From contig CAJQUW010007273.1 in NCBI GenBank assembly GCA_907163375.1, positions 301,001 through 365,000 on the forward strand: a stretch of 64,000 nt of DNA, in the 5' to 3' direction. Made by a program: the position numbers and the translations under genes. Under the pieces are notes generated by a model, which was not told where the DNA came from, did no database searches, and saw nothing but the letters and a program-made list of their open reading frames with translations. Below are positions 1-64,000 of this stretch, piece after piece. Numbering within the stretch: the first letter of the stretch is position 1; every line of letters begins with the position of its first letter. This DNA comes from Prostheceraeus crozeri (taxonomy: Eukaryota > Platyhelminthes > Polycladida > Euryleptidae).

Positions 1-1635
1 GTAGCTCCCTTGTCTTTGATAGGAAATTCTGTTTGGTGGAATGGACCTACATTTCTACAATATGAATTGAATCATTGGCCCGAAAACGAGCAAATTTCTA
101 AAACATCCGATGAGAATACAAGAAGTGATGTCTGCCTTTTAGCGCAATCGTCATCGTCTATTTCGAATATCATTGAAATCGATCGCTACTCCTCCTTCCA
201 AAAGCTACTGAGAGTTACGGCAATTGTTATTAAGTTTATTAGAATATTGAGGAAAGAAATATCAGATGCTACGATTACTTCTACAGATGTAGACAAGGCA
301 GAGTCCATGTGGATCAAAGAAATGCAAAACGAGGAGTATAAATCGGAACTTCTCCATCTCCAAAGCAATGGACCAAGTACTAAGCTGTGCAAGAGTCTTT
401 GTCTTTTTGTTGATAGCGTGGGAATCATTCGCTCGAAAGGTCGTTCTCCATCGGTACTTCCTGAGGAAACAAATAGTCCTATACTTATGCCTAAGGATTC
501 GAAGTTTATCGATTTATTCGTTATGGATGCTCATCGAGATGTTTGTCATGGTGGTGTCTCGGCGACCTTAGCTAAATTGAGAGAAAGATATTGGATTATC
601 AAAGGAAGACAACACGTCAAGAAGTTCGTTCGCCGATGCCATTGGTGTCAACGGGTTCAAGGGTTTCATTATGTCCAAAAGGCTGTTCCTGATATTCCGA
701 AATTTCGATTAAGTCAGATACGTGCTTTTTCTTCCGTCGGAATTGATTACTGTGGACCCTTGTATTCGCGCAGTAATGGGGAGAGTACGGTCAGAAAATG
801 TTACATTTGCCTTTTCGTGTGTGCATCCACAAGAGCCATGCATCTGGAACTGGTTCCGGATTTAACTGCCTTAGCCTTTTGCAGGGCACTCAAAAGATTT
901 GTTGGACGACGGGGAATTCCGCATATTGTATCCGATAACGCTAAAAATTTTAAAGCGGCTTTCAATATCTTGAAAGCTGTGTCTGAAGATGATGCTGTGT
1001 CGAGGTACACAAGTTCTAAGCGGATTGTATGGAATTTTATCGTAGAAAAGGCAGCCTGGATGGGCGGGTTTTATGAGAGAATAGTCAAAGAGGTGAAAGT
1101 TGCTCTTAAGAAAACCGTCCGCAAATCACTGTTAACATACGAAGAATTGGAAACGACTGTCATTGAGATTGAGGGTGTGCTCAATTCCAGGCCGCTACTC
1201 TATGTTGGGGAGGAAAATGAAGGCATGATACTCTCTCCCAGTCATTTCATTATTCTCCAACGTCATACACATCTTCCGGATTCTCCGTATACCGAACCAG
1301 TTCAGTTGAATATTCACGATAAGATTCGCTATCAGAGAAACTTATTAAATTGTTTCTGGGATATATGGCTGAAAATGTACGTTACATCATTACGGGAAAA
1401 GGGTTGGCGTAGTCATCGAGGATCGTCTGATGAGCCCGAAGTGAATGATGTTGTAATGCTGATGGATGAAAAAATACCCAGATTAAATTGGAAAATTGGT
1501 ACTATTCTTGAAGTTTGTAGAGGGCGCGATAATTGTATTCGATCTGCTGTAGTGATTGTGAGGAGTGGTAATAGGTGCGTGCGTTTGCGTAGGCCCATTC
1601 ACCTATTGGTGCCCATAGAAAAAGGTTCTGATTAA
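1..1635 (+). CDS. BEL/Pao retrotransposon Pol, C-terminal part (integrase), 5' cut by window edge
   Basis: This is the integrase end of a BEL/Pao polyprotein, which inserts the element's cDNA into the genome. The frame is open from base 1, so the N-terminal protease, reverse transcriptase and RNase H lie outside the window. Numbering from the codon at base 10: a WWNGP motif at the start is typical of the region before BEL integrases; an HHCC-type zinc segment runs about 169-216 (HGGVSATLAKLRERY, then CHWC); the integrase core has catalytic D246 (VGIDYCGP), D309 (SDNAKNF) and E356 (MGGFYERIV), with the long D-to-E spacing usual in this family; a DUF5641-like tail lies about 456-536 (PRLNWKIGTI). 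No stop or frameshift is visible, so this part could still be functional. It is followed by a polypurine tract and LTR at 1948-2171, which fit the assignment. Confidence 0.93.
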   Translation, partial: VAPLSLIGNSVWWNGPTFLQYELNHWPENEQISKTSDENTRSDVCLLAQSSSSISNIIEIDRYSSFQKLLRVTAIVIKFIRILRKEISDATITSTDVDKAESMWIKEMQNEEYKSELLHLQSNGPSTKLCKSLCLFVDSVGIIRSKGRSPSVLPEETNSPILMPKDSKFIDLFVMDAHRDVCHGGVSATLAKLRERYWIIKGRQHVKKFVRRCHWCQRVQGFHYVQKAVPDIPKFRLSQIRAFSSVGIDYCGPLYSRSNGESTVRKCYICLFVCASTRAMHLELVPDLTALAFCRALKRFVGRRGIPHIVSDNAKNFKAAFNILKAVSEDDAVSRYTSSKRIVWNFIVEKAAWMGGFYERIVKEVKVALKKTVRKSLLTYEELETTVIEIEGVLNSRPLLYVGEENEGMILSPSHFIILQRHTHLPDSPYTEPVQLNIHDKIRYQRNLLNCFWDIWLKMYVTSLREKGWRSHRGSSDEPEVNDVVMLMDEKIPRLNWKIGTILEVCRGRDNCIRSAVVIVRSGNRCVRLRRPIHLLVPIEKGSD

Positions 1636-1947
1636 TTCAAATGCATGGTTCAATCCCCCTCTCAAATCTAACCTATTTCTTACGATTTGTACATTCGTTT
1701 TGTACTTATGTTCAGTTATTATGCCCGACACAGTTGCTTTTTGAACGGGTACCGTATCATATTTCTACATGTCTCAAATCGTATTTCTATTTTTTGCGTA
1801 GATCGTGCTCTGAAGAAAGACTGAATGCCTCTTTTATTCATGCAATGCATGAATAGTGATCTTCATGCGTCTATGATTGGAGTGATAATTTATTATCTAT
1901 TCTCTCTGCGAGTTATCCGTTATATTTGTTTTTTATGCCTGCTCCCA

Positions 1948-1962
1948 TAAAAAATAGGGGAG
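1948..1962 (+). other. Polypurine tract of the BEL/Pao element
   Basis: A purine-rich run ending in ATAGGGGAG sits directly against the TG that opens the LTR. In LTR retrotransposons such a tract primes plus-strand DNA synthesis. Its position between the integrase stop and the LTR supports both boundaries. About 310 bases between the stop and this tract hold no recognisable gene. Confidence 0.8.
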
Positions 1963-2171
1963 TGTCGCGAACTTCTATTGTTAAAGGTTCGTACGTATTA
2001 TCAATCTGCTTTTGTCAAACTTTTATTGTTGAATGCTCCTATTATCAATTTGATATTGATGTCCGAGATCTGGATCAGTGTTCAACAGCTTTGTTTGTTC
2101 AATGTTCTCTCTCACACAATACACTGACGCCGAACAGAGCACTCGTTTTCTCTTACAACGAATCCGCAACA
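1963..2171 (+). repeat. 3' LTR of the BEL/Pao element
   Basis: The segment starts TGTCGCGA and ends TCCGCAACA, an imperfect inverted terminal repeat of the TGTTGCG...CGCAACA kind common in BEL LTRs. It follows the polypurine tract without a gap and is 209 bp long. The five bases after it, CACCT, would be the target duplication, but the 5' LTR lies outside the window, so length and duplication cannot be confirmed here. Confidence 0.75.
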
Positions 2172-2843
2172 CACCTCAATTAAGTCCTACGTCTCCTCAT
2201 GCATCATCATACCTTTTCGCTTGGCTTCTTCGGAAGCAACAATTAAATACAAAATGAAGCAGCAAAAAAAGATGAAAAAATCTTTCCAGCATCATGACTG
2301 TGTTCTCATACCTATCAATCAGCACGATTTTCTCATTAACAGTCAGTTTGAGAGAAAACTTTTCTTTTTGATGCTATCAGAAATTTGCGCCACTGATTTA
2401 ATGCATTTTGCGGTGCTTGCAGTGCACAAAATTAAGGATGACAGGAAGAGGATTATATTTTACTTAAAAGTTCTAGAAGCTTAGTTCTATAATGAGGATT
2501 CGAATTGACTATTGTCTTACACTCATTCTTTGTGGATGCCTTCGCCAATCTCAATTAAACTTCATTCACACATCAGCCGTGACATCAATTAACACGTCAT
2601 TTATATGCAAATATCAGGTAGATGAAACACAACATCATTCTGAAATAGTTGGGAAATATATTTGTTTGTCCAAATTAGATAAATTATTGGATTATATTAT
2701 CTGAAGTTTTATGTGTCATTCAATGTGTCTATTTATCTGAAGATTTAGAATGATGTGCTTATGTGCGAGATTTATATTTCAGGGGACTCAACCCAACCTA
2801 GCCCCTGGCTGCGACATGCCTGGGTAGATTAGAACTGAGAAGT
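2172..2843. other. No gene recognised
   Basis: AT-rich sequence with only short open frames (at most about 87 codons) and no motif I recognise. Nothing ties it to the BEL element beyond adjacency. Confidence 0.6.
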
Positions 2844-2899
2844 GATAGTTATTGCACTCTAGGATTCGTCGAGACCGAAACCTAGAGTGCGATAACTAC
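2844..2899. repeat. Short perfect-looking hairpin next to beta MITE
   Basis: Arms 2844-2863 and 2881-2899 (core TTGCACTCTAGG and CCTAGAGTGC) pair over about 19 bp with one or two mismatches around a 17-base loop. The outer ends resemble the TTATTGC terminus of the beta MITE that begins two bases later at 2901, so this may be a miniature relative of it or a terminal structure of a host element. Confidence 0.6.
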
Positions 2900-2900
2900 C

Positions 2901-3400
2901 TTATTGCTTGACAGCGCGGCGAAGACGAATTGCACGGTTTCAGCACGCTGTCATACTTTGACACTTTAATCAACCATTTAGACAATAAAATACATAAAAA
3001 GGTTTTATCTATTCATCTTGTCAACACTGTCTGTCATTCAATCTGAAACAGAGCTACCGATAGAACGCGTTAGCGTCCTCATAGCACAAACCATTGATAA
3101 TGATTATTCGATTTCTATGGCTCAAAATAGCAATGCAATGGCTTGCCACTCGCTCCATGATAGAGTTCTTGAAGTGAAAGCTGCCTTAGCGTAACCATGG
3201 CGTTGTTTATCAGAATATTTGGCAAGTGCTCCAGAATAACTCTTTGTTCTATTTCTATGTCCCGAAATGTGCGTCTGCATACAACGAATACATTGCATAC
3301 AATAACAGTGCAATAAGAAATTTTAACAGTCATGTAGAGATAAATTCTTCGACAATATTTATTGCACGATGAGGGTCATTTATCGTCCGTCGAGCAATAA
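2901..3400 (-). mobile_element. MITE family beta, uninterrupted copy
   Basis: This 500-bp segment starts TTATTGCTTGACAG and ends with the inverted match CGTCCGTCGAGCAATAA, giving terminal inverted repeats TTATTGCTYGACRG. In reverse complement it aligns along its length to the pieces 6983-7215, 8911-9045, 9584-9748 and 10474-10514, which are one copy broken by three later insertions. It therefore serves as the empty-site reference for that nest. I see no clear target duplication here. A 72-codon minus-strand frame (3115-3333) crosses it but resembles no protein I know. The superfamily is unresolved. Confidence 0.75.
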
Positions 3401-3462
3401 AGTGCGGTTACCCAATCATTGTCAGTTGTCAGTGACTGTTCTCTGAATACTGTTATCATGGC

Positions 3463-3560
3463 AAACCATAGAAATTAATAATTCCATAGAAAGTCCTAGA
3501 ATGGAAATTGCATGGAAATTATGGCACAACCCGGGGGAACTTAGTTGGGGCAAAAAGCAA
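3463..3560 (-). repeat. Fragment of foldback family epsilon
   Basis: Contains the inner-arm words AACCATAGAAAT, CCTAGAATGGAAAT and GGGGGAACTTAGTTGGGGC that recur, inverted, in the epsilon element at 25131-25695 and in the copy at 10957-11675. Only about 100 bp of the arm is present, so this is a truncated or decayed copy. Confidence 0.55.
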
Positions 3561-5339
3561 ATTTTGCGAACTGGCTCTCTTGTTTTCTGGTTGGCATTTT
3601 TAATTATCAAGTCAATTTGCGATCTGGATTGTTGCCCCTAGTTCAAAGATCATGTACACATAAACAATAGTGAAATTACAAAATACTGCAGCGACAGGAT
3701 GACAAAGTAGGAAATCCTGTAAAACGTTCTGTACGTTCATCATTTTGAAATATCGCTCCTATAATCAATCAAGAGTATAATCAGACACATACGCAACTTG
3801 TAATGTCGATTTACAGAGCATGCATTGCTCCAGCTGGAAATCAGAGGCCAAGAAATCTCAGAGTATTCATTTTACTTAAAAGAGTTCCCCTATTCAATAT
3901 ATTTGAGCAATTTTCAAAACCTTTGCATGCTTTCGAATATGAGCTTCCAAAATATCATCACACTATATCATATAAGTCATTTAGTGATTAATTGAAAGAT
4001 CCAGCGACATTTCATTTATCTGAGAAATGATTGTCGGTAAAGCAGCTTTCAATGTGCATATTCCAGAAAGCGCTAGGTTTCTTAACCGTTAGAAGGAGAA
4101 ATTTTCTAATAATTAGAATTTTTATCTTTGAATTCTTGAGATATTCTCACAAACAGCACACCAACCACTTTCGATTATGACTCTGAACCAATTTTTTATT
4201 CGCATTCCAGCATTGAAAAATTGGAAAATAGTTGTCAACAACTGCTACAAATAGACACAGTATATTAATCCATGGAATAGTAGGCTAATTCACATGAAAC
4301 AATGCTGCCATCTCACTTAGCATTCTCTTCATGAAAATCCTGCAATTTGTTGTCAACAACTTCTACAACCAACTTGGCAAATAGCTTGACTATGATGCGA
4401 TGTTTTAGATTGAAACAGATCTACAAACCATAGATTTTTCCATGTGCCATCATTACACATAAGCAAGATATCTCCATTCTAGTGTACTATTATCCACTTC
4501 TATGTGGCAAACTATGTCCATGACGTAATATTGCTTCTATGTTCATGTCATTTCTATTCCTTCAACACAATAGAATGGATTTCTATGATTATTACTATTT
4601 CACATGTCCTCACTGCAGATAATCAAATCGTCCTCAATCTCTCAAACTTGCGCAGTAATGATTAGAGCTCGCGGTCTCATGCTTGTTCACTTCTTCTGCT
4701 GAAAAGAAAGTAACTTATAATTAATTTTTGACAATCAAGACAGAGCCGTGTTCACACGGCAACAAAAGAGGCGATTTCCTTGATTAAGCCACAACTTCAA
4801 TCGCGAACGAATCATTCCCTTCTCATTAACTATCAAATCTCCTACAAGACTTGTCATTCTAATTTGACAAAGGACGTCCTTCTACAAACACTTGGATTGA
4901 TATACTCAGAGTTCACACGTGTAGCTTGCTGTCACGTATTTGAAAGGAGGTAGCCAATTACAATCCCATCTTATCAGTTTAATCGTGAACATCACACGAA
5001 CGGTTGTTGTCCTACAATGACTTGAGAATCACAATCATGATGAGCTTGAGGATTCTATATCGCATGGGAGCTCTTAATTTTGTAGTTTTGGAGGGAGGAT
5101 GGAGAAACAATAGGGTTAGAAATAGTTTATTATTATTGAATACCAATAAATTTAGCAATCATTTCATAATGCAAAAATCTTAAAAAATTTCTTACATGTA
5201 CGTTCTAGTACAAGTATTCTACATGTACGTTCTCGCATGGTATTCTCGTACAGTTCTAAGTAGCTTCAAATGTGAATGTACACTGGACGTCAGAATTTTG
5301 GAACAAATGAAAATAAATTTAAAGGGATAAGATTCAACT
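3561..5339. other. No gene recognised; two copies of a GTTGTCAACAAC word
   Basis: AT-rich, with only short frames. The words GTTGTCAACAACTGCTACAA (from 4232) and GTTGTCAACAACTTCTACAA (from 4351) are near-identical direct repeats about 120 bp apart. GTTCACACG-type words occur near 4748 and 4911, a common style of transposon end, but I could not pair them into a convincing element. Confidence 0.5.
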
Positions 5340-5341
5340 TA

Positions 5342-6077
5342 GCGTATTTCCTCTAATATAAACACCTCCATTTTTGTAAAATTTGACTTAATTTTCGATC
5401 TTGTTGCTTACACTAGAATCGTGGCTTATAATATAGATATAAAAAACACTGTTTTAATTTTTCTGCGGTGTATGTTTTAATGCCAACCTTTTCTAGTTTG
5501 CTAAAACATCACAAATAATGTAATCCGTTAATTCTCGAAACTTATACTCATTAAGGCTTAAGATGGACTTCAAATTTATGAGTTTCCATGATGACCTCTT
5601 CTCCGTCATCGGTGATTCTGCTTTCCCAGGAGTCCTGATTATCTTGTGGGCGTTGAGTCAGAACATGCTTACGGCTCATTTTCTATAAAACAATGAATCA
5701 CATGGACTTCTGAACCATCTTCTCCGCAGGCCTTCATGGCCCTGAGAATCAGATCTCGAGGGATCTCTTCCCAAGCCTCGACAATCCACTGAAACAGTTG
5801 TTCCTTCGATGGAGCCCCGATTTCTTTGAGCTGTAAATGTGTGGTTGCCAGACGCCACCCACCGAAGATAACCCGGCTGAATTCGGCATTTTATAGGTTT
5901 GTTGAAAGATCACCTGAACGTGACCGGTGCACCCTCCGAGAAAAATCTCTCACCTGACAACTCGTAAATTGGTTTTTCCTCAAATAAAAAAAGAGATATT
6001 GCTTATATTAAAGACAGCAGGAGTGTTAAAACCGTTGCTTATATTAGAAGGGTGCTTATATATTAGAGGAAATACGG
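5342..6077 (-). mobile_element. Pogo-like (Tc1/mariner superfamily) DNA transposon, internally deleted
   Basis: The ends are inverted repeats of GTATTTCCTCTAATATA: left end at 5342, right end at 6077. Both are flanked by TA (5340-5341 and 6078-6079), the target duplication of Tc1/mariner elements. Variants of GCTTATATTA repeat three times just inside the right end (5998-6060), as subterminal repeats often do. At 736 bp it is far too short for a full pogo transposase. It keeps only the coding remnant at 5669-5873, so it is a deletion derivative that would need a transposase supplied elsewhere. Confidence 0.83.
5669..5873 (-). pseudogene. Pogo-family transposase, C-terminal remnant
   Basis: One minus-strand frame reads LQLKEIGAPSKEQLFQWIVE, then EAWEEIPRDLILRAMKACG, then DGSEVHVIHCF and a stop at 5669-5671. 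The pattern of an aromatic/acidic 'W..EAW..IP...I..S...CG...DGSED' tail is typical of pogo/Tigger and related CENP-B-like transposases, where it follows the DDE domain. The DNA-binding and catalytic parts are missing. It lies inside the TA-flanked inverted-repeat element 5342-6077, which supports the reading. A short open frame on the same strand at 5676-5858 is in another phase and is a shadow. Confidence 0.7.
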
Positions 6078-6079
6078 TA

Positions 6080-6681
6080 TATTCATGGCATCCAGGATAC
6101 TATTGTCTTGCTAGCAGCTACTACAGTCCATCGCAACTTTGTAGAGACGAATCTAGACGCTGTCTATATAAACGAATGCATGTTGCTGAATGATGCAGTG
6201 CACATAAATAGCCTTTTCACCGTTTTTAACTTACTGCCCATAATAATAAGAAAGAGAGTCGTTTAAGGATACTGCCTTGCTTTTAAAATTAGGATTTTAA
6301 ATGGTCGTATGGTTGATCATCTGATTCTAGGCGCAGCCAAACACGATCGCAGGGTTTGCGAGCGCTTGATTCATTACTATACTATCGACTGCTCTCTTAG
6401 ACCAAACATCTCGCAACAAGCAGTGTTATAGAGACAAAGATCAATTCTTATATTCAGGTACATCTGTTACTCATTCACTTAGTGTGCTAGTTTTCTTTCA
6501 AAATGAACGATTAGGACATTATGGCAATAATCATTTGGTCATAATTGATATTATACCTATGCAACTGCTGTGTTGGTCTAGCAGACCTTGCATAGATGGC
6601 ATTCTGCACATCTCAAAGCAAGCGAGCAAAGGATGTTCATAAATGCTTTAATCCATACAAATTCAACTTTTCTCTTTCTTT
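6080..6681. other. No gene recognised
   Basis: About 600 bp of AT-rich DNA with no motif I can name. Confidence 0.5.
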
Positions 6682-6755
6682 GAGTTTAAGTTCACACTAG
6701 CACGATAACGATAAAATCGTGACGATATTTCATTTATCGTTCAGCTCGTTTACAG
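6682..6755. repeat. Small palindromic MITE-like hairpin with TTCACACT ends
   Basis: The left part reads TTCACACT, then AACGATAAA about ten bases later. The right part reads TTTATCGTT, then AGTGTGAA, so both words pair in the same order around a short centre. Another CGATAACGATAAA match in reverse complement lies near 6838, so the element may extend to about 6845. I cannot assign a family. Confidence 0.5.
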
Positions 6756-7215
6756 TGTGAATTTTATCGTGGAGAAAATCGGGTTGATGTGAGCAGCAGC
6801 TATGCTATACATGCAGAGCGATTTTGTTTCAATTTATCGTTATCGGACAAAAGAGGTTTATTGATGGTCATTTCAGCCGCTTACCTACAAACCGATCTAG
6901 GTTAATGTTGCTAGATCTTGAAGAGAATCGAATTATTGAAACATGTAATTGTAGATTCTCGTCGCAAGGCTGCATATTGTAAATTATTGCTCGACGGACG
7001 ATAAATGACCCTAATCGTGCAATGACTTATCGAAGAATTTATCACTACATGACTTAAAATTTCTAATCGTGCTGTTGTATGGTTGTACTGTGGCACTGTC
7101 ACACGGTTGCATGCAATGGATTCGTTGCATGAAGACGTTCGTGTATTTCAGAACATAGAACAATTGATATTTACAATGGTCAAGTATGGAGTTATTCTGA
7201 AACACTTGCCAAATA

Positions 7216-8910
7216 CAGGTTTTCCAGTTCGACAATGCGACTATCAGATTAAAGAATATGTTTTAAGATGCAACAACGGTATTTCTGTTAATCAGCAGCG
7301 TTTTCAATTGAATGATATTGTTTTTAATCGGTTGTGATAATAAGTGAGTTTATTAATGGATTTATAAGTTTAATGAACGGCAACCTGAAATCATAAACGG
7401 CTTTTATATTCAATTATATTATATTTAACAGGTAAGTCAATACAAAAAGTTTTGAAATTTTTTTAATTCGAAAAGGTAAAATATGTCCAAAAGGAAAAGT
7501 TTGATAATTATTTTACTTTCAAAGGTAATACAGTAAGTCATTAAAAACTTTTTACTAAAAGGTAAGCTTTGATAATCTTGAAATTTTTTCTTCCATTATG
7601 AAACAAAGCAAGTACCGTAATATTCATTGATGGTTTTGTAAGACATCCTCGCGATTAATTAGTCTAGGCATCAATCTGCCCATACGTCTGGAAGACCTTC
7701 CCATCTTATTTGCAGTGATGGCACTCATGTTTTGGGAGGCGAGTTGCAGTAAGGTCAAATTCCGCTGTTGTCCAGTGTAGTTGTGTAACTGCTCACGAAT
7801 CTCAGCTACTTCTCTCTTGAAAGCCGCTTTCCACATGGAAAACGCGTTCTCTGCGATATTGAGAAATGGCGAGTAGGGTGGTAAGTACCTAATGGAGTGT
7901 CCCTCTCGCAAACTGACTTCACGGGCTCTATTGTGTCACGGAGCATTATCCATGACGAATACACGAGGTCCAGCCCCAGCCGCAACGGACGCTTCTTTCA
8001 GCCAGGAATTAAATCTCTCACAGGAGGTTCCGCCTTCGGTAGAATTCATGATGGACGACACCTTCATTAGAGACCGCCAAGATGAGAGCAAAATTCCGCC
8101 CGCGCTGTCCATGAACAATCCCGACAGCTCGCTCTCCCCGTCTGGCACGACCTCGTGTGCGACTGATCCATAAATTAAAACCGGATTCGTCCAATAAAAT
8201 AAATGTTGGCGGATGGTTTGCGTTGATTGTGTGCAGATACCAGTTCGCATACTCGGCCCTTTCCACTTTGCCGTCATGGTTATTGCGGTTGACTTGAACA
8301 GTCTCCATTTTCTTTAAGATGATAAGACGATTTCTCAGACATGTACTGATAGTTTGAATTGAGACAGATGGCTTGTCCGGCATCCGCGCTTGTAGATCAG
8401 CTTTGATTTGGGCTAACGTGAATTCCGGTTGGGATTCAACAATCTCTACCACAGTATTTGCCATATCTTCGTCCATCTTTTGGTGTCGTCTTCCTCCTCT
8501 GGGACGCTCAATGACTCCAAGTATATAACGATGTACTATTGAATACGCAGTACCCCGTTTTACACCGAGAACTCGAGCGGCTTCAATATAATCATCTCCG
8601 GCTTCGTGAGCCATAATGATTCTGCGTTTAACATCAGAAGGTATTCGCTGGCGCTCCATATTGATAAGTCAATTTAGCAGATGTGAAGACATCTATATAG
8701 GGCTTTGGATCAAACCGAATAGATATCATTTATTCTTCACGTGAAATACCGCTCACTAATCTGATTGAACTAATTGAACTATTTTGCTGCAGTTTATTTA
8801 TTGTTGTCGCTCTCAATTGTGAAATGACGTAATATTTTATCTTTTAACGTTTTAGAAATTAAAGTACCGCTCTTGATTCGGTAGTTACCGTTGTCGTGTA
8901 GGAAAACCTG
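7216..8910 (-). mobile_element. IS630-Tc1-mariner superfamily DNA transposon, full length but with broken transposase
   Basis: The ends share CAGGTTTTCC as terminal inverted repeats, with weaker similarity running about 20 bases further in. The element is flanked by TA at 7214-7215 and 8911-8912. The beta copy at 2901-3400 has the unoccupied site: its CTTGCCAAATATT reads straight across the point where this 1,695-bp element sits in the second copy. That is direct empty-site evidence for TA-targeted insertion. The only gene is the transposase on the minus strand (7624-8659), which has one frameshift and one stop. Confidence 0.88.
7624..8659 (-). pseudogene. IS630/Tc1-like transposase (DDE_3 type), one frameshift and one nonsense codon
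   Basis: A cut-and-paste transposase acting on the ends of the element 7216-8910. It begins with an ATG at 8659. Residues about 5-50 form a helix-turn-helix region with a GRPR-like linker (ERPRGGRR). The first catalytic aspartate is D157 in ILLDESGF. The frame is lost by a single-base shift near 8027-8034 and resumes one phase over. The second aspartate is in FVMDNAP, and the next codon is TGA (7936-7938) where many relatives have a residue before a histidine. The catalytic glutamate follows in YSPFLNIAEN. Only 32 residues separate the second D and the E, fewer than the 34 of Tc1. The frame ends at 7624. Both lesions make this copy inactive. Confidence 0.88.
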
Positions 8911-9045
8911 TATTTCGATGAACAACACTATGATGCCGCTAAGATAGCGCTCATATTTAGATTTCTATAATCAAACATTCGACAAACCATAGAAATCGAA
9001 TTATTATCAATGGCCATTATCTACCGAAATTGTCCAAAAAGTTCT

Positions 9046-9583
9046 GCTGTAGCCACAGAATTAGACAGGTCGTCTCTTCTTCCGTTTGACTAGAAGGGAA
9101 GCATTGGAACATGTAACGTTAATGAAATGGCACAATCTGCTGACATAATACCATAGCAATCGAACAATGAGCAGTCAGTTCAACATTAAACACGCCAAAT
9201 TGTGCAAAGTTTCAGTGACTGTTATCAACCGGATCACACAGCAAAGAGACACAGACGATATCAAGTTCTTCAGAGAAGTTTGTGAACGTTTTTTCATGCG
9301 CATGCTAACTTTTTTAACAATAATCGGAGAGCCCAACATTATCGAGAAAACTTTTGCGCTATGATCTGAATTCTTCGAATCTGAAGGAGTTGTGGCAATC
9401 GGAGCATTTTGAAGGAATTCAGAGCAATCCGCAAGCGACGCACGACTATTTTTCCTATCTCTGTAAGGTATTAAAAATTTCTTTTTGCCCACTTATTAAG
9501 TTCCTGCATGTGCCATCTGTTTGAATCAGTTCTCACTTCTAGCAAAGTGATACGATTAAACAATCTAATTCTGTGGCTGTAGC
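9046..9583 (+). mobile_element. MITE family gamma, copy 1
   Basis: Terminal inverted repeats are GTAGCCACAGAATTAGA on the left and TCTAATTCTGTGGCTGTAG on the right. The 538-bp body aligns in reverse complement with copies at 21374-21908 and 35387-35855. It interrupts the beta MITE between bases that are nearly contiguous in the reference copy, about 75 extra flanking bases aside. A 65-codon frame (9167-9364) is not preserved in the other copies, which carry small indels, so it is not a gene. No clear target duplication was found. Confidence 0.75.
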
Positions 9584-9748
9584 ACTTTTAGTCTAATAGA
9601 CATGGCGTCATTTCATGAAGGAATGCGCTACGAAGACACTAACTTAGCGGTCTATTGGATAATTCTTTTTCCTGCTGAAGGACAGTAACGATAAGATGAA
9701 TAGATTGAAGCGTTATCTGCAAATAATTTTCTAAATGGTTGATTAATA

Positions 9749-10473
9749 GTCCAGCAGCCAGAACGAGTTTCTGCAGGGAAAGAGGCCGAAAGTGAGACTT
9801 TCACAGAATGATGTACACCTTATGCCTACTACGAATCTGCACGTCTGCCGAATTCTAGTGAGTTCCTCTTCTTGTCAGACAGGATCAAAGAAAAACACAT
9901 GTAAATCCAATGGGACGCAGATTGCAGTTTTTCGCTAAAATGAAATTTTCTGTGTTTTCTCGGATTAAGCAAAATGTACTAAGCCAAGAGTCATAATTTT
10001 TCACATGGAATGACTTCAGGTCATTTCCTTTCATATTCATGCACGTACCCGTCTATAAAGCTAAATACATTTAAATTTGGCGATACTTTTAATGTCGGTA
10101 AACACAAATATTTTGAGCAACTTTATCCACATTCAACCACACTTTCACATACATTGCCGATCAGAAGCATGATAATAGCACCTTCACATCATAGGAAATG
10201 ATCTGAAGACATTCCATGTCAAAAATAATGACTCTAGACTTCATACTTTCCAGTTGATTAGCGATAACATAGAAAATTTCATTTTAACCAAAACCTGCAA
10301 TCTGCGTCGCATTGAATTTACATGTGTTTTTCATTGATCCTGTTTGACAAGTAGAGGAACTCATTAGAACTCGGCAGACGCGCAGATTCGCAGCAAGCAT
10401 AGGGTGTACATCATTCTGAGAAAGTCTTATTTTCGGCCTCGTTCCCTGCAGAAACTTGTTCTGGCTGCCGGAC
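9749..10473. mobile_element. Foldback MITE family delta, copy 1, long inverted arms
   Basis: A 725-bp palindromic element. Its left end GTCCAGCAGCCAGAACGAG matches the right end in reverse complement (GTCCGGCAGCCAGAACAAG), and similarity continues through about 220 bp of each arm (roughly 9749-9970 and 10245-10473) around a unique centre of some 270 bp. AATA flanks both sides (9745-9748 and 10474-10477). The beta reference copy shows the empty site (GGTTGATTAAAGTG against GGTTGATTAATA...AATAAAGC). Such long arms would fold into a strong hairpin when single-stranded. No transposase is present. Confidence 0.8.
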
Positions 10474-10956
10474 AATAAAGCATCAAAGTCACTCGCCGCG
10501 CTGTCAAGCAATAAGTAAGTTATTCTATCAAAATGAACTACCTAGCATTGAAAGAGAAATGATGACAACCGCAAATGTGCTGATAAGCTGACGGTACATA
10601 ACCATTGTCAACCACTGGAATCGTTTAGGTACCGTTGTCATGACAGCACATGTCCACGGCGTACTATTGTTTTTAATGTCCATCATGATTATAGAGTGTC
10701 GGATTTCTGTGCTTTAGACACCTATGCCGCACACATTGATAGGTAATTAAATCGGAGTCGCAATGCAACCAAGCCATTAATTAAGCACTTTCATGCTCGT
10801 TGCCACCAGTCAACAGAGGCAGCTACATAACTTATCAAGCATCTTAAACTTGCGGTTTTGAAAATCAGCAGTGTTTGTCATTGAAATTACATGCAGCATA
10901 CTTTTGCGCCTATGCTGCTGTTGTGTTAAGAGAGATTGATTAAAATGGAACCTTTG

Positions 10957-11675
10957 GAATGGAAGTTGAAGTCACTGTAAAACACAAAAGCAGCACAAAA
11001 ATCACGCGTGCTTTTACCTAGGTGCACTAGTCAACAACTGCAACATTGGGTATTTTGATGCTGAATACATTGACATCAATAAATCTCGAACAAAAAAATC
11101 ACAAATTTTGTATTTCGTCACTGACAGTTACGGAATCCATAATACGATGAGAAGAGTGTGTACATGAACTATGTGATTATTCAAAAGTGGAGACACTGCA
11201 TCACCAGGGCTGGTAAAATCCATCGCGAAGTTTCTCCAAAAAGCTAACGAATAACGATGGATGACTAAAGAAAACACTAACCAATAAGTATGAGATCTGA
11301 AAATTTATATTTGATAATTCTCCTCTCCTTCCTATTCGGAATATTTTCAACAGCATCGACCGCATGCTGTTTTCTCTCATCAAGTTGTATTTTTATGCGT
11401 ATGATGTGACCATACATGCACATGTTTTCAAATGTTATTGGAAACTAGGATTTTTGATACTGTTGCAAAGATACCTTGGTTTGACATAATTATGTTGTTC
11501 CCAACTCAACGTAAACATTTTTGACTTTGACTTTTGGGTTACACTCATTCACATGCAAAATTCTAAGCTTTTCATTGGTCATTCATGCCCCAAAATAGTT
11601 CCGTCGGTGGTGCCGCGACTTTGAATCAATATCCATTCTAGTCAGCTTCTTATGAACAATATATTTCTATGGTTG
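10957..11675 (+). mobile_element. Foldback family epsilon, one-armed copy with internal insertion
   Basis: The stretch from GGAATGGAAG (10957) to about 11080, and again from about 11530 to ATTTCTATGGTT (11663-11674), follows the left arm of the epsilon element at 25131-25395 in order, sharing TTTTCAC/TTTACC, GGTGCA, CATGCCCCAA, GTGCCGCGAC and CCATTCTAG. The roughly 440 bp between the two blocks has no counterpart in that arm and may be another insertion; I do not recognise it. No second arm is visible. Confidence 0.6.
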
Positions 11676-13309
11676 TGTCTGACTGGCAAATCGTTCGGTA
11701 GTTTACATTTACACATTGTTAATGTATGTATTACCCATAACTTATGTGTGAGAAGATATCCCTCATTACTTGTTTTCATGCCAAATACATCACTTTTTAA
11801 TTACTCTACTTTATACGGAGTTTATAGTGCATGAACTTTTAGGAATGTCAATAGGGAGTTCGTGCGATGAACTTCGTATCATCAATAATCCTTACAAAGC
11901 TGCATTGATACACCCGCAAAACAAGAAAAAGGACTATTCTCTGTTGTGTAAACTTTCGTTTTCTATGTAAGCTTTATGCCGTAAACAGTTAGTTTAGAAA
12001 AGTGCAGCTCTAAAAAATAGATATTCAGAGATGAACTGTACAGATCTATACCGAACAGACAAAGTTTCATCCACGCAATGTCAACCAGCGCCAGAACATT
12101 GTACTGGTCTATTCAGTCAATGAAGGTTGTTCATATTAACCTCGCACATCACGCTATCTCAAGTGTTGTGGCGATTGGTTCGTTCTTGCGAGATACAGAA
12201 AAATTTGAATGTCTTGTGGAGAGATATCCTATAAATACAACCGATTACTGCTCCTCAAGCACTGTAAATTCACAAGAATGTAAAGATAAATATTTCTACA
12301 CCGTATGGCTGTCTTCTACATTATCTTCAATATCTTCCAAAGTCGTCTCGTTGTATAGTGAATCGAAAACTACAAGCATTGAAGCAATTAAACAATTTAA
12401 TGGTAATTAGTGCATGTTGGATGAATACTGTCAATTATAAACCAATTACACTTGAAGAATCAATTAACATGGGAAATTGCTTACATTGCTTACTACGCAA
12501 GAGCAGGGACGTTCTACACCATCACACAAGCTGTGGTCTTTCAATACATCATGAATCTATCAAATAAGATGTATTACAGCTTCTACCAGAAAGCATTAAT
12601 AAAAATATTGTCGTCTAAATCACTGTCATTTATGTCAGAAGATGGTTGCAATTTCAAGTATTTCCATTAGGATATCCGTTTCTGTCAGGAGAGTTGAAGG
12701 TTTAAGTTCATAATGATTTTATGATAATTGAATTTGACGAAGATTGATGCTAATGCCACTACTTGAGGGAGTTAATTTGGAGGACTGCTATGCTCTTCAT
12801 TAGGTCAGTCATTTTAACATTCACATTTAAATGGTGAATTTTTAGTTTCTAGACACAGGGTGTTTTGAAAGCAGTGAAGAATGATCGATTTCTTAATGAC
12901 GGCTCAATTATGAACTATTTTCTGAAATAGTCAAATATTTCGTATGAGGTTTTCCTTTGCATGAAACGCCGTGCTGATTTTTATATAATATTTTGATGAT
13001 AGTTTTGTATTTTTGTATTGAAAATTCTGACAATTTCAATAAAAATGATGCTAATTTCATCTTCGCTTTCGAGGCCTTAAAATTATTGTAAGCACGAAAT
13101 CAGAGTTGATCGTTGGCGATTGCAGTGTGAGTTCACCTGATGGGCATGCAATAAAAAGGCTCATATTTGAAGAATTCAAGCGCAAAAATTCCTGAACAGG
13201 TGCAGACTTTGAGCTTCTCCCTACAATGTCTGGTCAATGCGGCTCGGAATGAAGCTAATATCTAAGTTAATCTAAGCTGTAATATCCAAGCTAGCTTAGA
13301 TATCTACAA
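11676..13309. other. No gene recognised
   Basis: AT-rich sequence. The longest open frame, 12078-12410 plus (110 codons), resembles no protein I know and has neighbours of similar length in other frames, so I treat it as chance. A small internal palindrome of TATCTAAG/CTTAGATA words lies at 13256-13306. Confidence 0.5.
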
Positions 13310-13456
13310 TAGCTGAACGTCTGAAAGACACCACAACAGACTGCAGTGTGTTTATTTATCCTACCGGACTCGTACACTTTCTCAACTTGCTGCTTGCCAC
13401 TACCAGGATAAATAAACACAGAGCAGCCTGTTCTGGAGTCTCTCAGACTGTTCAGA
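13310..13456. repeat. Long imperfect hairpin, about 43-bp arms
   Basis: Left arm 13320-13362 and right arm 13404-13447 pair with roughly five in six positions matched. Both ends of the hairpin contain AGGATAAATAAACAC or its complement next to a loop of about 41 bases. Weaker pairing continues outward through GCTGAAC/GTTCAGA. An 88-codon minus-strand frame (13291-13557) spans it but looks like a by-product. This may be a small foldback MITE. Confidence 0.6.
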
Positions 13457-16400
13457 AGCATACGTAGTTTGTAGCCGGAGTCGTATTCGCTCAGGACTGC
13501 TTTTGTACTTAGATTTACATGAAGAGTGATACTCAGGTCAATTTTCGTGCATGGCAAATTCTATATCGAGAAATTATTGAAATTAGCTTGATATACAAAC
13601 GATAGATATATTGATTTCATTTGGAATTCCACAAGTAATACTTTCATACGGGAATGTAAGCGACACATAACTACCAATATAACTGCGGTTTGATTTGACT
13701 TTATTATAGCTGGCGATACATACAGCACCTCAGTGGTCACTTATGTATGGAATCAGTCTAAAACAACTCCATCTACTTAGAGGTCAGACTGCCAATTAAA
13801 CCTGTGCAACTTTGAATACAACTATAGATATAATTTTAGTGAGTTGCTGACAGACTCATTGTGTCTGACGAAGTTGTATTCCAAAACGAAATATTTATTG
13901 CTCTATTAAATGCACACTACTTAGTTCTTGTATCAGTAGTTTGCTTTACAATGCGTCCAATTCACTAACTTTCAAATCGCTAAAATAATAATGTCATTGG
14001 ATTCTATCTCAAGCAGCTGATGGCCTTCAAAAGCTGCGATAGATATAATATTATGAAGTTTGTTTTCCAGCATTTTCTGATTATATAAAAAGAACCGTCA
14101 TCGATTGCAAGCAGTCTTATAGCATCAGAACTCTGACTTCTAAATTCTTTTTCACAAAACATGCATCTTAGAGCCCGTACTATAGAATTCTATTCACAAA
14201 TGATGTTTTCATGCCTTAGTTATCGTAATCAAAGATGTCACATGAAAGCGAGCAATGCTGTGTAAAGCAGTACGAGCTCATTTTACATGATTGTGTGCTT
14301 GAATCCGATTATTACTTTTCGTGCAATCACAAGTTGCGAAGAAAACTGGATGTTTCGGCCAAGGCCTGGAGCCGCTTCATTTGAAGTTGTAAATTATGCT
14401 TTAAGATTTACTCTGGACGCTTCCAGTTCAGCATGGAGGCATGAAAGTATTGATAACTAAATGCAATTTTTTGTGATTATAATAGATCGTTTCATAAAGC
14501 ATTGAATACATTCGCATTCGTAGATGAAATGACAAACGCATGAAATTCAGCAACGTATTCATAATTTGAAATCTGCAAACGGTTGCTTGGTTTTCAAACT
14601 GCAACTGCGACGCGTGTCCGTAAAGGAATTACCCTGTCCTGTTATCAATAAATCATCTAACCAACTTTGAAAATCATGGCATATCTCACAGAAATCGTTT
14701 CTCATGATTTGTATAGTGCAAAACCAAGTCTTCCTCAAATCCATTCATAGAATTATTCCTAGGGAGAAGCATAGTGTAAGTATATATATAGGTAGAGTGT
14801 CGACTCAAAAAAGTACACACTGGACATTTTATATGAAAATTGAAAATTTTTTGTGTTTTACGGTGATTACGTTCCTGCGGTCCAAAAAATTATTTGAGCA
14901 GTTTTTAAAAAGCTAAATTTTTGCAAATTTATATGCTACCAACCTGAAGCCCCTTAATAAGTAGTATGAAAAAGTTGGATATCAAAAGGAATGGATATTG
15001 GCTAACAAGCATCATAATTAAGCGGAAATTAGGCTGATGATCAAGGAAATTTCATGAGCTGCATTATAATGCAAGTCCCTGCAATTCTTCCAGGAAGAGA
15101 TGAGATCTCATGAGAGCTTCTTGGCTGAGAAATCATGTTTTTAATTCAATCTTCAGCGGCATGATTTTATGATTCACAAGGCGTCATTCTTGAATGTGAA
15201 TAGTAATATTGATCCATTAACATCTTTTAAAGTTAATTATTATCGGCTTCCTTGATTATGATGTTTTGCTTTTTCAATGGTAGTTTGTGATATGATCACG
15301 CTTAAGAAAATAATCTTATTATGATAAAGCTGAGCTTCCTGTAATGGTGCAACCCATCGAATTGCTAATCCAGCAAACTATATTACCTCTCCAAGTTGTC
15401 ATGACATGGTGGATTTGTATAATACTATACTTTATTCTGTATTCCTATCATGATCAGTCAAATTAGTATACATTTTTAGTATAAAAATTTGCATATCTCA
15501 CAGGATGCCATTGGGTCTCGACTCATGTTCATTTAATGAGATCGAAACTGTGTACACATTGGGGATTTAATAAATGCTGAGTTGCTACTCTACTTAATAT
15601 GCCTACTCTATGGGGAGAAGATTATACATGTGTGCGGCTATTCGCGCTTCCAAAAGTTCGGGCCACATTCTAACAATGGTTGTTATTTCTATCAAAGTCA
15701 TGACGGAATAAGGAAAGCTCTGTACGGAATCAACAGAAAGACATACAAAACATAATGTTGGCAGATGCTGAAATTAACTTATCCTTCCCGCTTTTTGTTT
15801 AGATCGGTTTACACATGTCACACTTTCGGTCACAATCGTATGCAGGAACTTCCTATTAATTCTCTTCAAAACTTTAAAAGTGCGAAGACAGATAAGTTTC
15901 GCGTCGGAGTGATTTTCCCAGATTATCGTTTCCTATGACGGATTTTACGCACGAAAGCCAACCAGTTTTTTTAAGTTCTCTCATTAAAATTTTGTGAACA
16001 AGTCTCGGCGTGGTTATAAAAGAATTGAATCATTTCTCTAACATGTCAATATTCCGCAGTCTGACTGAATTCTGAAGAATGGAACAGATGTCATCGAATT
16101 TGATGTTGTCGGAATTCAGAATTTCTACACCGCCGATTAATGATTTCTTTATTGACTATGCAATTTGTCATTATGGTAAAATTTCAAATTTTTCACAGAA
16201 TGGTAAACACAACAATGTCGATTCTATGATATCGTTGATAGAGGCATTTCATGAATGAATTTTTAGGAAATTGAATAAATGACTGCAACAAAAGTTCTGA
16301 ATTGACAGAATTTGATAGATATCGTCTCTCCTTGCATGTGAAAATGCAAATGGCAACTGATACAGGCTGAATACGGATTAGATCTCATTCATTATTCTCC

Positions 16401-19400
16401 AATCTTTTTTGTCTTCATTTGAAACAAGCATACACTGGAGGATGAACTTTGCACACAATACATGATCAGTTTGCATGTGTTCAGTTAAAGGTTTTAGAGA
16501 CATCGCATTTTGGTGTAAATTATTGTTAGAAGAATGTGCATGTACAATGATGTGTCAATTGTCAAGATACTTCGAATAATGCAACAATTTTCAAAACATT
16601 GACTACTCAAGATCAATCCGTTAATTCAAGACAATTCATAATTGTAACCCAGTTTCATTTTGATTATGTGTTCACTGAACGTTTTAAGAGCTGTTTCAGC
16701 TATAGCACGAATTCTAGACATATGTCCCTACCTATGCATAGCCAAGAGTTGAAACGGTGGAATACGAACGCACGTTTACAGTGCACTCTTTGAACAGTTT
16801 CCTGAAATTCGAGGCCTAAAATCTACCGTCGAAGTTGTGATAATATAACATAAACATGATAAAGAAAATTAATCGGTACTGTAGAATAACTGATCTAGTT
16901 TTCCATGACTGATAGCTGAAAATTTATCGGGATATTCCGACACATGCATGTCATAATAAAACTATGAGAAACCTAAATCGAATTCATATCCTGAAGAAAA
17001 CACCATACGCCAGGTAGCCTACCCAACTTGCCTTGAAACGCAATATACCCGATAGAAAATTGCGGCACTTTGCTGTGAAACCTCACGAGCTTGCAGCCTC
17101 CCTCAAGCAAAATTGCATCGTTAAAATGAATCGCATCTTATAAATGAAAAATTGAAAAACCAATGCAATTTCCTAATGCTAAGCACGGACGATGCGCAGA
17201 AATGTGCTTTATTAGATATCTGTGGCATATGTACACGTATTAAACTTTGGCAAATTTATTAGAAATTAATGTGTTAATCTACAAGCGCATCTCCAGTATA
17301 ATTATGCTAAAATATGTTTGTCAAGGTAACATTCTCCTTCATTTTTTATTTACTAGCTTTGCAGTGATCTCAAGTACATTGATCAAAGAAGTTATGTCTA
17401 ATGTTCCGATGACTTGACGATTGCTGTGCCTGTATTTCAGTCAGATGAAAATCAGTGGTCTGTCAAAGTAGGAGTGAAATAAACAATGTACACTGTACAG
17501 AGCTGGCGTGAATCAAATAAGGATTCAGCTGAAGTAAAACTGATTGTGTGCAATTATAACTTCTCTGATTATTGACTATTTATTGGTTAACTGCTGTCAG
17601 CATTGAGATTTTGGGTGTCATTGTAAGTAAAGATTCGGAATGGAATCAGATGCCGAAAAATGACATCATCTGTAAGTCAGATGATAGATGTTCATTAAAT
17701 GCATTAATCTTAATAAGTTCTATCTATATTGCATATTGGTTTTAAAAGTGCGAATGTCCATGTTTCATTGGTTCAAATCTCCTTTCTATTCAAAAAGAGT
17801 TATGCTACCTACAGATGCTTGATAGAAGAGATTTCATTGATGACATTCGATTTTGTAAGTAAACCTTATTATATGTAAACTCATCTTAAATGCATTTCTA
17901 TGGAAGAGACCACGCCTGGAGAGATCTTATCCACGAACAATGCAGTGGGAGATATGTACCTGTCTGTAAGACAATGAAACAGAGGCATCATTAGCCTATA
18001 CCTTGCAGTGTCAAACTTGATGAATAATTAATCCTTGGAAATTTTACATTTTTGTATTTGCATGAGGATTTATTTGATTTGTGATTTTTTTATTTATGAT
18101 GTAAAAATGTAGATATATGTACATACGGTGGTGTGAAATCCGAAAGACTGAAATAAGAAAAGGATAAATGTTTTTTGGACTTTTCAATGTTCTATAATTC
18201 TCGAGATTATAGGCATAACTGCAGAAAGTATGTTTTAATTAACTTTTCGTATTTTAACATGACCGCAGATATTTCTTATGGCTTGGTATGGATGTAGACT
18301 GTGACACGATTTAGCAAAGACATGATCAAGTCTCGACAAGCAACTATGGTTTCACTATCTCTGTGTCAATGTTTGGTTAGCAAAACAACACGTCGACTTC
18401 TGCTTACGGGGATTACCTCGATTGATCATGTCTTTCAATGAATCTCTGATCTAGTCTTTAGATAAAGGTCATCGATTGACTTCATATCTGGCGACATGCC
18501 CGGCCAAGCGAGAAGTTTTAGTGCCAATTTCAAGTCATCGCAATATAGTTCCGAACTCGCACTGGTGTCAATCACAAAGTTGTCTTGATAAAGCAGTGTC
18601 AAATGCATGGAATCCTCAATTGAAGTGTCAGGAACATAAGCATTCTCAGCAACATCTAAATTCTGTGATTTTGTTTAACGTTTTAGCGGAAAAATCAATG
18701 GCTTGCGACATATTCAGAAAGGCATAATATATAGGCTTTATATCCTCGAGCTGTCAGCTGCTATTGATTTTTAGGCTGAAATTTTTACAAGGGCATAGGT
18801 TTTCGATGTCGTCAAGCGCGTTTCTGTTTTTGAATTTAGTGTTCAAACTTTCCTTGGAAAGTTTTTACGAAACCGAGTTTCAGGAACATTTTGACCAGGA
18901 ATTTTCTTTTTTCCTTATAACACTTCATTCGATGTTCCTTCATTCTAACAGTGATACTATACACACTTCCATGTCACTGCAATTTACCTTCGCATCTTTT
19001 AGACAAACTCATCTTAGTCGAGAACCATTGAGAAACCATTTGATTGCAACAGATTTCCATTCATTTAAATAACTGCAGGCCAACTTCAAAGTAAATCATT
19101 TTGATACAGGTTCCGCTTGCTCTCTTAGATATTTCTGCCAGATCTCAATTATTACGAAATTCTTCAAGCTGCTACTTTCAACTAGCTTAGGTAGTACGTA
19201 TATAATGTGAAATGCGATAAAGGAATGAAGGATGATCAGGCCTCATTTGTCGCACTAATGATTAATTTCAAATGAGAATTTCACACGGACAGTTTCCCAT
19301 AGTTGAAATGGATCCTACCTCGATCTATTGATGTTTTGCAGAAAACAGAAACCGTTGATGCATTTTTTGACACTGGTTCAGCAGGCTTAGATGTCAATCA

Positions 19401-20934
19401 TAAATGCAGAGAGAACTATAATTTATCCTGAAATCGCCTATGCAGCACGCAAGCGAAATTGTGATGAAATAATTACTTTTCATGTCTAGTCATGTCTAAA
19501 TTCCCTAACGCTAGCAACAATATTGAAGCACTTACACAAGACAGTCGAAATTCTATGAATTAATAAGTGGTAAATTAAGCATGTGTACTTCTATGAAAAT
19601 AATGTATTGCTTGTAAGTCATAATTATTTGTCGCATGTTAATGAGAAAAAGGAGAAGCGAGGGAGAGGGGATATGACAGTTTCCTGAGAATAATGGCTTC
19701 CTGATTAAATCCATTTTCATAATGCTTTTGAGCAGCAAGAGCAAGACCACGCCGTATCGGCCCCATAAGAGCCACGTGCACGTGTATATGCGGTCTTTCA
19801 AAACAGAAAACTGGAGCTTTAGAATAAAAGGATCGTGTAGCTTTAACAAAGCTTACTGATTTTACGGAGCTTTTTTAACAGTTAACGGATTTTTCAAATA
19901 CTGATCACAGGTTTTATAATTGCAAGGAACTAAATATCAGACAGAATTGTTCAGTCGAATTTGTTCATAAACCAATGGATGTGCATTATAAGGAAAATTT
20001 GAAAGCAGATTTAAGTTTTTTGACAGACAAGGTGACATTTGCTAATATGAGTTATCTAGCTGTCTGAGGTTGTGTCTTACTACTTTGAGAGATCTGAAGA
20101 TTGCTATTGAAATAATGGATCCAAGTTGTAAAACTATCAGTGCAATCTGCACAAAAATTGTACCAGCAATGATCAAACACCTTCAATGTTAAATACTTTA
20201 GTATCAACCCTCACGGCCTACATGTAGTTTGATAACCAGGAATAGTGTCATAGTAACTGAGCTTTTTCGGCGTAATTAATACTGCGGATATTCTATTCGC
20301 TTAAAACCATCAAATTCATAATTCTGCCATTTTTATGGTACTCAAAGTCAATCTCCTTCAAGATAAGGGCAAGAGCAAATGAGTTTAAAGTCGAATATCT
20401 GAGCCCATATTCCCGGAAAAAATTTCGGCTGTTCATCATTTGTCATGTCAGTTCAACCAAATGCGATCCATGGCATGCATACACGGTTAATTATAAAGAA
20501 CAGAAAATGAAAATGAAAGTCATGTATGCACAAGAATGGCAAGCAATGTGGACAACTGTTCAGAATTGGCATGGTTCTTCTTTCCTGTACTGAGAGTCTG
20601 AAAACATGTCATCGACCGTATTCTGACATCTTTCTATAATGATTTTGATATATCAACCTCAGACATATCAAAAGTTATTGTTAAACGTATAGCAGCAAGT
20701 ATCTGACTTTATTACAGGCAGCTACACTCTTCTTATGTTCGTAGCGCACTATAGGCGTAGTCAAATATACGCTATTATTATTATTATTATTAATATTATA
20801 GATAAAGGAAAATTAACTCCTCGGACTCCGATTTGTCTGCCACTCTTGTAACAATCATTTAGAAATACATTGAGTATTACATGCGCATGCTCTTTCCAAA
20901 ATTCAAAATGATTTATTCATAACTTATTATACAT
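13457..20934. other. Long AT-rich stretch with no gene recognised
   Basis: About 7.5 kb with open frames no longer than about 102 codons, none recognised. Minor items seen: an inverted pair of AAAGACATGATCAA words at 18318-18335 and 18418-18437, and a short (ATT)n microsatellite at about 20774-20797. A segment around 18870-18920 (GAGTTTCAGGAACATTTTGA) reappears diverged near 37990, so it is probably part of an old repeat. Confidence 0.5.
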
Positions 20935-21285
20935 CTTTCAAGAATTCAATAATAATTTAGTGCTAGTATCAGTTTTACGGACAAACAGGCCACTGACAAT
21001 AGGAATGGGCCGCGAGTGACACCGGAAAGTGAGTCGCCAAGATGTTAGGGCTACCAATGGCCTACGTAATAAGTTCATATGCCCTTTCCTGCTAGGAAGC
21101 TTTAACGTCACTACTCCCCCAATGGATGCATTGACGGTACTGCCCATAATCAGACTTTAGATGTAGCGTTGTAATGCTTTAAATGCTTTCCTGCCAACTT
21201 TGAATGACGACACCGGTGCTCGACCTCTAAATCAAAAGATTGCATGGCCAATGACTTAACCACTGCATCACGGAGATCACATCTG
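20935..21285 (-). mobile_element. tRNA-derived SINE
   Basis: On the minus strand the head reads GATCTCCGTGATGCAGTGG then TTAAGTC, a good match to the tRNA A box region, followed about 35 bases later by a degenerate B box (GAGGTCGAGCACC). The rest, down to about 20935, would be the tRNA-unrelated body and AT-rich tail. ACATCT occurs just outside both ends (from about 20929 and 21281) and could be part of a target duplication. SINEs are copied by RNA polymerase III transcription and LINE machinery; I see no partner LINE tail shared here. Confidence 0.5.
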
Positions 21286-21373
21286 TTATACGCGATATAC
21301 ATGTAATTTAGCCAACCAATTGAAGTGAACAACAAATCTTTTAAACTAATAGGTTGCTAAAACAACAAGAAGC

Positions 21374-21908
21374 GTAGCAGCCACAGAATAATATTGTTTA
21401 AATTGTCACTTTCATAGAATTGCAAACTGATTCATAACGATGGCACATGCAGGAGCTTGCAAGGTGAGCACAATAATTTTTTTATACCTTACGGAGATAG
21501 GAAATATAGTCGTGCATCGCTTGCGGATTGCTGTGAATTCCCCCAAAATGCTCCGTCGGCAACGTTTCCTTAAGATTTGAAGAATTCACATCATTAAGCA
21601 GAAGTCTTCTCGATAATGTTGGTCCTTCCGATCATCATTAAAAAAGTAAGCAGGCGCACGAAAAAGCGTTCACAAACTTCTCTGTTGAACTTGATATCGT
21701 CTGTGTCTCTTTACTAGGTGATCACTGATAGCAGTCACTGAAACTTCGCACAATTTGGCGTGTTTAATGTTGAACTAGATGTTCATTGCTCCATTGCTAT
21801 GGTATTATGTCAGCAGGTTGTGCCATTTCATTAACGTTACATGTTCCAATGTTTCCTTTCTAGTCAAACAGAACAAGAGACGAGCTGTCTAATTCTGTTG
21901 TGGCGGCA
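21374..21908 (-). mobile_element. MITE family gamma, copy 2
   Basis: A full-length relative of 9046-9583 in reverse complement, 535 bp. It has GCAGCCACAGAATAATATTG at the left and an inverted TCTAATTCTGTTGTGGCGGC at the right. Small indels relative to copy 1 break any shared open frame. Flanking duplications are not obvious. Confidence 0.75.
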
Positions 21909-23546
21909 GAATGGGTTAACACCAAGCATGATCGATTTTCATTATTCATTGTGCATGTCACTTCAGATCTGAAAATTTTGAAGTTTGAAAATTATTAAGG
22001 CAATTTCCATTGGAAATTTCTGCTATAAACTAAACTTTCATCAAAAAAGAAAGACAGCTTTTCGTATTATATGCATTTTTTCCCGGGAATCGCTTGAAAC
22101 GATGCCATCGCTGTGAAATCGTTCATCTCGTTTCCTGTTTTAGAGTTGTCTTTATTGTCGGTGATTTCATCAGAGTTTGAAACTAATATGATGAAAATTA
22201 GACATCGAATAAACGGCTTCATTCATTAAATACAAATATAACTCAATTAAGCAAATCAGTTGAATTTGCAACTTTTCAATTTTTTGTTGCTAGAATTGTT
22301 AATATTCTTTGGGTTGTATCAGTTCATTTTGAAAGTTAAATTTGGCAGGCTGCCAGAAGCGATGGAAGACATTTCTTGTCCAATTAGCATGCAATAACTG
22401 ATGTGCTATTGAAACTAACAGAAACACTTGCACTCTATGGATGATTTCAATCTCAAAATTGGATGAGTTAAATGGTTTCAGTTGAAATGCCATTGACTAT
22501 AAAGATTGTAGTTAGAAAATTATCACATTTATTTGTTACCTAGTATAAGCCGCACCCCAAATCTCGGACTCAAATTCATAAAAATATTGCACATCAAGCG
22601 CGAAAAGCTAGGGCAGATGAAACATTTGTCATTTTTTTCATTGTGATTTTTTATTTACAATTTGATCCGTCGCTTCTGTCAAGTAAGACAAATAGACTCA
22701 TTCAACAAGCTTATAAATCACGAAAATCGCACTAAATGATGAATTGCTTTGCACCACTAAAATCACATTTATGGAAAAGTGTGTGTTATGCTGTGTTAAT
22801 CTATACTTCATGCATTGAAAAAATATATATAATTCATATCAATATAGAAACCTTTGAATCAACTGAGTTTTAGACAGAGAAACGCTTTAGCCACACTATT
22901 TTGTTGGTCTAGTCTCTTCAAGTGTTCATCGTTAACAGTGGCATGTTATCTTTGCGCGCCTGCGAGACTATCGCCGCAGACTCAAAAATGATTACTAACA
23001 AAAATGCATCATCACTCATTAGCTTTCGTCTGTATTTGATGGCTTCACTTAATTGCTTGGAAAAAGTAGCAGCAGTGGATTTTTCCTACCGCGCAAAAAC
23101 CGCAGACCAAAATTTTTACAATAGGTATAGAAGCATCATAGCTTTGATTATAGCTAATAATAAACAGCTGAATAGAGTATGAGTCCAGCGAACTAATTAT
23201 TTTCTGTTCATAATGTAAGTAGAGAAACTAAATAATGAGTTGCATCTTCAGTTGCAAAATGGGACCAGTCCTGAATAGCTACCATTTCATCCAATATCAG
23301 GAATCATCAGCAGTCCCAGTGACTGCACATCTCTCAACATGGACACAACTCCCAATTCAGATACATGGTAACATGTTCATAATGGCATCAATTATTTTTC
23401 CTGCTCTATAACGTAACTGCGTGTCGAATAGTTTAAGAATTTCTATGTAATCACGATTTTGATTTAACAATATGATATAACTGCTCCAGATATACATATT
23501 ATTTTTAAAAATCATAAAGATTGCAGAGTGTCAGTTCGCCTGGTCA
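21909..23546. other. No gene recognised
   Basis: AT-rich with short frames only. TATAAGCCGCACCCC near 22543 looks like one end of a pogo-type element, but no matching end was found. Confidence 0.5.
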
Positions 23547-23652
23547 TAGAATAGAAAGATGTCCTCAGACTTGAGCAATTTATGTGAAAAATTATTTACT
23601 AATAACAATAATGCTTAAATTGTTCAAGTCGGAAGACATCTTTCTATTCTAG
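23547..23652. repeat. Hairpin with about 36-bp arms
   Basis: Left arm 23547-23582 (TAGAATAGAAAGATGTC...) and right arm 23615-23652 (...GACATCTTTCTATTCTA) are almost perfectly complementary around a 32-base AT-rich loop. The whole is about 106 bases, the size of a microRNA precursor or a very small MITE. No second copy was noticed in the window. Confidence 0.7.
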
Positions 23653-25130
23653 TTTTAAAAAGTATGTTGTCTAGAAAGTGTTTGCCACCGGCAAATATAA
23701 GCACATGAATCTGTGTAAGAGTGGACTTTGTTGAAGAGAATACAGCAGTTGTTCGTCATAGCTTAGAGTGGCGAACTCGTAGGAAGGATATGCTAGAGTT
23801 TGTTTAAGTTTATATGACAAATATAGGAATGTACCACACGAGTTTGAAGTGTTTTCAACAAATTCTGCACTTGTTCTATCGCAAACTAATTAATTCATTT
23901 GTGCTCTGCAGTACATCAATGACTCAATACAATTACGAACTACAGTTCCTGCTAATCCTCATTATCGAGTCATTATCAACACAAGTTTGATTGAACTTCA
24001 CTTTTTATGCTCAAGAGGTATCGAATATAGTTATAATTTAGTATTAGGGAGACGACAATTGAGCAGAAAACAAGATTCAGTGAAAGATATTCGAAGATTA
24101 TTGCATTGTTATCTGATAATCATCAGATTTGAATTTCCGCTGGCTGAGATAGCCTGCGGTTTGTGTCAATGATAACCATATGAATCATTAACGACACAAT
24201 TCCCTATACAATGATGAAATAATGATGAGACGAAAGATGTCAATCAAAGCTTTACCTCTGAAAATCTGAGAAGATAAAAAGAAACAAGATTCAGTGATTC
24301 GAAGAATATGTCTACGAACTTCATTATTCTTTGTCTAAAATATATCGACCGAAATAATGATATCTTGGAAAATAAGGAAACCGCAGTAAGTTATAGATGC
24401 TACAAAGTTAGATGTCGTGATTGATGTAATATTGAAGAAAATATACGTAATGCTCGTATTTTAGCTATGGTATAACGTGGAAAAAGGAAGGCTGCCGTCT
24501 GCTTCTTGTAATGATGATGTTATCATTGATTCATTTGAAAGGTTAATCAGACATCTCATTCAGTGAATTTCTTTCATGTGCATCATAACATTGTATGTCG
24601 CTTTTTCATGCATTGTTGAGTACATGCAGTTTTCCCCACCCATGAATCTAATTGATTGTCAGCTATTTATCAAATTAAGGCGCTTTCGAGCCATTAGCAC
24701 TTAAGTCAAGTATAGTGGAAATATAATATGTTCACTTGTACACAACTCAACATACAGAATGGAAGCATAGAAATCTACATATTTGCAGACATTGAACAAA
24801 ATGTTTTGTGCTTATTGTAGGCGTTAGGTCATTATACAGAGTGCTACCAAAACACATTTTATGAAAGAATTGCATAAGAATCTAGCAACAGCATCTTCAA
24901 CTACTAAAACTGACCTGAAAATGGAGCTAATAACATGGATTGCCGTTGATGAACTACTGAAAACCTCCACCAATGACTTGAAGTTGCTGCAGCAAATTCT
25001 CAAATGGCGTTGTTTGACTGTATTTGCCGCTATTGTCCTAGTAACGTCCTGGTTTATGACCGATAAAGTCTGTAAGCAGCATGTATTGGTGTTTTGAGAC
25101 TACAAGAGACTATGTTCACGGCATAGAAAT
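23653..25130. other. No gene recognised
   Basis: AT-rich sequence with short, unrecognised open frames. Confidence 0.5.
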
Positions 25131-25697
25131 TGACAACAATAAAACCCCTAGAATGGAAATTAAGCTTCATGCAATGCACAATAACGGCACATAAATCGCA
25201 CGCATTTTCACTTAGATGCACCTGTCAACGTCTGTATCATTGGGTTAGAATCAGTCACATGAGTAAATCGAAGTTTTTAATTGGTTCTTCATGCCCCAAC
25301 TTAGTTCCCTCGGATGTGCCGCGACCTTGAGTCAATTTCCATTCTAGCGAACTTCAGATAAACAATCTATTTCTATGGTTCACAGTCGACCGTTGTTTAG
25401 ATTTCTATGTTTCTATTCTGTATGCACAGTTGCGTGCAAGTAGTGAGCTGTTGTTACTATAGAAATGTACTGTTTATCTCAAGTTGACTCGAATAGAAAT
25501 TGAATCCAGGTCACGGCACAGCCGGGGGACACTAAGTTGGGACATTAGTAACCAAGCAACCAATGAAAGGTTAGATTGCGCATGCCTAATCTAGCCCTAC
25601 GATGCAAAGTGTATCTACCTCAAAATGCGTGCGAGTTTTTGCACTATAGTGCATGGCATGAAGCTTGGCTTCCATTCTTCAGACTTTATTGTAATAA
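25131..25697. mobile_element. Foldback MITE family epsilon, two-armed copy
   Basis: Arms of about 240-265 bp (25131-25395 and 25455-25697) are inverted copies of each other around a centre of about 60 bp. Paired words include AAGCTTCATGC, TCGCACGCATTTT, CCCCAACTTAG, GTGCCG/CGGCAC and GATAAACA. The inner ends both carry ATTTCTAT(G/A)G. Pairing is imperfect, perhaps three in four positions, so the copy is not young. Parts of one arm recur at 10957-11675 and 3463-3560. No coding capacity. Confidence 0.7.
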
Positions 25698-26964
25698 ATT
25701 TTGCTGGCTTTGTCGATGAGATTTTACATGTAAAATGTGTGCATTGCATTTTTTGTAATTTGACGTGTTCGCTGAAGATGGAACCATTAAATGTTGCTTC
25801 CAAAAATTGAGTTTGCGCAAGCGAATTCTTAATATTACTATTCCCGCTACCAGACTTCGCATCATATTTATCAGATCATCTTTATAAGTTTGAACTTTTG
25901 AAATTCACTACAGAAGGTGTGCCCATTTTATTTTACTTTGCTTCATCAGATTATCATGTCACTTCTTTATTATCATTATTTCGGTCACTTTAACTCAGAG
26001 CCAAATTTCTAAAAGTGTATCAGCTCAGGCAACAATTTCTTGATTTGAGGAGTAGATATACGAAATACAGTTCCGTTTGAAAAGTAACGTTTGAACAGAA
26101 ATGATCCGTAAATTAAGGATTGAGACATGCAACTGCCCTTGATGTTTGTCAAAACTACTTGACTTTCCAAATCAGTTCTCAAGATACAATCAGAGATAAA
26201 ATATTTAAGATTTCATCGCATTTCAAGAGGTGATATGATTTTATCAACAAGCTCAGTTAATTGACTCGACTTCAACAACATCTATTTTAAGGTACGGAAA
26301 AAGAAGATATCGACAGTCTCATCAATGATAATGCATTGTACAATTTACTAAAACATATGCTGATGGAAATGGAAGATGTTCGATAAACAGGATTTCAGAT
26401 GTCTTCATTTTATCTTAAGTATGTCAATCCCATGTACTCTTTGTGATTTGCAATGAAAATGAGACGGAACATTTTAGAAAATTCTCTAGAGCCGAATTCA
26501 TCTTATTTGCCTAATCCTTGTAACAATGAGATTTTATGGCGATGAATGATGAAAAGTAGAACCGCTATCTATGCATTCAAAGGGTGTAATCATTGTCAAT
26601 CCGATTCTGTGTAATTTTGCATTTCAGATGATGTGCTGGCGAAATTCTCCGAATTCCACATTTAGACTTACAGAGCGGTGTGAAAATCGTGCTCCATAGG
26701 ACATGAACAGAATCTACCATTAACATGCAGGGATCTACAAATAATGAACAAGATTATCTAGGTTGAGTAGCCAGCTGATTGTATTAATTCAGATTAATGG
26801 CAATCGAGCCATCCGTGATGTATTGTGCACCACAACCGATTGGTGCTCCTCGAAATAGATGTAGATTTCTTTGTAAACACTCTAACCGAAGTAATATGAT
26901 TCTTGACTTTGTTTTCTTAGAAGGACTGTTAATCGAAATTTTCTACTAGGTCGAGACTCTTTTG
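25698..26964. other. No gene recognised
   Basis: AT-rich sequence with no recognised feature. Confidence 0.5.
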
Positions 26965-27215
26965 TTCAGCTGTCAGCACGAACTTCTGCCGAAAGTGTGA
27001 CTTTCACAGAATGACGTACATTCTATGGCTATAACGAATCTGCGCGACTGCCGAGTTCTACCTGGTTCCTCTTCCTTTCAGACAGGATAAAAGAAAAACA
27101 CATGTGAATCCAATGGCAAGCAGATTGAAGTTTTTAACAAAAACAAGATCTTCTTCGCTTTCTCCGATTAAAAGAAAAGCACTGAATCTAGAGCCATCTT
27201 CTATCATGTGCATCT
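26965..27215 (+). mobile_element. Foldback family delta, single-arm fragment
   Basis: Follows the left arm of the delta element 9749-10473 in order: TTTCACAGAATGA, GAATCTGCG, CTCTTCCTTTCAGACAGGAT, AAACACATGTGAATCCAATG. The opposite arm is not found downstream, so this is a truncated copy. Confidence 0.65.
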
Positions 27216-27696
27216 GTCATTGTAATGCTCCGGATGAAGTTATTATTGCAAGCGGCCATTCTATAGATCGTGCGTGACTATTGTAGCAATATGTGATGAG
27301 AATGCTTTCAGTATGCATGTCCGTTCCAGCTCTATAACAGTGTCGGATTTTCATCGTCGTGCTTCCCTACCCACAAAATAAGCTGTACGTCTACATGTTG
27401 CTGGGAATCCGAGCTCTCTTCATTGTTTTAGTCAGCAGGAATAAGATAGACACCAAACGCTAGATGATGACCATTGCAGTCCCTCAGCTTACCTCCCTTA
27501 CCGTGTAGCATCAATCACACATCTAGTCTAATCATTTGATATTACAATATCGGATTTCTATGGCTCTTGTACGAACCACTTGCTCTTCAAATCGAAGAAG
27601 ACGAATTACATGTAGTTTGGCACTGCACAACGTATTCGAGCTCAGAAGTTTTCACTAATCCGTGTTGGTGATCACGTAGCTGTACCATCCACCACC

Positions 27697-28380
27697 TTGC
27701 GTTGCCTCAGGGTATATTGGATCCGACACTCTTTAAAATCCCATATCTGCAAAACGGCTTTGGTCTGCCTCGTCATCCTGCGTCAAATCGACAGCGTTCG
27801 CCGTTCTCTGACAGTATATATCCCTTACCAGAACTCTAATCCGCACCCTTGTCTTCTCCAGACTCGACTGCTGCATTGGGCTTCTCTCTCGGTTACCAAA
27901 TTGTGATATTTCTCGGCTCCAATCCGTTACTAATGCGAAAACTCCATTGGCTAAACTGGCTATCAGTTAACCAAAGGATTTAGTTGCGCCTGATGACTAT
28001 TATTTACAAATACCTTCATGATCGTGCTCCAAAGTATCTATATAATCTCCTCATACGAACTGCAGATCTGTCGGATCGCTCTCGCCTTTGGTCCACGAAC
28101 TCTTCCGGTCTTGAGTTCGATGCAGGAAAAAGAATTACAAGTAATCTATGAAGAGACCTTTCTCTTCAGCCGGACCTCGTGCCTGTAATTTATTACCTGC
28201 TTGTGTGAGAAATTACAGCACCCTTGTCTCATTTTTAACAAATTCAAGAAACTTTTACTTATCTGCTATGCATTCTTAGCTGCTGGCATTATTTTTATAT
28301 TTTTGAGCTGATGGCCTTGTACTGTGTCCTTGAAGCAACGTCAAGGCGCAACGCCACATATAAAAATAAATTCGTGTCTA
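27697..28380 (+). pseudogene. LINE reverse transcriptase C-terminus, L2/CR1-like relic with 3' tail
   Basis: Translation in shifting plus frames gives the conserved end of an L2/CR1-type pol: ICKTALVCLVILRQIDSVRR, then QTRLLHWASL, then LHWLNWLSVNQRI and IYKYLHDRAPKYLYNLL. The last block matches the 'LHWLPV..RI.FK......LHG.AP.YL..L' signature seen after the reverse transcriptase domain in this group. At least three frame changes or stops break it. Sequence to about 28380 looks like a 3' UTR ending in AT-rich ATATAAAAATAAAT. Upstream catalytic motifs are absent, which fits the usual 5' truncation of LINE copies. Confidence 0.7.
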
Positions 28381-28768
28381 CATAAAGTGGGTAGCTAATA
28401 TTTTTACTCCCCAGCAAAATATTAAGAGTAGACAGGAAGTATTCTTTTAAGCTAATTTGCTTCAAATCAACTGATTATTTTTCTACCATGAAGTCATCGT
28501 GTGCACTTAAGTACCCGGTACCGGTACTTGTATTAGCCAATGATGAAAAGAATCAGACTTCCCTGAAATTCCTACAACAGATGTCATCTACTTTGTAAGG
28601 ATTACACGACAAAACAATAACGAGGATGGCATTCAGTAGGATCTTCATGTAAGTGGATGTGTAAAGTTCATGTCTCATAGTGGGAATCGAATCTGAATGA
28701 TGATCATGTTCAAACTCATATGTACTTGAAGGGATGATCATCCTGCACTTTCTTATCTATCTAAACCA

Positions 28769-28833
28769 AGAATGAAGTGATAAATCCATGGGGCGTCAGT
28801 CCCCAAAGTAATGGATTTATTTCATCATTCATT
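28769..28833. ncRNA. Precursor-microRNA-sized hairpin, function unknown
   Basis: A 65-base stem-loop. Arms GAATGAAGTGATAAATCCAT and ATGGATTTATTTCATCATTC pair over 20 positions with two mismatches and a wobble, and an inner GGGG/CCCC stem closes a 7-base loop, leaving a small bulge on one side. Size and shape suit a microRNA precursor. It could equally be a tiny MITE or chance, and no expression evidence can be had from sequence. Confidence 0.3.
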
Positions 28834-29175
28834 TGGTAGTTAGCAAGTCCTGAAGTGAAACCACAATTGAAGTTCACTCAATTTTATACATGCAGCTTTC
28901 TAGACACGTCGCCGCTGTCTTCGCATTTCGATACGATGTCAAATAGAGAACAATAGTATCACAATTGCGAACAGATGTCCCTATATAAAGCTGGTACATT
29001 TTATGCGGTAAACACTGGAGTATGCATCTTATTGTATTGTGACAAAGTGATTGTCAGACTTAAGGTAGCCATTTAATGACTGAAAACTTAACAATATTTT
29101 CGAAAATTCGACTAAAAGAGAATGCGCTGGACCGCATTTCGGAGTGATGATCTTTCCGTATAATCCCGAGTTGTG

Positions 29176-30530
29176 TATGATGCTCCTATAGAAATAATAA
29201 TAATAAAGAGCTAGAGCGAACATGGATATTGAAAACAAAAAGAGCGTCATGCACATGCGTTGTCATGACAGCCTAAACCAGTGGTGGGCAACGCGTGGCC
29301 TGTGGCCACTTGGAGGCCCGCCGGGATATGTCGGGTGGACCACCACCGCTTCTCATATCTAAAGTGGCCCGCGGACAGTATTTGAATCGATGATGTGAAA
29401 ATGACTCACTCCGACTTCGATCTTTGGAAGGTGCATCCAAGGGTGAGGGATCCTCTTTAGAATTTGCAAAACCATTAATTAACAACTAAATGAGCAATAT
29501 GATGGCACAAAAAACAAAAATTCACATTCTTATGAATATCTTCTCGTATAAGCGCAAAATGGTCAACACCAGCGCGAGCTTGTACTAAGTCACATGTTAT
29601 TCGATGCCCGGCTGAGCATGTTTCCCTACGTAAAAAACCACGCCTGAATGAACCTATGAAGAGGCTATATTATTAGGCCTTGACTAATATTCGAGGAATA
29701 CAACCGCAAGATTTTGACGGGCCAACATGTTTTTCAAATATTCTTCCTGAATTTCATTCAATTTTGCTGCTGCACAAAAAATATATTTCGTTCTCGATTG
29801 GAATCCGCACACGACTACCGTTTGTGGAGTCCATGCACGGTTTTGAAAGCCATATATGTTTGGGTGACATATGTGCGCGTATGTGCATGTAGCATGATCA
29901 ATAAGTGTAACAAAATCAATTTTATCTCATGCGGCTTTCAGGCGGATAGTTTCACTGCACTTTCAGACCGTTGTTTTTCGATGAAATAAGGTTATGTCGG
30001 CCAAATCACCAAAAAAGTCAAATTACCGTTTAATTAGACAAAAGAAGAACTTCCATGATTTGTTATAGGCCTATTCGCTCTTCAATACTCACATGAATTG
30101 TAGAAAGTAAATTATGATTCCTTGATATTAAACAAATTAGTTGCATACAATACTGCTGTTTGCATCTACATGTAAAATTTTGTTATGTAATACGACCACT
30201 ATATATGCACGTGCCGCACAGCAGCCCATAATGTATGTGCACCTTTTCGCGGGCCACTCCTTGTGGCCCGCTATCCCAACTTGGTTACACACCACTGACC
30301 TAAACAGTTGCAGTTTCCAGTGATTGATAATGGTTAAGAACCGACAAATTTTGCAAAAATTCATATTTACTATCATTTCTCCTACATCTGAAAGCATTTT
30401 GATGAAATAACTTACAATAAGCATCTTGCGGCAAGAATCTACAACTGCAGCATATTTCAGCAATTTGACACTAATTAAGATCTAGCAATATTGACCCAGA
30501 TCTCTTCCGAAATAAGTGACTGCAATGGCC
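29176..30530 (-). mobile_element. MITE family alpha, copy split by a hAT element
   Basis: The pieces 29176-29278 and 30298-30530 align in reverse complement to alpha at 34411-34763 on either side of the word GTTTAGGC. The interruption falls exactly where the hAT element 29279-30297 begins and ends. Matching words include TTGTCATGAC, CATGT, TTTATTATTAT on one side and TATCAATCACTGGAAACTGC and TTGCTAGATCTT on the other. Removing the insert leaves a copy of about 340 bp. No coding capacity. Confidence 0.72.
29279..30297. mobile_element. Non-autonomous hAT-superfamily transposon
   Basis: The ends are CAGTGGTGGGCAAC and, inverted, CAGTGGTGTGTAACC, with the GTGGCC/GGGCCAC-rich subterminal sequence typical of hAT elements. 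It is flanked by an 8-bp target duplication with one mismatch: GCCTAAAC (29271-29278) and ACCTAAAC (30298-30305). The alpha MITE copy at 34411-34763 supplies the undisturbed site (CGTTTAGGC). At 1,019 bp it has no recognisable transposase; the frames near 29680-29989 do not resemble one. Movement would rely on an autonomous relative. Confidence 0.87.
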
Positions 30531-33500
30531 ATCAAAGAGCAGCTACTGTCGATTCCAGCCGCACCAACGTAAACAAAGCGAAAAGTCGAATTTCTATGGA
30601 TGTTCCTATTGGTTATGCTCCTTCTTCTCACCTATCAATTGCATTTTTCAACCTAAGATCAGCAGTTGGCATAAACTTCACGATTTTATATCACGAATTA
30701 TATATTATTGATACCTTGTTCGTGCGAACCCGTTCAGTTGGAACACCCTTTCATGATGATGATTCTGCTGATACATTGTGACTCAAAATGTTCAAGTTAC
30801 CTAGAAACCTTTATTCAATGTGCAATATGCGCCAATGATACCGAATGGATAACTCCTCTCACTATGCCTTGATACTGCCTAGAAAGGTTGCCATGGAATG
30901 GGACAACAAGTTCAATAATTCAAAGATGAAGTGAAACTCGAGCTGACAAAGAAACTCTTGGCTGATAAACGAAGTAATTCAGCAAACGGTTTGCCGAATT
31001 TGTTGTCAAGCGCATGGGAAAGTGCTTATTCTGTTCTAAATAAAATCAGCAATGATGTAAAATACATTTTCTAACGAATTTTGCGATACAATCTCCATAT
31101 TTGAGCATCTCCGAGGAGCGATCTCGAACTTTGTAATATCTGAATATAGACTTAGAGCTTTTCTCTAAGCATTGATCAATTCAGGCAAAGCCTTTGTCGG
31201 ATAGCTTAAATTGCTACATACTAAAGAAGCAGCAACGCATGGAAAACGTGCATTAAACTCCCATTAATTATCACCTCCTACTTAGAACTACCATGACTTG
31301 TGCTTGTCTTATACTCGTATTTGAACACTCATTCGCCTTGAACTACAGGGAGTCCGTCCATGGTTCTATAGCAGCTGCCCATATTAGTATTTCTGACTCA
31401 GTGGCCTAAGACTGCGACGATAAGTCTTACTACGGAGTCTGTATATATATATATCTGTATATATATCTGTATATATATAGTACCTTGCCCCATTCGGATC
31501 CAGTACGAAGAGATTTTCCACAAGGCTCAGTCCCTCGTCCGAATTGTTCTGTTCTTACATCAAAAATATTTTTGATGTAAGTATTTACCCAATAATTGCT
31601 ATAAGGGCTATAGTAATGTAATGTTTGTTGCGTCTTGGAATGTAGGATCAAATGAAAGAATTCATAATTTCAGTTAGTGATCTAACTAGAACAGTATTAA
31701 TGTTAATACCTCAAAATCTGTAATTCAACAAATTTACTTTAAGAGGTGACAATTCCTCATGGTACACCCATGAAACGTCTGGGAATAAAGTTGAGCAGTA
31801 TACAGAATTCGGACTCTCATGTTGTCTACCTACGGTGTAATGTAGTCAAAGACTATATTATTCACAAATTGAGATCCCAGCTTTCGCTATGTTTTCTTCA
31901 TACAGTGCCAAAAATACTTGAGATCAGTAATTGAATACTGCTGCATTTCAGATGGAACAAGGTCACTTAATAATTACTACTCGTATAATTATTACTCGCA
32001 TTAACATAAACAAGTGGACGAGCACTTTCGTTTCTTGGAGTACAAAATATTAAAATGTGCATTTTCATCACCAATTACTAGTGATTCTCACTCTAGTGTC
32101 ATTATCAAAATTTGTTCACATGCTATGCTGGCTTCTCCAGCTGCCCGGTCATCATTTTTGTTTGACACTAAATGTAGACCTTCAAAGCCGTATCTATATG
32201 ATTCACAATTTTAAATGTGACTGCGGAGCTAGTTGCATTGACTAGACTGAGAAGCGATTGGGAAAACGTATCAAGAATCATCTTCCGTGTTGAGTGCGCG
32301 GTCAAACTCGTGATTCATCGTCATCTTTGGTTTGAATTGCTTTTATAGGCAACTCTTTTACGTCCTACTTCTCAATTCTATATTCTTCTTATTTTACCAT
32401 GTCATTACTTTTTTTGGTGGCTTTATTTTGAAATAAGCCCTTCATTAAGTGTATTGTTTGCATTGTTTTGGCAGTCATATCTTCTTCCACATTTGCCAGT
32501 ATAGTGTCACTTCATCTATGCATGTCTGTCTTCTGTGTCAACCGGTAATCAAGTCACGACCCATTATCTTTGTTTCATCCAAATTTGTGTGAATGTTTAT
32601 CATTGTATTCAAGCTATTGTCATCACTTCGTTGCTTCTGCCGTTATGCACTTGAGGAGAGGCCGCGAAAGCTCTCGAGCAATTGTTCATGCTACTTGTTC
32701 AGGATCATTAATGCGTGTTTTTGTGTCTTTTTTCCTTCTCAAATGTATTGAATACTACTGTTGTCCTGACTAAATGGAAAGCAAGAAAATATGAGGAGTA
32801 AGACTCATAATCCTGCCATTATATCATTACAGGACTACTATGTTCATAACCGTTCGTGTTTTTGTAGTCGAACAAGCCTACATGACCAATGAGAACATTT
32901 CACTTCAAAGATATGCTTCATTGTTGTTCTGTGCTCAGTTGTTCTGTACCGCCTTTACTCCGACATTCAAAAAATGTTTCGCATTCCTCTTAATCATTGT
33001 AACATCAACTCGAATTCATTTCCTCTGTCATGTATAGACATTTCGCAGCTTTCTTCTTGCTTATTTCCAAACGACTTCATCTACTAGTTCATCATTTTGT
33101 ACTTCAAGGGTTTCTAAATGATTATCAATGAAAAGCGCTACAATTCAACAATATCTGCCCTCAGACTTTTACCTTCTTGACTCTCATTTAGTTAATAAAC
33201 ACTTATGAATGACCGAATCGAGCAAGCGAAGGAAACACTTTGCAAGCAGGAAGCAATCAAACTTACAACATAAACAACTTAATCATTAATTTCACTATTG
33301 ATTTGCGGAAACATTCTCCGTGTTTCGGCAGATACGAGTATAAGCTTTGTTTAATCTCATTTTTATATTGCGCTGTATGAATATTTTAGGTCAGACGCCG
33401 CCATGAGGTAGCACGAACGTCGATTATGTGGATTCCGTGACATTCTATCTTTAATTTTCTGAGCAAAGTTCGAGACCCGAAACGCTAAAAAATATTATTT

Positions 33501-34410
33501 TATCCTTTTAATAAAAACTATTTAGGAGAATGAATGTTTTGATTTTGGTTGTGTAGCTGCAGTCTGAACAAATACGGTATCTCTGCGTAGTTTTCAGATA
33601 TTCATTTGCCAAATTAAACTTCGTGCGGTCGGATGTTTCTTCTGTAATGGATAATCAGTGATCACAATCAGGTGCTAGTGCACGCACTCTTGTTGGGAAA
33701 CTGCTTTCATGTTTTTCATTTATCTTCAAACTGCAAGCCGATTTGGCTCTTGTATTCACCGCTTTCTTCGGTAATTAAGTTGTTATCTTTTCTTCAAAGT
33801 TAAGCATGCATTGAAGATCGCGAAATCATCAAGAATGCATTCCTTCTACATCAAACACACAGAGCATTCATAGAACGAGAGCAACTGCCGTTTTCTTCCG
33901 AAATTCGTGTACGAGCTCCTTATTATCTTTAATGTTCAGACTGTAACCCCACATAAAATAACGGCAAACCTCAAGTTACAACCTCATCGATAAATAATAA
34001 ATAAATAATAATTATTATTATAAGTTTAATCTTAAGTTACGAAGCGTCGAGTATCGTAAAATTGTACCTGTTTATGGATCTACAAATGATCTCGAGGTCG
34101 GCACACTCAATAACGTAGTAATTATTTAACATTTATTTAATCACTCATCATCCGATTTAATCTTATTATGATTTTTGATGCCATCTCTCATAGTTACCTA
34201 CAAGTAAAATAATAAAGTCACCTGCAAAGTATGCCACCTTCAATAAAACACAACAAGAAAAGGTGAATGTAAACGAAATAAGTCAGACATAGTTAGCAAA
34301 TGACCCTGTGTTAGATACAACAAATGTCGAAAGCAGTGAACTTTACAAGCACATTGCTTCTCATTTTGTTTATTATTAAAATTGTCACATTTGTTTAAAG
34401 ACTATAGAAT
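30531..34410. other. No gene recognised; simple repeats and a perfect palindrome
   Basis: AT-rich sequence. A (TA)n-rich tract with CTGTATATATAT units lies at about 31439-31480, and (AAT/ATT)n low-complexity sequence at about 33989-34022. A 28-bp perfect palindrome is listed separately. Open frames are short and unrecognised. Confidence 0.5.
31554..31581. repeat. Perfect 28-bp palindrome
   Basis: CTTACATCAAAAAT is followed immediately by its exact reverse complement with no spacer. It could extrude as a cruciform; no function is evident. Confidence 0.85.
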
Positions 34411-34763
34411 GGACAACAGCGGTTTGGTAGTAGTCATTTCAGTCAATCATTTAGGCACCGATCTAGCTCAATGTGGCTAGATCTTAAGAAAGATCAAATG
34501 ACTGAAACATTAAACAGTTGAAGTTTCTTGCCGCACGGCGATTTATTGTAAGTTGTTTTATCGAAATATTTTTATATATAAATAGAAATGATGCTAACCG
34601 TGAATATCTACAAAGTGTACTGACAAGCTGCCGGTATTTTCCTATTGTCAATCACTGGAAGCCGCCATCGTTTAGGCACCGTTGTCATGACGACGCAAAT
34701 TCCGCGATGTTCAATGTCCATGTCAGTTCTAGTCCTTTATTATTATAGAGTGTCGGATTTCTG
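34411..34763 (+). mobile_element. MITE family alpha, uninterrupted reference copy
   Basis: About 353 bp from GGACAACAGC to TAGAGTGTCGGATTTCTGC. It aligns end to end with the outer pieces of the split copies at 6845-10709 and 29176-30530. This is the only unbroken copy in the window and so defines the empty sites of the beta and hAT insertions. Small internal hairpins (GATCTAG/CTAGATC) are present near the left end. I find no clear terminal inverted repeat and no gene. Confidence 0.7.
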
Positions 34764-35386
34764 CGGAATGAACCATAGGATGCCCTACCATTAAGTGAAC
34801 ATTTCTATGTGCGGCGTAAAATAGATGATCACAAAATTAGATTGTTAGTGCGATTGCATAATGCGTGATGTACACATTCCAATATACGAGCCTGCCCGAC
34901 GCTTTCTCACATGAATAAGAAAATATTAGTTTTGCCTTTAGATTATCCTGGTCTACAAAATTTTAATTCTATGAAGAAGATGTAGTTGAGACATTCGGAT
35001 GCAGAGCTCTCACTAAAATTACCACGAATTACCAGCCGATTTATTACACAAGCTACTGCATCAAGCAAGTGATGAGACAAGGTCATGAATAGCGCTGCAG
35101 GATATCCCAATATTCGGTGAATCTTCTGTTTTGAATGAAGAAGTTTGTACAACGCATTTCTACTCACAGACTATACTTAGACTCAGGTGCTTTTGTTTGA
35201 CCGGCAGATACAAATCAAACACGTTGCACAACCATCATATGATAAATACATTTCACAGCAACATTACAACAAATACTGCTGGTAAGGACGAACAAATTTA
35301 TTCAGAATGCCTGATGCCCTTCAGTCATTTGTGATACTTACTTACTTTTTCGTTTTACGTCCATAATACATTCTTCGTAGGGGAGG
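34764..35386. other. No gene recognised
   Basis: AT-rich sequence with short unrecognised frames. Confidence 0.5.
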
Positions 35387-35855
35387 ATTGGTTAAATTGT
35401 CACTTTCATAAAAGTGCAAACTGATTCAAAACGATGGCACATGCAGGAACTTACTAAGTGAGCATAAAAAAAATTTTATACCTTACAGAGATAGGAAATA
35501 TAGTCGTGCGTCTTGCGGATTGCTGTGAATTCCTTCAAAATCCTCCGTCGGCAACGTTTCCTTCAGATTCGAAGAATTCAGATCATTGAGCAAAAGTTAT
35601 CTTGATAATGTTGGTCCCTCCGATCATTATTAAAAAAGTTAGCAAGCGCACGAAAAAGCGTTCACAAACTTCTCTGTAGAACTTGACATCGACTGTGTCT
35701 CTTTACTAGGGTGATCACTGATAGCAGTCACTGAAACTTCGCACAGTTTGGCATGTTTAATGTTGAACTTACTCATTGTTCGATTGCTATGGTATTATGT
35801 CAGCAGATTATGCCATTTCATTGACGTTACATGTTCCAACGTTTCCTCGACGACT
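35387..35855 (-). mobile_element. MITE family gamma, copy 3, both ends missing
   Basis: Closely follows copy 2 (21374-21908) in the same orientation from TTAAATTGTCACTTTCAT to CATGTTCCAACGTTTCCTC, then departs abruptly at about 35855. The terminal inverted repeats are absent, so it has been truncated at both ends, at least on the right by whatever begins at 35855. Confidence 0.75.
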
Positions 35856-35919
35856 TAGGAATTTGCATATTAAGTTAGGGTCAGCGCTGTCTACCTGTCC
35901 AATTTCATTCGAGAAAAAT

Positions 35920-36445
35920 AGAAAAAAACAGGAAATATAACTGCATTAAGTGATATTCTATTGGACATTCATAATAAGTTCATTACTATTAATGACGTTA
36001 TCATGCAAGCATTCTTCGGCATCGTTTTTTGTCATATTGTATACTGTTGGCCTATTATGTGCGATTTAAATAGGAAGGACTTCAAGAAACTTGAGATACT
36101 GTACAAAACGGCTTGTCGGTGGGCCAATTTGACCCACCATAATTCACTTCGTGATCTCCTTGACAGATGCTGTGTGAAGATCATTAAAAGTATTTGTATA
36201 CATAAAGACTGTCATCCGTTGTCCCAATTTTTTGTTTTGCGTGACTCTAAGCATGATATCAGACTTTCCCGTGCCCTTCTTCCTTTACGTCGGAACTCAT
36301 CCTTGTATTACAACTCATTTGTTCGATTTTCGTCACGTTCGTAACTTTGACACGTTGATTTTGTCAGTACCAAACAATTCTTGTATTAGTCATACCGCTT
36401 TTGTATGATGAATAAAGCATTCTATTATTATTATTATTATTAATT
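35920..36445 (+). pseudogene. LINE 3' end (reverse transcriptase C-terminus) with (ATT)n tail
   Basis: The frame 35961-36344 encodes about 127 residues resembling the region after the reverse transcriptase domain of CR1/Jockey-type LINEs: IVYCWPIMCDLNRKDFKKLE corresponds in position to ILEYCAPIFVNLN in the large LINE at 54603, and YKTACRWANL to RVQSRCHRVICG. It ends in a stop, an AATAAAGC segment and an ATT microsatellite (36420-36442), which is how such LINEs finish. The 5' part including the catalytic YADD is missing, so this is a normal 5'-truncated insertion. It belongs to a different family from the 54603 LINE because tail and sequence differ. Confidence 0.72.
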
Positions 36446-36479
36446 TCTGAAGCATTGCCCCAGCCCCGCCAACCACACT

Positions 36480-37560
36480 ATTTTACGATATCATGGAATT
36501 CACTTTTGCTAGCAAAACTCGGGTGACCGATCCGCCCGCTTCCCCGCGGTTTGCGGAGGAGGTTTTAAACCATGAGAGAAGTCGACATACCTAACCAGCT
36601 TCTGAGATGACAATTCTTTGGGGATTTCTGCTGCAGGGGAAAGCCATGCACTAGTTTCTGGAGAACTTCATCATCCAGAATATCGCCGATGTCTACCGAG
36701 GCCACCAGGGAGACGCATAGCAAATCTGTGGACAGGTTTCCGACCCACCGACCACCAAACTCCAACTCTAATATCAATAACCTAGGGTGAAACACAGGCG
36801 GCATCTCGAGGAAAATCCCAAAGTTTCTTCGCGTCTGCAACCCCTCTCGTGACATCATCTGCACACAGGAGGCATTCCTGAGGCCGGAGCGATGACTCAA
36901 ACTCGGATTTTGACGTCACCCGACGGCAAGACGGTGTTGAGACTGGTGGGGTGTTCTGACTGCCGTTCACCTTGGACTTAACTACCTTTCACAAGAAGTC
37001 GAATTTGGTGGACAGCCAGATGCGCCCAACGCGCACGTCTTCGATGCTGGTCGATCGCCTCCGTCTTCTTCTATCATCAACATCTTCACCTTCAATTCCT
37101 CTGACAATCGCGATGATCGTGTAGGTGTTTTGGAAGATCTAACAACAACTGGGTGACTTCAACGCTCACTATGAATTCTAGGACACCTCTCAGCATACAG
37201 ACTGAGTTGCCGATCTGATACTTGGCCATGATCATCCTCAACGACGCTAGCAACAGCCCTAGCAGAAACCCTGCCACTAGTGGTGGCAACTCGCCGGACA
37301 CGACTTTCGTGCCTGCACGACTGGAAAGGTGATGCCATTGGAATATTTGCCCACTTCACTTGGTTCCAGTCATCTACCGATCGTCACAAGCATTGGTGTG
37401 CAGCTTCATTCCGACGAGCATATACCACTCAGACCTCACTGCAGCTACCGCACCACCAACTGATCATCCTTCCGTCGGTTGCTTGGCGAAGAACCACTTT
37501 CCAATGGTGGCTCCTTTTAATCAGTTAAGGAAAAGCAGCTAATCTGGAGCGTCTGAGTGA
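36480..37560 (+). pseudogene. LINE APE-type endonuclease region, decayed, in a GC-richer island
   Basis: In plus-strand order the window shows three pieces of an apurinic-type endonuclease in changing frames: DIICTQEAFLRP (about 36852-36890, the catalytic-glutamate block), GDFNAHYEF then a stop then D (37152-37184, the aspartate/asparagine block), and GSSHLPIVTSI (37362-37395, the terminal SDH block with S in place of D). Many stops and shifts lie between them. The assignment rests on motif order and spacing; the clade (Ingi/Vingi/Jockey-like) is a guess. Base composition is visibly richer in G and C than the flanks, which suggests a recent or foreign origin for this piece compared with its surroundings. 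The 36480-36850 part may be upstream LINE sequence but I cannot prove it. Confidence 0.55.
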
Positions 37561-40500
37561 ACAACGCTTTGAACTTGGTTATCCGATTGGTGAATTGATG
37601 TAAGCCCAGGTTTTGGTGAACGAGTGCATGGATCACTACTGTTTGATTTCGTAGCATTTTTCAACGAATAACACATCGAACTTGCAACAAAGACGACATT
37701 ATTGCTTATAGGGTTGACTGACGCAACATTGCAAGGCCGTACAACATGCCCGTACAACCAGCTGGCGTGCATCTACCAACAAACTGGAAATATCTCCCGT
37801 GAACATAACCGCGGTTAGTCTGGTGCACAATTCTTGCCCTGGATGGACGATTCAATGTCATCGGATAGCTTGAAAGTAGGCGTAATTAGATGTCTTCCGC
37901 GGCTAAAATATTATCAGAAACTTGCTGATAACTCCTCGTTTGTTTACTTTAATTTGAGGCTTTCCCTAGGAGCAAACATTACAGCAGAGTTTCAGGAACA
38001 CTTTGAACCATAATTCATTTTCTGAATACTTTTAATATTTATCTGAAGGCAACCATACTCAAAAAAATTCAGTAGTCAATTGAGACTTCTTTTTACATTA
38101 TTTTCTGCTGCATGTTGCTTAGATGTTTTCTTGCTGGTATGATATACACTCCATCTTTCCACTGACCTCGAGATTTGACCTTACTATTATTCAACTTGTA
38201 CTAGTCTAAAGGTATCATGCTTCATATGAACTTGGATGCGACTTACAGCAAAATCCTGTCTCAAAGGAGTTGCTCTCAACTGCCAAATTTCTGTATCTAA
38301 CATGCACCTAGTCGGCATCAATCAACAAATATGAAAGTGAAAGGTTTTCAGCATGCGAAACATGTCTATATAGTATCTCTAAGACAAGTACATGCTACAG
38401 GTCTCAACGTAGATCATTTTTCTATCATGTATTGAGTAAGAAACACTTCTTTTGCTTACCATTGTTTCGCTATTAACCGAATCTTCAACATGATTAGCTA
38501 AACGAATATAGATCAAAGCAAAACGCCGTCAATACATGACTTCGGATCATCAAATATTGTTCTAGATCATCTGGAATTAAACTTTATTCTCACAGAATGA
38601 ATAGAAAGCCTTTGATAGAAATAAAAGTTACCTATTTAATATTGCAAATTCTAAATTCGACAATCTCCGTGCATTGAAGGCACTGAATAGAAAATTTCAC
38701 TTCTTCATTTATCTGACCTAAATGAAGTTGTAAACACATTCACTTGAGAGAATAAGAATCGAGTGAAATTCTTTGTCCTAAGCGTTTCCATACACTTAGA
38801 AGCGATAACAATATGACAATTTCTAGGAATGTTGGAATAATTAAGGAGTAAGAACTATTTGCAAATGATCTTTTAAAGTGGTATATGAGAAGCAAGCGAA
38901 CTGAAAAATGAGGAATCACAAGTTAACCTTGATAATTTGTGCCAATCATCAACCATGCATCATGTATTTATGCACAATTATATAATTTTATTTTGAATTT
39001 TCTTATTTAATTTATTCAAATTAATTTATTTTAATATTTATTTATTTAATATTTTAATTTACCTTACAAATCATGTATTTTCCATTTGTAAGGAGAATAA
39101 TTAAAAATTGAGTTCAAAATTCATGAAACCCGACCCGACGTTCTTCTTTAGTACACGTACATGTACAATTGCAAAGAAGTTCCATTTATATTTAAAAATC
39201 ACAATTACTCCTAATGCGATGTAAATTATTATCTCTTTGCAGGATTACACGGTTGCCGCTTGAGATATATATTATCAAACTATTGAATATTACAATACTT
39301 TAGACAGACGGAATCAGATTTCAGGACTAAAATTTGTCTTCGCTGATCATTATAGATGTATCTGCAGATCATCGCTACATCACTAATGAAGATATTAATT
39401 TTACGAAATCACAAGTGATGGAAGGAAAATCCCGCGCTACACATGCACATAACGCTTTCCCTGGTACAATCCTCCACAGGAGGTGCCACAGCATTTAGCC
39501 TTTACCACATATGGATGTTAGAAATTAGAAACTCAGATGACAAAATGTAACAATAAGAATTTTTACATGCGATTCGTATTGCCTTACGCTGACGAGACAT
39601 CGGTATCGATGTGTCTACATAAGAGTTGAATGATATTTAGGTTTATTAGAAGTTCTTTCGGTATTAATAGCATGACATTACGCTAGCAACTTCTTTAGAT
39701 TTCATCATGGTTTAACTCACACGTTATTCGATTTTAGTATGCTCAATGGTCAGCCAGAACAACTGACATGAACTCAAACTTGTCGTGATGATTGTTTGAT
39801 CTATTTGCGAAATGCAATGTCTAATATATCGTGATCGGCTGTGAAAAGAGAACTTTCAGCGATATTAGGAGAACTACTTTAGAGAAATAATCGATTTTCT
39901 ACCTTTATGTGATCATTGGTCAGCGAGGATGAGGGATTGAGGTCAAATTGGCATGAGTGTTGCTTGGACTGATATTAAGAGATGCATCCTTCATTCCTTG
40001 CAGCTGGATTTCAAAATAATATTACTCGAGTTGACTGCTTTACATTTTATCACCTGTACCGAAATTTGAAATCTCAACTTTTGTATGATCACTGCCAGAA
40101 AACGCATCCATTTTTAATAGCACCACACTACTTGAGATATGTAACTCTCTAAATCACATCATAATCACCGATTGTACCACAGACATCGAATTAAAGTTTG
40201 AAATCCCAATTTTGCTGCTTTATGTTACTCATTGATGATATCAATATTCATGGTGCATTTGAGGAGTATATTTTGTGCATGTATATCACGAAACCTTTGG
40301 GTAACTTCAAGTCGTCACTCTTCTTTGCTGTATTATTTGAAGTATTTAGACTTGTAGAATGTCATTTCACTTATGCGTGTCTTAGGCACTTTTACTGTGG
40401 GCAACATGACGCAACTATCCATACACTTCCTCATACGGAAAAATTGCGAAAAATAGGTCATCAACTGCAAGATATCTAAAGTCTGCTAAGCTATTGTCTA

Positions 40501-43430
40501 TACCTCTACGTCTACAGCTACCTATTTATTGAAGATTTGTGTCAGCGTTAACTTACAGTAAGAAATCAGGTCGTCCTTGAAACAGAGATTATCACTAATT
40601 AATTGAATTGAATTTCAATTAATTGATTGAAAGAGAAAATTGCAATCAACATTTGAAAATACATGATGCTTAGAACAAGAAAGTGGGAGCTCCAGCTTGG
40701 GGATATCACTGGATATGTCCAACACAGTTTCAGGGGGCATCCCACCGGGGAAAAATAGGGTTAAGTCGCCAAAACCTGACAAAATCCAAGTCAATAGTTT
40801 GTGACTGCCAAGGCTTTGCGTCCACTTCCTAATGCTGTACTTGCTCCACTAACTTCACATGTACCTCTCACTCCTGAGTATGGATTGCAATCCCGGGGAC
40901 TTTTCCAAATAAAGGCATTCGGGATCCCGGGATTTCGAAAGAAATCATTCTACAGCATATTTAGAGGAAGAAAAGTGCATCCTGATAGTCCTTTCATGTA
41001 CAATTTGCTACACCTTGTACGAAGTACAATCTGAACGTCAGTAACAATTAGCGTGTGTGATTAGAGCTTTTTTACGAGTTGTTTACTTGAATGGGCCACT
41101 ATACAACTGCAGTGGTTATTATGACTAGTGACGGCATGAAACTTGAAAACATAGTTGAAGGAAGGGGACATCTATTGAGTTTTGATCCCTCTCGGAAATG
41201 TGAAAGCAGAAGAGCCAAACTCTCCAAATTATTGGCCGTACATCGGCTTGATGCAACGCGCAGTGTTGGCCAACATGCGGCTTTATAGATTATAAAAACA
41301 CAGGCTACAAGACCGCACATATTGCAGAAAGCAATTTGAAGACCTAATTCATAGTTTCTGGCTCTAACTGATAGCATATTGCTGGACAAAATCGAAGAGG
41401 AAGATCAAGAAATAATTCTGCAATTCCTGCTATTTTCTGAAACTTTCTTAGAGAAAAAGAAAAGCATTCGATACCTATTTAGTTTCCATTGGCAAAGTAG
41501 TCCAAAAATACTAGCTCACTATTGAAGCGTCTATCAAATACTACCAAAATGACAACTAAATGAATGCCGAGATTTTCAAAAACCCACGGGATCCTGACAT
41601 TGCATTCCCTCCTGAGTGTCTCACACAGACGGTCAACTAGACATTGCATGTCCACATTCGCACATCCATTTTTCACTAGCGCACAGACAGCAAGCTCTGA
41701 GCCATCCTCGACAATGGCACGCCACCAAGAGTATAAGCATCATCCATCATTTTCCACAATGCATAGAATTTTCAATTCCAAATACTTCATTTGAAATTCG
41801 GTAATTGTTTGATTTCAACTTGGTGTTCAACTGATTGATAGCTGTCGTTGATGTAGCACCATTCAAGCGGAGTTCTCACACGTTATCCCTCTTAGCACAT
41901 CCATAATTAAATTTCTACCTCAATTCTCTCCTGCTATCTGAAGGAAGGCTTTGATTTCGATCATACACGCAGACAGGATTTATGAGCAATCGCATGTTTA
42001 CATTTTTCTAACTCTTCAATGCACAACATAAATGAGAAAATCCTTTCTCAAGATATTGCTCCAACCGTTCCTATTAATTTTCCCGAGAATCTTAATAATC
42101 AAAGTAGCGGCTGACTTTGAAAAAAATTCATGGTATGCCAGTTGGCCATAAATCCTAGAAAATGGATTAGAACCTTATGCTTTGACGGAGCGCCTCTCAA
42201 CTTGCATAAGAATAAATCTATCTTGTTGTAAGTGGCTTGTTTAAAAGATTTGGGACTTTAATTCTACGAAAACTAAAGAACAACGTGTTTCCTTCTTTGA
42301 AGTAGAGAACGGAGGGTAGCTAACTAACGTTGATTGTGGTGTGAAAGTTACGTGCCTCTCTGTATAGATTCCATTGCATCCGCTTTTTGTGAATTATCTG
42401 TGGGAGTGCCGACTAAGAAGAAATGAGTATAAACTTCTTTCTTGAACTCATAAAAATGGGAGATGGCTTGTTAAATGACCCTGTAAACTGCACTACTTCA
42501 GAAGCAGTGAAAATGCGCATGACAGAAAATGTCGGTAAATATCAGTGTGATGATAGCACAATTTGATAATTAGCTGATGGCGCAACAGCTAAAAAGCCGT
42601 TAAAAGCCGGTTTACTGATTTTTCCATCAGACTGTAAAAGCAGCTAAGAAAAGAGAAAAATTGATTTTAGCTGTTGAGTCTAACGATTGTTCATGGTTGT
42701 TTTCATTGTTTATATGATGAATATGGTCATTAATTTTTGTAAGAATTGAGAAATTAAATTATTATCTTTTTTTGCACGAACAGATTTGCGAACAAGCGTC
42801 GCTCATCAAATGCAAACCGTTGGCAATGCTTTAAGTTTTTAGAAGGGACATTTTCATCATGAGAATACTTAATTTTGAATTCGCTGATCAACAGCTTAAG
42901 CTAGTGTCATGCCCATCTTCTTAATGAGGATGCAAAAACTGAGAATCACAAACAATGTCAGACATGCGCTTTCCATAAATCAGCAAATGCATACATACTA
43001 TATTCAGAAAATATGAAGCACAGTAAAGAAATCGTGAATTATGGATATTGATTCATAGAGCGACAGCCAATGATTTTTCTATTGTCTTCCGGACTAACCA
43101 CACTCGCCTAGTTGAATCCATCCATATTGATTAAAATGCATGAAATTGACAATTTATTGAACAAATGCGATTCTTCTGTTCCGTTGCGTACGCGTATATT
43201 GTATTTGTGCTACAGAGAAGTAATTGTAAATGTGCAATTACCTCTTCAATCATTCTACTCGTATTGTAAATTTCATTTTATCTGTTCTTAACTGCGTTTA
43301 CTTGATCATTTTTATTTGTATATAAACCTCATTTTGCTGATTTGACTTGATGCCTTGATGATGTATCAATAAACGATATGAAATCGATCGACGATGAATC
43401 AAGTGTTTTTGTATTTAAATTTTGGTCGTA
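37561..43430. other. Long AT-rich stretch with no gene recognised
   Basis: About 5.9 kb. Low-complexity (TTTA/ATTT) sequence at 38985-39062. The first 250 bp could still be decayed LINE. A diverged match to about 18870-18920 sits near 37990. Open frames (up to about 96 codons) are not recognised. Confidence 0.5.
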
Positions 43431-43489
43431 TAGTATACAATGCCATCTAGTAAGGCAGCATCTAGTTAGGCAGCAAAATTATACAATGA

Positions 43490-43620
43490 CATCAAGCTAG
43501 ACAGCACAGGTCTAGTTAACATTGGTCATAGGTTCGAATCCTACCAGCCGCACATCTTTTGCATGGCAATTTGATCTATCGTTTATTAATAATTTAATTT
43601 CATTCTTGTTAATTGCATTC
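43490..43620 (+). repeat. tRNA-derived repeat unit 1, 5'-degenerate
   Basis: Carries a B box, GGTTCGAATCC, in the context CCTACCAGCCGCA, followed by a tail of about 65 bases beginning CATCTTTTGCATGGCAATTT. The same tRNA-like 3' half and tail recur at 43784-43915. The A-box half is lost here. This looks like a duplicated SINE or tRNA-pseudogene unit. Confidence 0.6.
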
Positions 43621-43783
43621 ACGACATGGTTTAAGATGCTTTGGTAGACAATTGATCCCCACTACTTGCCTTAATGTCGGCGGTCACAATTGTGACGTGT
43701 TATTTATTCATTGATTATTATTGCCTTGACAACTGATGTGGGGTGGTGAGGGTTTGAACCCGCCAATTGACACAGCCGCGCAA

Positions 43784-43915
43784 GTGGCTCGTAACTCAGT
43801 TGGTTAGAGCACAGGTCAAGTTTACCTTGGTCGTGGGTTCGAATCCTACCAGCCGCACATCTTTTGCATGGCAATTTGATCTATCGTTTATTCAATTTCA
43901 TTGTTGTTAATCGTT
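43784..43915 (+). mobile_element. tRNA-like SINE unit 2 (head 43784-43857 plus tail)
   Basis: The head folds as a tRNA: acceptor GTGGCTC against CAGCCGC with one mismatch and one wobble, A box TAACTCAGTTGGTTAGAGC, T arm GTGGG/CCTAC around TTCGAAT, and B box GGTTCGAATCC. The anticodon stem CAGGT/ACCTT has a mismatch, and the loop CAAGTTT lacks the invariant T at position 33; a nominal anticodon AGT (Thr) would be read. These faults, and the shared 3' tail with unit 1, argue for a SINE or tRNA pseudogene rather than a working tRNA gene. A third B-box-like GGTTTGAACCC lies between the units at about 43751. Confidence 0.6.
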
Positions 43916-45140
43916 GTGCTCATTATCTTGAATATCTTGAAATATCCAAAAATTGACTTAAAATGCAGCAGGAAGCAATGATTGTTTAAGGAATTAGTGT
44001 ATTGATTTATTATCGCCATTTGAATAGACTGACTCCTGATGCCGGATATTTGCCATAACGACTTGCTTGCGGAAAGGAATGGTCTTAATGATGAAGCAGT
44101 TGTATATTTGGATGTCAAGCAAAATATTCATCATGATGGTGTCCACCCATCTGCCCATTAAGTCGAGACTTTCCCTTTTAACGTACTTTTTGCTAATCCG
44201 GAAGGTCTTCTGCCTTTCTGTATCGATTACATGATATTTACTTATCAAGTATGACGCTACTTGCGTGTTTAGTCATATTTACACTACGTAGTGCACAAAG
44301 TTAAAAGTTCTTGTTACATGCCCATAAAAAGAGGGTACAGCATACGTGATCTGAGAGTCTCGATAGAAAACCTCATAGCAAGCATTTTATTCTTTTGTTG
44401 AAGTTCAGGCAGCCTCCAGTAGCCAATTATTAGCTCGGTCTAATTTAATGTGAGTTTTATGCATATGCACGTGAAGCTCTGTACATATTGTGAAACTATT
44501 TCGTATAAGTTTATAAGTTTGGGTGGAGCATGGGTCCGACTGCTGATCGTCCAAATGATAAAGGACCCGAAACGAGACGCAAGCAGTCGATAATCTTGCT
44601 GATGGCCCCGTACATCTTTGTGCATTTTTTAATCAGGTGCAAGTATGCTTTTATTGCTTTATTACAGCCTGTCTTTGTTGCCCGAGTGAGCACCAAAAAT
44701 GAGGAGTTTCCAGATCTGCCAGAAGATATTTTCAGTATTGTAAATATTATTACAATACTGAATTAAGTAGATAGTAATTATTAAGCATAATAAATTCCTA
44801 TTATATTTTTATCTCACGTGATTGGACGCCAGCTACATTGATGTTGAATTATCCCTTTTATATTTCATTCAAATGCATTATCAAAAAATTAAAATTGATA
44901 TTAAATTTAAATTTCACAAGCAGCTTCGCAAGGCCCATAGTGTCTGATTATATCGGTTTGCAGAGAATTTAGCAGTGATTAGACTTATTACACGTGTCAT
45001 CTGGATTACTAGAGTTATGAGCAAGAGTAGAATCTCAAAAAGCACTGAAGATGCAATGGCTTTCCTGCTATTGTGAGTGGTGACGGAATCGCCAGGTAAG
45101 AAGTCAATCAAAAACTTCATTGTCATCACACTCGACCAAT
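43916..45140. other. No gene recognised; small hairpin at 44733-44760
   Basis: AT-rich. CAGTATTGTAA and TTACAATACTG form an 11-bp perfect stem with a 6-base loop at 44733-44760. The minus-strand frames of 76-84 codons near 43888-44248 are not recognised. Confidence 0.5.
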
Positions 45141-45445
45141 CAATTTAATGCGATTTTCCATGATGCCAACCAATTAAATGCGATTCTCCATGATGACAGC
45201 CAATTAAATGCAATTTTCCATGATGCCAACCAATTAAATGCGATTTTCCATGATGCCAACCAATTAAATGCGATTTTTCATGATGCCAACCAATTAAATG
45301 CAATTTTCCATGATGCCAACCAATTAAACGCAATTTTCCCATTTAAATGCAATTTTCCATGATCCCAATCAATTATATCCATTTATTCCGTGATCTCAAT
45401 CAATTAATTGCGGTTTTTTCACGGCTGCAATCAATTATTTTCATA
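45141..45445. repeat. 30-bp minisatellite
   Basis: Six regular units start at 45141, 45171, 45201, 45231, 45261 and 45291, each beginning CAATTAAATGC (first unit CAATTTAATGC) and ending CCATGATGCC AAC or a close variant. They are followed by a partial seventh and two or three decayed units to about 45445. Because 30 is a multiple of three, a plus frame reads repeated NQLNAIFHDA and a minus frame is also open. This is a property of the repeat, not proof of a protein. Unit-to-unit differences are mostly single transitions, so the array is fairly homogeneous. Confidence 0.93.
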
Positions 45446-46834
45446 GTGACTCTCACTTTCGGGTGTCGTCTCCCCAAGAAAAGATTAGCTGCTAAAAATA
45501 TGTACAGTCTATTTGCTAAAAAAAGTATTTACAAGTCATAGCTTTCGCGAGCCGTCTCGCATTGGCAAGGTTTGGCAGGAGTGTCAATCAATTATTTCTC
45601 GATGACCCATGTTTACGCTGCATTCCGGTGGTGTGTTACGACAATATTCATCATTCATGTGCAATGTCAGCAACTCCTCAATGAACTGTTTTGAATTTTA
45701 CATTTAACTTTTTTTTTGAAAACTCAGTGGATTCCCGTTCCCGAACCTCTCGCATGATGAAAATGTGTTGATATCTTTTCAAAGGCATAACAAAGCTGTT
45801 TTTCATTATTTACCTCGCCGATGCTGAAGTGTAAGCCAACTGCTGACAGAACGGTGCAAGCAAATTAATCAATTATGAATTCATCATTGTTTCAAGAATT
45901 CTTTTCTATTCATTTTGTCAGCTTCTCTAAGAAAGACTAACAGACATTGCAATTCACGAAAAGAAACTGCACTGTGTTGATAAACATCCAAAGTGAGAAT
46001 ATTTTCAACCTTCTCATTGCTATTTGAGTAATTATTTCTATGAACTTTGATATAATTTTCTCACTAATTTCTTCCTATCCAATTATCCAGACTTGTGACC
46101 TGAAGTTGATTTCGTTGTCAAATTTTGCCATCTTCACTACAAACCTGAAGAAGGATAAGTGATCATTCCTGTTTGCAGGAAGTGTGTTAAGCAAGAAATA
46201 ATTTTGTAGATAAATGTCCTTGAGGAGGCAGCAATTATTAATTCCTGATTGAGTTTAATTGCTTATTTCACACACGAAGGAGTTATTGAATCGACTAAGA
46301 AATTGTCAGAAGAAATCTTGAGAGTTGATTGTGAGAACTGGGGATTAGCGTCGACTGTTTCAGAGAAATTAAGAATTGGATGGTACTCTCTGAATCTTGC
46401 AATGTGTGAATTCTGCAGAAAAATTCATCGGAAGATGTCTGTGTGAATTTATGTGCTAACGCTTAGCAAATTCACTGGAAGCGCTCTCCTCAGTTTATTT
46501 TAGTGGCATTGTAGTCAATCGTCTAGTTTGACTTTTGTGCATATGTATCTGCATGTGCGTGGTGTAAACGAATCATTCTTGAATGAGATATCGCAGCTTT
46601 TGCTTGTGATCATTCAGAAAATTGGCCGACAAGATGTATTTCAAATGATATGATGCAGATTTTGTATTTATTATACATCTGCTTCTCTTGCTGCTCTGAG
46701 CTACATTGTAGATGATCACCTTTCAAGCGGGATGGTGAAATAATGGCATAGTCGGTTATCAACACATTAGGGTGCGTCTACACGTACAACTTTATTGCTG
46801 ACACTTTTCGATCCATGATGAGTCAGAAAAGAAT
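45446..46834. other. No gene recognised
   Basis: AT-rich sequence with short, unrecognised frames. Confidence 0.5.
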
Positions 46835-47165
46835 GGAAAAACAACAGAAGCAAAGGTATGCCTACAAAAATCGTGCTTCGCGCGTTACCAGACATCAATT
46901 TAGTGAATGCCTGAATGGTCATAAAGAGAAATGCATTGATCTCATCAGCTTATTATCCCCTGAGTGTCAATATAAAGCGGTAAATAAAGTTGAACAAGGC
47001 GCAGCTTCAGCTGCCACCATTTACTGACACTCAGAGGATAATAGGCTGATGAGATCAATGCATTTCTCTTTATCGCCATTCACTATTGTCCGGACTCTGT
47101 CTGATGGCGCACGAAGCACGGTTATTGAAAGCTTGTCTTCGTTTCCATTGTTTGTCCACTCTTCT
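46835..47165. repeat. Long inverted repeat, up to about 140-bp arms, candidate foldback element
   Basis: The core arms 46914-46972 and 47022-47082 are nearly identical inverted copies (for example AAAGAGAAATGCATTGATCT and its complement) around about 50 bases. Similarity continues outward, weaker, to about 46835 and 47165, with shared words CGTGCTTCG and ACAATGGAAA/ATGGAAAA. Open frames on both arms (46815-47027 plus and 47021-47362 minus) both read KEKCIDLISLLS(P/S)ECQ because they are the same sequence in mirror image. That could be a remnant of a coding repeat, but I do not recognise the peptide. Confidence 0.75.
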
Positions 47166-47209
47166 CTGATTAACGTGGCACGTGTAAATAGCATGATGAA
47201 GGCAGCACG

Positions 47210-47300
47210 AAGGCACATTGATAGTCCAGTGGTTGCGGGTTTGGGCAGCCGTATCGGAGGTAGTGGGTTCGAATCCAAGGACGTACATGCTAGATGTAAT
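47210..47300 (+). mobile_element. tRNA-derived SINE head
   Basis: An A-box-like TAGTCCAGTGGTTGCGGG is followed by a strong B box, GTGGGTTCGAATCC. The antisense translation (FEPTTSDTAAQTRNHWTI) is the kind of spurious peptide tRNA-derived SINEs often give. The 3' body may continue to about 47395 but I cannot define its end. It abuts the long inverted repeat on its left. Confidence 0.55.
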
Positions 47301-47689
47301 CTAGTCGGTCGCCAAAAATCTACTATGGTCAGTAAAACTAAAACGTTCGATCTCAAGGCCATTATGATTCGTTTCAGCGTGACTGATGTGACATAGTTTT
47401 CTTTGATTCTATTCTGATTTCTGAGAATTGAGGGTGAAGTCTATATACTTCCAATAGTTTGACGTTTGACAAGATTAGTGGTATGGTAGGGAGTTGTACG
47501 AGATACTCGTATAGACTGATAAGTCATATTTTAGCTATACTTATTTCACTGCGTAGAGGTAATGCAAGCGTTTGAAGCAATTTAAATATTATTTTGCAAA
47601 TTTTGCATTCACTTCGTCAAAATGAACGAAAACCTTACATTGATATCATTTAGGGCAGTGTTTGGCTAGTTTCCGCATTCTGATTGGCT

Positions 47690-47890
47690 AGCTGATTCGA
47701 TGCTGGAAATAGTCGCTTGTAATCGGCAAGCTTGAAAATGTAGAAACTTATACCGAGCGGAAACTGCCAATTTTTGCGATTTGTTGAAAGTGATACAAGG
47801 TGTGTCTAAACAATGGTTGTTGAAGGACGGCGACCCTGTCGATGATTCCCTGACAGGAAGATCCCTCTCGACGCTACAGCATCCAGCCTG
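47690..47890 (+). pseudogene. Possible mariner transposase N-terminal (helix-turn-helix) relic
   Basis: In plus frames one reads GKLENVETYTE, then after a shift LLKVIQGVSKQ and KDGDPVDDSLTGRSLSTL. This follows, loosely, the mariner pattern 'GKTATETYEMLQ...V..W...F.EGREDVEDDPRSGRPS' of the second DNA-binding helix and GRPR linker. No DDD catalytic part follows and no inverted repeats were found. The match is weak and could be coincidence; I list it because three blocks fall in order. Confidence 0.3.
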
Positions 47891-47988
47891 TTGATCATTA
47901 CGCAATCTACATGGCCTAATTTCTAACTTATGGACATAACAAGCTTATAAGGTGCTCCGTAAAATGACAGATAGCCTGAAAATCATGG

Positions 47989-48062
47989 CATCTCCCTCCC
48001 TCTCCCTCTCTTTTTTCTTTCTTTCTGTCTCTCTCTCTTTCATCTTTCTTTACTTCTTGGAT
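47989..48062 (+). repeat. Polypyrimidine (CT-rich) tract
   Basis: About 70 bases almost purely C and T on the plus strand, starting CTCCCTCCCTCTCCCTCTC, a low-complexity tract able to form non-B structures. An open frame through it (47952-48134) is an artefact of composition. Confidence 0.8.
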
Positions 48063-49744
48063 TATTGCTTCTATTTTCAACAAGACGCGCACTTACTTAA
48101 TTACTGTGAGGTCACAATTATTCTTGTAAAGTAGATCAAAAGCAGTTGATTCGAATTCTTATTTCAGTCCCTCTGATATCCCTTGCTAAGACTTTGATCT
48201 GAAAAGAATACAAAATATGAAAGATAAGAATAGCATCAAAATGGCAACAAAATTAAACTGAAAATGCATCCTAGAAACAGTTTTCAATTCATTTTATGCA
48301 AAATTGAGTTTCCATAGCAAATGAGTCGAAATGAAGTTTTCATATCATGAAATGTCTTAATTCAAGTTGAATCTAAAATTAATCGAGGCAATTCAATTTA
48401 ATATTAATCATGGATGCCAACTGTGACAGATTTGAATCTCTCTATCTGTTAATGATGGAAAAGTAAGTAGATATAAATTTCATCTGAAGAAAATCTGATA
48501 TGGGTGCTGGATTCATTAGTTATTTACAAGTATATGATTGCTACATTTTGCTTAACTGCATTGATAAGCAAAATGCACTTGCCATCACACTTCAAAGAGG
48601 CTTAACATCTCTTTTGATTGGCTCTGATCTGGAGCGGGCAAAAAGTCCTCTCAAATGATTTGAGAGAAAATAGGACAGCCAGAAAATCGAGGACACTATC
48701 AAGAAATGTTATTCGTATTGAAAATACGTGCAAATTCAGATAAAAACATTGCGTACAAGCGAACAAGCTTTCTCAGGTCCAAGCAAGGAGTTTTCCACAG
48801 TAGCGCGGTGATATGACATATGGATCGAAAGATGAAGCATCGCTTGGATGAGAAACTGAGCTCTCTCGAGTTTATTTGGCTTCGGCAATTCCAGCCTCCT
48901 TACTTCTCCGAATTTGTTCAAGAGTTCTATAGAAAAGTCAGAAACTATCAAGCTGCTTTCGTTTCTTTTGTTTTGCGTGATCAGACAGTACACTATTGTT
49001 CTTGAAAACTAAGCAACGTTTGTGTTCGTTATGTCTCTGATAAAATGAGGAGTAGCTTGACCAAAGGAATGAAAAATTTGCAATAAGAAGTGCAGGTAGG
49101 TCTTTACACCGCAGATATCGCAACTCGCATGTTTATTCTTTCGATTCGCAGGTGGCTTAATACACTGCTTTAACTCTCTTATATGGTCGCTCCCCAAGGC
49201 TTCACTTAAGTTCCTTTTAAAGACATGATCAGTTCAATGAGGCAACATTTCGCGGCTATCAGTTCCCCATTCTTAGGACACGAATTCAAAAAAGGCTTTC
49301 TTGTGTCATTGTGATGACGCTCAAGAACTTTATGAACGAAAACCAAGTCAAACACAATTCGCCGTTCTCTATAGACACTAAGCCTAATTCAGAGAAACTA
49401 AGAATATTTGTCCTCTTGCGTATTCTTTTACTTTTGCATGTTGCAACCTTACACTCATGTGTAAGATGCCAAGAATTCGACCTAATTATAAGTCGGCACA
49501 GTGTCACAACGAGGTTGATTACTGTCTTCCTTGATGACTTGATAAAACTTCAATTGGTTATATTGATGAAGAAGACCAATAAAACTTGAAGCCTCTTTGC
49601 TTGTTATTAGTAGGAGCAGGAATTCCATAGCGAAAGACTTGGCAGCGAATTATTAAGGCGCAGATTTTAAAAACGGGTGTCAAAACCCAAGTTTTTCAAC
49701 CTGGGGCCTGGGTGTTGGGTATTTAACCCAGGTTTTTGCCCAAC
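48063..49744. other. No gene recognised
   Basis: AT-rich with short, unrecognised frames. Near 49680-49745 a run of CCTGGG/CCCAGG and AACCC/GGGTT words makes a small irregular palindrome next to the Gypsy insertion site. Confidence 0.5.
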
Positions 49745-49749
49745 CTGTA

Positions 49750-49940
49750 TGTAACGCCATCAATAAAATGACGTGATTCAAGCGGAGAGTGTATTGTGAA
49801 AGTCAAAGACCTGTGCATGGGAAGTCAGGCTCACAACCGATACTTATGCAAAATTAACACGATGACAAGCCAATCGACAACAATGAGTAATTACAGTCAC
49901 AATTTACTGGTTGGGCTCAGCGCCAAGCAATGGCGCAACA
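49750..49940 (-). repeat. 3' LTR of the Gypsy element
   Basis: 191 bp; in element orientation it opens TGTTGCGCCAT and closes GATGGCGTTACA. It matches the LTR at 54219-54409 at all but one position (A here against C near 54328). The integrase frame runs about 37 bases into it, to 49904. Confidence 0.96.
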
Positions 49941-50863
49941 TCCTTCCTCTCTGTCGAAGGATCAACGTCAGGATAGCGATGTACGGGCTTACGCTCACGT
50001 TTAGGCCGACTCTGCTCTGCTGGTACTAACTGAGCATCGTGGGCGGTCACAGTTCTCCCGTCTTCATGAATGACTAGTGAAGTATTGTTTCCTTGTCGGA
50101 CGATGAATTTAACTGGGAACACCGGAGCCTTTCGATGTGGTTTGTAGAGAAGTTCCTGCGTTGGTTCGAAGTGGGATACTATGGGACATTTGACGGTATA
50201 TCCGAGAAGTATTTCCGCAGGGGTCTTGCCTCCCCTCTGGGCCGTGTTGCGATGGACGAAGAGCAGACGATGAAGATACGAAGTCACAGTACTCTTTGCT
50301 GGATTGTAACACTTCAGGCCGTCCTTGATCACTCTTACCATTCTTTCCGCGAGACCGTTTGACTGAGGTCTGTACTCCGGGGAGTGGATCAACTGACAGC
50401 CACCGCGAGTCAGCCAATTTTTGAGTTCCATGTTTGTGAATTCTGGTGCGTTGTCACAAACCAAACACTCGGGGACACCGAAGCGAGCGAATAAGGTTCG
50501 AAGATACTCGATAACCGTCTGCGTCTGACGATTCTTGCAGATTTCAGCTTCTAACCATCCGCTGGTCGAATCGACGATGACCAGTATGTCTCCAGCAGCA
50601 CGATGATGCGCCCAGTCCATATGTAACCGACTCCACGGCTTCACACTCTTCGGCCAAGAGTGAGTGGTATCCGGGGCACCAAATCGAACGGCACGACATT
50701 CCTTGCATCCTTTCACGAACGCCTCCACTTGGGTATTCATTCCAGGCCAGAAAAATTCTCGTTGGATCAGACTTAAGGATGATTTGACGCCATTATGAGT
50801 CTGATGAGCAATTTCAATGATGCGGCGGTACAAAGACTGCGGGGGGGACGACTCGTGAGCCAA
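49904..50863 (-). pseudogene. Gypsy integrase
   Basis: The integrase part of the polyprotein, about 319 codons. Zinc-binding HHCC residues are H20, H23, C53 and C56 (numbering from 50863). The catalytic triad is D83 (LHMDWAH), D137 (VCDNAPEF) and E173 (NGLAERMVR), giving the standard DD35E spacing. The tail carries a basic segment (EQSRPKRERKPVHR) and ends inside the LTR. The domain itself looks intact. It is cut off from the upstream RNase H by a one-base shift in a run of seven C/G bases at about 50843-50849, a place where a sequencing error is also possible. No ATG is expected, as the protein would be released from Gag-Pol. Confidence 0.93.
49941..49953 (-). other. Polypurine tract of the Gypsy element
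   Basis: In element orientation CAGAGAGGAAGGA directly precedes the TG of the 3' LTR, the expected site and composition for plus-strand priming. An inverted second copy of this tract and its flank occurs at 52589-52709. Confidence 0.85.
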
Positions 50864-51581
50864 GTCTGATTACGTTATTGTCAACGGTCAATTGGAATGC
50901 CATTCTTTTGAATGGGCGTTCCCACCTTGAGACATTGCCCCACCTACCCGTGATTATTCGCTGAGAGAGTTCACATAAATACCTGTCCTTTTTAGTCTCT
51001 TGCTGTATTTCGATTAACGGGATGCACGGTTCACTAAAATGAATGGACGGGACCTTGGTGGAGTCTAGGCAGTCAACTCGCGACAGAGCGTCGGCAACAG
51101 TATTACTAGTACCTTTGATGTGTTTTATTGCGTAGTCATAGCGAAGCATTTTGAGTGAAAACTTCATGAGGCGAGGGGAAATTTCTGTTTTTATCTTGTC
51201 TTCTGGACCAAAAATGTGGACAAGGGGTTTATGATCTGTTTGAATGAGGAACTTTTTTCCTAACAAAAAATTTTCCAAGCGTCTGCAGGACCATAGAATC
51301 GCTAATCCTTCGCGCTCGATGTTGCTATAGCGAGATTCTGTTGGCGTTAGCTTGCGGGAAACATATAATATGGGGTGGTCATCTTGAGTCATCACGGCTC
51401 CGATGGCTTTACTAGACGCATCCACTGTTATCACAGTTGTTTTCGATAGTGAAAAAGGCTGGAGAACCGGTGCTGATGTTAGCTGTCGTTTCAATACTTG
51501 AAACTTCTGCTCGCATTCTTCATTCCATTCCAATTTTTCTTTTTTTGCAGCTTGATAGAGCGGTGCACAAATGTCGGAAAA
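50846..51581 (-). pseudogene. Gypsy RNase H and linker to integrase
   Basis: The frame from about 51533 down to the shift at about 50846 holds the RNase H domain of the Gypsy polyprotein, which removes RNA from the RNA-DNA hybrid. Visible marks are TVDASSKAIGAVMTQ (first acidic residue), LYVSRKLTPTE, the catalytic-region TDHKPL and the closing NTVADALSRVD. It is separated from the reverse transcriptase by an in-frame TGA at about 51580 (in RFIH-stop-FSDI). It ends in the C-run frameshift described for the integrase. Confidence 0.9.
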
Positions 51582-52208
51582 TCAATGAATAAATCTGCCG
51601 TAATAGGTGGCCAGTCCTAAAAAGCTTGTCAAATCTTTGGGCGTATTAGGAACTTCAGCATTTGCAATTTTTGAAGTTACTGACGAGTCAGGCTGGATAC
51701 CAGACGCACTGAAGATGAATCCTAAAAATCTCAGAGAATCAGATGATGAGACGCATTTTTCGGTGTTCACTGTGACATCATGCTCTCGGAGGGGTTTATA
51801 GACTTGGCTTAATCTCTTCTTTAGTTGGCGGTCGGATTCTGCACAAATCATGATATCGTCTTGGTATACAATGACGCCTTGTATGCCTTTCAAGAGTTGC
51901 TCCATGCACTTTTGAAAGATTGCAGTTGAGTTTTTCATTCCCATTTGCTAGCGATTGACACGAAATAATCCTTTATGTGTGTTGATCGTGGATAAAGAGG
52001 CAGCATAGTCATCTAGCTCAATTTGAGAATACGCAGATTTTAAATCAACTTTAGCAAATTTCGATGCATTCCCAATTTTCGAGAATATTTCTTCGACCGT
52101 CGGAAGAGGATAGGCATCCGATTAAATGTTGGAATTAATTGTTGCTTTGAAATCGATGCACATTCTATAGTCCCCATTCGATTTTTTCACCCAAACAACC
52201 GGGCTTGC
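51582..52208 (-). pseudogene. Gypsy reverse transcriptase, downstream part, two nonsense codons
   Basis: Resumes after the insertion with ASPVVWVKKSNGDYRMCIDF, the conserved fingers/palm entry. An in-frame TAA follows KATINSNI at 52122-52124, and a TAG replaces a residue just before QMGMKNS at about 51945-51950. The active-site motif is YQDD in VIVYQDDIMIC, and the connection region SFLGLATYYGRFI precedes a TGA at 51580. The upstream fingers (ARPVPIHLKERLDKELKQLE) lie beyond the insertion at about 52740-52800. Stops and insertion together make the enzyme non-functional in this copy. Confidence 0.92.
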
Positions 52209-52454
52209 TAAATGAGCTTTTTGGGTAAACGATTTCCCACACATATCACAAATGAACGGTCTGTCACCGGTGTGTATCCGCCGATGAATCGACAAACTGC
52301 TTGAAGATGCAAACGACTTCCCACATAACTCACATATGAATGGCTCTTCTCCAGTGTGCATCATGTGAATACTTATCAAGTTACTTGAATTGACAAACGA
52401 TTTCTCACCAATGAACAGTCTGTTATCAGTGTGCACTCGCCGATGCCCTATCAA
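52209..52454 (-). pseudogene. Captured C2H2 zinc-finger gene fragment inside Gypsy reverse transcriptase
   Basis: Two complete Krueppel-type fingers are readable on the minus strand: FICELCGKSFASSSSLSIHR with linker HTGDRPF, then FICDMCGKSFTQKAHL, cut before its histidine pair. A third, upstream finger (SNLISIHMMHTGEEPF) has lost its cysteine pair, and RRVHTD of a fourth is visible. Such fingers bind DNA in animal transcription factors. The last finger runs in frame into the reverse transcriptase (HL then ASPVVWV). No intron is visible, which suits an origin from a spliced or single-exon transcript. It is foreign to every Gypsy element I know. Confidence 0.88.
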
Positions 52455-52588
52455 TTTAGTTTATCCAGTTTATCCCGGAAGTCTCGCAACTCAACTTTCT
52501 GGCAACTCTTTTGATCACTGATACATTGCTGATCCTCATAAGCACCGGATTGACGCATGCAACTTTCTCGACACATTCCTGTGACATT
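52455..52588. other. Unidentified spacer within the Gypsy insertion
   Basis: About 134 bp between the zinc-finger piece and the inverted Gypsy fragment. I see no motif. It could be 5' untranslated or coding sequence of the zinc-finger source gene, or DNA from elsewhere. Confidence 0.5.
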
Positions 52589-52709
52589 ACTGTGACCGCC
52601 CACGATGCTCAGTTAGTACCAGCAGAGCAGAGTCGGCCTAAACGTGAGCGTAAGCCCGTACATCGCTATCCTGACGTTGATCCTTCGACAGAGAGGAGGG
52701 ATGTTGCGC
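52589..52709 (+). repeat. Inverted copy of the Gypsy pol 3' end, polypurine tract and first 8 LTR bases
   Basis: These 121 bp equal the reverse complement of 49933-50053 at all but one base (GAGGAGGGA against GAGGAAGGA). The segment stops 8 bases into the LTR (TGTTGCGC). A plus-strand frame through it repeats the integrase tail (EQSRPKRERKPVHR). It forms the second half of the insertion that splits the reverse transcriptase. Confidence 0.93.
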
Positions 52710-54056
52710 AGGTGGAGTGCGAAATTGGGGTGATAATTCCTTGGATCTCAAGCTGTTTTAATTCCTTATCAAGCCGCTCCTTCAAGTGAATCGGGACGGG
52801 ACGCGCTTTAAAGAATTTTAATGACTGATTTTCATCTATCAGATGGATGCTAGTCGAGAATCCTTTGATGGTGGGCAAAATTTTACTTTCCTCGTTAGAG
52901 AAGGTGCAAACGTGAGAGCGTTCCTTGTTTATTAAATCTCGCCCAAGCAGTACGAAATCACGATCTGTGTCGATAACTAAAAATTTGGCATCATGAGTAA
53001 CTCCTTCCCTCATAGCGGTGGTGTTGAGTTGCCCTAATACCCGCATTTGTGAGCGATCATAATTAGTGGGCACGAGGTTCGTGCTAGCCAAGCTGGGAGA
53101 TCCTAGCTTTTCCCATTGCGTTCTAGACATAAGAGACATTGCAGCGCCGGTGTCCACTTCGAAGTCTAACCGAATGCCATGTGATCCAACCTCTAAAGTT
53201 TGTATGATTTTTTCAGAATCTTTCGAGTCAACAGTGAAAATATCAATGTTGTGAGTCTCGCGAGCTTCAGATCTCGAGTTTTGAAATTGTTGATAATTAC
53301 CGCCTTTTGGTTTACTTCTGCAACATTTTGCGTAGTGATTTAGTTTTCCACATTTGTGGCATGTGCTCCCGAAGGCCGGACATTGTCTCGGTTTGTGTTT
53401 TGACGAGCAGTTACTGCAACTGAAATCTCTGACTGATTGTCTGCGGCCGAAAAAGCTATCTACATGTACATGTTCATCGGTCGCTTTGACATTATTAATG
53501 TTGACAAAATCAGCCACTTGTGCTGACATCTGACAGAAGTCGATGATGTCTGACATTTTATTGCTTGGGTTCAACTGCAGTTTTTCGAGAATTTTGAGCT
53601 TCAGGTGGTTGTCTCTCAGTCCCGCGATGAATCTTAGCTTTACTAATTCCTCACTTGGGTTGCTTGATTTCAACTGGTCCCAATGACAGTGTTGAGCTGA
53701 TTCATTTAGTCGTGATAAAAAGTCGACTTCACTTTCGTCGCCGTTTTGTGATATTTGTAGGAAGTTCGTGCGGTCAGCGACGAGCAAACGCTTTCTAGGT
53801 TCGACGTAGTCAAAGATTGTCTTCTTTATATCTTGGAATAGGGATTTTTCAATGTTCTGACCGGGCATCATAGATACCAACTTTAATAGGGCTTGGGTCC
53901 ACATCTTTCTAAAAATCTGTCCGTTTGTGGAGAAATGCCGGATGTTCCTAACTTATCTTCAATTTCTTTCGTTCGGCAATGTGCCTCAAATGCGATTATC
54001 CAATAGTGACAGTCTTCAGCGCTGTCAAGCGATAAGTTGTCAGATTTTCCAGACAT
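52710..54056 (-). pseudogene. Gypsy gag, protease and start of reverse transcriptase
   Basis: The likely gag start is the ATG at 54056 (MSGKSDNLSLDSAEDC). This frame is lost by a one-base shift near 53895-53905, and the main frame continues from there. Numbering from 53904: a capsid-like helical region at 1-150; two zinc knuckles, C163-C166-H170-C175 and C182-C185-H190-C195, which bind RNA in Gag; the aspartic protease active site DTGA at 251-254 after LDFEV; and a start of reverse transcriptase at ARPVPIHLKERLD. The frame breaks off at the insertion at 52710 in ITPISHST. Gag and Pol seem to share one frame, as in several Gypsy lineages. Confidence 0.9.
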
Positions 54057-54200
54057 CAGTGATTAATTTGCTATGAAAGCTAAATATTTTAAAACTCTGA
54101 CAGTGAACTCGCTCAGGGAAAAATCAAGGATAAGAGGACAACTTACCGAAAATGATAACGCCCAGGTCAATTGAATAACAATGTCGATAATCAGGTCCGA

Positions 54201-54217
54201 ATCTGTTCCTGACACCA
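54201..54217 (-). other. Primer-binding site of the Gypsy element
   Basis: One base inside the 5' LTR the element reads TGGTGTCAGGAACAGAT. TGGTGTCAGGA is complementary to the 3' end of animal leucine tRNAs (TCCTGACACCA), so priming by tRNA-Leu is likely. The last six bases match less well. Confidence 0.65.
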
Positions 54218-54218
54218 C

Positions 54219-54409
54219 TGTAACGCCATCAATAAAATGACGTGATTCAAGCGGAGAGTGTATTGTGAAAGTCAAAGACCTGTGCATGGGAAGTCAGGCT
54301 CACAACCGATACTTATGCAACATTAACACGATGACAAGCCAATCGACAACAATGAGTAATTACAGTCACAATTTACTGGTTGGGCTCAGCGCCAAGCAAT
54401 GGCGCAACA
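54219..54409 (-). repeat. 5' LTR of the Gypsy element
   Basis: 191 bp, one base different from the 3' LTR at 49750-49940. It would carry the promoter for the genomic RNA; I see no convincing TATA box in its AT-poor start. Confidence 0.96.
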
Positions 54410-54420
54410 CTGTATATAGT

Positions 54421-54602
54421 AATATATTTTATATAGAATAGAATAGAATAGAATAACGTATATTTTCGAATTTCCTCAATAATGAGAAGCGTGAGGAATG
54501 TACAACATTTGAAAGTAAAAACACTTTTCATTACAAGACAAAAATAAATAGAAAGTCAACAACAACAACAAAAGTTACAAACAACAAGTCAGTTTACAAA
54601 AG
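54421..54602 (-). other. 3' UTR and microsatellite tail of the LINE
   Basis: About 180 bp following the LINE stop codon and ending, in element orientation, in four TATTC/TTCTA units (plus strand ATAGAATAGAATAGAATA near 54435). Short-period tails instead of poly(A) are usual in CR1/L2-type LINEs, where they take part in target-primed copying. Confidence 0.75.
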
Positions 54603-56781
54603 TTACTTTAGGCTGAAACCGCTGTTTGATAATTTAGCCATCGATGTCATAAAGGTTTTGGAGCATGCGACTGTCTGAGACAAAGGGAGTTTGTATTTTT
54701 GTGAGCGAGTCATCACTGGGGGCACAAGATGATGAAGAAGGTGGTTTTCGTCATTTACTGCACAAAGAAATTGCTTAAATCCCAAAATCATGCGTCTGTA
54801 GTCTAAAGGTATGAACTTTTCACATTCACAGTGTGGTCCACAAATTACACGGTGGCATCGACTCTGCACTCTCTCTATTGATGAAGACAATCCAGCATTC
54901 AAATTTACAAAAATCGGCGCGCAATATTCTAAGATGGATCGAATACAGCCGTTATATATTTGAACCAGAAAGTCATTCGATACATACGGTTTAAGACGTC
55001 GTAGTACATTGATGCGAGATGTTGCCCTTTTTACAATATAATTTACATGTGAGGACCATTTCATCTTACTGTCAAAAATAACACCTAACAGTTTCATCTC
55101 ATCTTTAATTGGAATATTCTGAAGGAAATTGTCGGAAAAGAAAATGCTACTTCTAGATTTGTGGATGTACATTTGACATCTTTTTGAGTGATTTATGCAC
55201 ATTTTGTTTGCTACAGACCATGAAGAAAATTGTGAAAAAATGCCACTCACATTACTGTTCATGGAGCTCACAGTTTCAAATACAATTCCACAAAGTATAA
55301 AATCATCAGCATATTTGATGACGATGGAGTCACTTTTATTACACCATAAAAAATCAGACATATAATATGCAAAGATATAAGGACCCAAAGACGAGCCCTG
55401 CGGGATTCCACTTACAACTTGTGTCACTGAACTGCATGAGTCTTTCCACTTGATTCTTTGAAACCTATCGGACAAGTAGTTCTGCACAAAGTTTAACAAA
55501 AAAGGTGAAAAATTATCGCGCACCATTTTTTCTATGAGTACTTTGTGAGACAGTCTATCGAAGCCTTTAGTAAGATCGAGAGCACACACATGACATGCCT
55601 TAACGTCAGAACGATCTAGGTGAGACAACACAAATTCCTGCAAGCTTAATAATGCGCAGGCTGTCGAACTTTGCGGTCGAAACCCAAACTGAGAAGAGTC
55701 ATACCGAGTTAGGAATTCAGACTTAACGTGCTTCATCAGACACTTTTCAAATATGCGTTCAAGCATTGGTAGCTTTGCGATGGGTCGCGTGTCATTCAAT
55801 TTTGGGGGATACGATTTGGGAAAAGGACAAATATCGGCTGTTTTCCATCTCATTGGCAAATTGGCATCCTCAAGACACTTGTTAAAGATATAACAGATTG
55901 GGTACGATAGAAATTGGGCAAATTTTAACAAGGCAATATTTGGAACCTTATCTGAGCCACAACCTGATCGAGGATTAACTTGAGTCAATTTTTCTTCAAC
56001 TTCATGCAAACCAAATTCAAATGGAACGACATATGGGACTTGAAAGCGCACAAATGGATCATCTATCATCACAGATGCATAAAAATCATTTAAATAGCTC
56101 AATGCTTGTTGTAGATCCATTCCAGGACTGCAGTTTGGGAGCCAATCATTATTACAACACTTATTCATAACACATTTATACACATTCCATGGAGATTTGC
56201 CAGATGAAGCCATATACTGGCCCCAGGATTGTTTAGCACTCACTATTGCGATTTTTACTTTCTCCCGGTAATGATAGTATAGACTCCAATTTTTACATCT
56301 GTATGCTTCAAAACGCTTGTTTATTAGAACCTTTATAGTTGCATTGATCCATGGTTTATCACGAGATGTCTGCTTTATGATATTCGATGGTAGCATTTGA
56401 AGAGCCACGTCAAGATGATAATAGAAGATATTTGCACAATCGTCAAGAGAGAGTTTGCTGAAAATTTTATTCCAGTCCAGTGATTGCAGATAGGTTTTGC
56501 TCGAATGCAGGTTAGAGTCTCTAAAATCATAAACCTTCACAACAGATTCAGAAGATGCAATATTTGATTTCGGCTTCAGAAGTAGGACTTCATGATCACT
56601 ACAAGCTAGGGGAGGAAAATGTTGCACGTCGAGATAACGATCAACATGTGAAACAGGCACGAGGATTAAATCCAACATAGCCAAATATGAGGCACGAGGA
56701 TAAAAAAACATAGCCAAGGACATATACAAATAGATTAAGTCATGAGCCGATGACAGAACCCTTTGGGATGCCACCCTTTAT
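54603..56781 (-). CDS. LINE (CR1/L2/Jockey-group) reverse transcriptase, 5'-truncated, long intact frame
   Basis: About 723 codons are open with no ATG start (first codon GTG after an in-frame TAA), so the copy is truncated in its endonuclease. The enzyme nicks DNA and copies its own RNA at the nick. Residue positions from 56774: endonuclease remnant with LDLILVP (34-40) and the catalytic SDH (59-61); reverse transcriptase with FGFRPQSST (363-371), motif A LDLTKGFD (399-406), motif B GIPQGSSLGP (456-465) and motif C YADD (489-492). A thumb and C-terminal part follow, with ILEYCAPIFVN and a cysteine/histidine-rich HRVICGPHCECEKF segment. All core residues are present and no frameshift is seen, so the truncation is the main visible defect. 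Its clade within the CR1/Jockey group is unresolved. Confidence 0.9.
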
Positions 56782-56789
56782 AGGAACTT

Positions 56790-57545
56790 GAAGTTTTATC
56801 TAGAGCGAAATTGCGGCTTTTCATATAAGATAAAATTTTCAACGTTTAAGGGACGGTCTGTAACTTTTGTCATTTAACATGCATATAGGCCTACTCGAAA
56901 ATAATAGACATGAACAAGGTCTTGCAATTTAGTAATTATTTTGATTAACTGAGCAATTTGCTCTAGAAAGACTGTCGTTAATGGTCGACATAGGTCTAAT
57001 TAAAATTCCCTGCCGGACGGTCTTCAAACTTAAAAGCCGGGGCCAAGCCGACGGCTGGTTTCAGCCCTTTTACGACAGGTTCTATTCGAGAAGACGCGAA
57101 ATTCATATTTGGAAGCAGTTCAGACCACTTCTTTGATCCTGTCCTGATGATGATCACATCAAATGATCAGGAAGAAAATTATGTGATGAAGGTGCTCATT
57201 ATTTGAAACGAAATGTTAGTGATTAGATATGCTCACTACCCTCAGTACTGAAAAGTGCGGAAGAACTTTGTAATATGAGCAGTTAAAAACGTCTCACTGT
57301 TTTTATACCGCATTGCCCATTTTGACTCGAAGCTCATTGATGACCACGAAGGCTCCATAATCAAAAATTACTACACGTAGACCTGGGGTTTGATTCAATC
57401 TACGAGTTTTATCATTCATTAAAAGCTTCTACTATACGAGTTTCAAATTCACTGCGTCCTGTGTATTTAACAGAAAAACAATTATAAATGTATTACTACA
57501 GTTTGGACATTATGTTCAGATGTCTACTTATGGCTGTTACATCTC
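56790..57545. other. No gene recognised; possibly Penelope-related 5' sequence
   Basis: Contains CCTGATGATGATCACATC (from about 57149) and TTGAAACGAAATGTTAGTG (from about 57203), word types often found in the terminal repeats of Penelope-like elements. With the GIY-YIG fragments just downstream this may belong to the same element, but I cannot show it. Confidence 0.35.
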
Positions 57546-57620
57546 ATTTGTACTTTTATTCTCTGATGTAATCTACGCTTCGTTTGTCCCAAGTATTGGG
57601 TTGGGTATCAGGATCAACCC
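57546..57620 (-). pseudogene. Inverted GIY-YIG fragment of a Penelope-like element
   Basis: On the minus strand this reads QYLGQTKRRLHQRIK, the same nuclease segment found on the plus strand at 57790-57838. DNA identity of the two arms is high (core words ACGCTTCGTTTGTCCCAA and complement). The pieces are head to head, about 140 bp apart. Penelope-like elements often carry partial inverted terminal copies, which would explain this. Confidence 0.7.
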
Positions 57621-57755
57621 GAAATTCAAAATTATACACAACGTATGATCGCATCAGCTGATTTGTTTTATCTTTCAAGTGCACTGTCCTATGTTACAAG
57701 TGTTGAATATTATTTCAACATCCTGGTCTAATTTCCTAAATACTTTAACATTTAT

Positions 57756-58051
57756 CGTCCTGATACCCAATAGTTGGGTTGATCCTGATGCCCACTATTT
57801 GGGACAAACGAAGCGCAGATTGCATCAAAGAATAAAAGAACATATAAGAGTTAACTCAGCCGTTAGTAGCCATCTGAACAGATGTCCAAACTGTAAATGA
57901 CATTTATGATTGCTTTTCTGTTAAATACACAGGACATAGTGAATTTGAAGCTCGCATAGTAGAAGCTTTGTTAATAAATGATAAAACTCTTAGATTAGAT
58001 CAAACCCTAGGTCTTAATGGTAAATCTCTTTTCTTAAAAGTATTCGAATAA
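57756..58051 (+). pseudogene. Penelope-like element, C-terminal GIY-YIG endonuclease
   Basis: Encodes the end of a Penelope-type protein: YLGQTKRRLHQRIKEH is the second half of a GIY-YIG nuclease, followed by VSSHLNRC. After a one-base shift at about 57897 come YTGHSEFEARIVEAL (the conserved EALLI glutamate region), NDKTLRLDQTLG and a stop at 58049-58051. Such proteins join a reverse transcriptase to this nuclease; the reverse transcriptase is missing here. A 26-bp tandem duplication, GATACCCAATAGTTGGG and GATGCCCACTATTTGGG, immediately precedes the nuclease (57761-57803). Confidence 0.78.
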
Positions 58052-59310
58052 TTGTTTTTGATAATTGTCATTGTTTTCCTTGAATCGTTGTTTGTCACTG
58101 TCAGCGCATATGAACTCACTATGTTTATTCATTGGCTATAGCTGCGCAAAAATAGCTGCATGTAGTCTATACTGATATGACTACCAGTAGAAAATAATTA
58201 CCGCCATGAAAATGAATGAATAATCCTTTAATGATATTCTAGCGACAACAATTAACTTGCGTGACGGAATTCGACTGTGATCCATGTTTTTTCAAATTGC
58301 TACAAATCTCAGAAATTGCAAACGTTTAAAAATTCACGGAAGGTAGTGAAACACATGCTTCTCTTACAATCAGTAAGTCAGTTGCATGTGAATAACTCCC
58401 TTCAAAAAGTGCTCTGAAAAAGGCAAAATGCATGAAAGTCGCATAACAAAGTACAAGGAGGTGCAAAAGAAGTCTGATGACACGAAGTGCAGCAAAAGGG
58501 TAGCAGAAATGCTCGTAAGCGGGGGAAAAGTTGGAAATATAAAAGTAAAGCAGAAAGTTACATTCAATTTCAGTTCTTTAAGCTAGCTTCAAAGCCGATG
58601 CTTGTCGCTCAGTGCATGAAAGGGTGAAAATTTTGGATTTGCGGTCAATGCCACAAATGACTCTGTTGAAAATGACTCAGTAGTCCAAAGTTTTGACAAA
58701 AAGAACAGCTTAGACGACAGAATCTCAAAGGAAACTAACATTTCTGATACAAAATAAATGCGCAATGAAATATCTATGGTTTTAATTAACGAGATTGATC
58801 ACGGCAGGACACACTGGTTAAAAATATATTGCGGATATGCACAAAAGTCAAAGCCATCAAAAATTACAGGTTTAAGTAAATTAAAATAGAGGTACGGCAA
58901 AGTGAGAGCTTTATATAAATCAGTCAAGTAACTCCAAAAACACTCAGTGGAAAATAGGCATGAAGGAAAGGTTTCCATTCAAAATAATGATGCCCGACTA
59001 AGTACATTGGAAAAATAAGATCTGACTTCTAAAAGAGAAGTAGCGCCATGTTGCTTAGCCCAGTGATATGTGACTACATTTTGCAATTAGCAAAGAAAGA
59101 GAATAAATTGCAGATATTTGCAGCAATGGAAGCTGGAAGGTGTACTATTTTCATGTTTCAGGTACGTAATGAGATTCATGGTCATTAAATTTGAAATCAA
59201 TACTGCTTTTCATGCTTTTAAAATAGTTATCGTGATATGTGACAGAGGTATGTAACTGATGTCCTCTGAATATTTCTGATGGCAAATTTTCTAGGAAGGA
59301 ATGCGAGTAT
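58052..59310. other. No gene recognised
   Basis: AT-rich. The first 150 bp may be the end of the Penelope-like element. No other motif seen. Confidence 0.5.
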
Positions 59311-59915
59311 TCCAGTCACCAGAACGAGTTTCTGCAGCGAACGAGGCTGAAAATGAGATTTCCACAGAATGATGTGCACCCTATGGCTAGTGCGAATCTG
59401 AGGGTCTGTCGAGCTCTACCTGATTCACTTCTGTCAGACCGGATCAAAGAAAGCACATGTAAATGCAATTGGAAACATATGGAAATTCTCGGTAATAGTG
59501 ACATTTTCTATGCTTCTCTGAAGCATACTTGGAAGTACTTATTCTAAAGCCAAAATTTTGTTGGCATGGAATGTGTTTTTTAGGTCTTTTTCTATCATTC
59601 GCGCTATTATCATGTAATAATGTGTAAGTTGAAATTTATTCAAAATGTTGATTTTGACGATTGTGGGCTATTTGCTAAATCTAAAGGTGCTACTTGAAGT
59701 ACATGAAGTACATGGTTGAATGACCTGAAGGCAATCCATGCCAAAATAAATGTTAGACTAAGTACATGTATTTTTCACCTAATGCGAGAAAAAACGACAA
59801 GAGAACTTGACAAACGCACATATTCGTAGTATCCATAAGGTGCACATCATTCCTTGAAAGTCCTATCTTCGACTTCGTTTCCCTCAGAAACTCCTGTAGG
59901 TGGTTAGCCTGCGGC
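59311..59915. mobile_element. Foldback MITE family delta, two-armed copy 2
   Basis: The left arm 59311-59560 and right arm about 59800-59915 are inverted relatives of each other and of the delta arms at 9749-10473. Shared words: CAGAACGAGTTTCTGCAG, ACAGAATGATGTGCACC and, on the right, GGTGCACATCATTCC. The right arm is shorter and more decayed. It is about 605 bp with no coding capacity. Confidence 0.7.
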
Positions 59916-61814
59916 CGGTCTACAAGTTCCTTTCAATTCTGTATTAATTGGAAAACAATTCATTATTGTTGCCATAAAAGGCAAGTTGATTTGAGTTCAT
60001 AAGCCACATTTGATGGTTAAGTTTTGACTTGATAAATATCAAGACTTATGTGAGACGAGAACAAATATTGAGTAAGACAATATAATTCTGCGAATCTGTC
60101 GAGAATAAATCAATATGGCTGACAGATTTCCTGGACTTATGTTCCGTCCAACTTATCGGATTCGATATAACGGCGGCAAAAAGATGATGAAGATGAAAGT
60201 GTTCTTAGAAACGGATGAAATGGGTTGAAGTAGCGGAGTTCTGTGGGCCTACTAGATGAGAACGACGATTATGTGTAGAAATCACCACGGCGCGTGCTGC
60301 GCATGCTGCAAACTAAACCGGCGAAAGTTGTAAAGTGCAACGATTTGCCTTTTTCTTACAAACAGATCGCTTCATGTAAAAGATAAACGCAGGTGGCCCA
60401 ATTGTTGAATTTCGAAAGCTTTGTCTCTTTAATATGGTGCCTATTCTTTCACTGTCATGTCTTTTTCTACAATATATTTTATCAAAACTATCTCAAGTCT
60501 TAGAGATTTATGTAATGAGAAATATAGCAATGTGAATTGCAAAGTGCTATAAAGCAAACATTTTCAATCACATATTAGGATGAAGACAAAAATTTCGTTT
60601 TGCGATGAGGTTTAAGAGTGTAGAAACCACAGCTAGGCCTACTGACTGAATTGTAGAGAAGACTAATAAAACAAATAAAAGTTAGTGCCCTTGACATTCA
60701 TGCGCACTTAAAACAAGAGCAGATGGGAAGGAGGATCAAAATTTAAACTTCGCTTGTCTTATATTATGCCGTCCAATATTTGCAACAACCGCTGTGAAAA
60801 CTGGTTGTATTCTATAAAGTAGGCACAGTATTATTCAACGATCATGAGAGATATTAACCTCTCATATAAAAACATATAAAAGATATAGATATACTGTCAT
60901 GAGAGATTAGCGCTTTCATGTCTCTATTATATTTTTAACCTCTTGAGGACGGAAGGAAGGAAGATCAAAATTTAAACTTAACTAACTACCTTGTGCGAAA
61001 CCGTCCTTATGTACATCCACAGTTTCGCAGAAGGCCTACAGCCACACTTTTCGGCTTGATTCTTCAAAAACATATATAGAAAACATAATACACTTCATAA
61101 CTTCATAACTTCATGGTCTGATTTGTGCCAACACGGATTAATGACAACAATTAATGGTTGATAGTGAATTCTGCAATAATAGCAATTCAATAAACTCGAA
61201 ATGTTTGATGAAAAAAACCGATAATACCAGAGAGGAATGACAGTTCAATTCTACATTTATCGTCTAAAAAAATTCAGATATTGAAGTGGATCCATATTCT
61301 TAAGTATGAAATTTAAATAAATATTTTATCAAGCAGATCATAATATGAACGCTTTAGTGTTAATTCAAATGTTTTAATCCTTCAGCTATTCACACAGCAA
61401 AATGCAAAATTCCTTGAACTGCTCGATCAGCTTTTCGAACTGTATAATTGTGCATCCACAAGCGTTGTGAAGTCGAAAGTAGTTTGAAAGTAGTATCTCA
61501 TAAAAATACACATTTTCAACAAAAAAAAGATAAGAGGGTTAAATTTGCGCAGCCGTCCGAAGGAGATTCTAAGTCTCAAATATCGATTGTGTTGCTAGGC
61601 AAGTTGCACAGATCATGACGATGAAGCTTCATGATAATACACATTACTCAGGTCTTTATCTTTTTTCTAATATCAACAAAACAACAATAGAATTTTCACC
61701 CTTCGTTTTCCATTAGGCTACACAATCATGTACGTTACATGTGAACAAAATATAGAGATAGCAATCACGCTTGTAGGCTAGTTTTAGACAAAATCTTATA
61801 TTATGTAAATATAT
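59916..61814. other. No gene recognised; short direct repeats
   Basis: AT-rich. GATCAAAATTTAAACTT recurs at about 60734 and 60963 within two direct repeats of about 50 bp (60723-60773, 60952-61006), each preceded by a GGAAGGA run and followed by CCGTCC. Confidence 0.5.
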
Positions 61815-62115
61815 AAAGGAAAAAGAGAATAATCAAGTGGAAAGGAAAGAATGCACAGAATAGAAAAGTATGAAGTCGGCGGAAAAGAAGAAAACAAAAA
61901 TGAAGAACAGTATTAAATGATGAGTGGGAAAATAAGAGGGAAAGCAGATCTAGAGACAAAGGAGAGGAATAAAGCGACGAATAGTGGTCGACAGAAAGAA
62001 TAAGAAGAAGCAGAATTAGTGAAGAGAATAAATAAAAAAGGAAAAACAGCAGTAATATCAGCAGATGAGAAAGAGAACGGAAAAAGAAGAAGAAATGATG
62101 GGATAAAGAAGAGCC
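61815..62115 (+). repeat. Purine-rich tract
   Basis: About 300 bp strongly biased to A and G on the plus strand (many GAAAGAA, GAAGAAG and GAGAATAA words). It lacks a regular repeat unit, so it is low-complexity rather than a microsatellite. The open frame 62019-62231 starts inside it and is likely an artefact of composition. Confidence 0.75.
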
Positions 62116-64000
62116 ACCTCTATGTAATTAACATTCTCAAAACATCCAATTTCGACTCGAGCCAGATGCGCACATCATGTCTCTGCTTTTCACGTCGTAT
62201 TGTTTCAAATTGTCTCGTTATCGCAATATAACGTAAACTTGGTTCGAAGTTTCAATGTTGACGGCTTGCCTGACAAGGTCGGAGATTGTTATGACCTGCT
62301 TATCATCGGTATGAAAGTTTTCAACGGTTGTTCACGCTGATAGCGTCTAGAATTTATCTCATTTAAGAACCGCAAACGAACTGTCTTTTGGCGCGGGGAC
62401 AGATGGGAAAGAAGATAAACAGTGTGCAGGAGAATCAACCAAGTGATGAAAAGAACGAAATTCCAACGGTAAAAGATGCATGGAAAATTGAAAAAGTTCG
62501 AAATTTCAGAGAATTAAACATGAGAGACAACATTGATAGGAGGATTCCAACAAATTGAAAGAAAACACAGATGAAAGGTGAAAGCAGGCACTTTTTATCA
62601 AATGCTATGAGCGACAGATAATATGTTTTAACCATAGGAGGATCCCAAACTAAAGCAAGTTGTAAGCAATTGAATAAATAACACAATCTATTCTAGTTTA
62701 TTAAATTTAGTTCAAGTTTGTCCCCCATTTAGCGATGGGCACATTACAGGGAAATGTTAAAAGAAAATACAAAATACAAGAAATTATAAAAGCTATGTGT
62801 TCTGCCTACTGGCAGCATAGCTAATAAAGAATAATTAAATCGTTCATGCAAACTGTGGGAGAATTCGGTAATTTCTTGTATTAAGGGAGTTGTTTCTGAC
62901 AAAAAGACAACGAAGGGGATCGATGATTCGGAGGTGACATAAAATGACAGATTCATTTTCGTTTCAAGAGATGTAGATCGAGTATAAACAGATTTTATCG
63001 CAGATGGTGACTAATAGCAGTTTCCTTTTTGAACTATTTTACTACGATTTCTGCAGAGAAATAGTAACATGAACATAATTGTTATCAAACCAAAATCGTA
63101 AGATAGAATATTTATTGAATATTGAATTCGAATTGAATATTGGAGTTTTCAATTAGTATTCAATTTTAGAGGAGTCTCAATATATTTTTATATGCCGACT
63201 ACTCGAAGGCATTCAAATGAATGTAGCAAAATAGCCTTTTTAGTTATTGGATAATTGTCGATTCGCGAGATATTTTTTCAAATACGAAATTGATTTACAA
63301 ATATCAGCAGAGATATACTATTTCTAGGCACTACGTAAGAATTACTGGAGACCCAACAGCAATGTTTCATGAGCTCCTCTCGTCTCCGAACATTTATGTT
63401 CAGATATTTAATGCAATTATTTGCCGTCTCAGTGTATTTAGTATAGTAGAAGCAGTGCTTTATTTGATAATGAATGAAAATCAAAATTAACAATTGCGTT
63501 GGTTCTCATGCAAAGACAAAATGCATCACAAAAGGAAAAAAGTTTTATCGAGCAATAGTGTGGGAAAAATAACTGTAAAACTTAAAGTTGTGGATAAGGA
63601 ACCGCGCATGAATTTGAATAAAATATGATGAGGATTTTCACAGGATTCTTGAGTATACGATAACTAAGCAAATACAACGTTTGGCGATGTTTTCAGCCGA
63701 GCAGTTGCACTAGGCTGAGACTTGATTCCAGACTTGATATCACGCCTACAATTCACGCCATCAGCTAGAACCCAAATTCCGATTTTTCATTGCTTCAAAT
63801 CATTTGTCCAGATGTTCTTTGTTTTTAGTATTTCAGTTCTAAGCTTCTGCTTGATGGCATTATACTTCGTGGAAGGGACAGAAATCAGCAACATTTTATG
63901 AAAGGAATATTTTTGTTTATTTTATGTGGAATGCTTGATTCGCTCACTAGCTCATGAAAAAACATTAGATTTTGAAGTCAACTTCAAAAGAGACCAGTGT
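62116..64000. other. No gene recognised
   Basis: AT-rich sequence to the window end. An irregular palindrome built from TTGAATATTGAATTCGAATT words lies near 63113-63160. Open frames are short and unrecognised. Confidence 0.5.

Follow-up and report, generated by a model that had tools for sequence, protein, structure and literature searches.

The window, i.e., the whole stretch of 64,000 nt of Prostheceraeus crozeri DNA analysed here (G000:C6047:301001-365000, from an assembly of 2.05 Gb), carries on its minus strand an LTR retrotransposon whose reverse transcriptase (RT) region is interrupted by a composite insert (Table 1). Pfam domains along the minus strand follow the order protease, RT, RNase H and integrase, typical of Gypsy; the LTRs have the form TGTT...ACA, the 3' LTR is preceded by a polypurine tract (GAGAGGAAGGA) and the copy is enclosed by a target-site duplication. 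By pol order, LTR ends, polypurine tract and target duplication, the element is a Ty3/Gypsy (Metaviridae) LTR retrotransposon. The stretch directly after the 5' LTR, TGGTGTCAGG.., may hold a candidate tRNA primer-binding site, as judged by eye. Eighteen private substitutions were counted in the window copy over at most 3,262 compared positions, in line with an insertion of the element that would be recent but not new.

Other repeats were recorded around the element. A 724-aa reverse transcriptase frame (54603-56777, minus strand; Pfam RVT_1, E 1.1e-22), of non-LTR type by reading, has the Gypsy 5' LTR just beyond its 3' side, beside a GAATA-type simple repeat near position 54440. A tandem array with a 30-bp unit (6.8 copies, 91% matches) occupies positions 45136-45339, and a short dispersed repeat, made of about 190 bp and 64 bp, lies at 48873-49173; its 190-bp part was 73-76% identical to dozens of places, with 40 of 185 candidates scored. 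Outside the repeats at about 48.87-49.17 and 49.57-49.70 kb, the flank at 48.2-49.7 kb had no match but the window itself among the candidates scored. An Rfam search of the 64,000-nt window at gathering scores found nothing.

Table 1. Positions in the window of the Gypsy copy, its reading frames and the pieces of the insert.
Feature	Position	Strand	Basis
Ty3/Gypsy copy with insert	49750-54409	-	Self-comparison, LTR and flank letters, Pfam
5' LTR, 191 bp	54219-54409	-	Self-comparison; 1/191 positions unlike 3' LTR
3' LTR, 191 bp	49750-49940	-	Self-comparison and LTR letters
Target-site duplication CTGTA, 5 bp	54410-54414 (5' side) and 49745-49749 (other side)		Flank letters
Upstream frame: zinc knuckle of gag type (by eye), aspartic protease, pre-RT stretch	52666-53952	-	ORF list, Pfam
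Chimeric open frame, 112 aa: zinc-finger part and 28 RT residues	52122-52460	-	ORF list; finger pattern
Left junction, 4-nt match TTGC common to element and host zinc-finger sequence	52205-52208		Letter comparison
Host exon, zinc-finger part with three C2H2 fingers (degenerate, complete, truncated)	52209-52460	-	94% to G000:C1353:212317-212666; finger pattern
Same host exon, 5' part, to conserved 3' splice site (CAG/GTGC)	52461-52545	-	Homology to C1353
7 bp, source not found; probably the transcript's upstream exon	52546-52552	-	Joint with transposon end exact only in insert
28 bp, end of a TIR DNA transposon with dispersed copies; probably the transcript's first exon or promoter	52553-52580	-	28/28 identity
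8 bases without template in the neighbouring pieces	52581-52588		Short repeat CTGTGAC..CTGTGAC with next bases
Inverted piece: 3' end of pol, polypurine tract and initial 8 bases of LTR	52589-52709	+	120/121 to 49933-50053; two other copies at 100%
Right junction, 6-nt match TTGCGC common to LTR start and interrupted RT site	52704-52709		Letter comparison

The interruption of the RT pointed out in the earlier note is real in the assembly. It lies near the RT start, at a site that is ungapped in other copies of the family (..GGGCTTGC/GCAGGTGG.., the slash marking the point of insertion), and no element bases were lost there. The extent first given for the insert holds at its core, with a net length of 499 bp (52209-52707), but the end noted at 52709 includes 2 bases common to both sides. 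Among pieces of 15 other copies, collected from 31 loci, the RT is uninterrupted in all 12 with both site flanks readable, the site itself being deleted in the remaining three (C13950, C10413 and C4927). For a 16th copy (C1708, 88-90% identical) and seven more distant relatives, the two site flanks, matched in search tables only, were either adjacent or up to about 26 bp apart, thus no such insert was seen in them. The initial homology search, with 40 of 274 candidates scored, gives by itself a lower bound. Across the patch, the nearest relative showed no clear switch of the kind expected if two parental Gypsy copies had recombined there.

The finger part reads in frame into the RT, as previously described (52460-52122), although one such join in three would be in frame by chance, and the frame closes after a further 28 codons. 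With regard to the two C2H2 fingers formerly recognised, only one is complete by pattern, whereas Pfam does report two zf-C2H2 stretches; by eye, the cysteine pair is missing from the finger before the complete one, and the last finger breaks off ahead of its two histidines, the truncated finger being still recognisable since Pfam reports the two stretches. In the 3.35 kb examined of the related gene on contig C1353, this pattern recognises ten fingers. The open frame from finger to RT had raised the prospect of a Gypsy lineage propagating with a captured and domesticated DNA-binding module. Such an element should show its junctions in at least two copies, and each junction was found once in the 2.05-Gb assembly (up to 3 mismatches), in the window copy. 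Moreover, the insert holds one whole finger, the 12 readable copies are empty, pol is cut, the chimeric frame ends early in the RT, and the upstream frame (52666-53952) enters the insert for about 13 codons before meeting a stop. A chimeric lineage is thus hardly credible and the capture of a module is not borne out: nothing points to a function or to spread, and the patched copy is a single fossil of a known type of accident, not a spreading new element.

As to its content, the insert combines what appears to be a piece of a spliced host zinc-finger mRNA with an inverted piece of the element's own end. The zinc-finger homology was confirmed and covers a host exon at 52205-52545, antisense to the plus strand and 94% identical to C1353:212317-212666; when the host part was globally aligned with this locus, 10 substitutions were counted in 349 columns, along with 11 gap columns, of which one is an end effect. 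A search for the host source thus yielded a best locus, but not the exact source transcript, which is absent from the assembly, the identity being 94% with several small indels. For the non-finger part of the exon three candidates were found, and all were scored, namely the window itself, C1353:212.5 kb (92%) and C1353:203.8 kb (72%). The 134 bp beyond the fingers, originally taken as a spacer, are not neutral and consist mostly of 5' sequence of the same zinc-finger transcript: the 5' part of the host exon is followed by the 7 bp, the transposon end and the 8 apparently untemplated bases (Table 1).

The homology to C1353 ends at CAG/GTGC, and an identical CAG/GTGC is present in the paralogue at C1353:203.8 kb, where similarity holds over the exon but the bases ahead of CAG have diverged, thus identifying this position as a 3' splice site. 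Since the host homology stops at this conserved site, with different sequence beyond, a spliced RNA is the most likely source; with this one boundary as basis, the host template was probably a spliced mRNA in the sense of the element. Upstream of the boundary, a search with 20 letters spanning the joint between the 7 bp and the transposon end gave one exact match, the insert, whereas the next best of 71 has 2 mismatches and differs beyond. Nine of the 70 non-exact matches (2 or 3 mismatches) were read in their surroundings and 61 were judged from the 20 letters; none of the nine runs on into the zinc-finger exon as the insert does. The core of the transposon end was likewise not found in 60 kb of C1353 (205001-265000, up to 4 mismatches), nor anywhere on C1353 (up to 2 mismatches). 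The upstream exon was therefore not located in the assembly, and the true zinc-finger source is probably an allele or paralogue missing from it. This fits with the first, degenerate finger, which keeps a single frame in the insert and is frame-shifted in the same stretch of C1353. Because the source transcript is absent and the joint between the 7 bp and the 28 bp is exact only in the insert, the exon status of the joint to the transposon end is presumptive, and the joint could alternatively represent one more template jump.

The core of this transposon end was found at 65 places in the assembly (up to 2 mismatches), one of them being the insert. Three copies were read (L064, L065 and L066) and all have inverted ends of 48-57 bp, with the end sequence ACGTATGCAACTTTCTCGACACATTCCTCGACA... 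Mutator-like (MULE) transposons possess terminal inverted repeats and produce target duplications of 9-11 bp. A 9-bp flank repeat was seen by eye in L066, which suggests a possible Mutator-like element, with none clear in L064 and L065. About a dozen contigs carry matches to the transposon end as oppositely oriented pairs, with about 3 to 36 kb between the two, so that long copies may exist.

Also confirmed was the inverted piece of 121 bp (52589-52709 against 50053-49933), which repeats the 3' end of the element itself. At its single mismatch, all six of the other copies compared by eye have the base of the inverted piece, so that this piece would have been copied before the change in the element's own end, or from another molecule. 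The identities of the pieces are far beyond chance. As for the outer junctions, matches of at least 4 nt (left) and at least 6 nt (right) have chances of 0.018 and 0.0018, respectively, when positions on one strand of the element are paired at random. On the sense strand of the element, TTGCGC occurs only at the two LTR starts, and could thus have placed the stop of the inverted piece by microhomology alone. The argument that a stop just inside the LTR betrays template switching is weak for this reason, but switching itself is the best supported reading on other grounds (see below). The inner joint to the inverted piece carries untemplated bases. When the ends of the whole patch are considered, only TTGC is repeated, there is no target duplication of at least 5 bp, and about 8 bases are untemplated.

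Each of the 15 other Gypsy copies was examined in part, and internal deletions, differing from copy to copy, were observed in five of them (L069, L070, L004, L016 and L014). Three occurred at direct matches of 11, 8 and 9 nt (one base missing in the 9-nt case), one at an imperfect match and one without any match. The chance of a match of at least 8 nt is 1.6e-4 for a random pair; with three of the five deletions at direct matches, loss at short matches is not rare in this Gypsy family. Such deletions would be an expected trace of template jumping, and end joining could also yield all five. In C5097 and C4122 homology was lost before the 5' end of the element.

That unrelated reads were joined by the assembler inside a repetitive Gypsy copy has to be considered, the more so as a second haplotype contig of the locus was not seen among the 40 of 185 candidates scored. 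However, a false join would need to return to the same RT base with 4- and 6-nt matches at the two ends, to break homology at a splice site and to include an ancestral-state copy of the element's end, and the contig continues on both sides. Misassembly is unlikely on these features, to the point that we give it little weight. Even less probable is the occurrence of two or more independent insertions in one place, with the inverted piece arriving first and the host piece later, or the reverse. The different source of the pieces would agree with separate arrivals, but both ends of the patch share TTGC at an otherwise intact site, which one event explains; furthermore, no target duplication surrounds either piece alone (by eye) and a copy with a single piece was found in none of the 12 readable copies.

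We propose that the insert arose by template switching while the Gypsy copy was being reverse-transcribed, during minus-strand synthesis, a reading to which we assign a probability of roughly 60%. It is the best supported one because the host part looks like a spliced mRNA in the sense of the element and the outer matches are short; indeed, minus-strand copying of an mRNA requires the host part and the element to have the same sense, as is the case here (1 in 2 by chance). The growing minus-strand DNA would have left the element RNA at TTGC in the RT region, paired at the same TTGC with a spliced host zinc-finger mRNA packaged in the same particle, and copied about 340 nt of one exon toward the mRNA 5' end. 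Copying would then have crossed the splice junction into the sequence of the DNA-transposon end, with the addition of a few untemplated bases, before about 115 nt were copied in turn from minus-strand DNA that the element had already made (3' end of pol, polypurine tract and U3 start). Return through TTGCGC to the still uncopied element RNA would have occurred exactly at the point of departure, and integration of the finished chimera by way of its LTRs would have produced the 5-bp target duplication.

The inverted piece calls for a template of minus-strand sense, for which the element's own newly made minus-strand DNA is the nearest candidate; as a third template within the particle, it would complete the series. 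The exact return, for its part, might be explained by the loss of used RNA behind the polymerase: it fits a genomic RNA consumed up to that point, and fits a repaired break equally well. The full sequence of events, in which one minus-strand cDNA read its own genomic RNA, then a spliced host mRNA beginning in a DNA-transposon end, then its own minus-strand DNA, and resumed at the very base where it had stopped, is accordingly put forward as a tentative reconstruction, possible but less than an even bet.

The main rival to template switching places the patch after integration: a double-strand break in the resident element would have been filled by microhomology end joining with a zinc-finger cDNA (or RNA-templated) patch and with a copy of the element's own 3' end, located 2.1 kb away. 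The exact return without loss, the short matches at the ends and the about 8 untemplated bases are features of end joining, and spliced cDNA is a known donor of such patches (PMC5110952). On the other hand, repair presupposes that a different reverse transcriptase had made the host cDNA, as well as a second templated piece from the same element, and predicts neither the sense of the mRNA piece nor the microhomology deletions of the family. We consider it rather unlikely, while granting it more weight than any other competing explanation.

LTR-mediated retroposition in metazoans has reportedly been treated by Tan et al. 2016 (Genome Res). In this process host mRNA is joined into LTR elements at short similarities, as described in PMC5408686, and both an apparent spliced-mRNA origin (at one boundary) and short similarity at the outer junctions are found here. 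The two cases have in common a partial host mRNA in an LTR retrotransposon with short similarities at its joints, and would share template switching and integration through the LTRs, whereas the window patch differs in also containing the element's 3' end in inverted orientation and in resuming at the exact base left. The chimera bears LTRs and the CTGTA repeat at its ends, and the patch may precede or follow integration. In retroviruses, host-RNA patches are acquired by microhomology with a tertiary template, as PMC4997597 reports. The likeness would extend to a co-packaged host RNA patched into the genome, the microhomology and the tertiary template; unlike retroviral patch repair, however, the present case concerns a genomic Gypsy copy, and one of its templates would be the element's own minus-strand DNA.

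The LTR template-switch complexes of Triticeae are likewise explained by abnormal switching in reverse transcription and bear target duplications at the ends, but consist of two fused elements, with neither host mRNA nor an inverted piece mentioned in the passages on them (PMC1950507). Class 2 templated sequence insertions of humans are attributed to double-strand break repair (PMC5110952). The absence of a duplication of at least 5 bp, the microhomology and the untemplated bases by which this class is recognised are all seen in our patch; the resemblance includes the distant origin of the sequence, sometimes from spliced cDNA, whereas these insertions are not tied to the replication of an LTR element (PMC5110952). 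A search of open-licence papers found no like case, which is not to claim its absence from print. Owing to the apparently spliced, same-sense mRNA piece and to the junctions, the patch is best placed, as judged from its sequence, as a new example of LTR-mediated retroposition or of retroviral "patch" recombination, the unusual part being the inverted piece of the element's own end.

The patched copy shows no new function, and its value lies in being a well-resolved single case of the pickup of a host transcript by an LTR retrotransposon, in which the splice boundary points to an RNA template, the matches at the outer junctions can be read, and an order of events follows from the inverted own-end piece. 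If the three-template reading is true, the copy would be a fossil recording the order of the strand switches, and the used RNA would already have been removed behind the polymerase; if population data placed the patch before integration, the genome would bear direct witness to a Gypsy reverse transcriptase switching among several templates.
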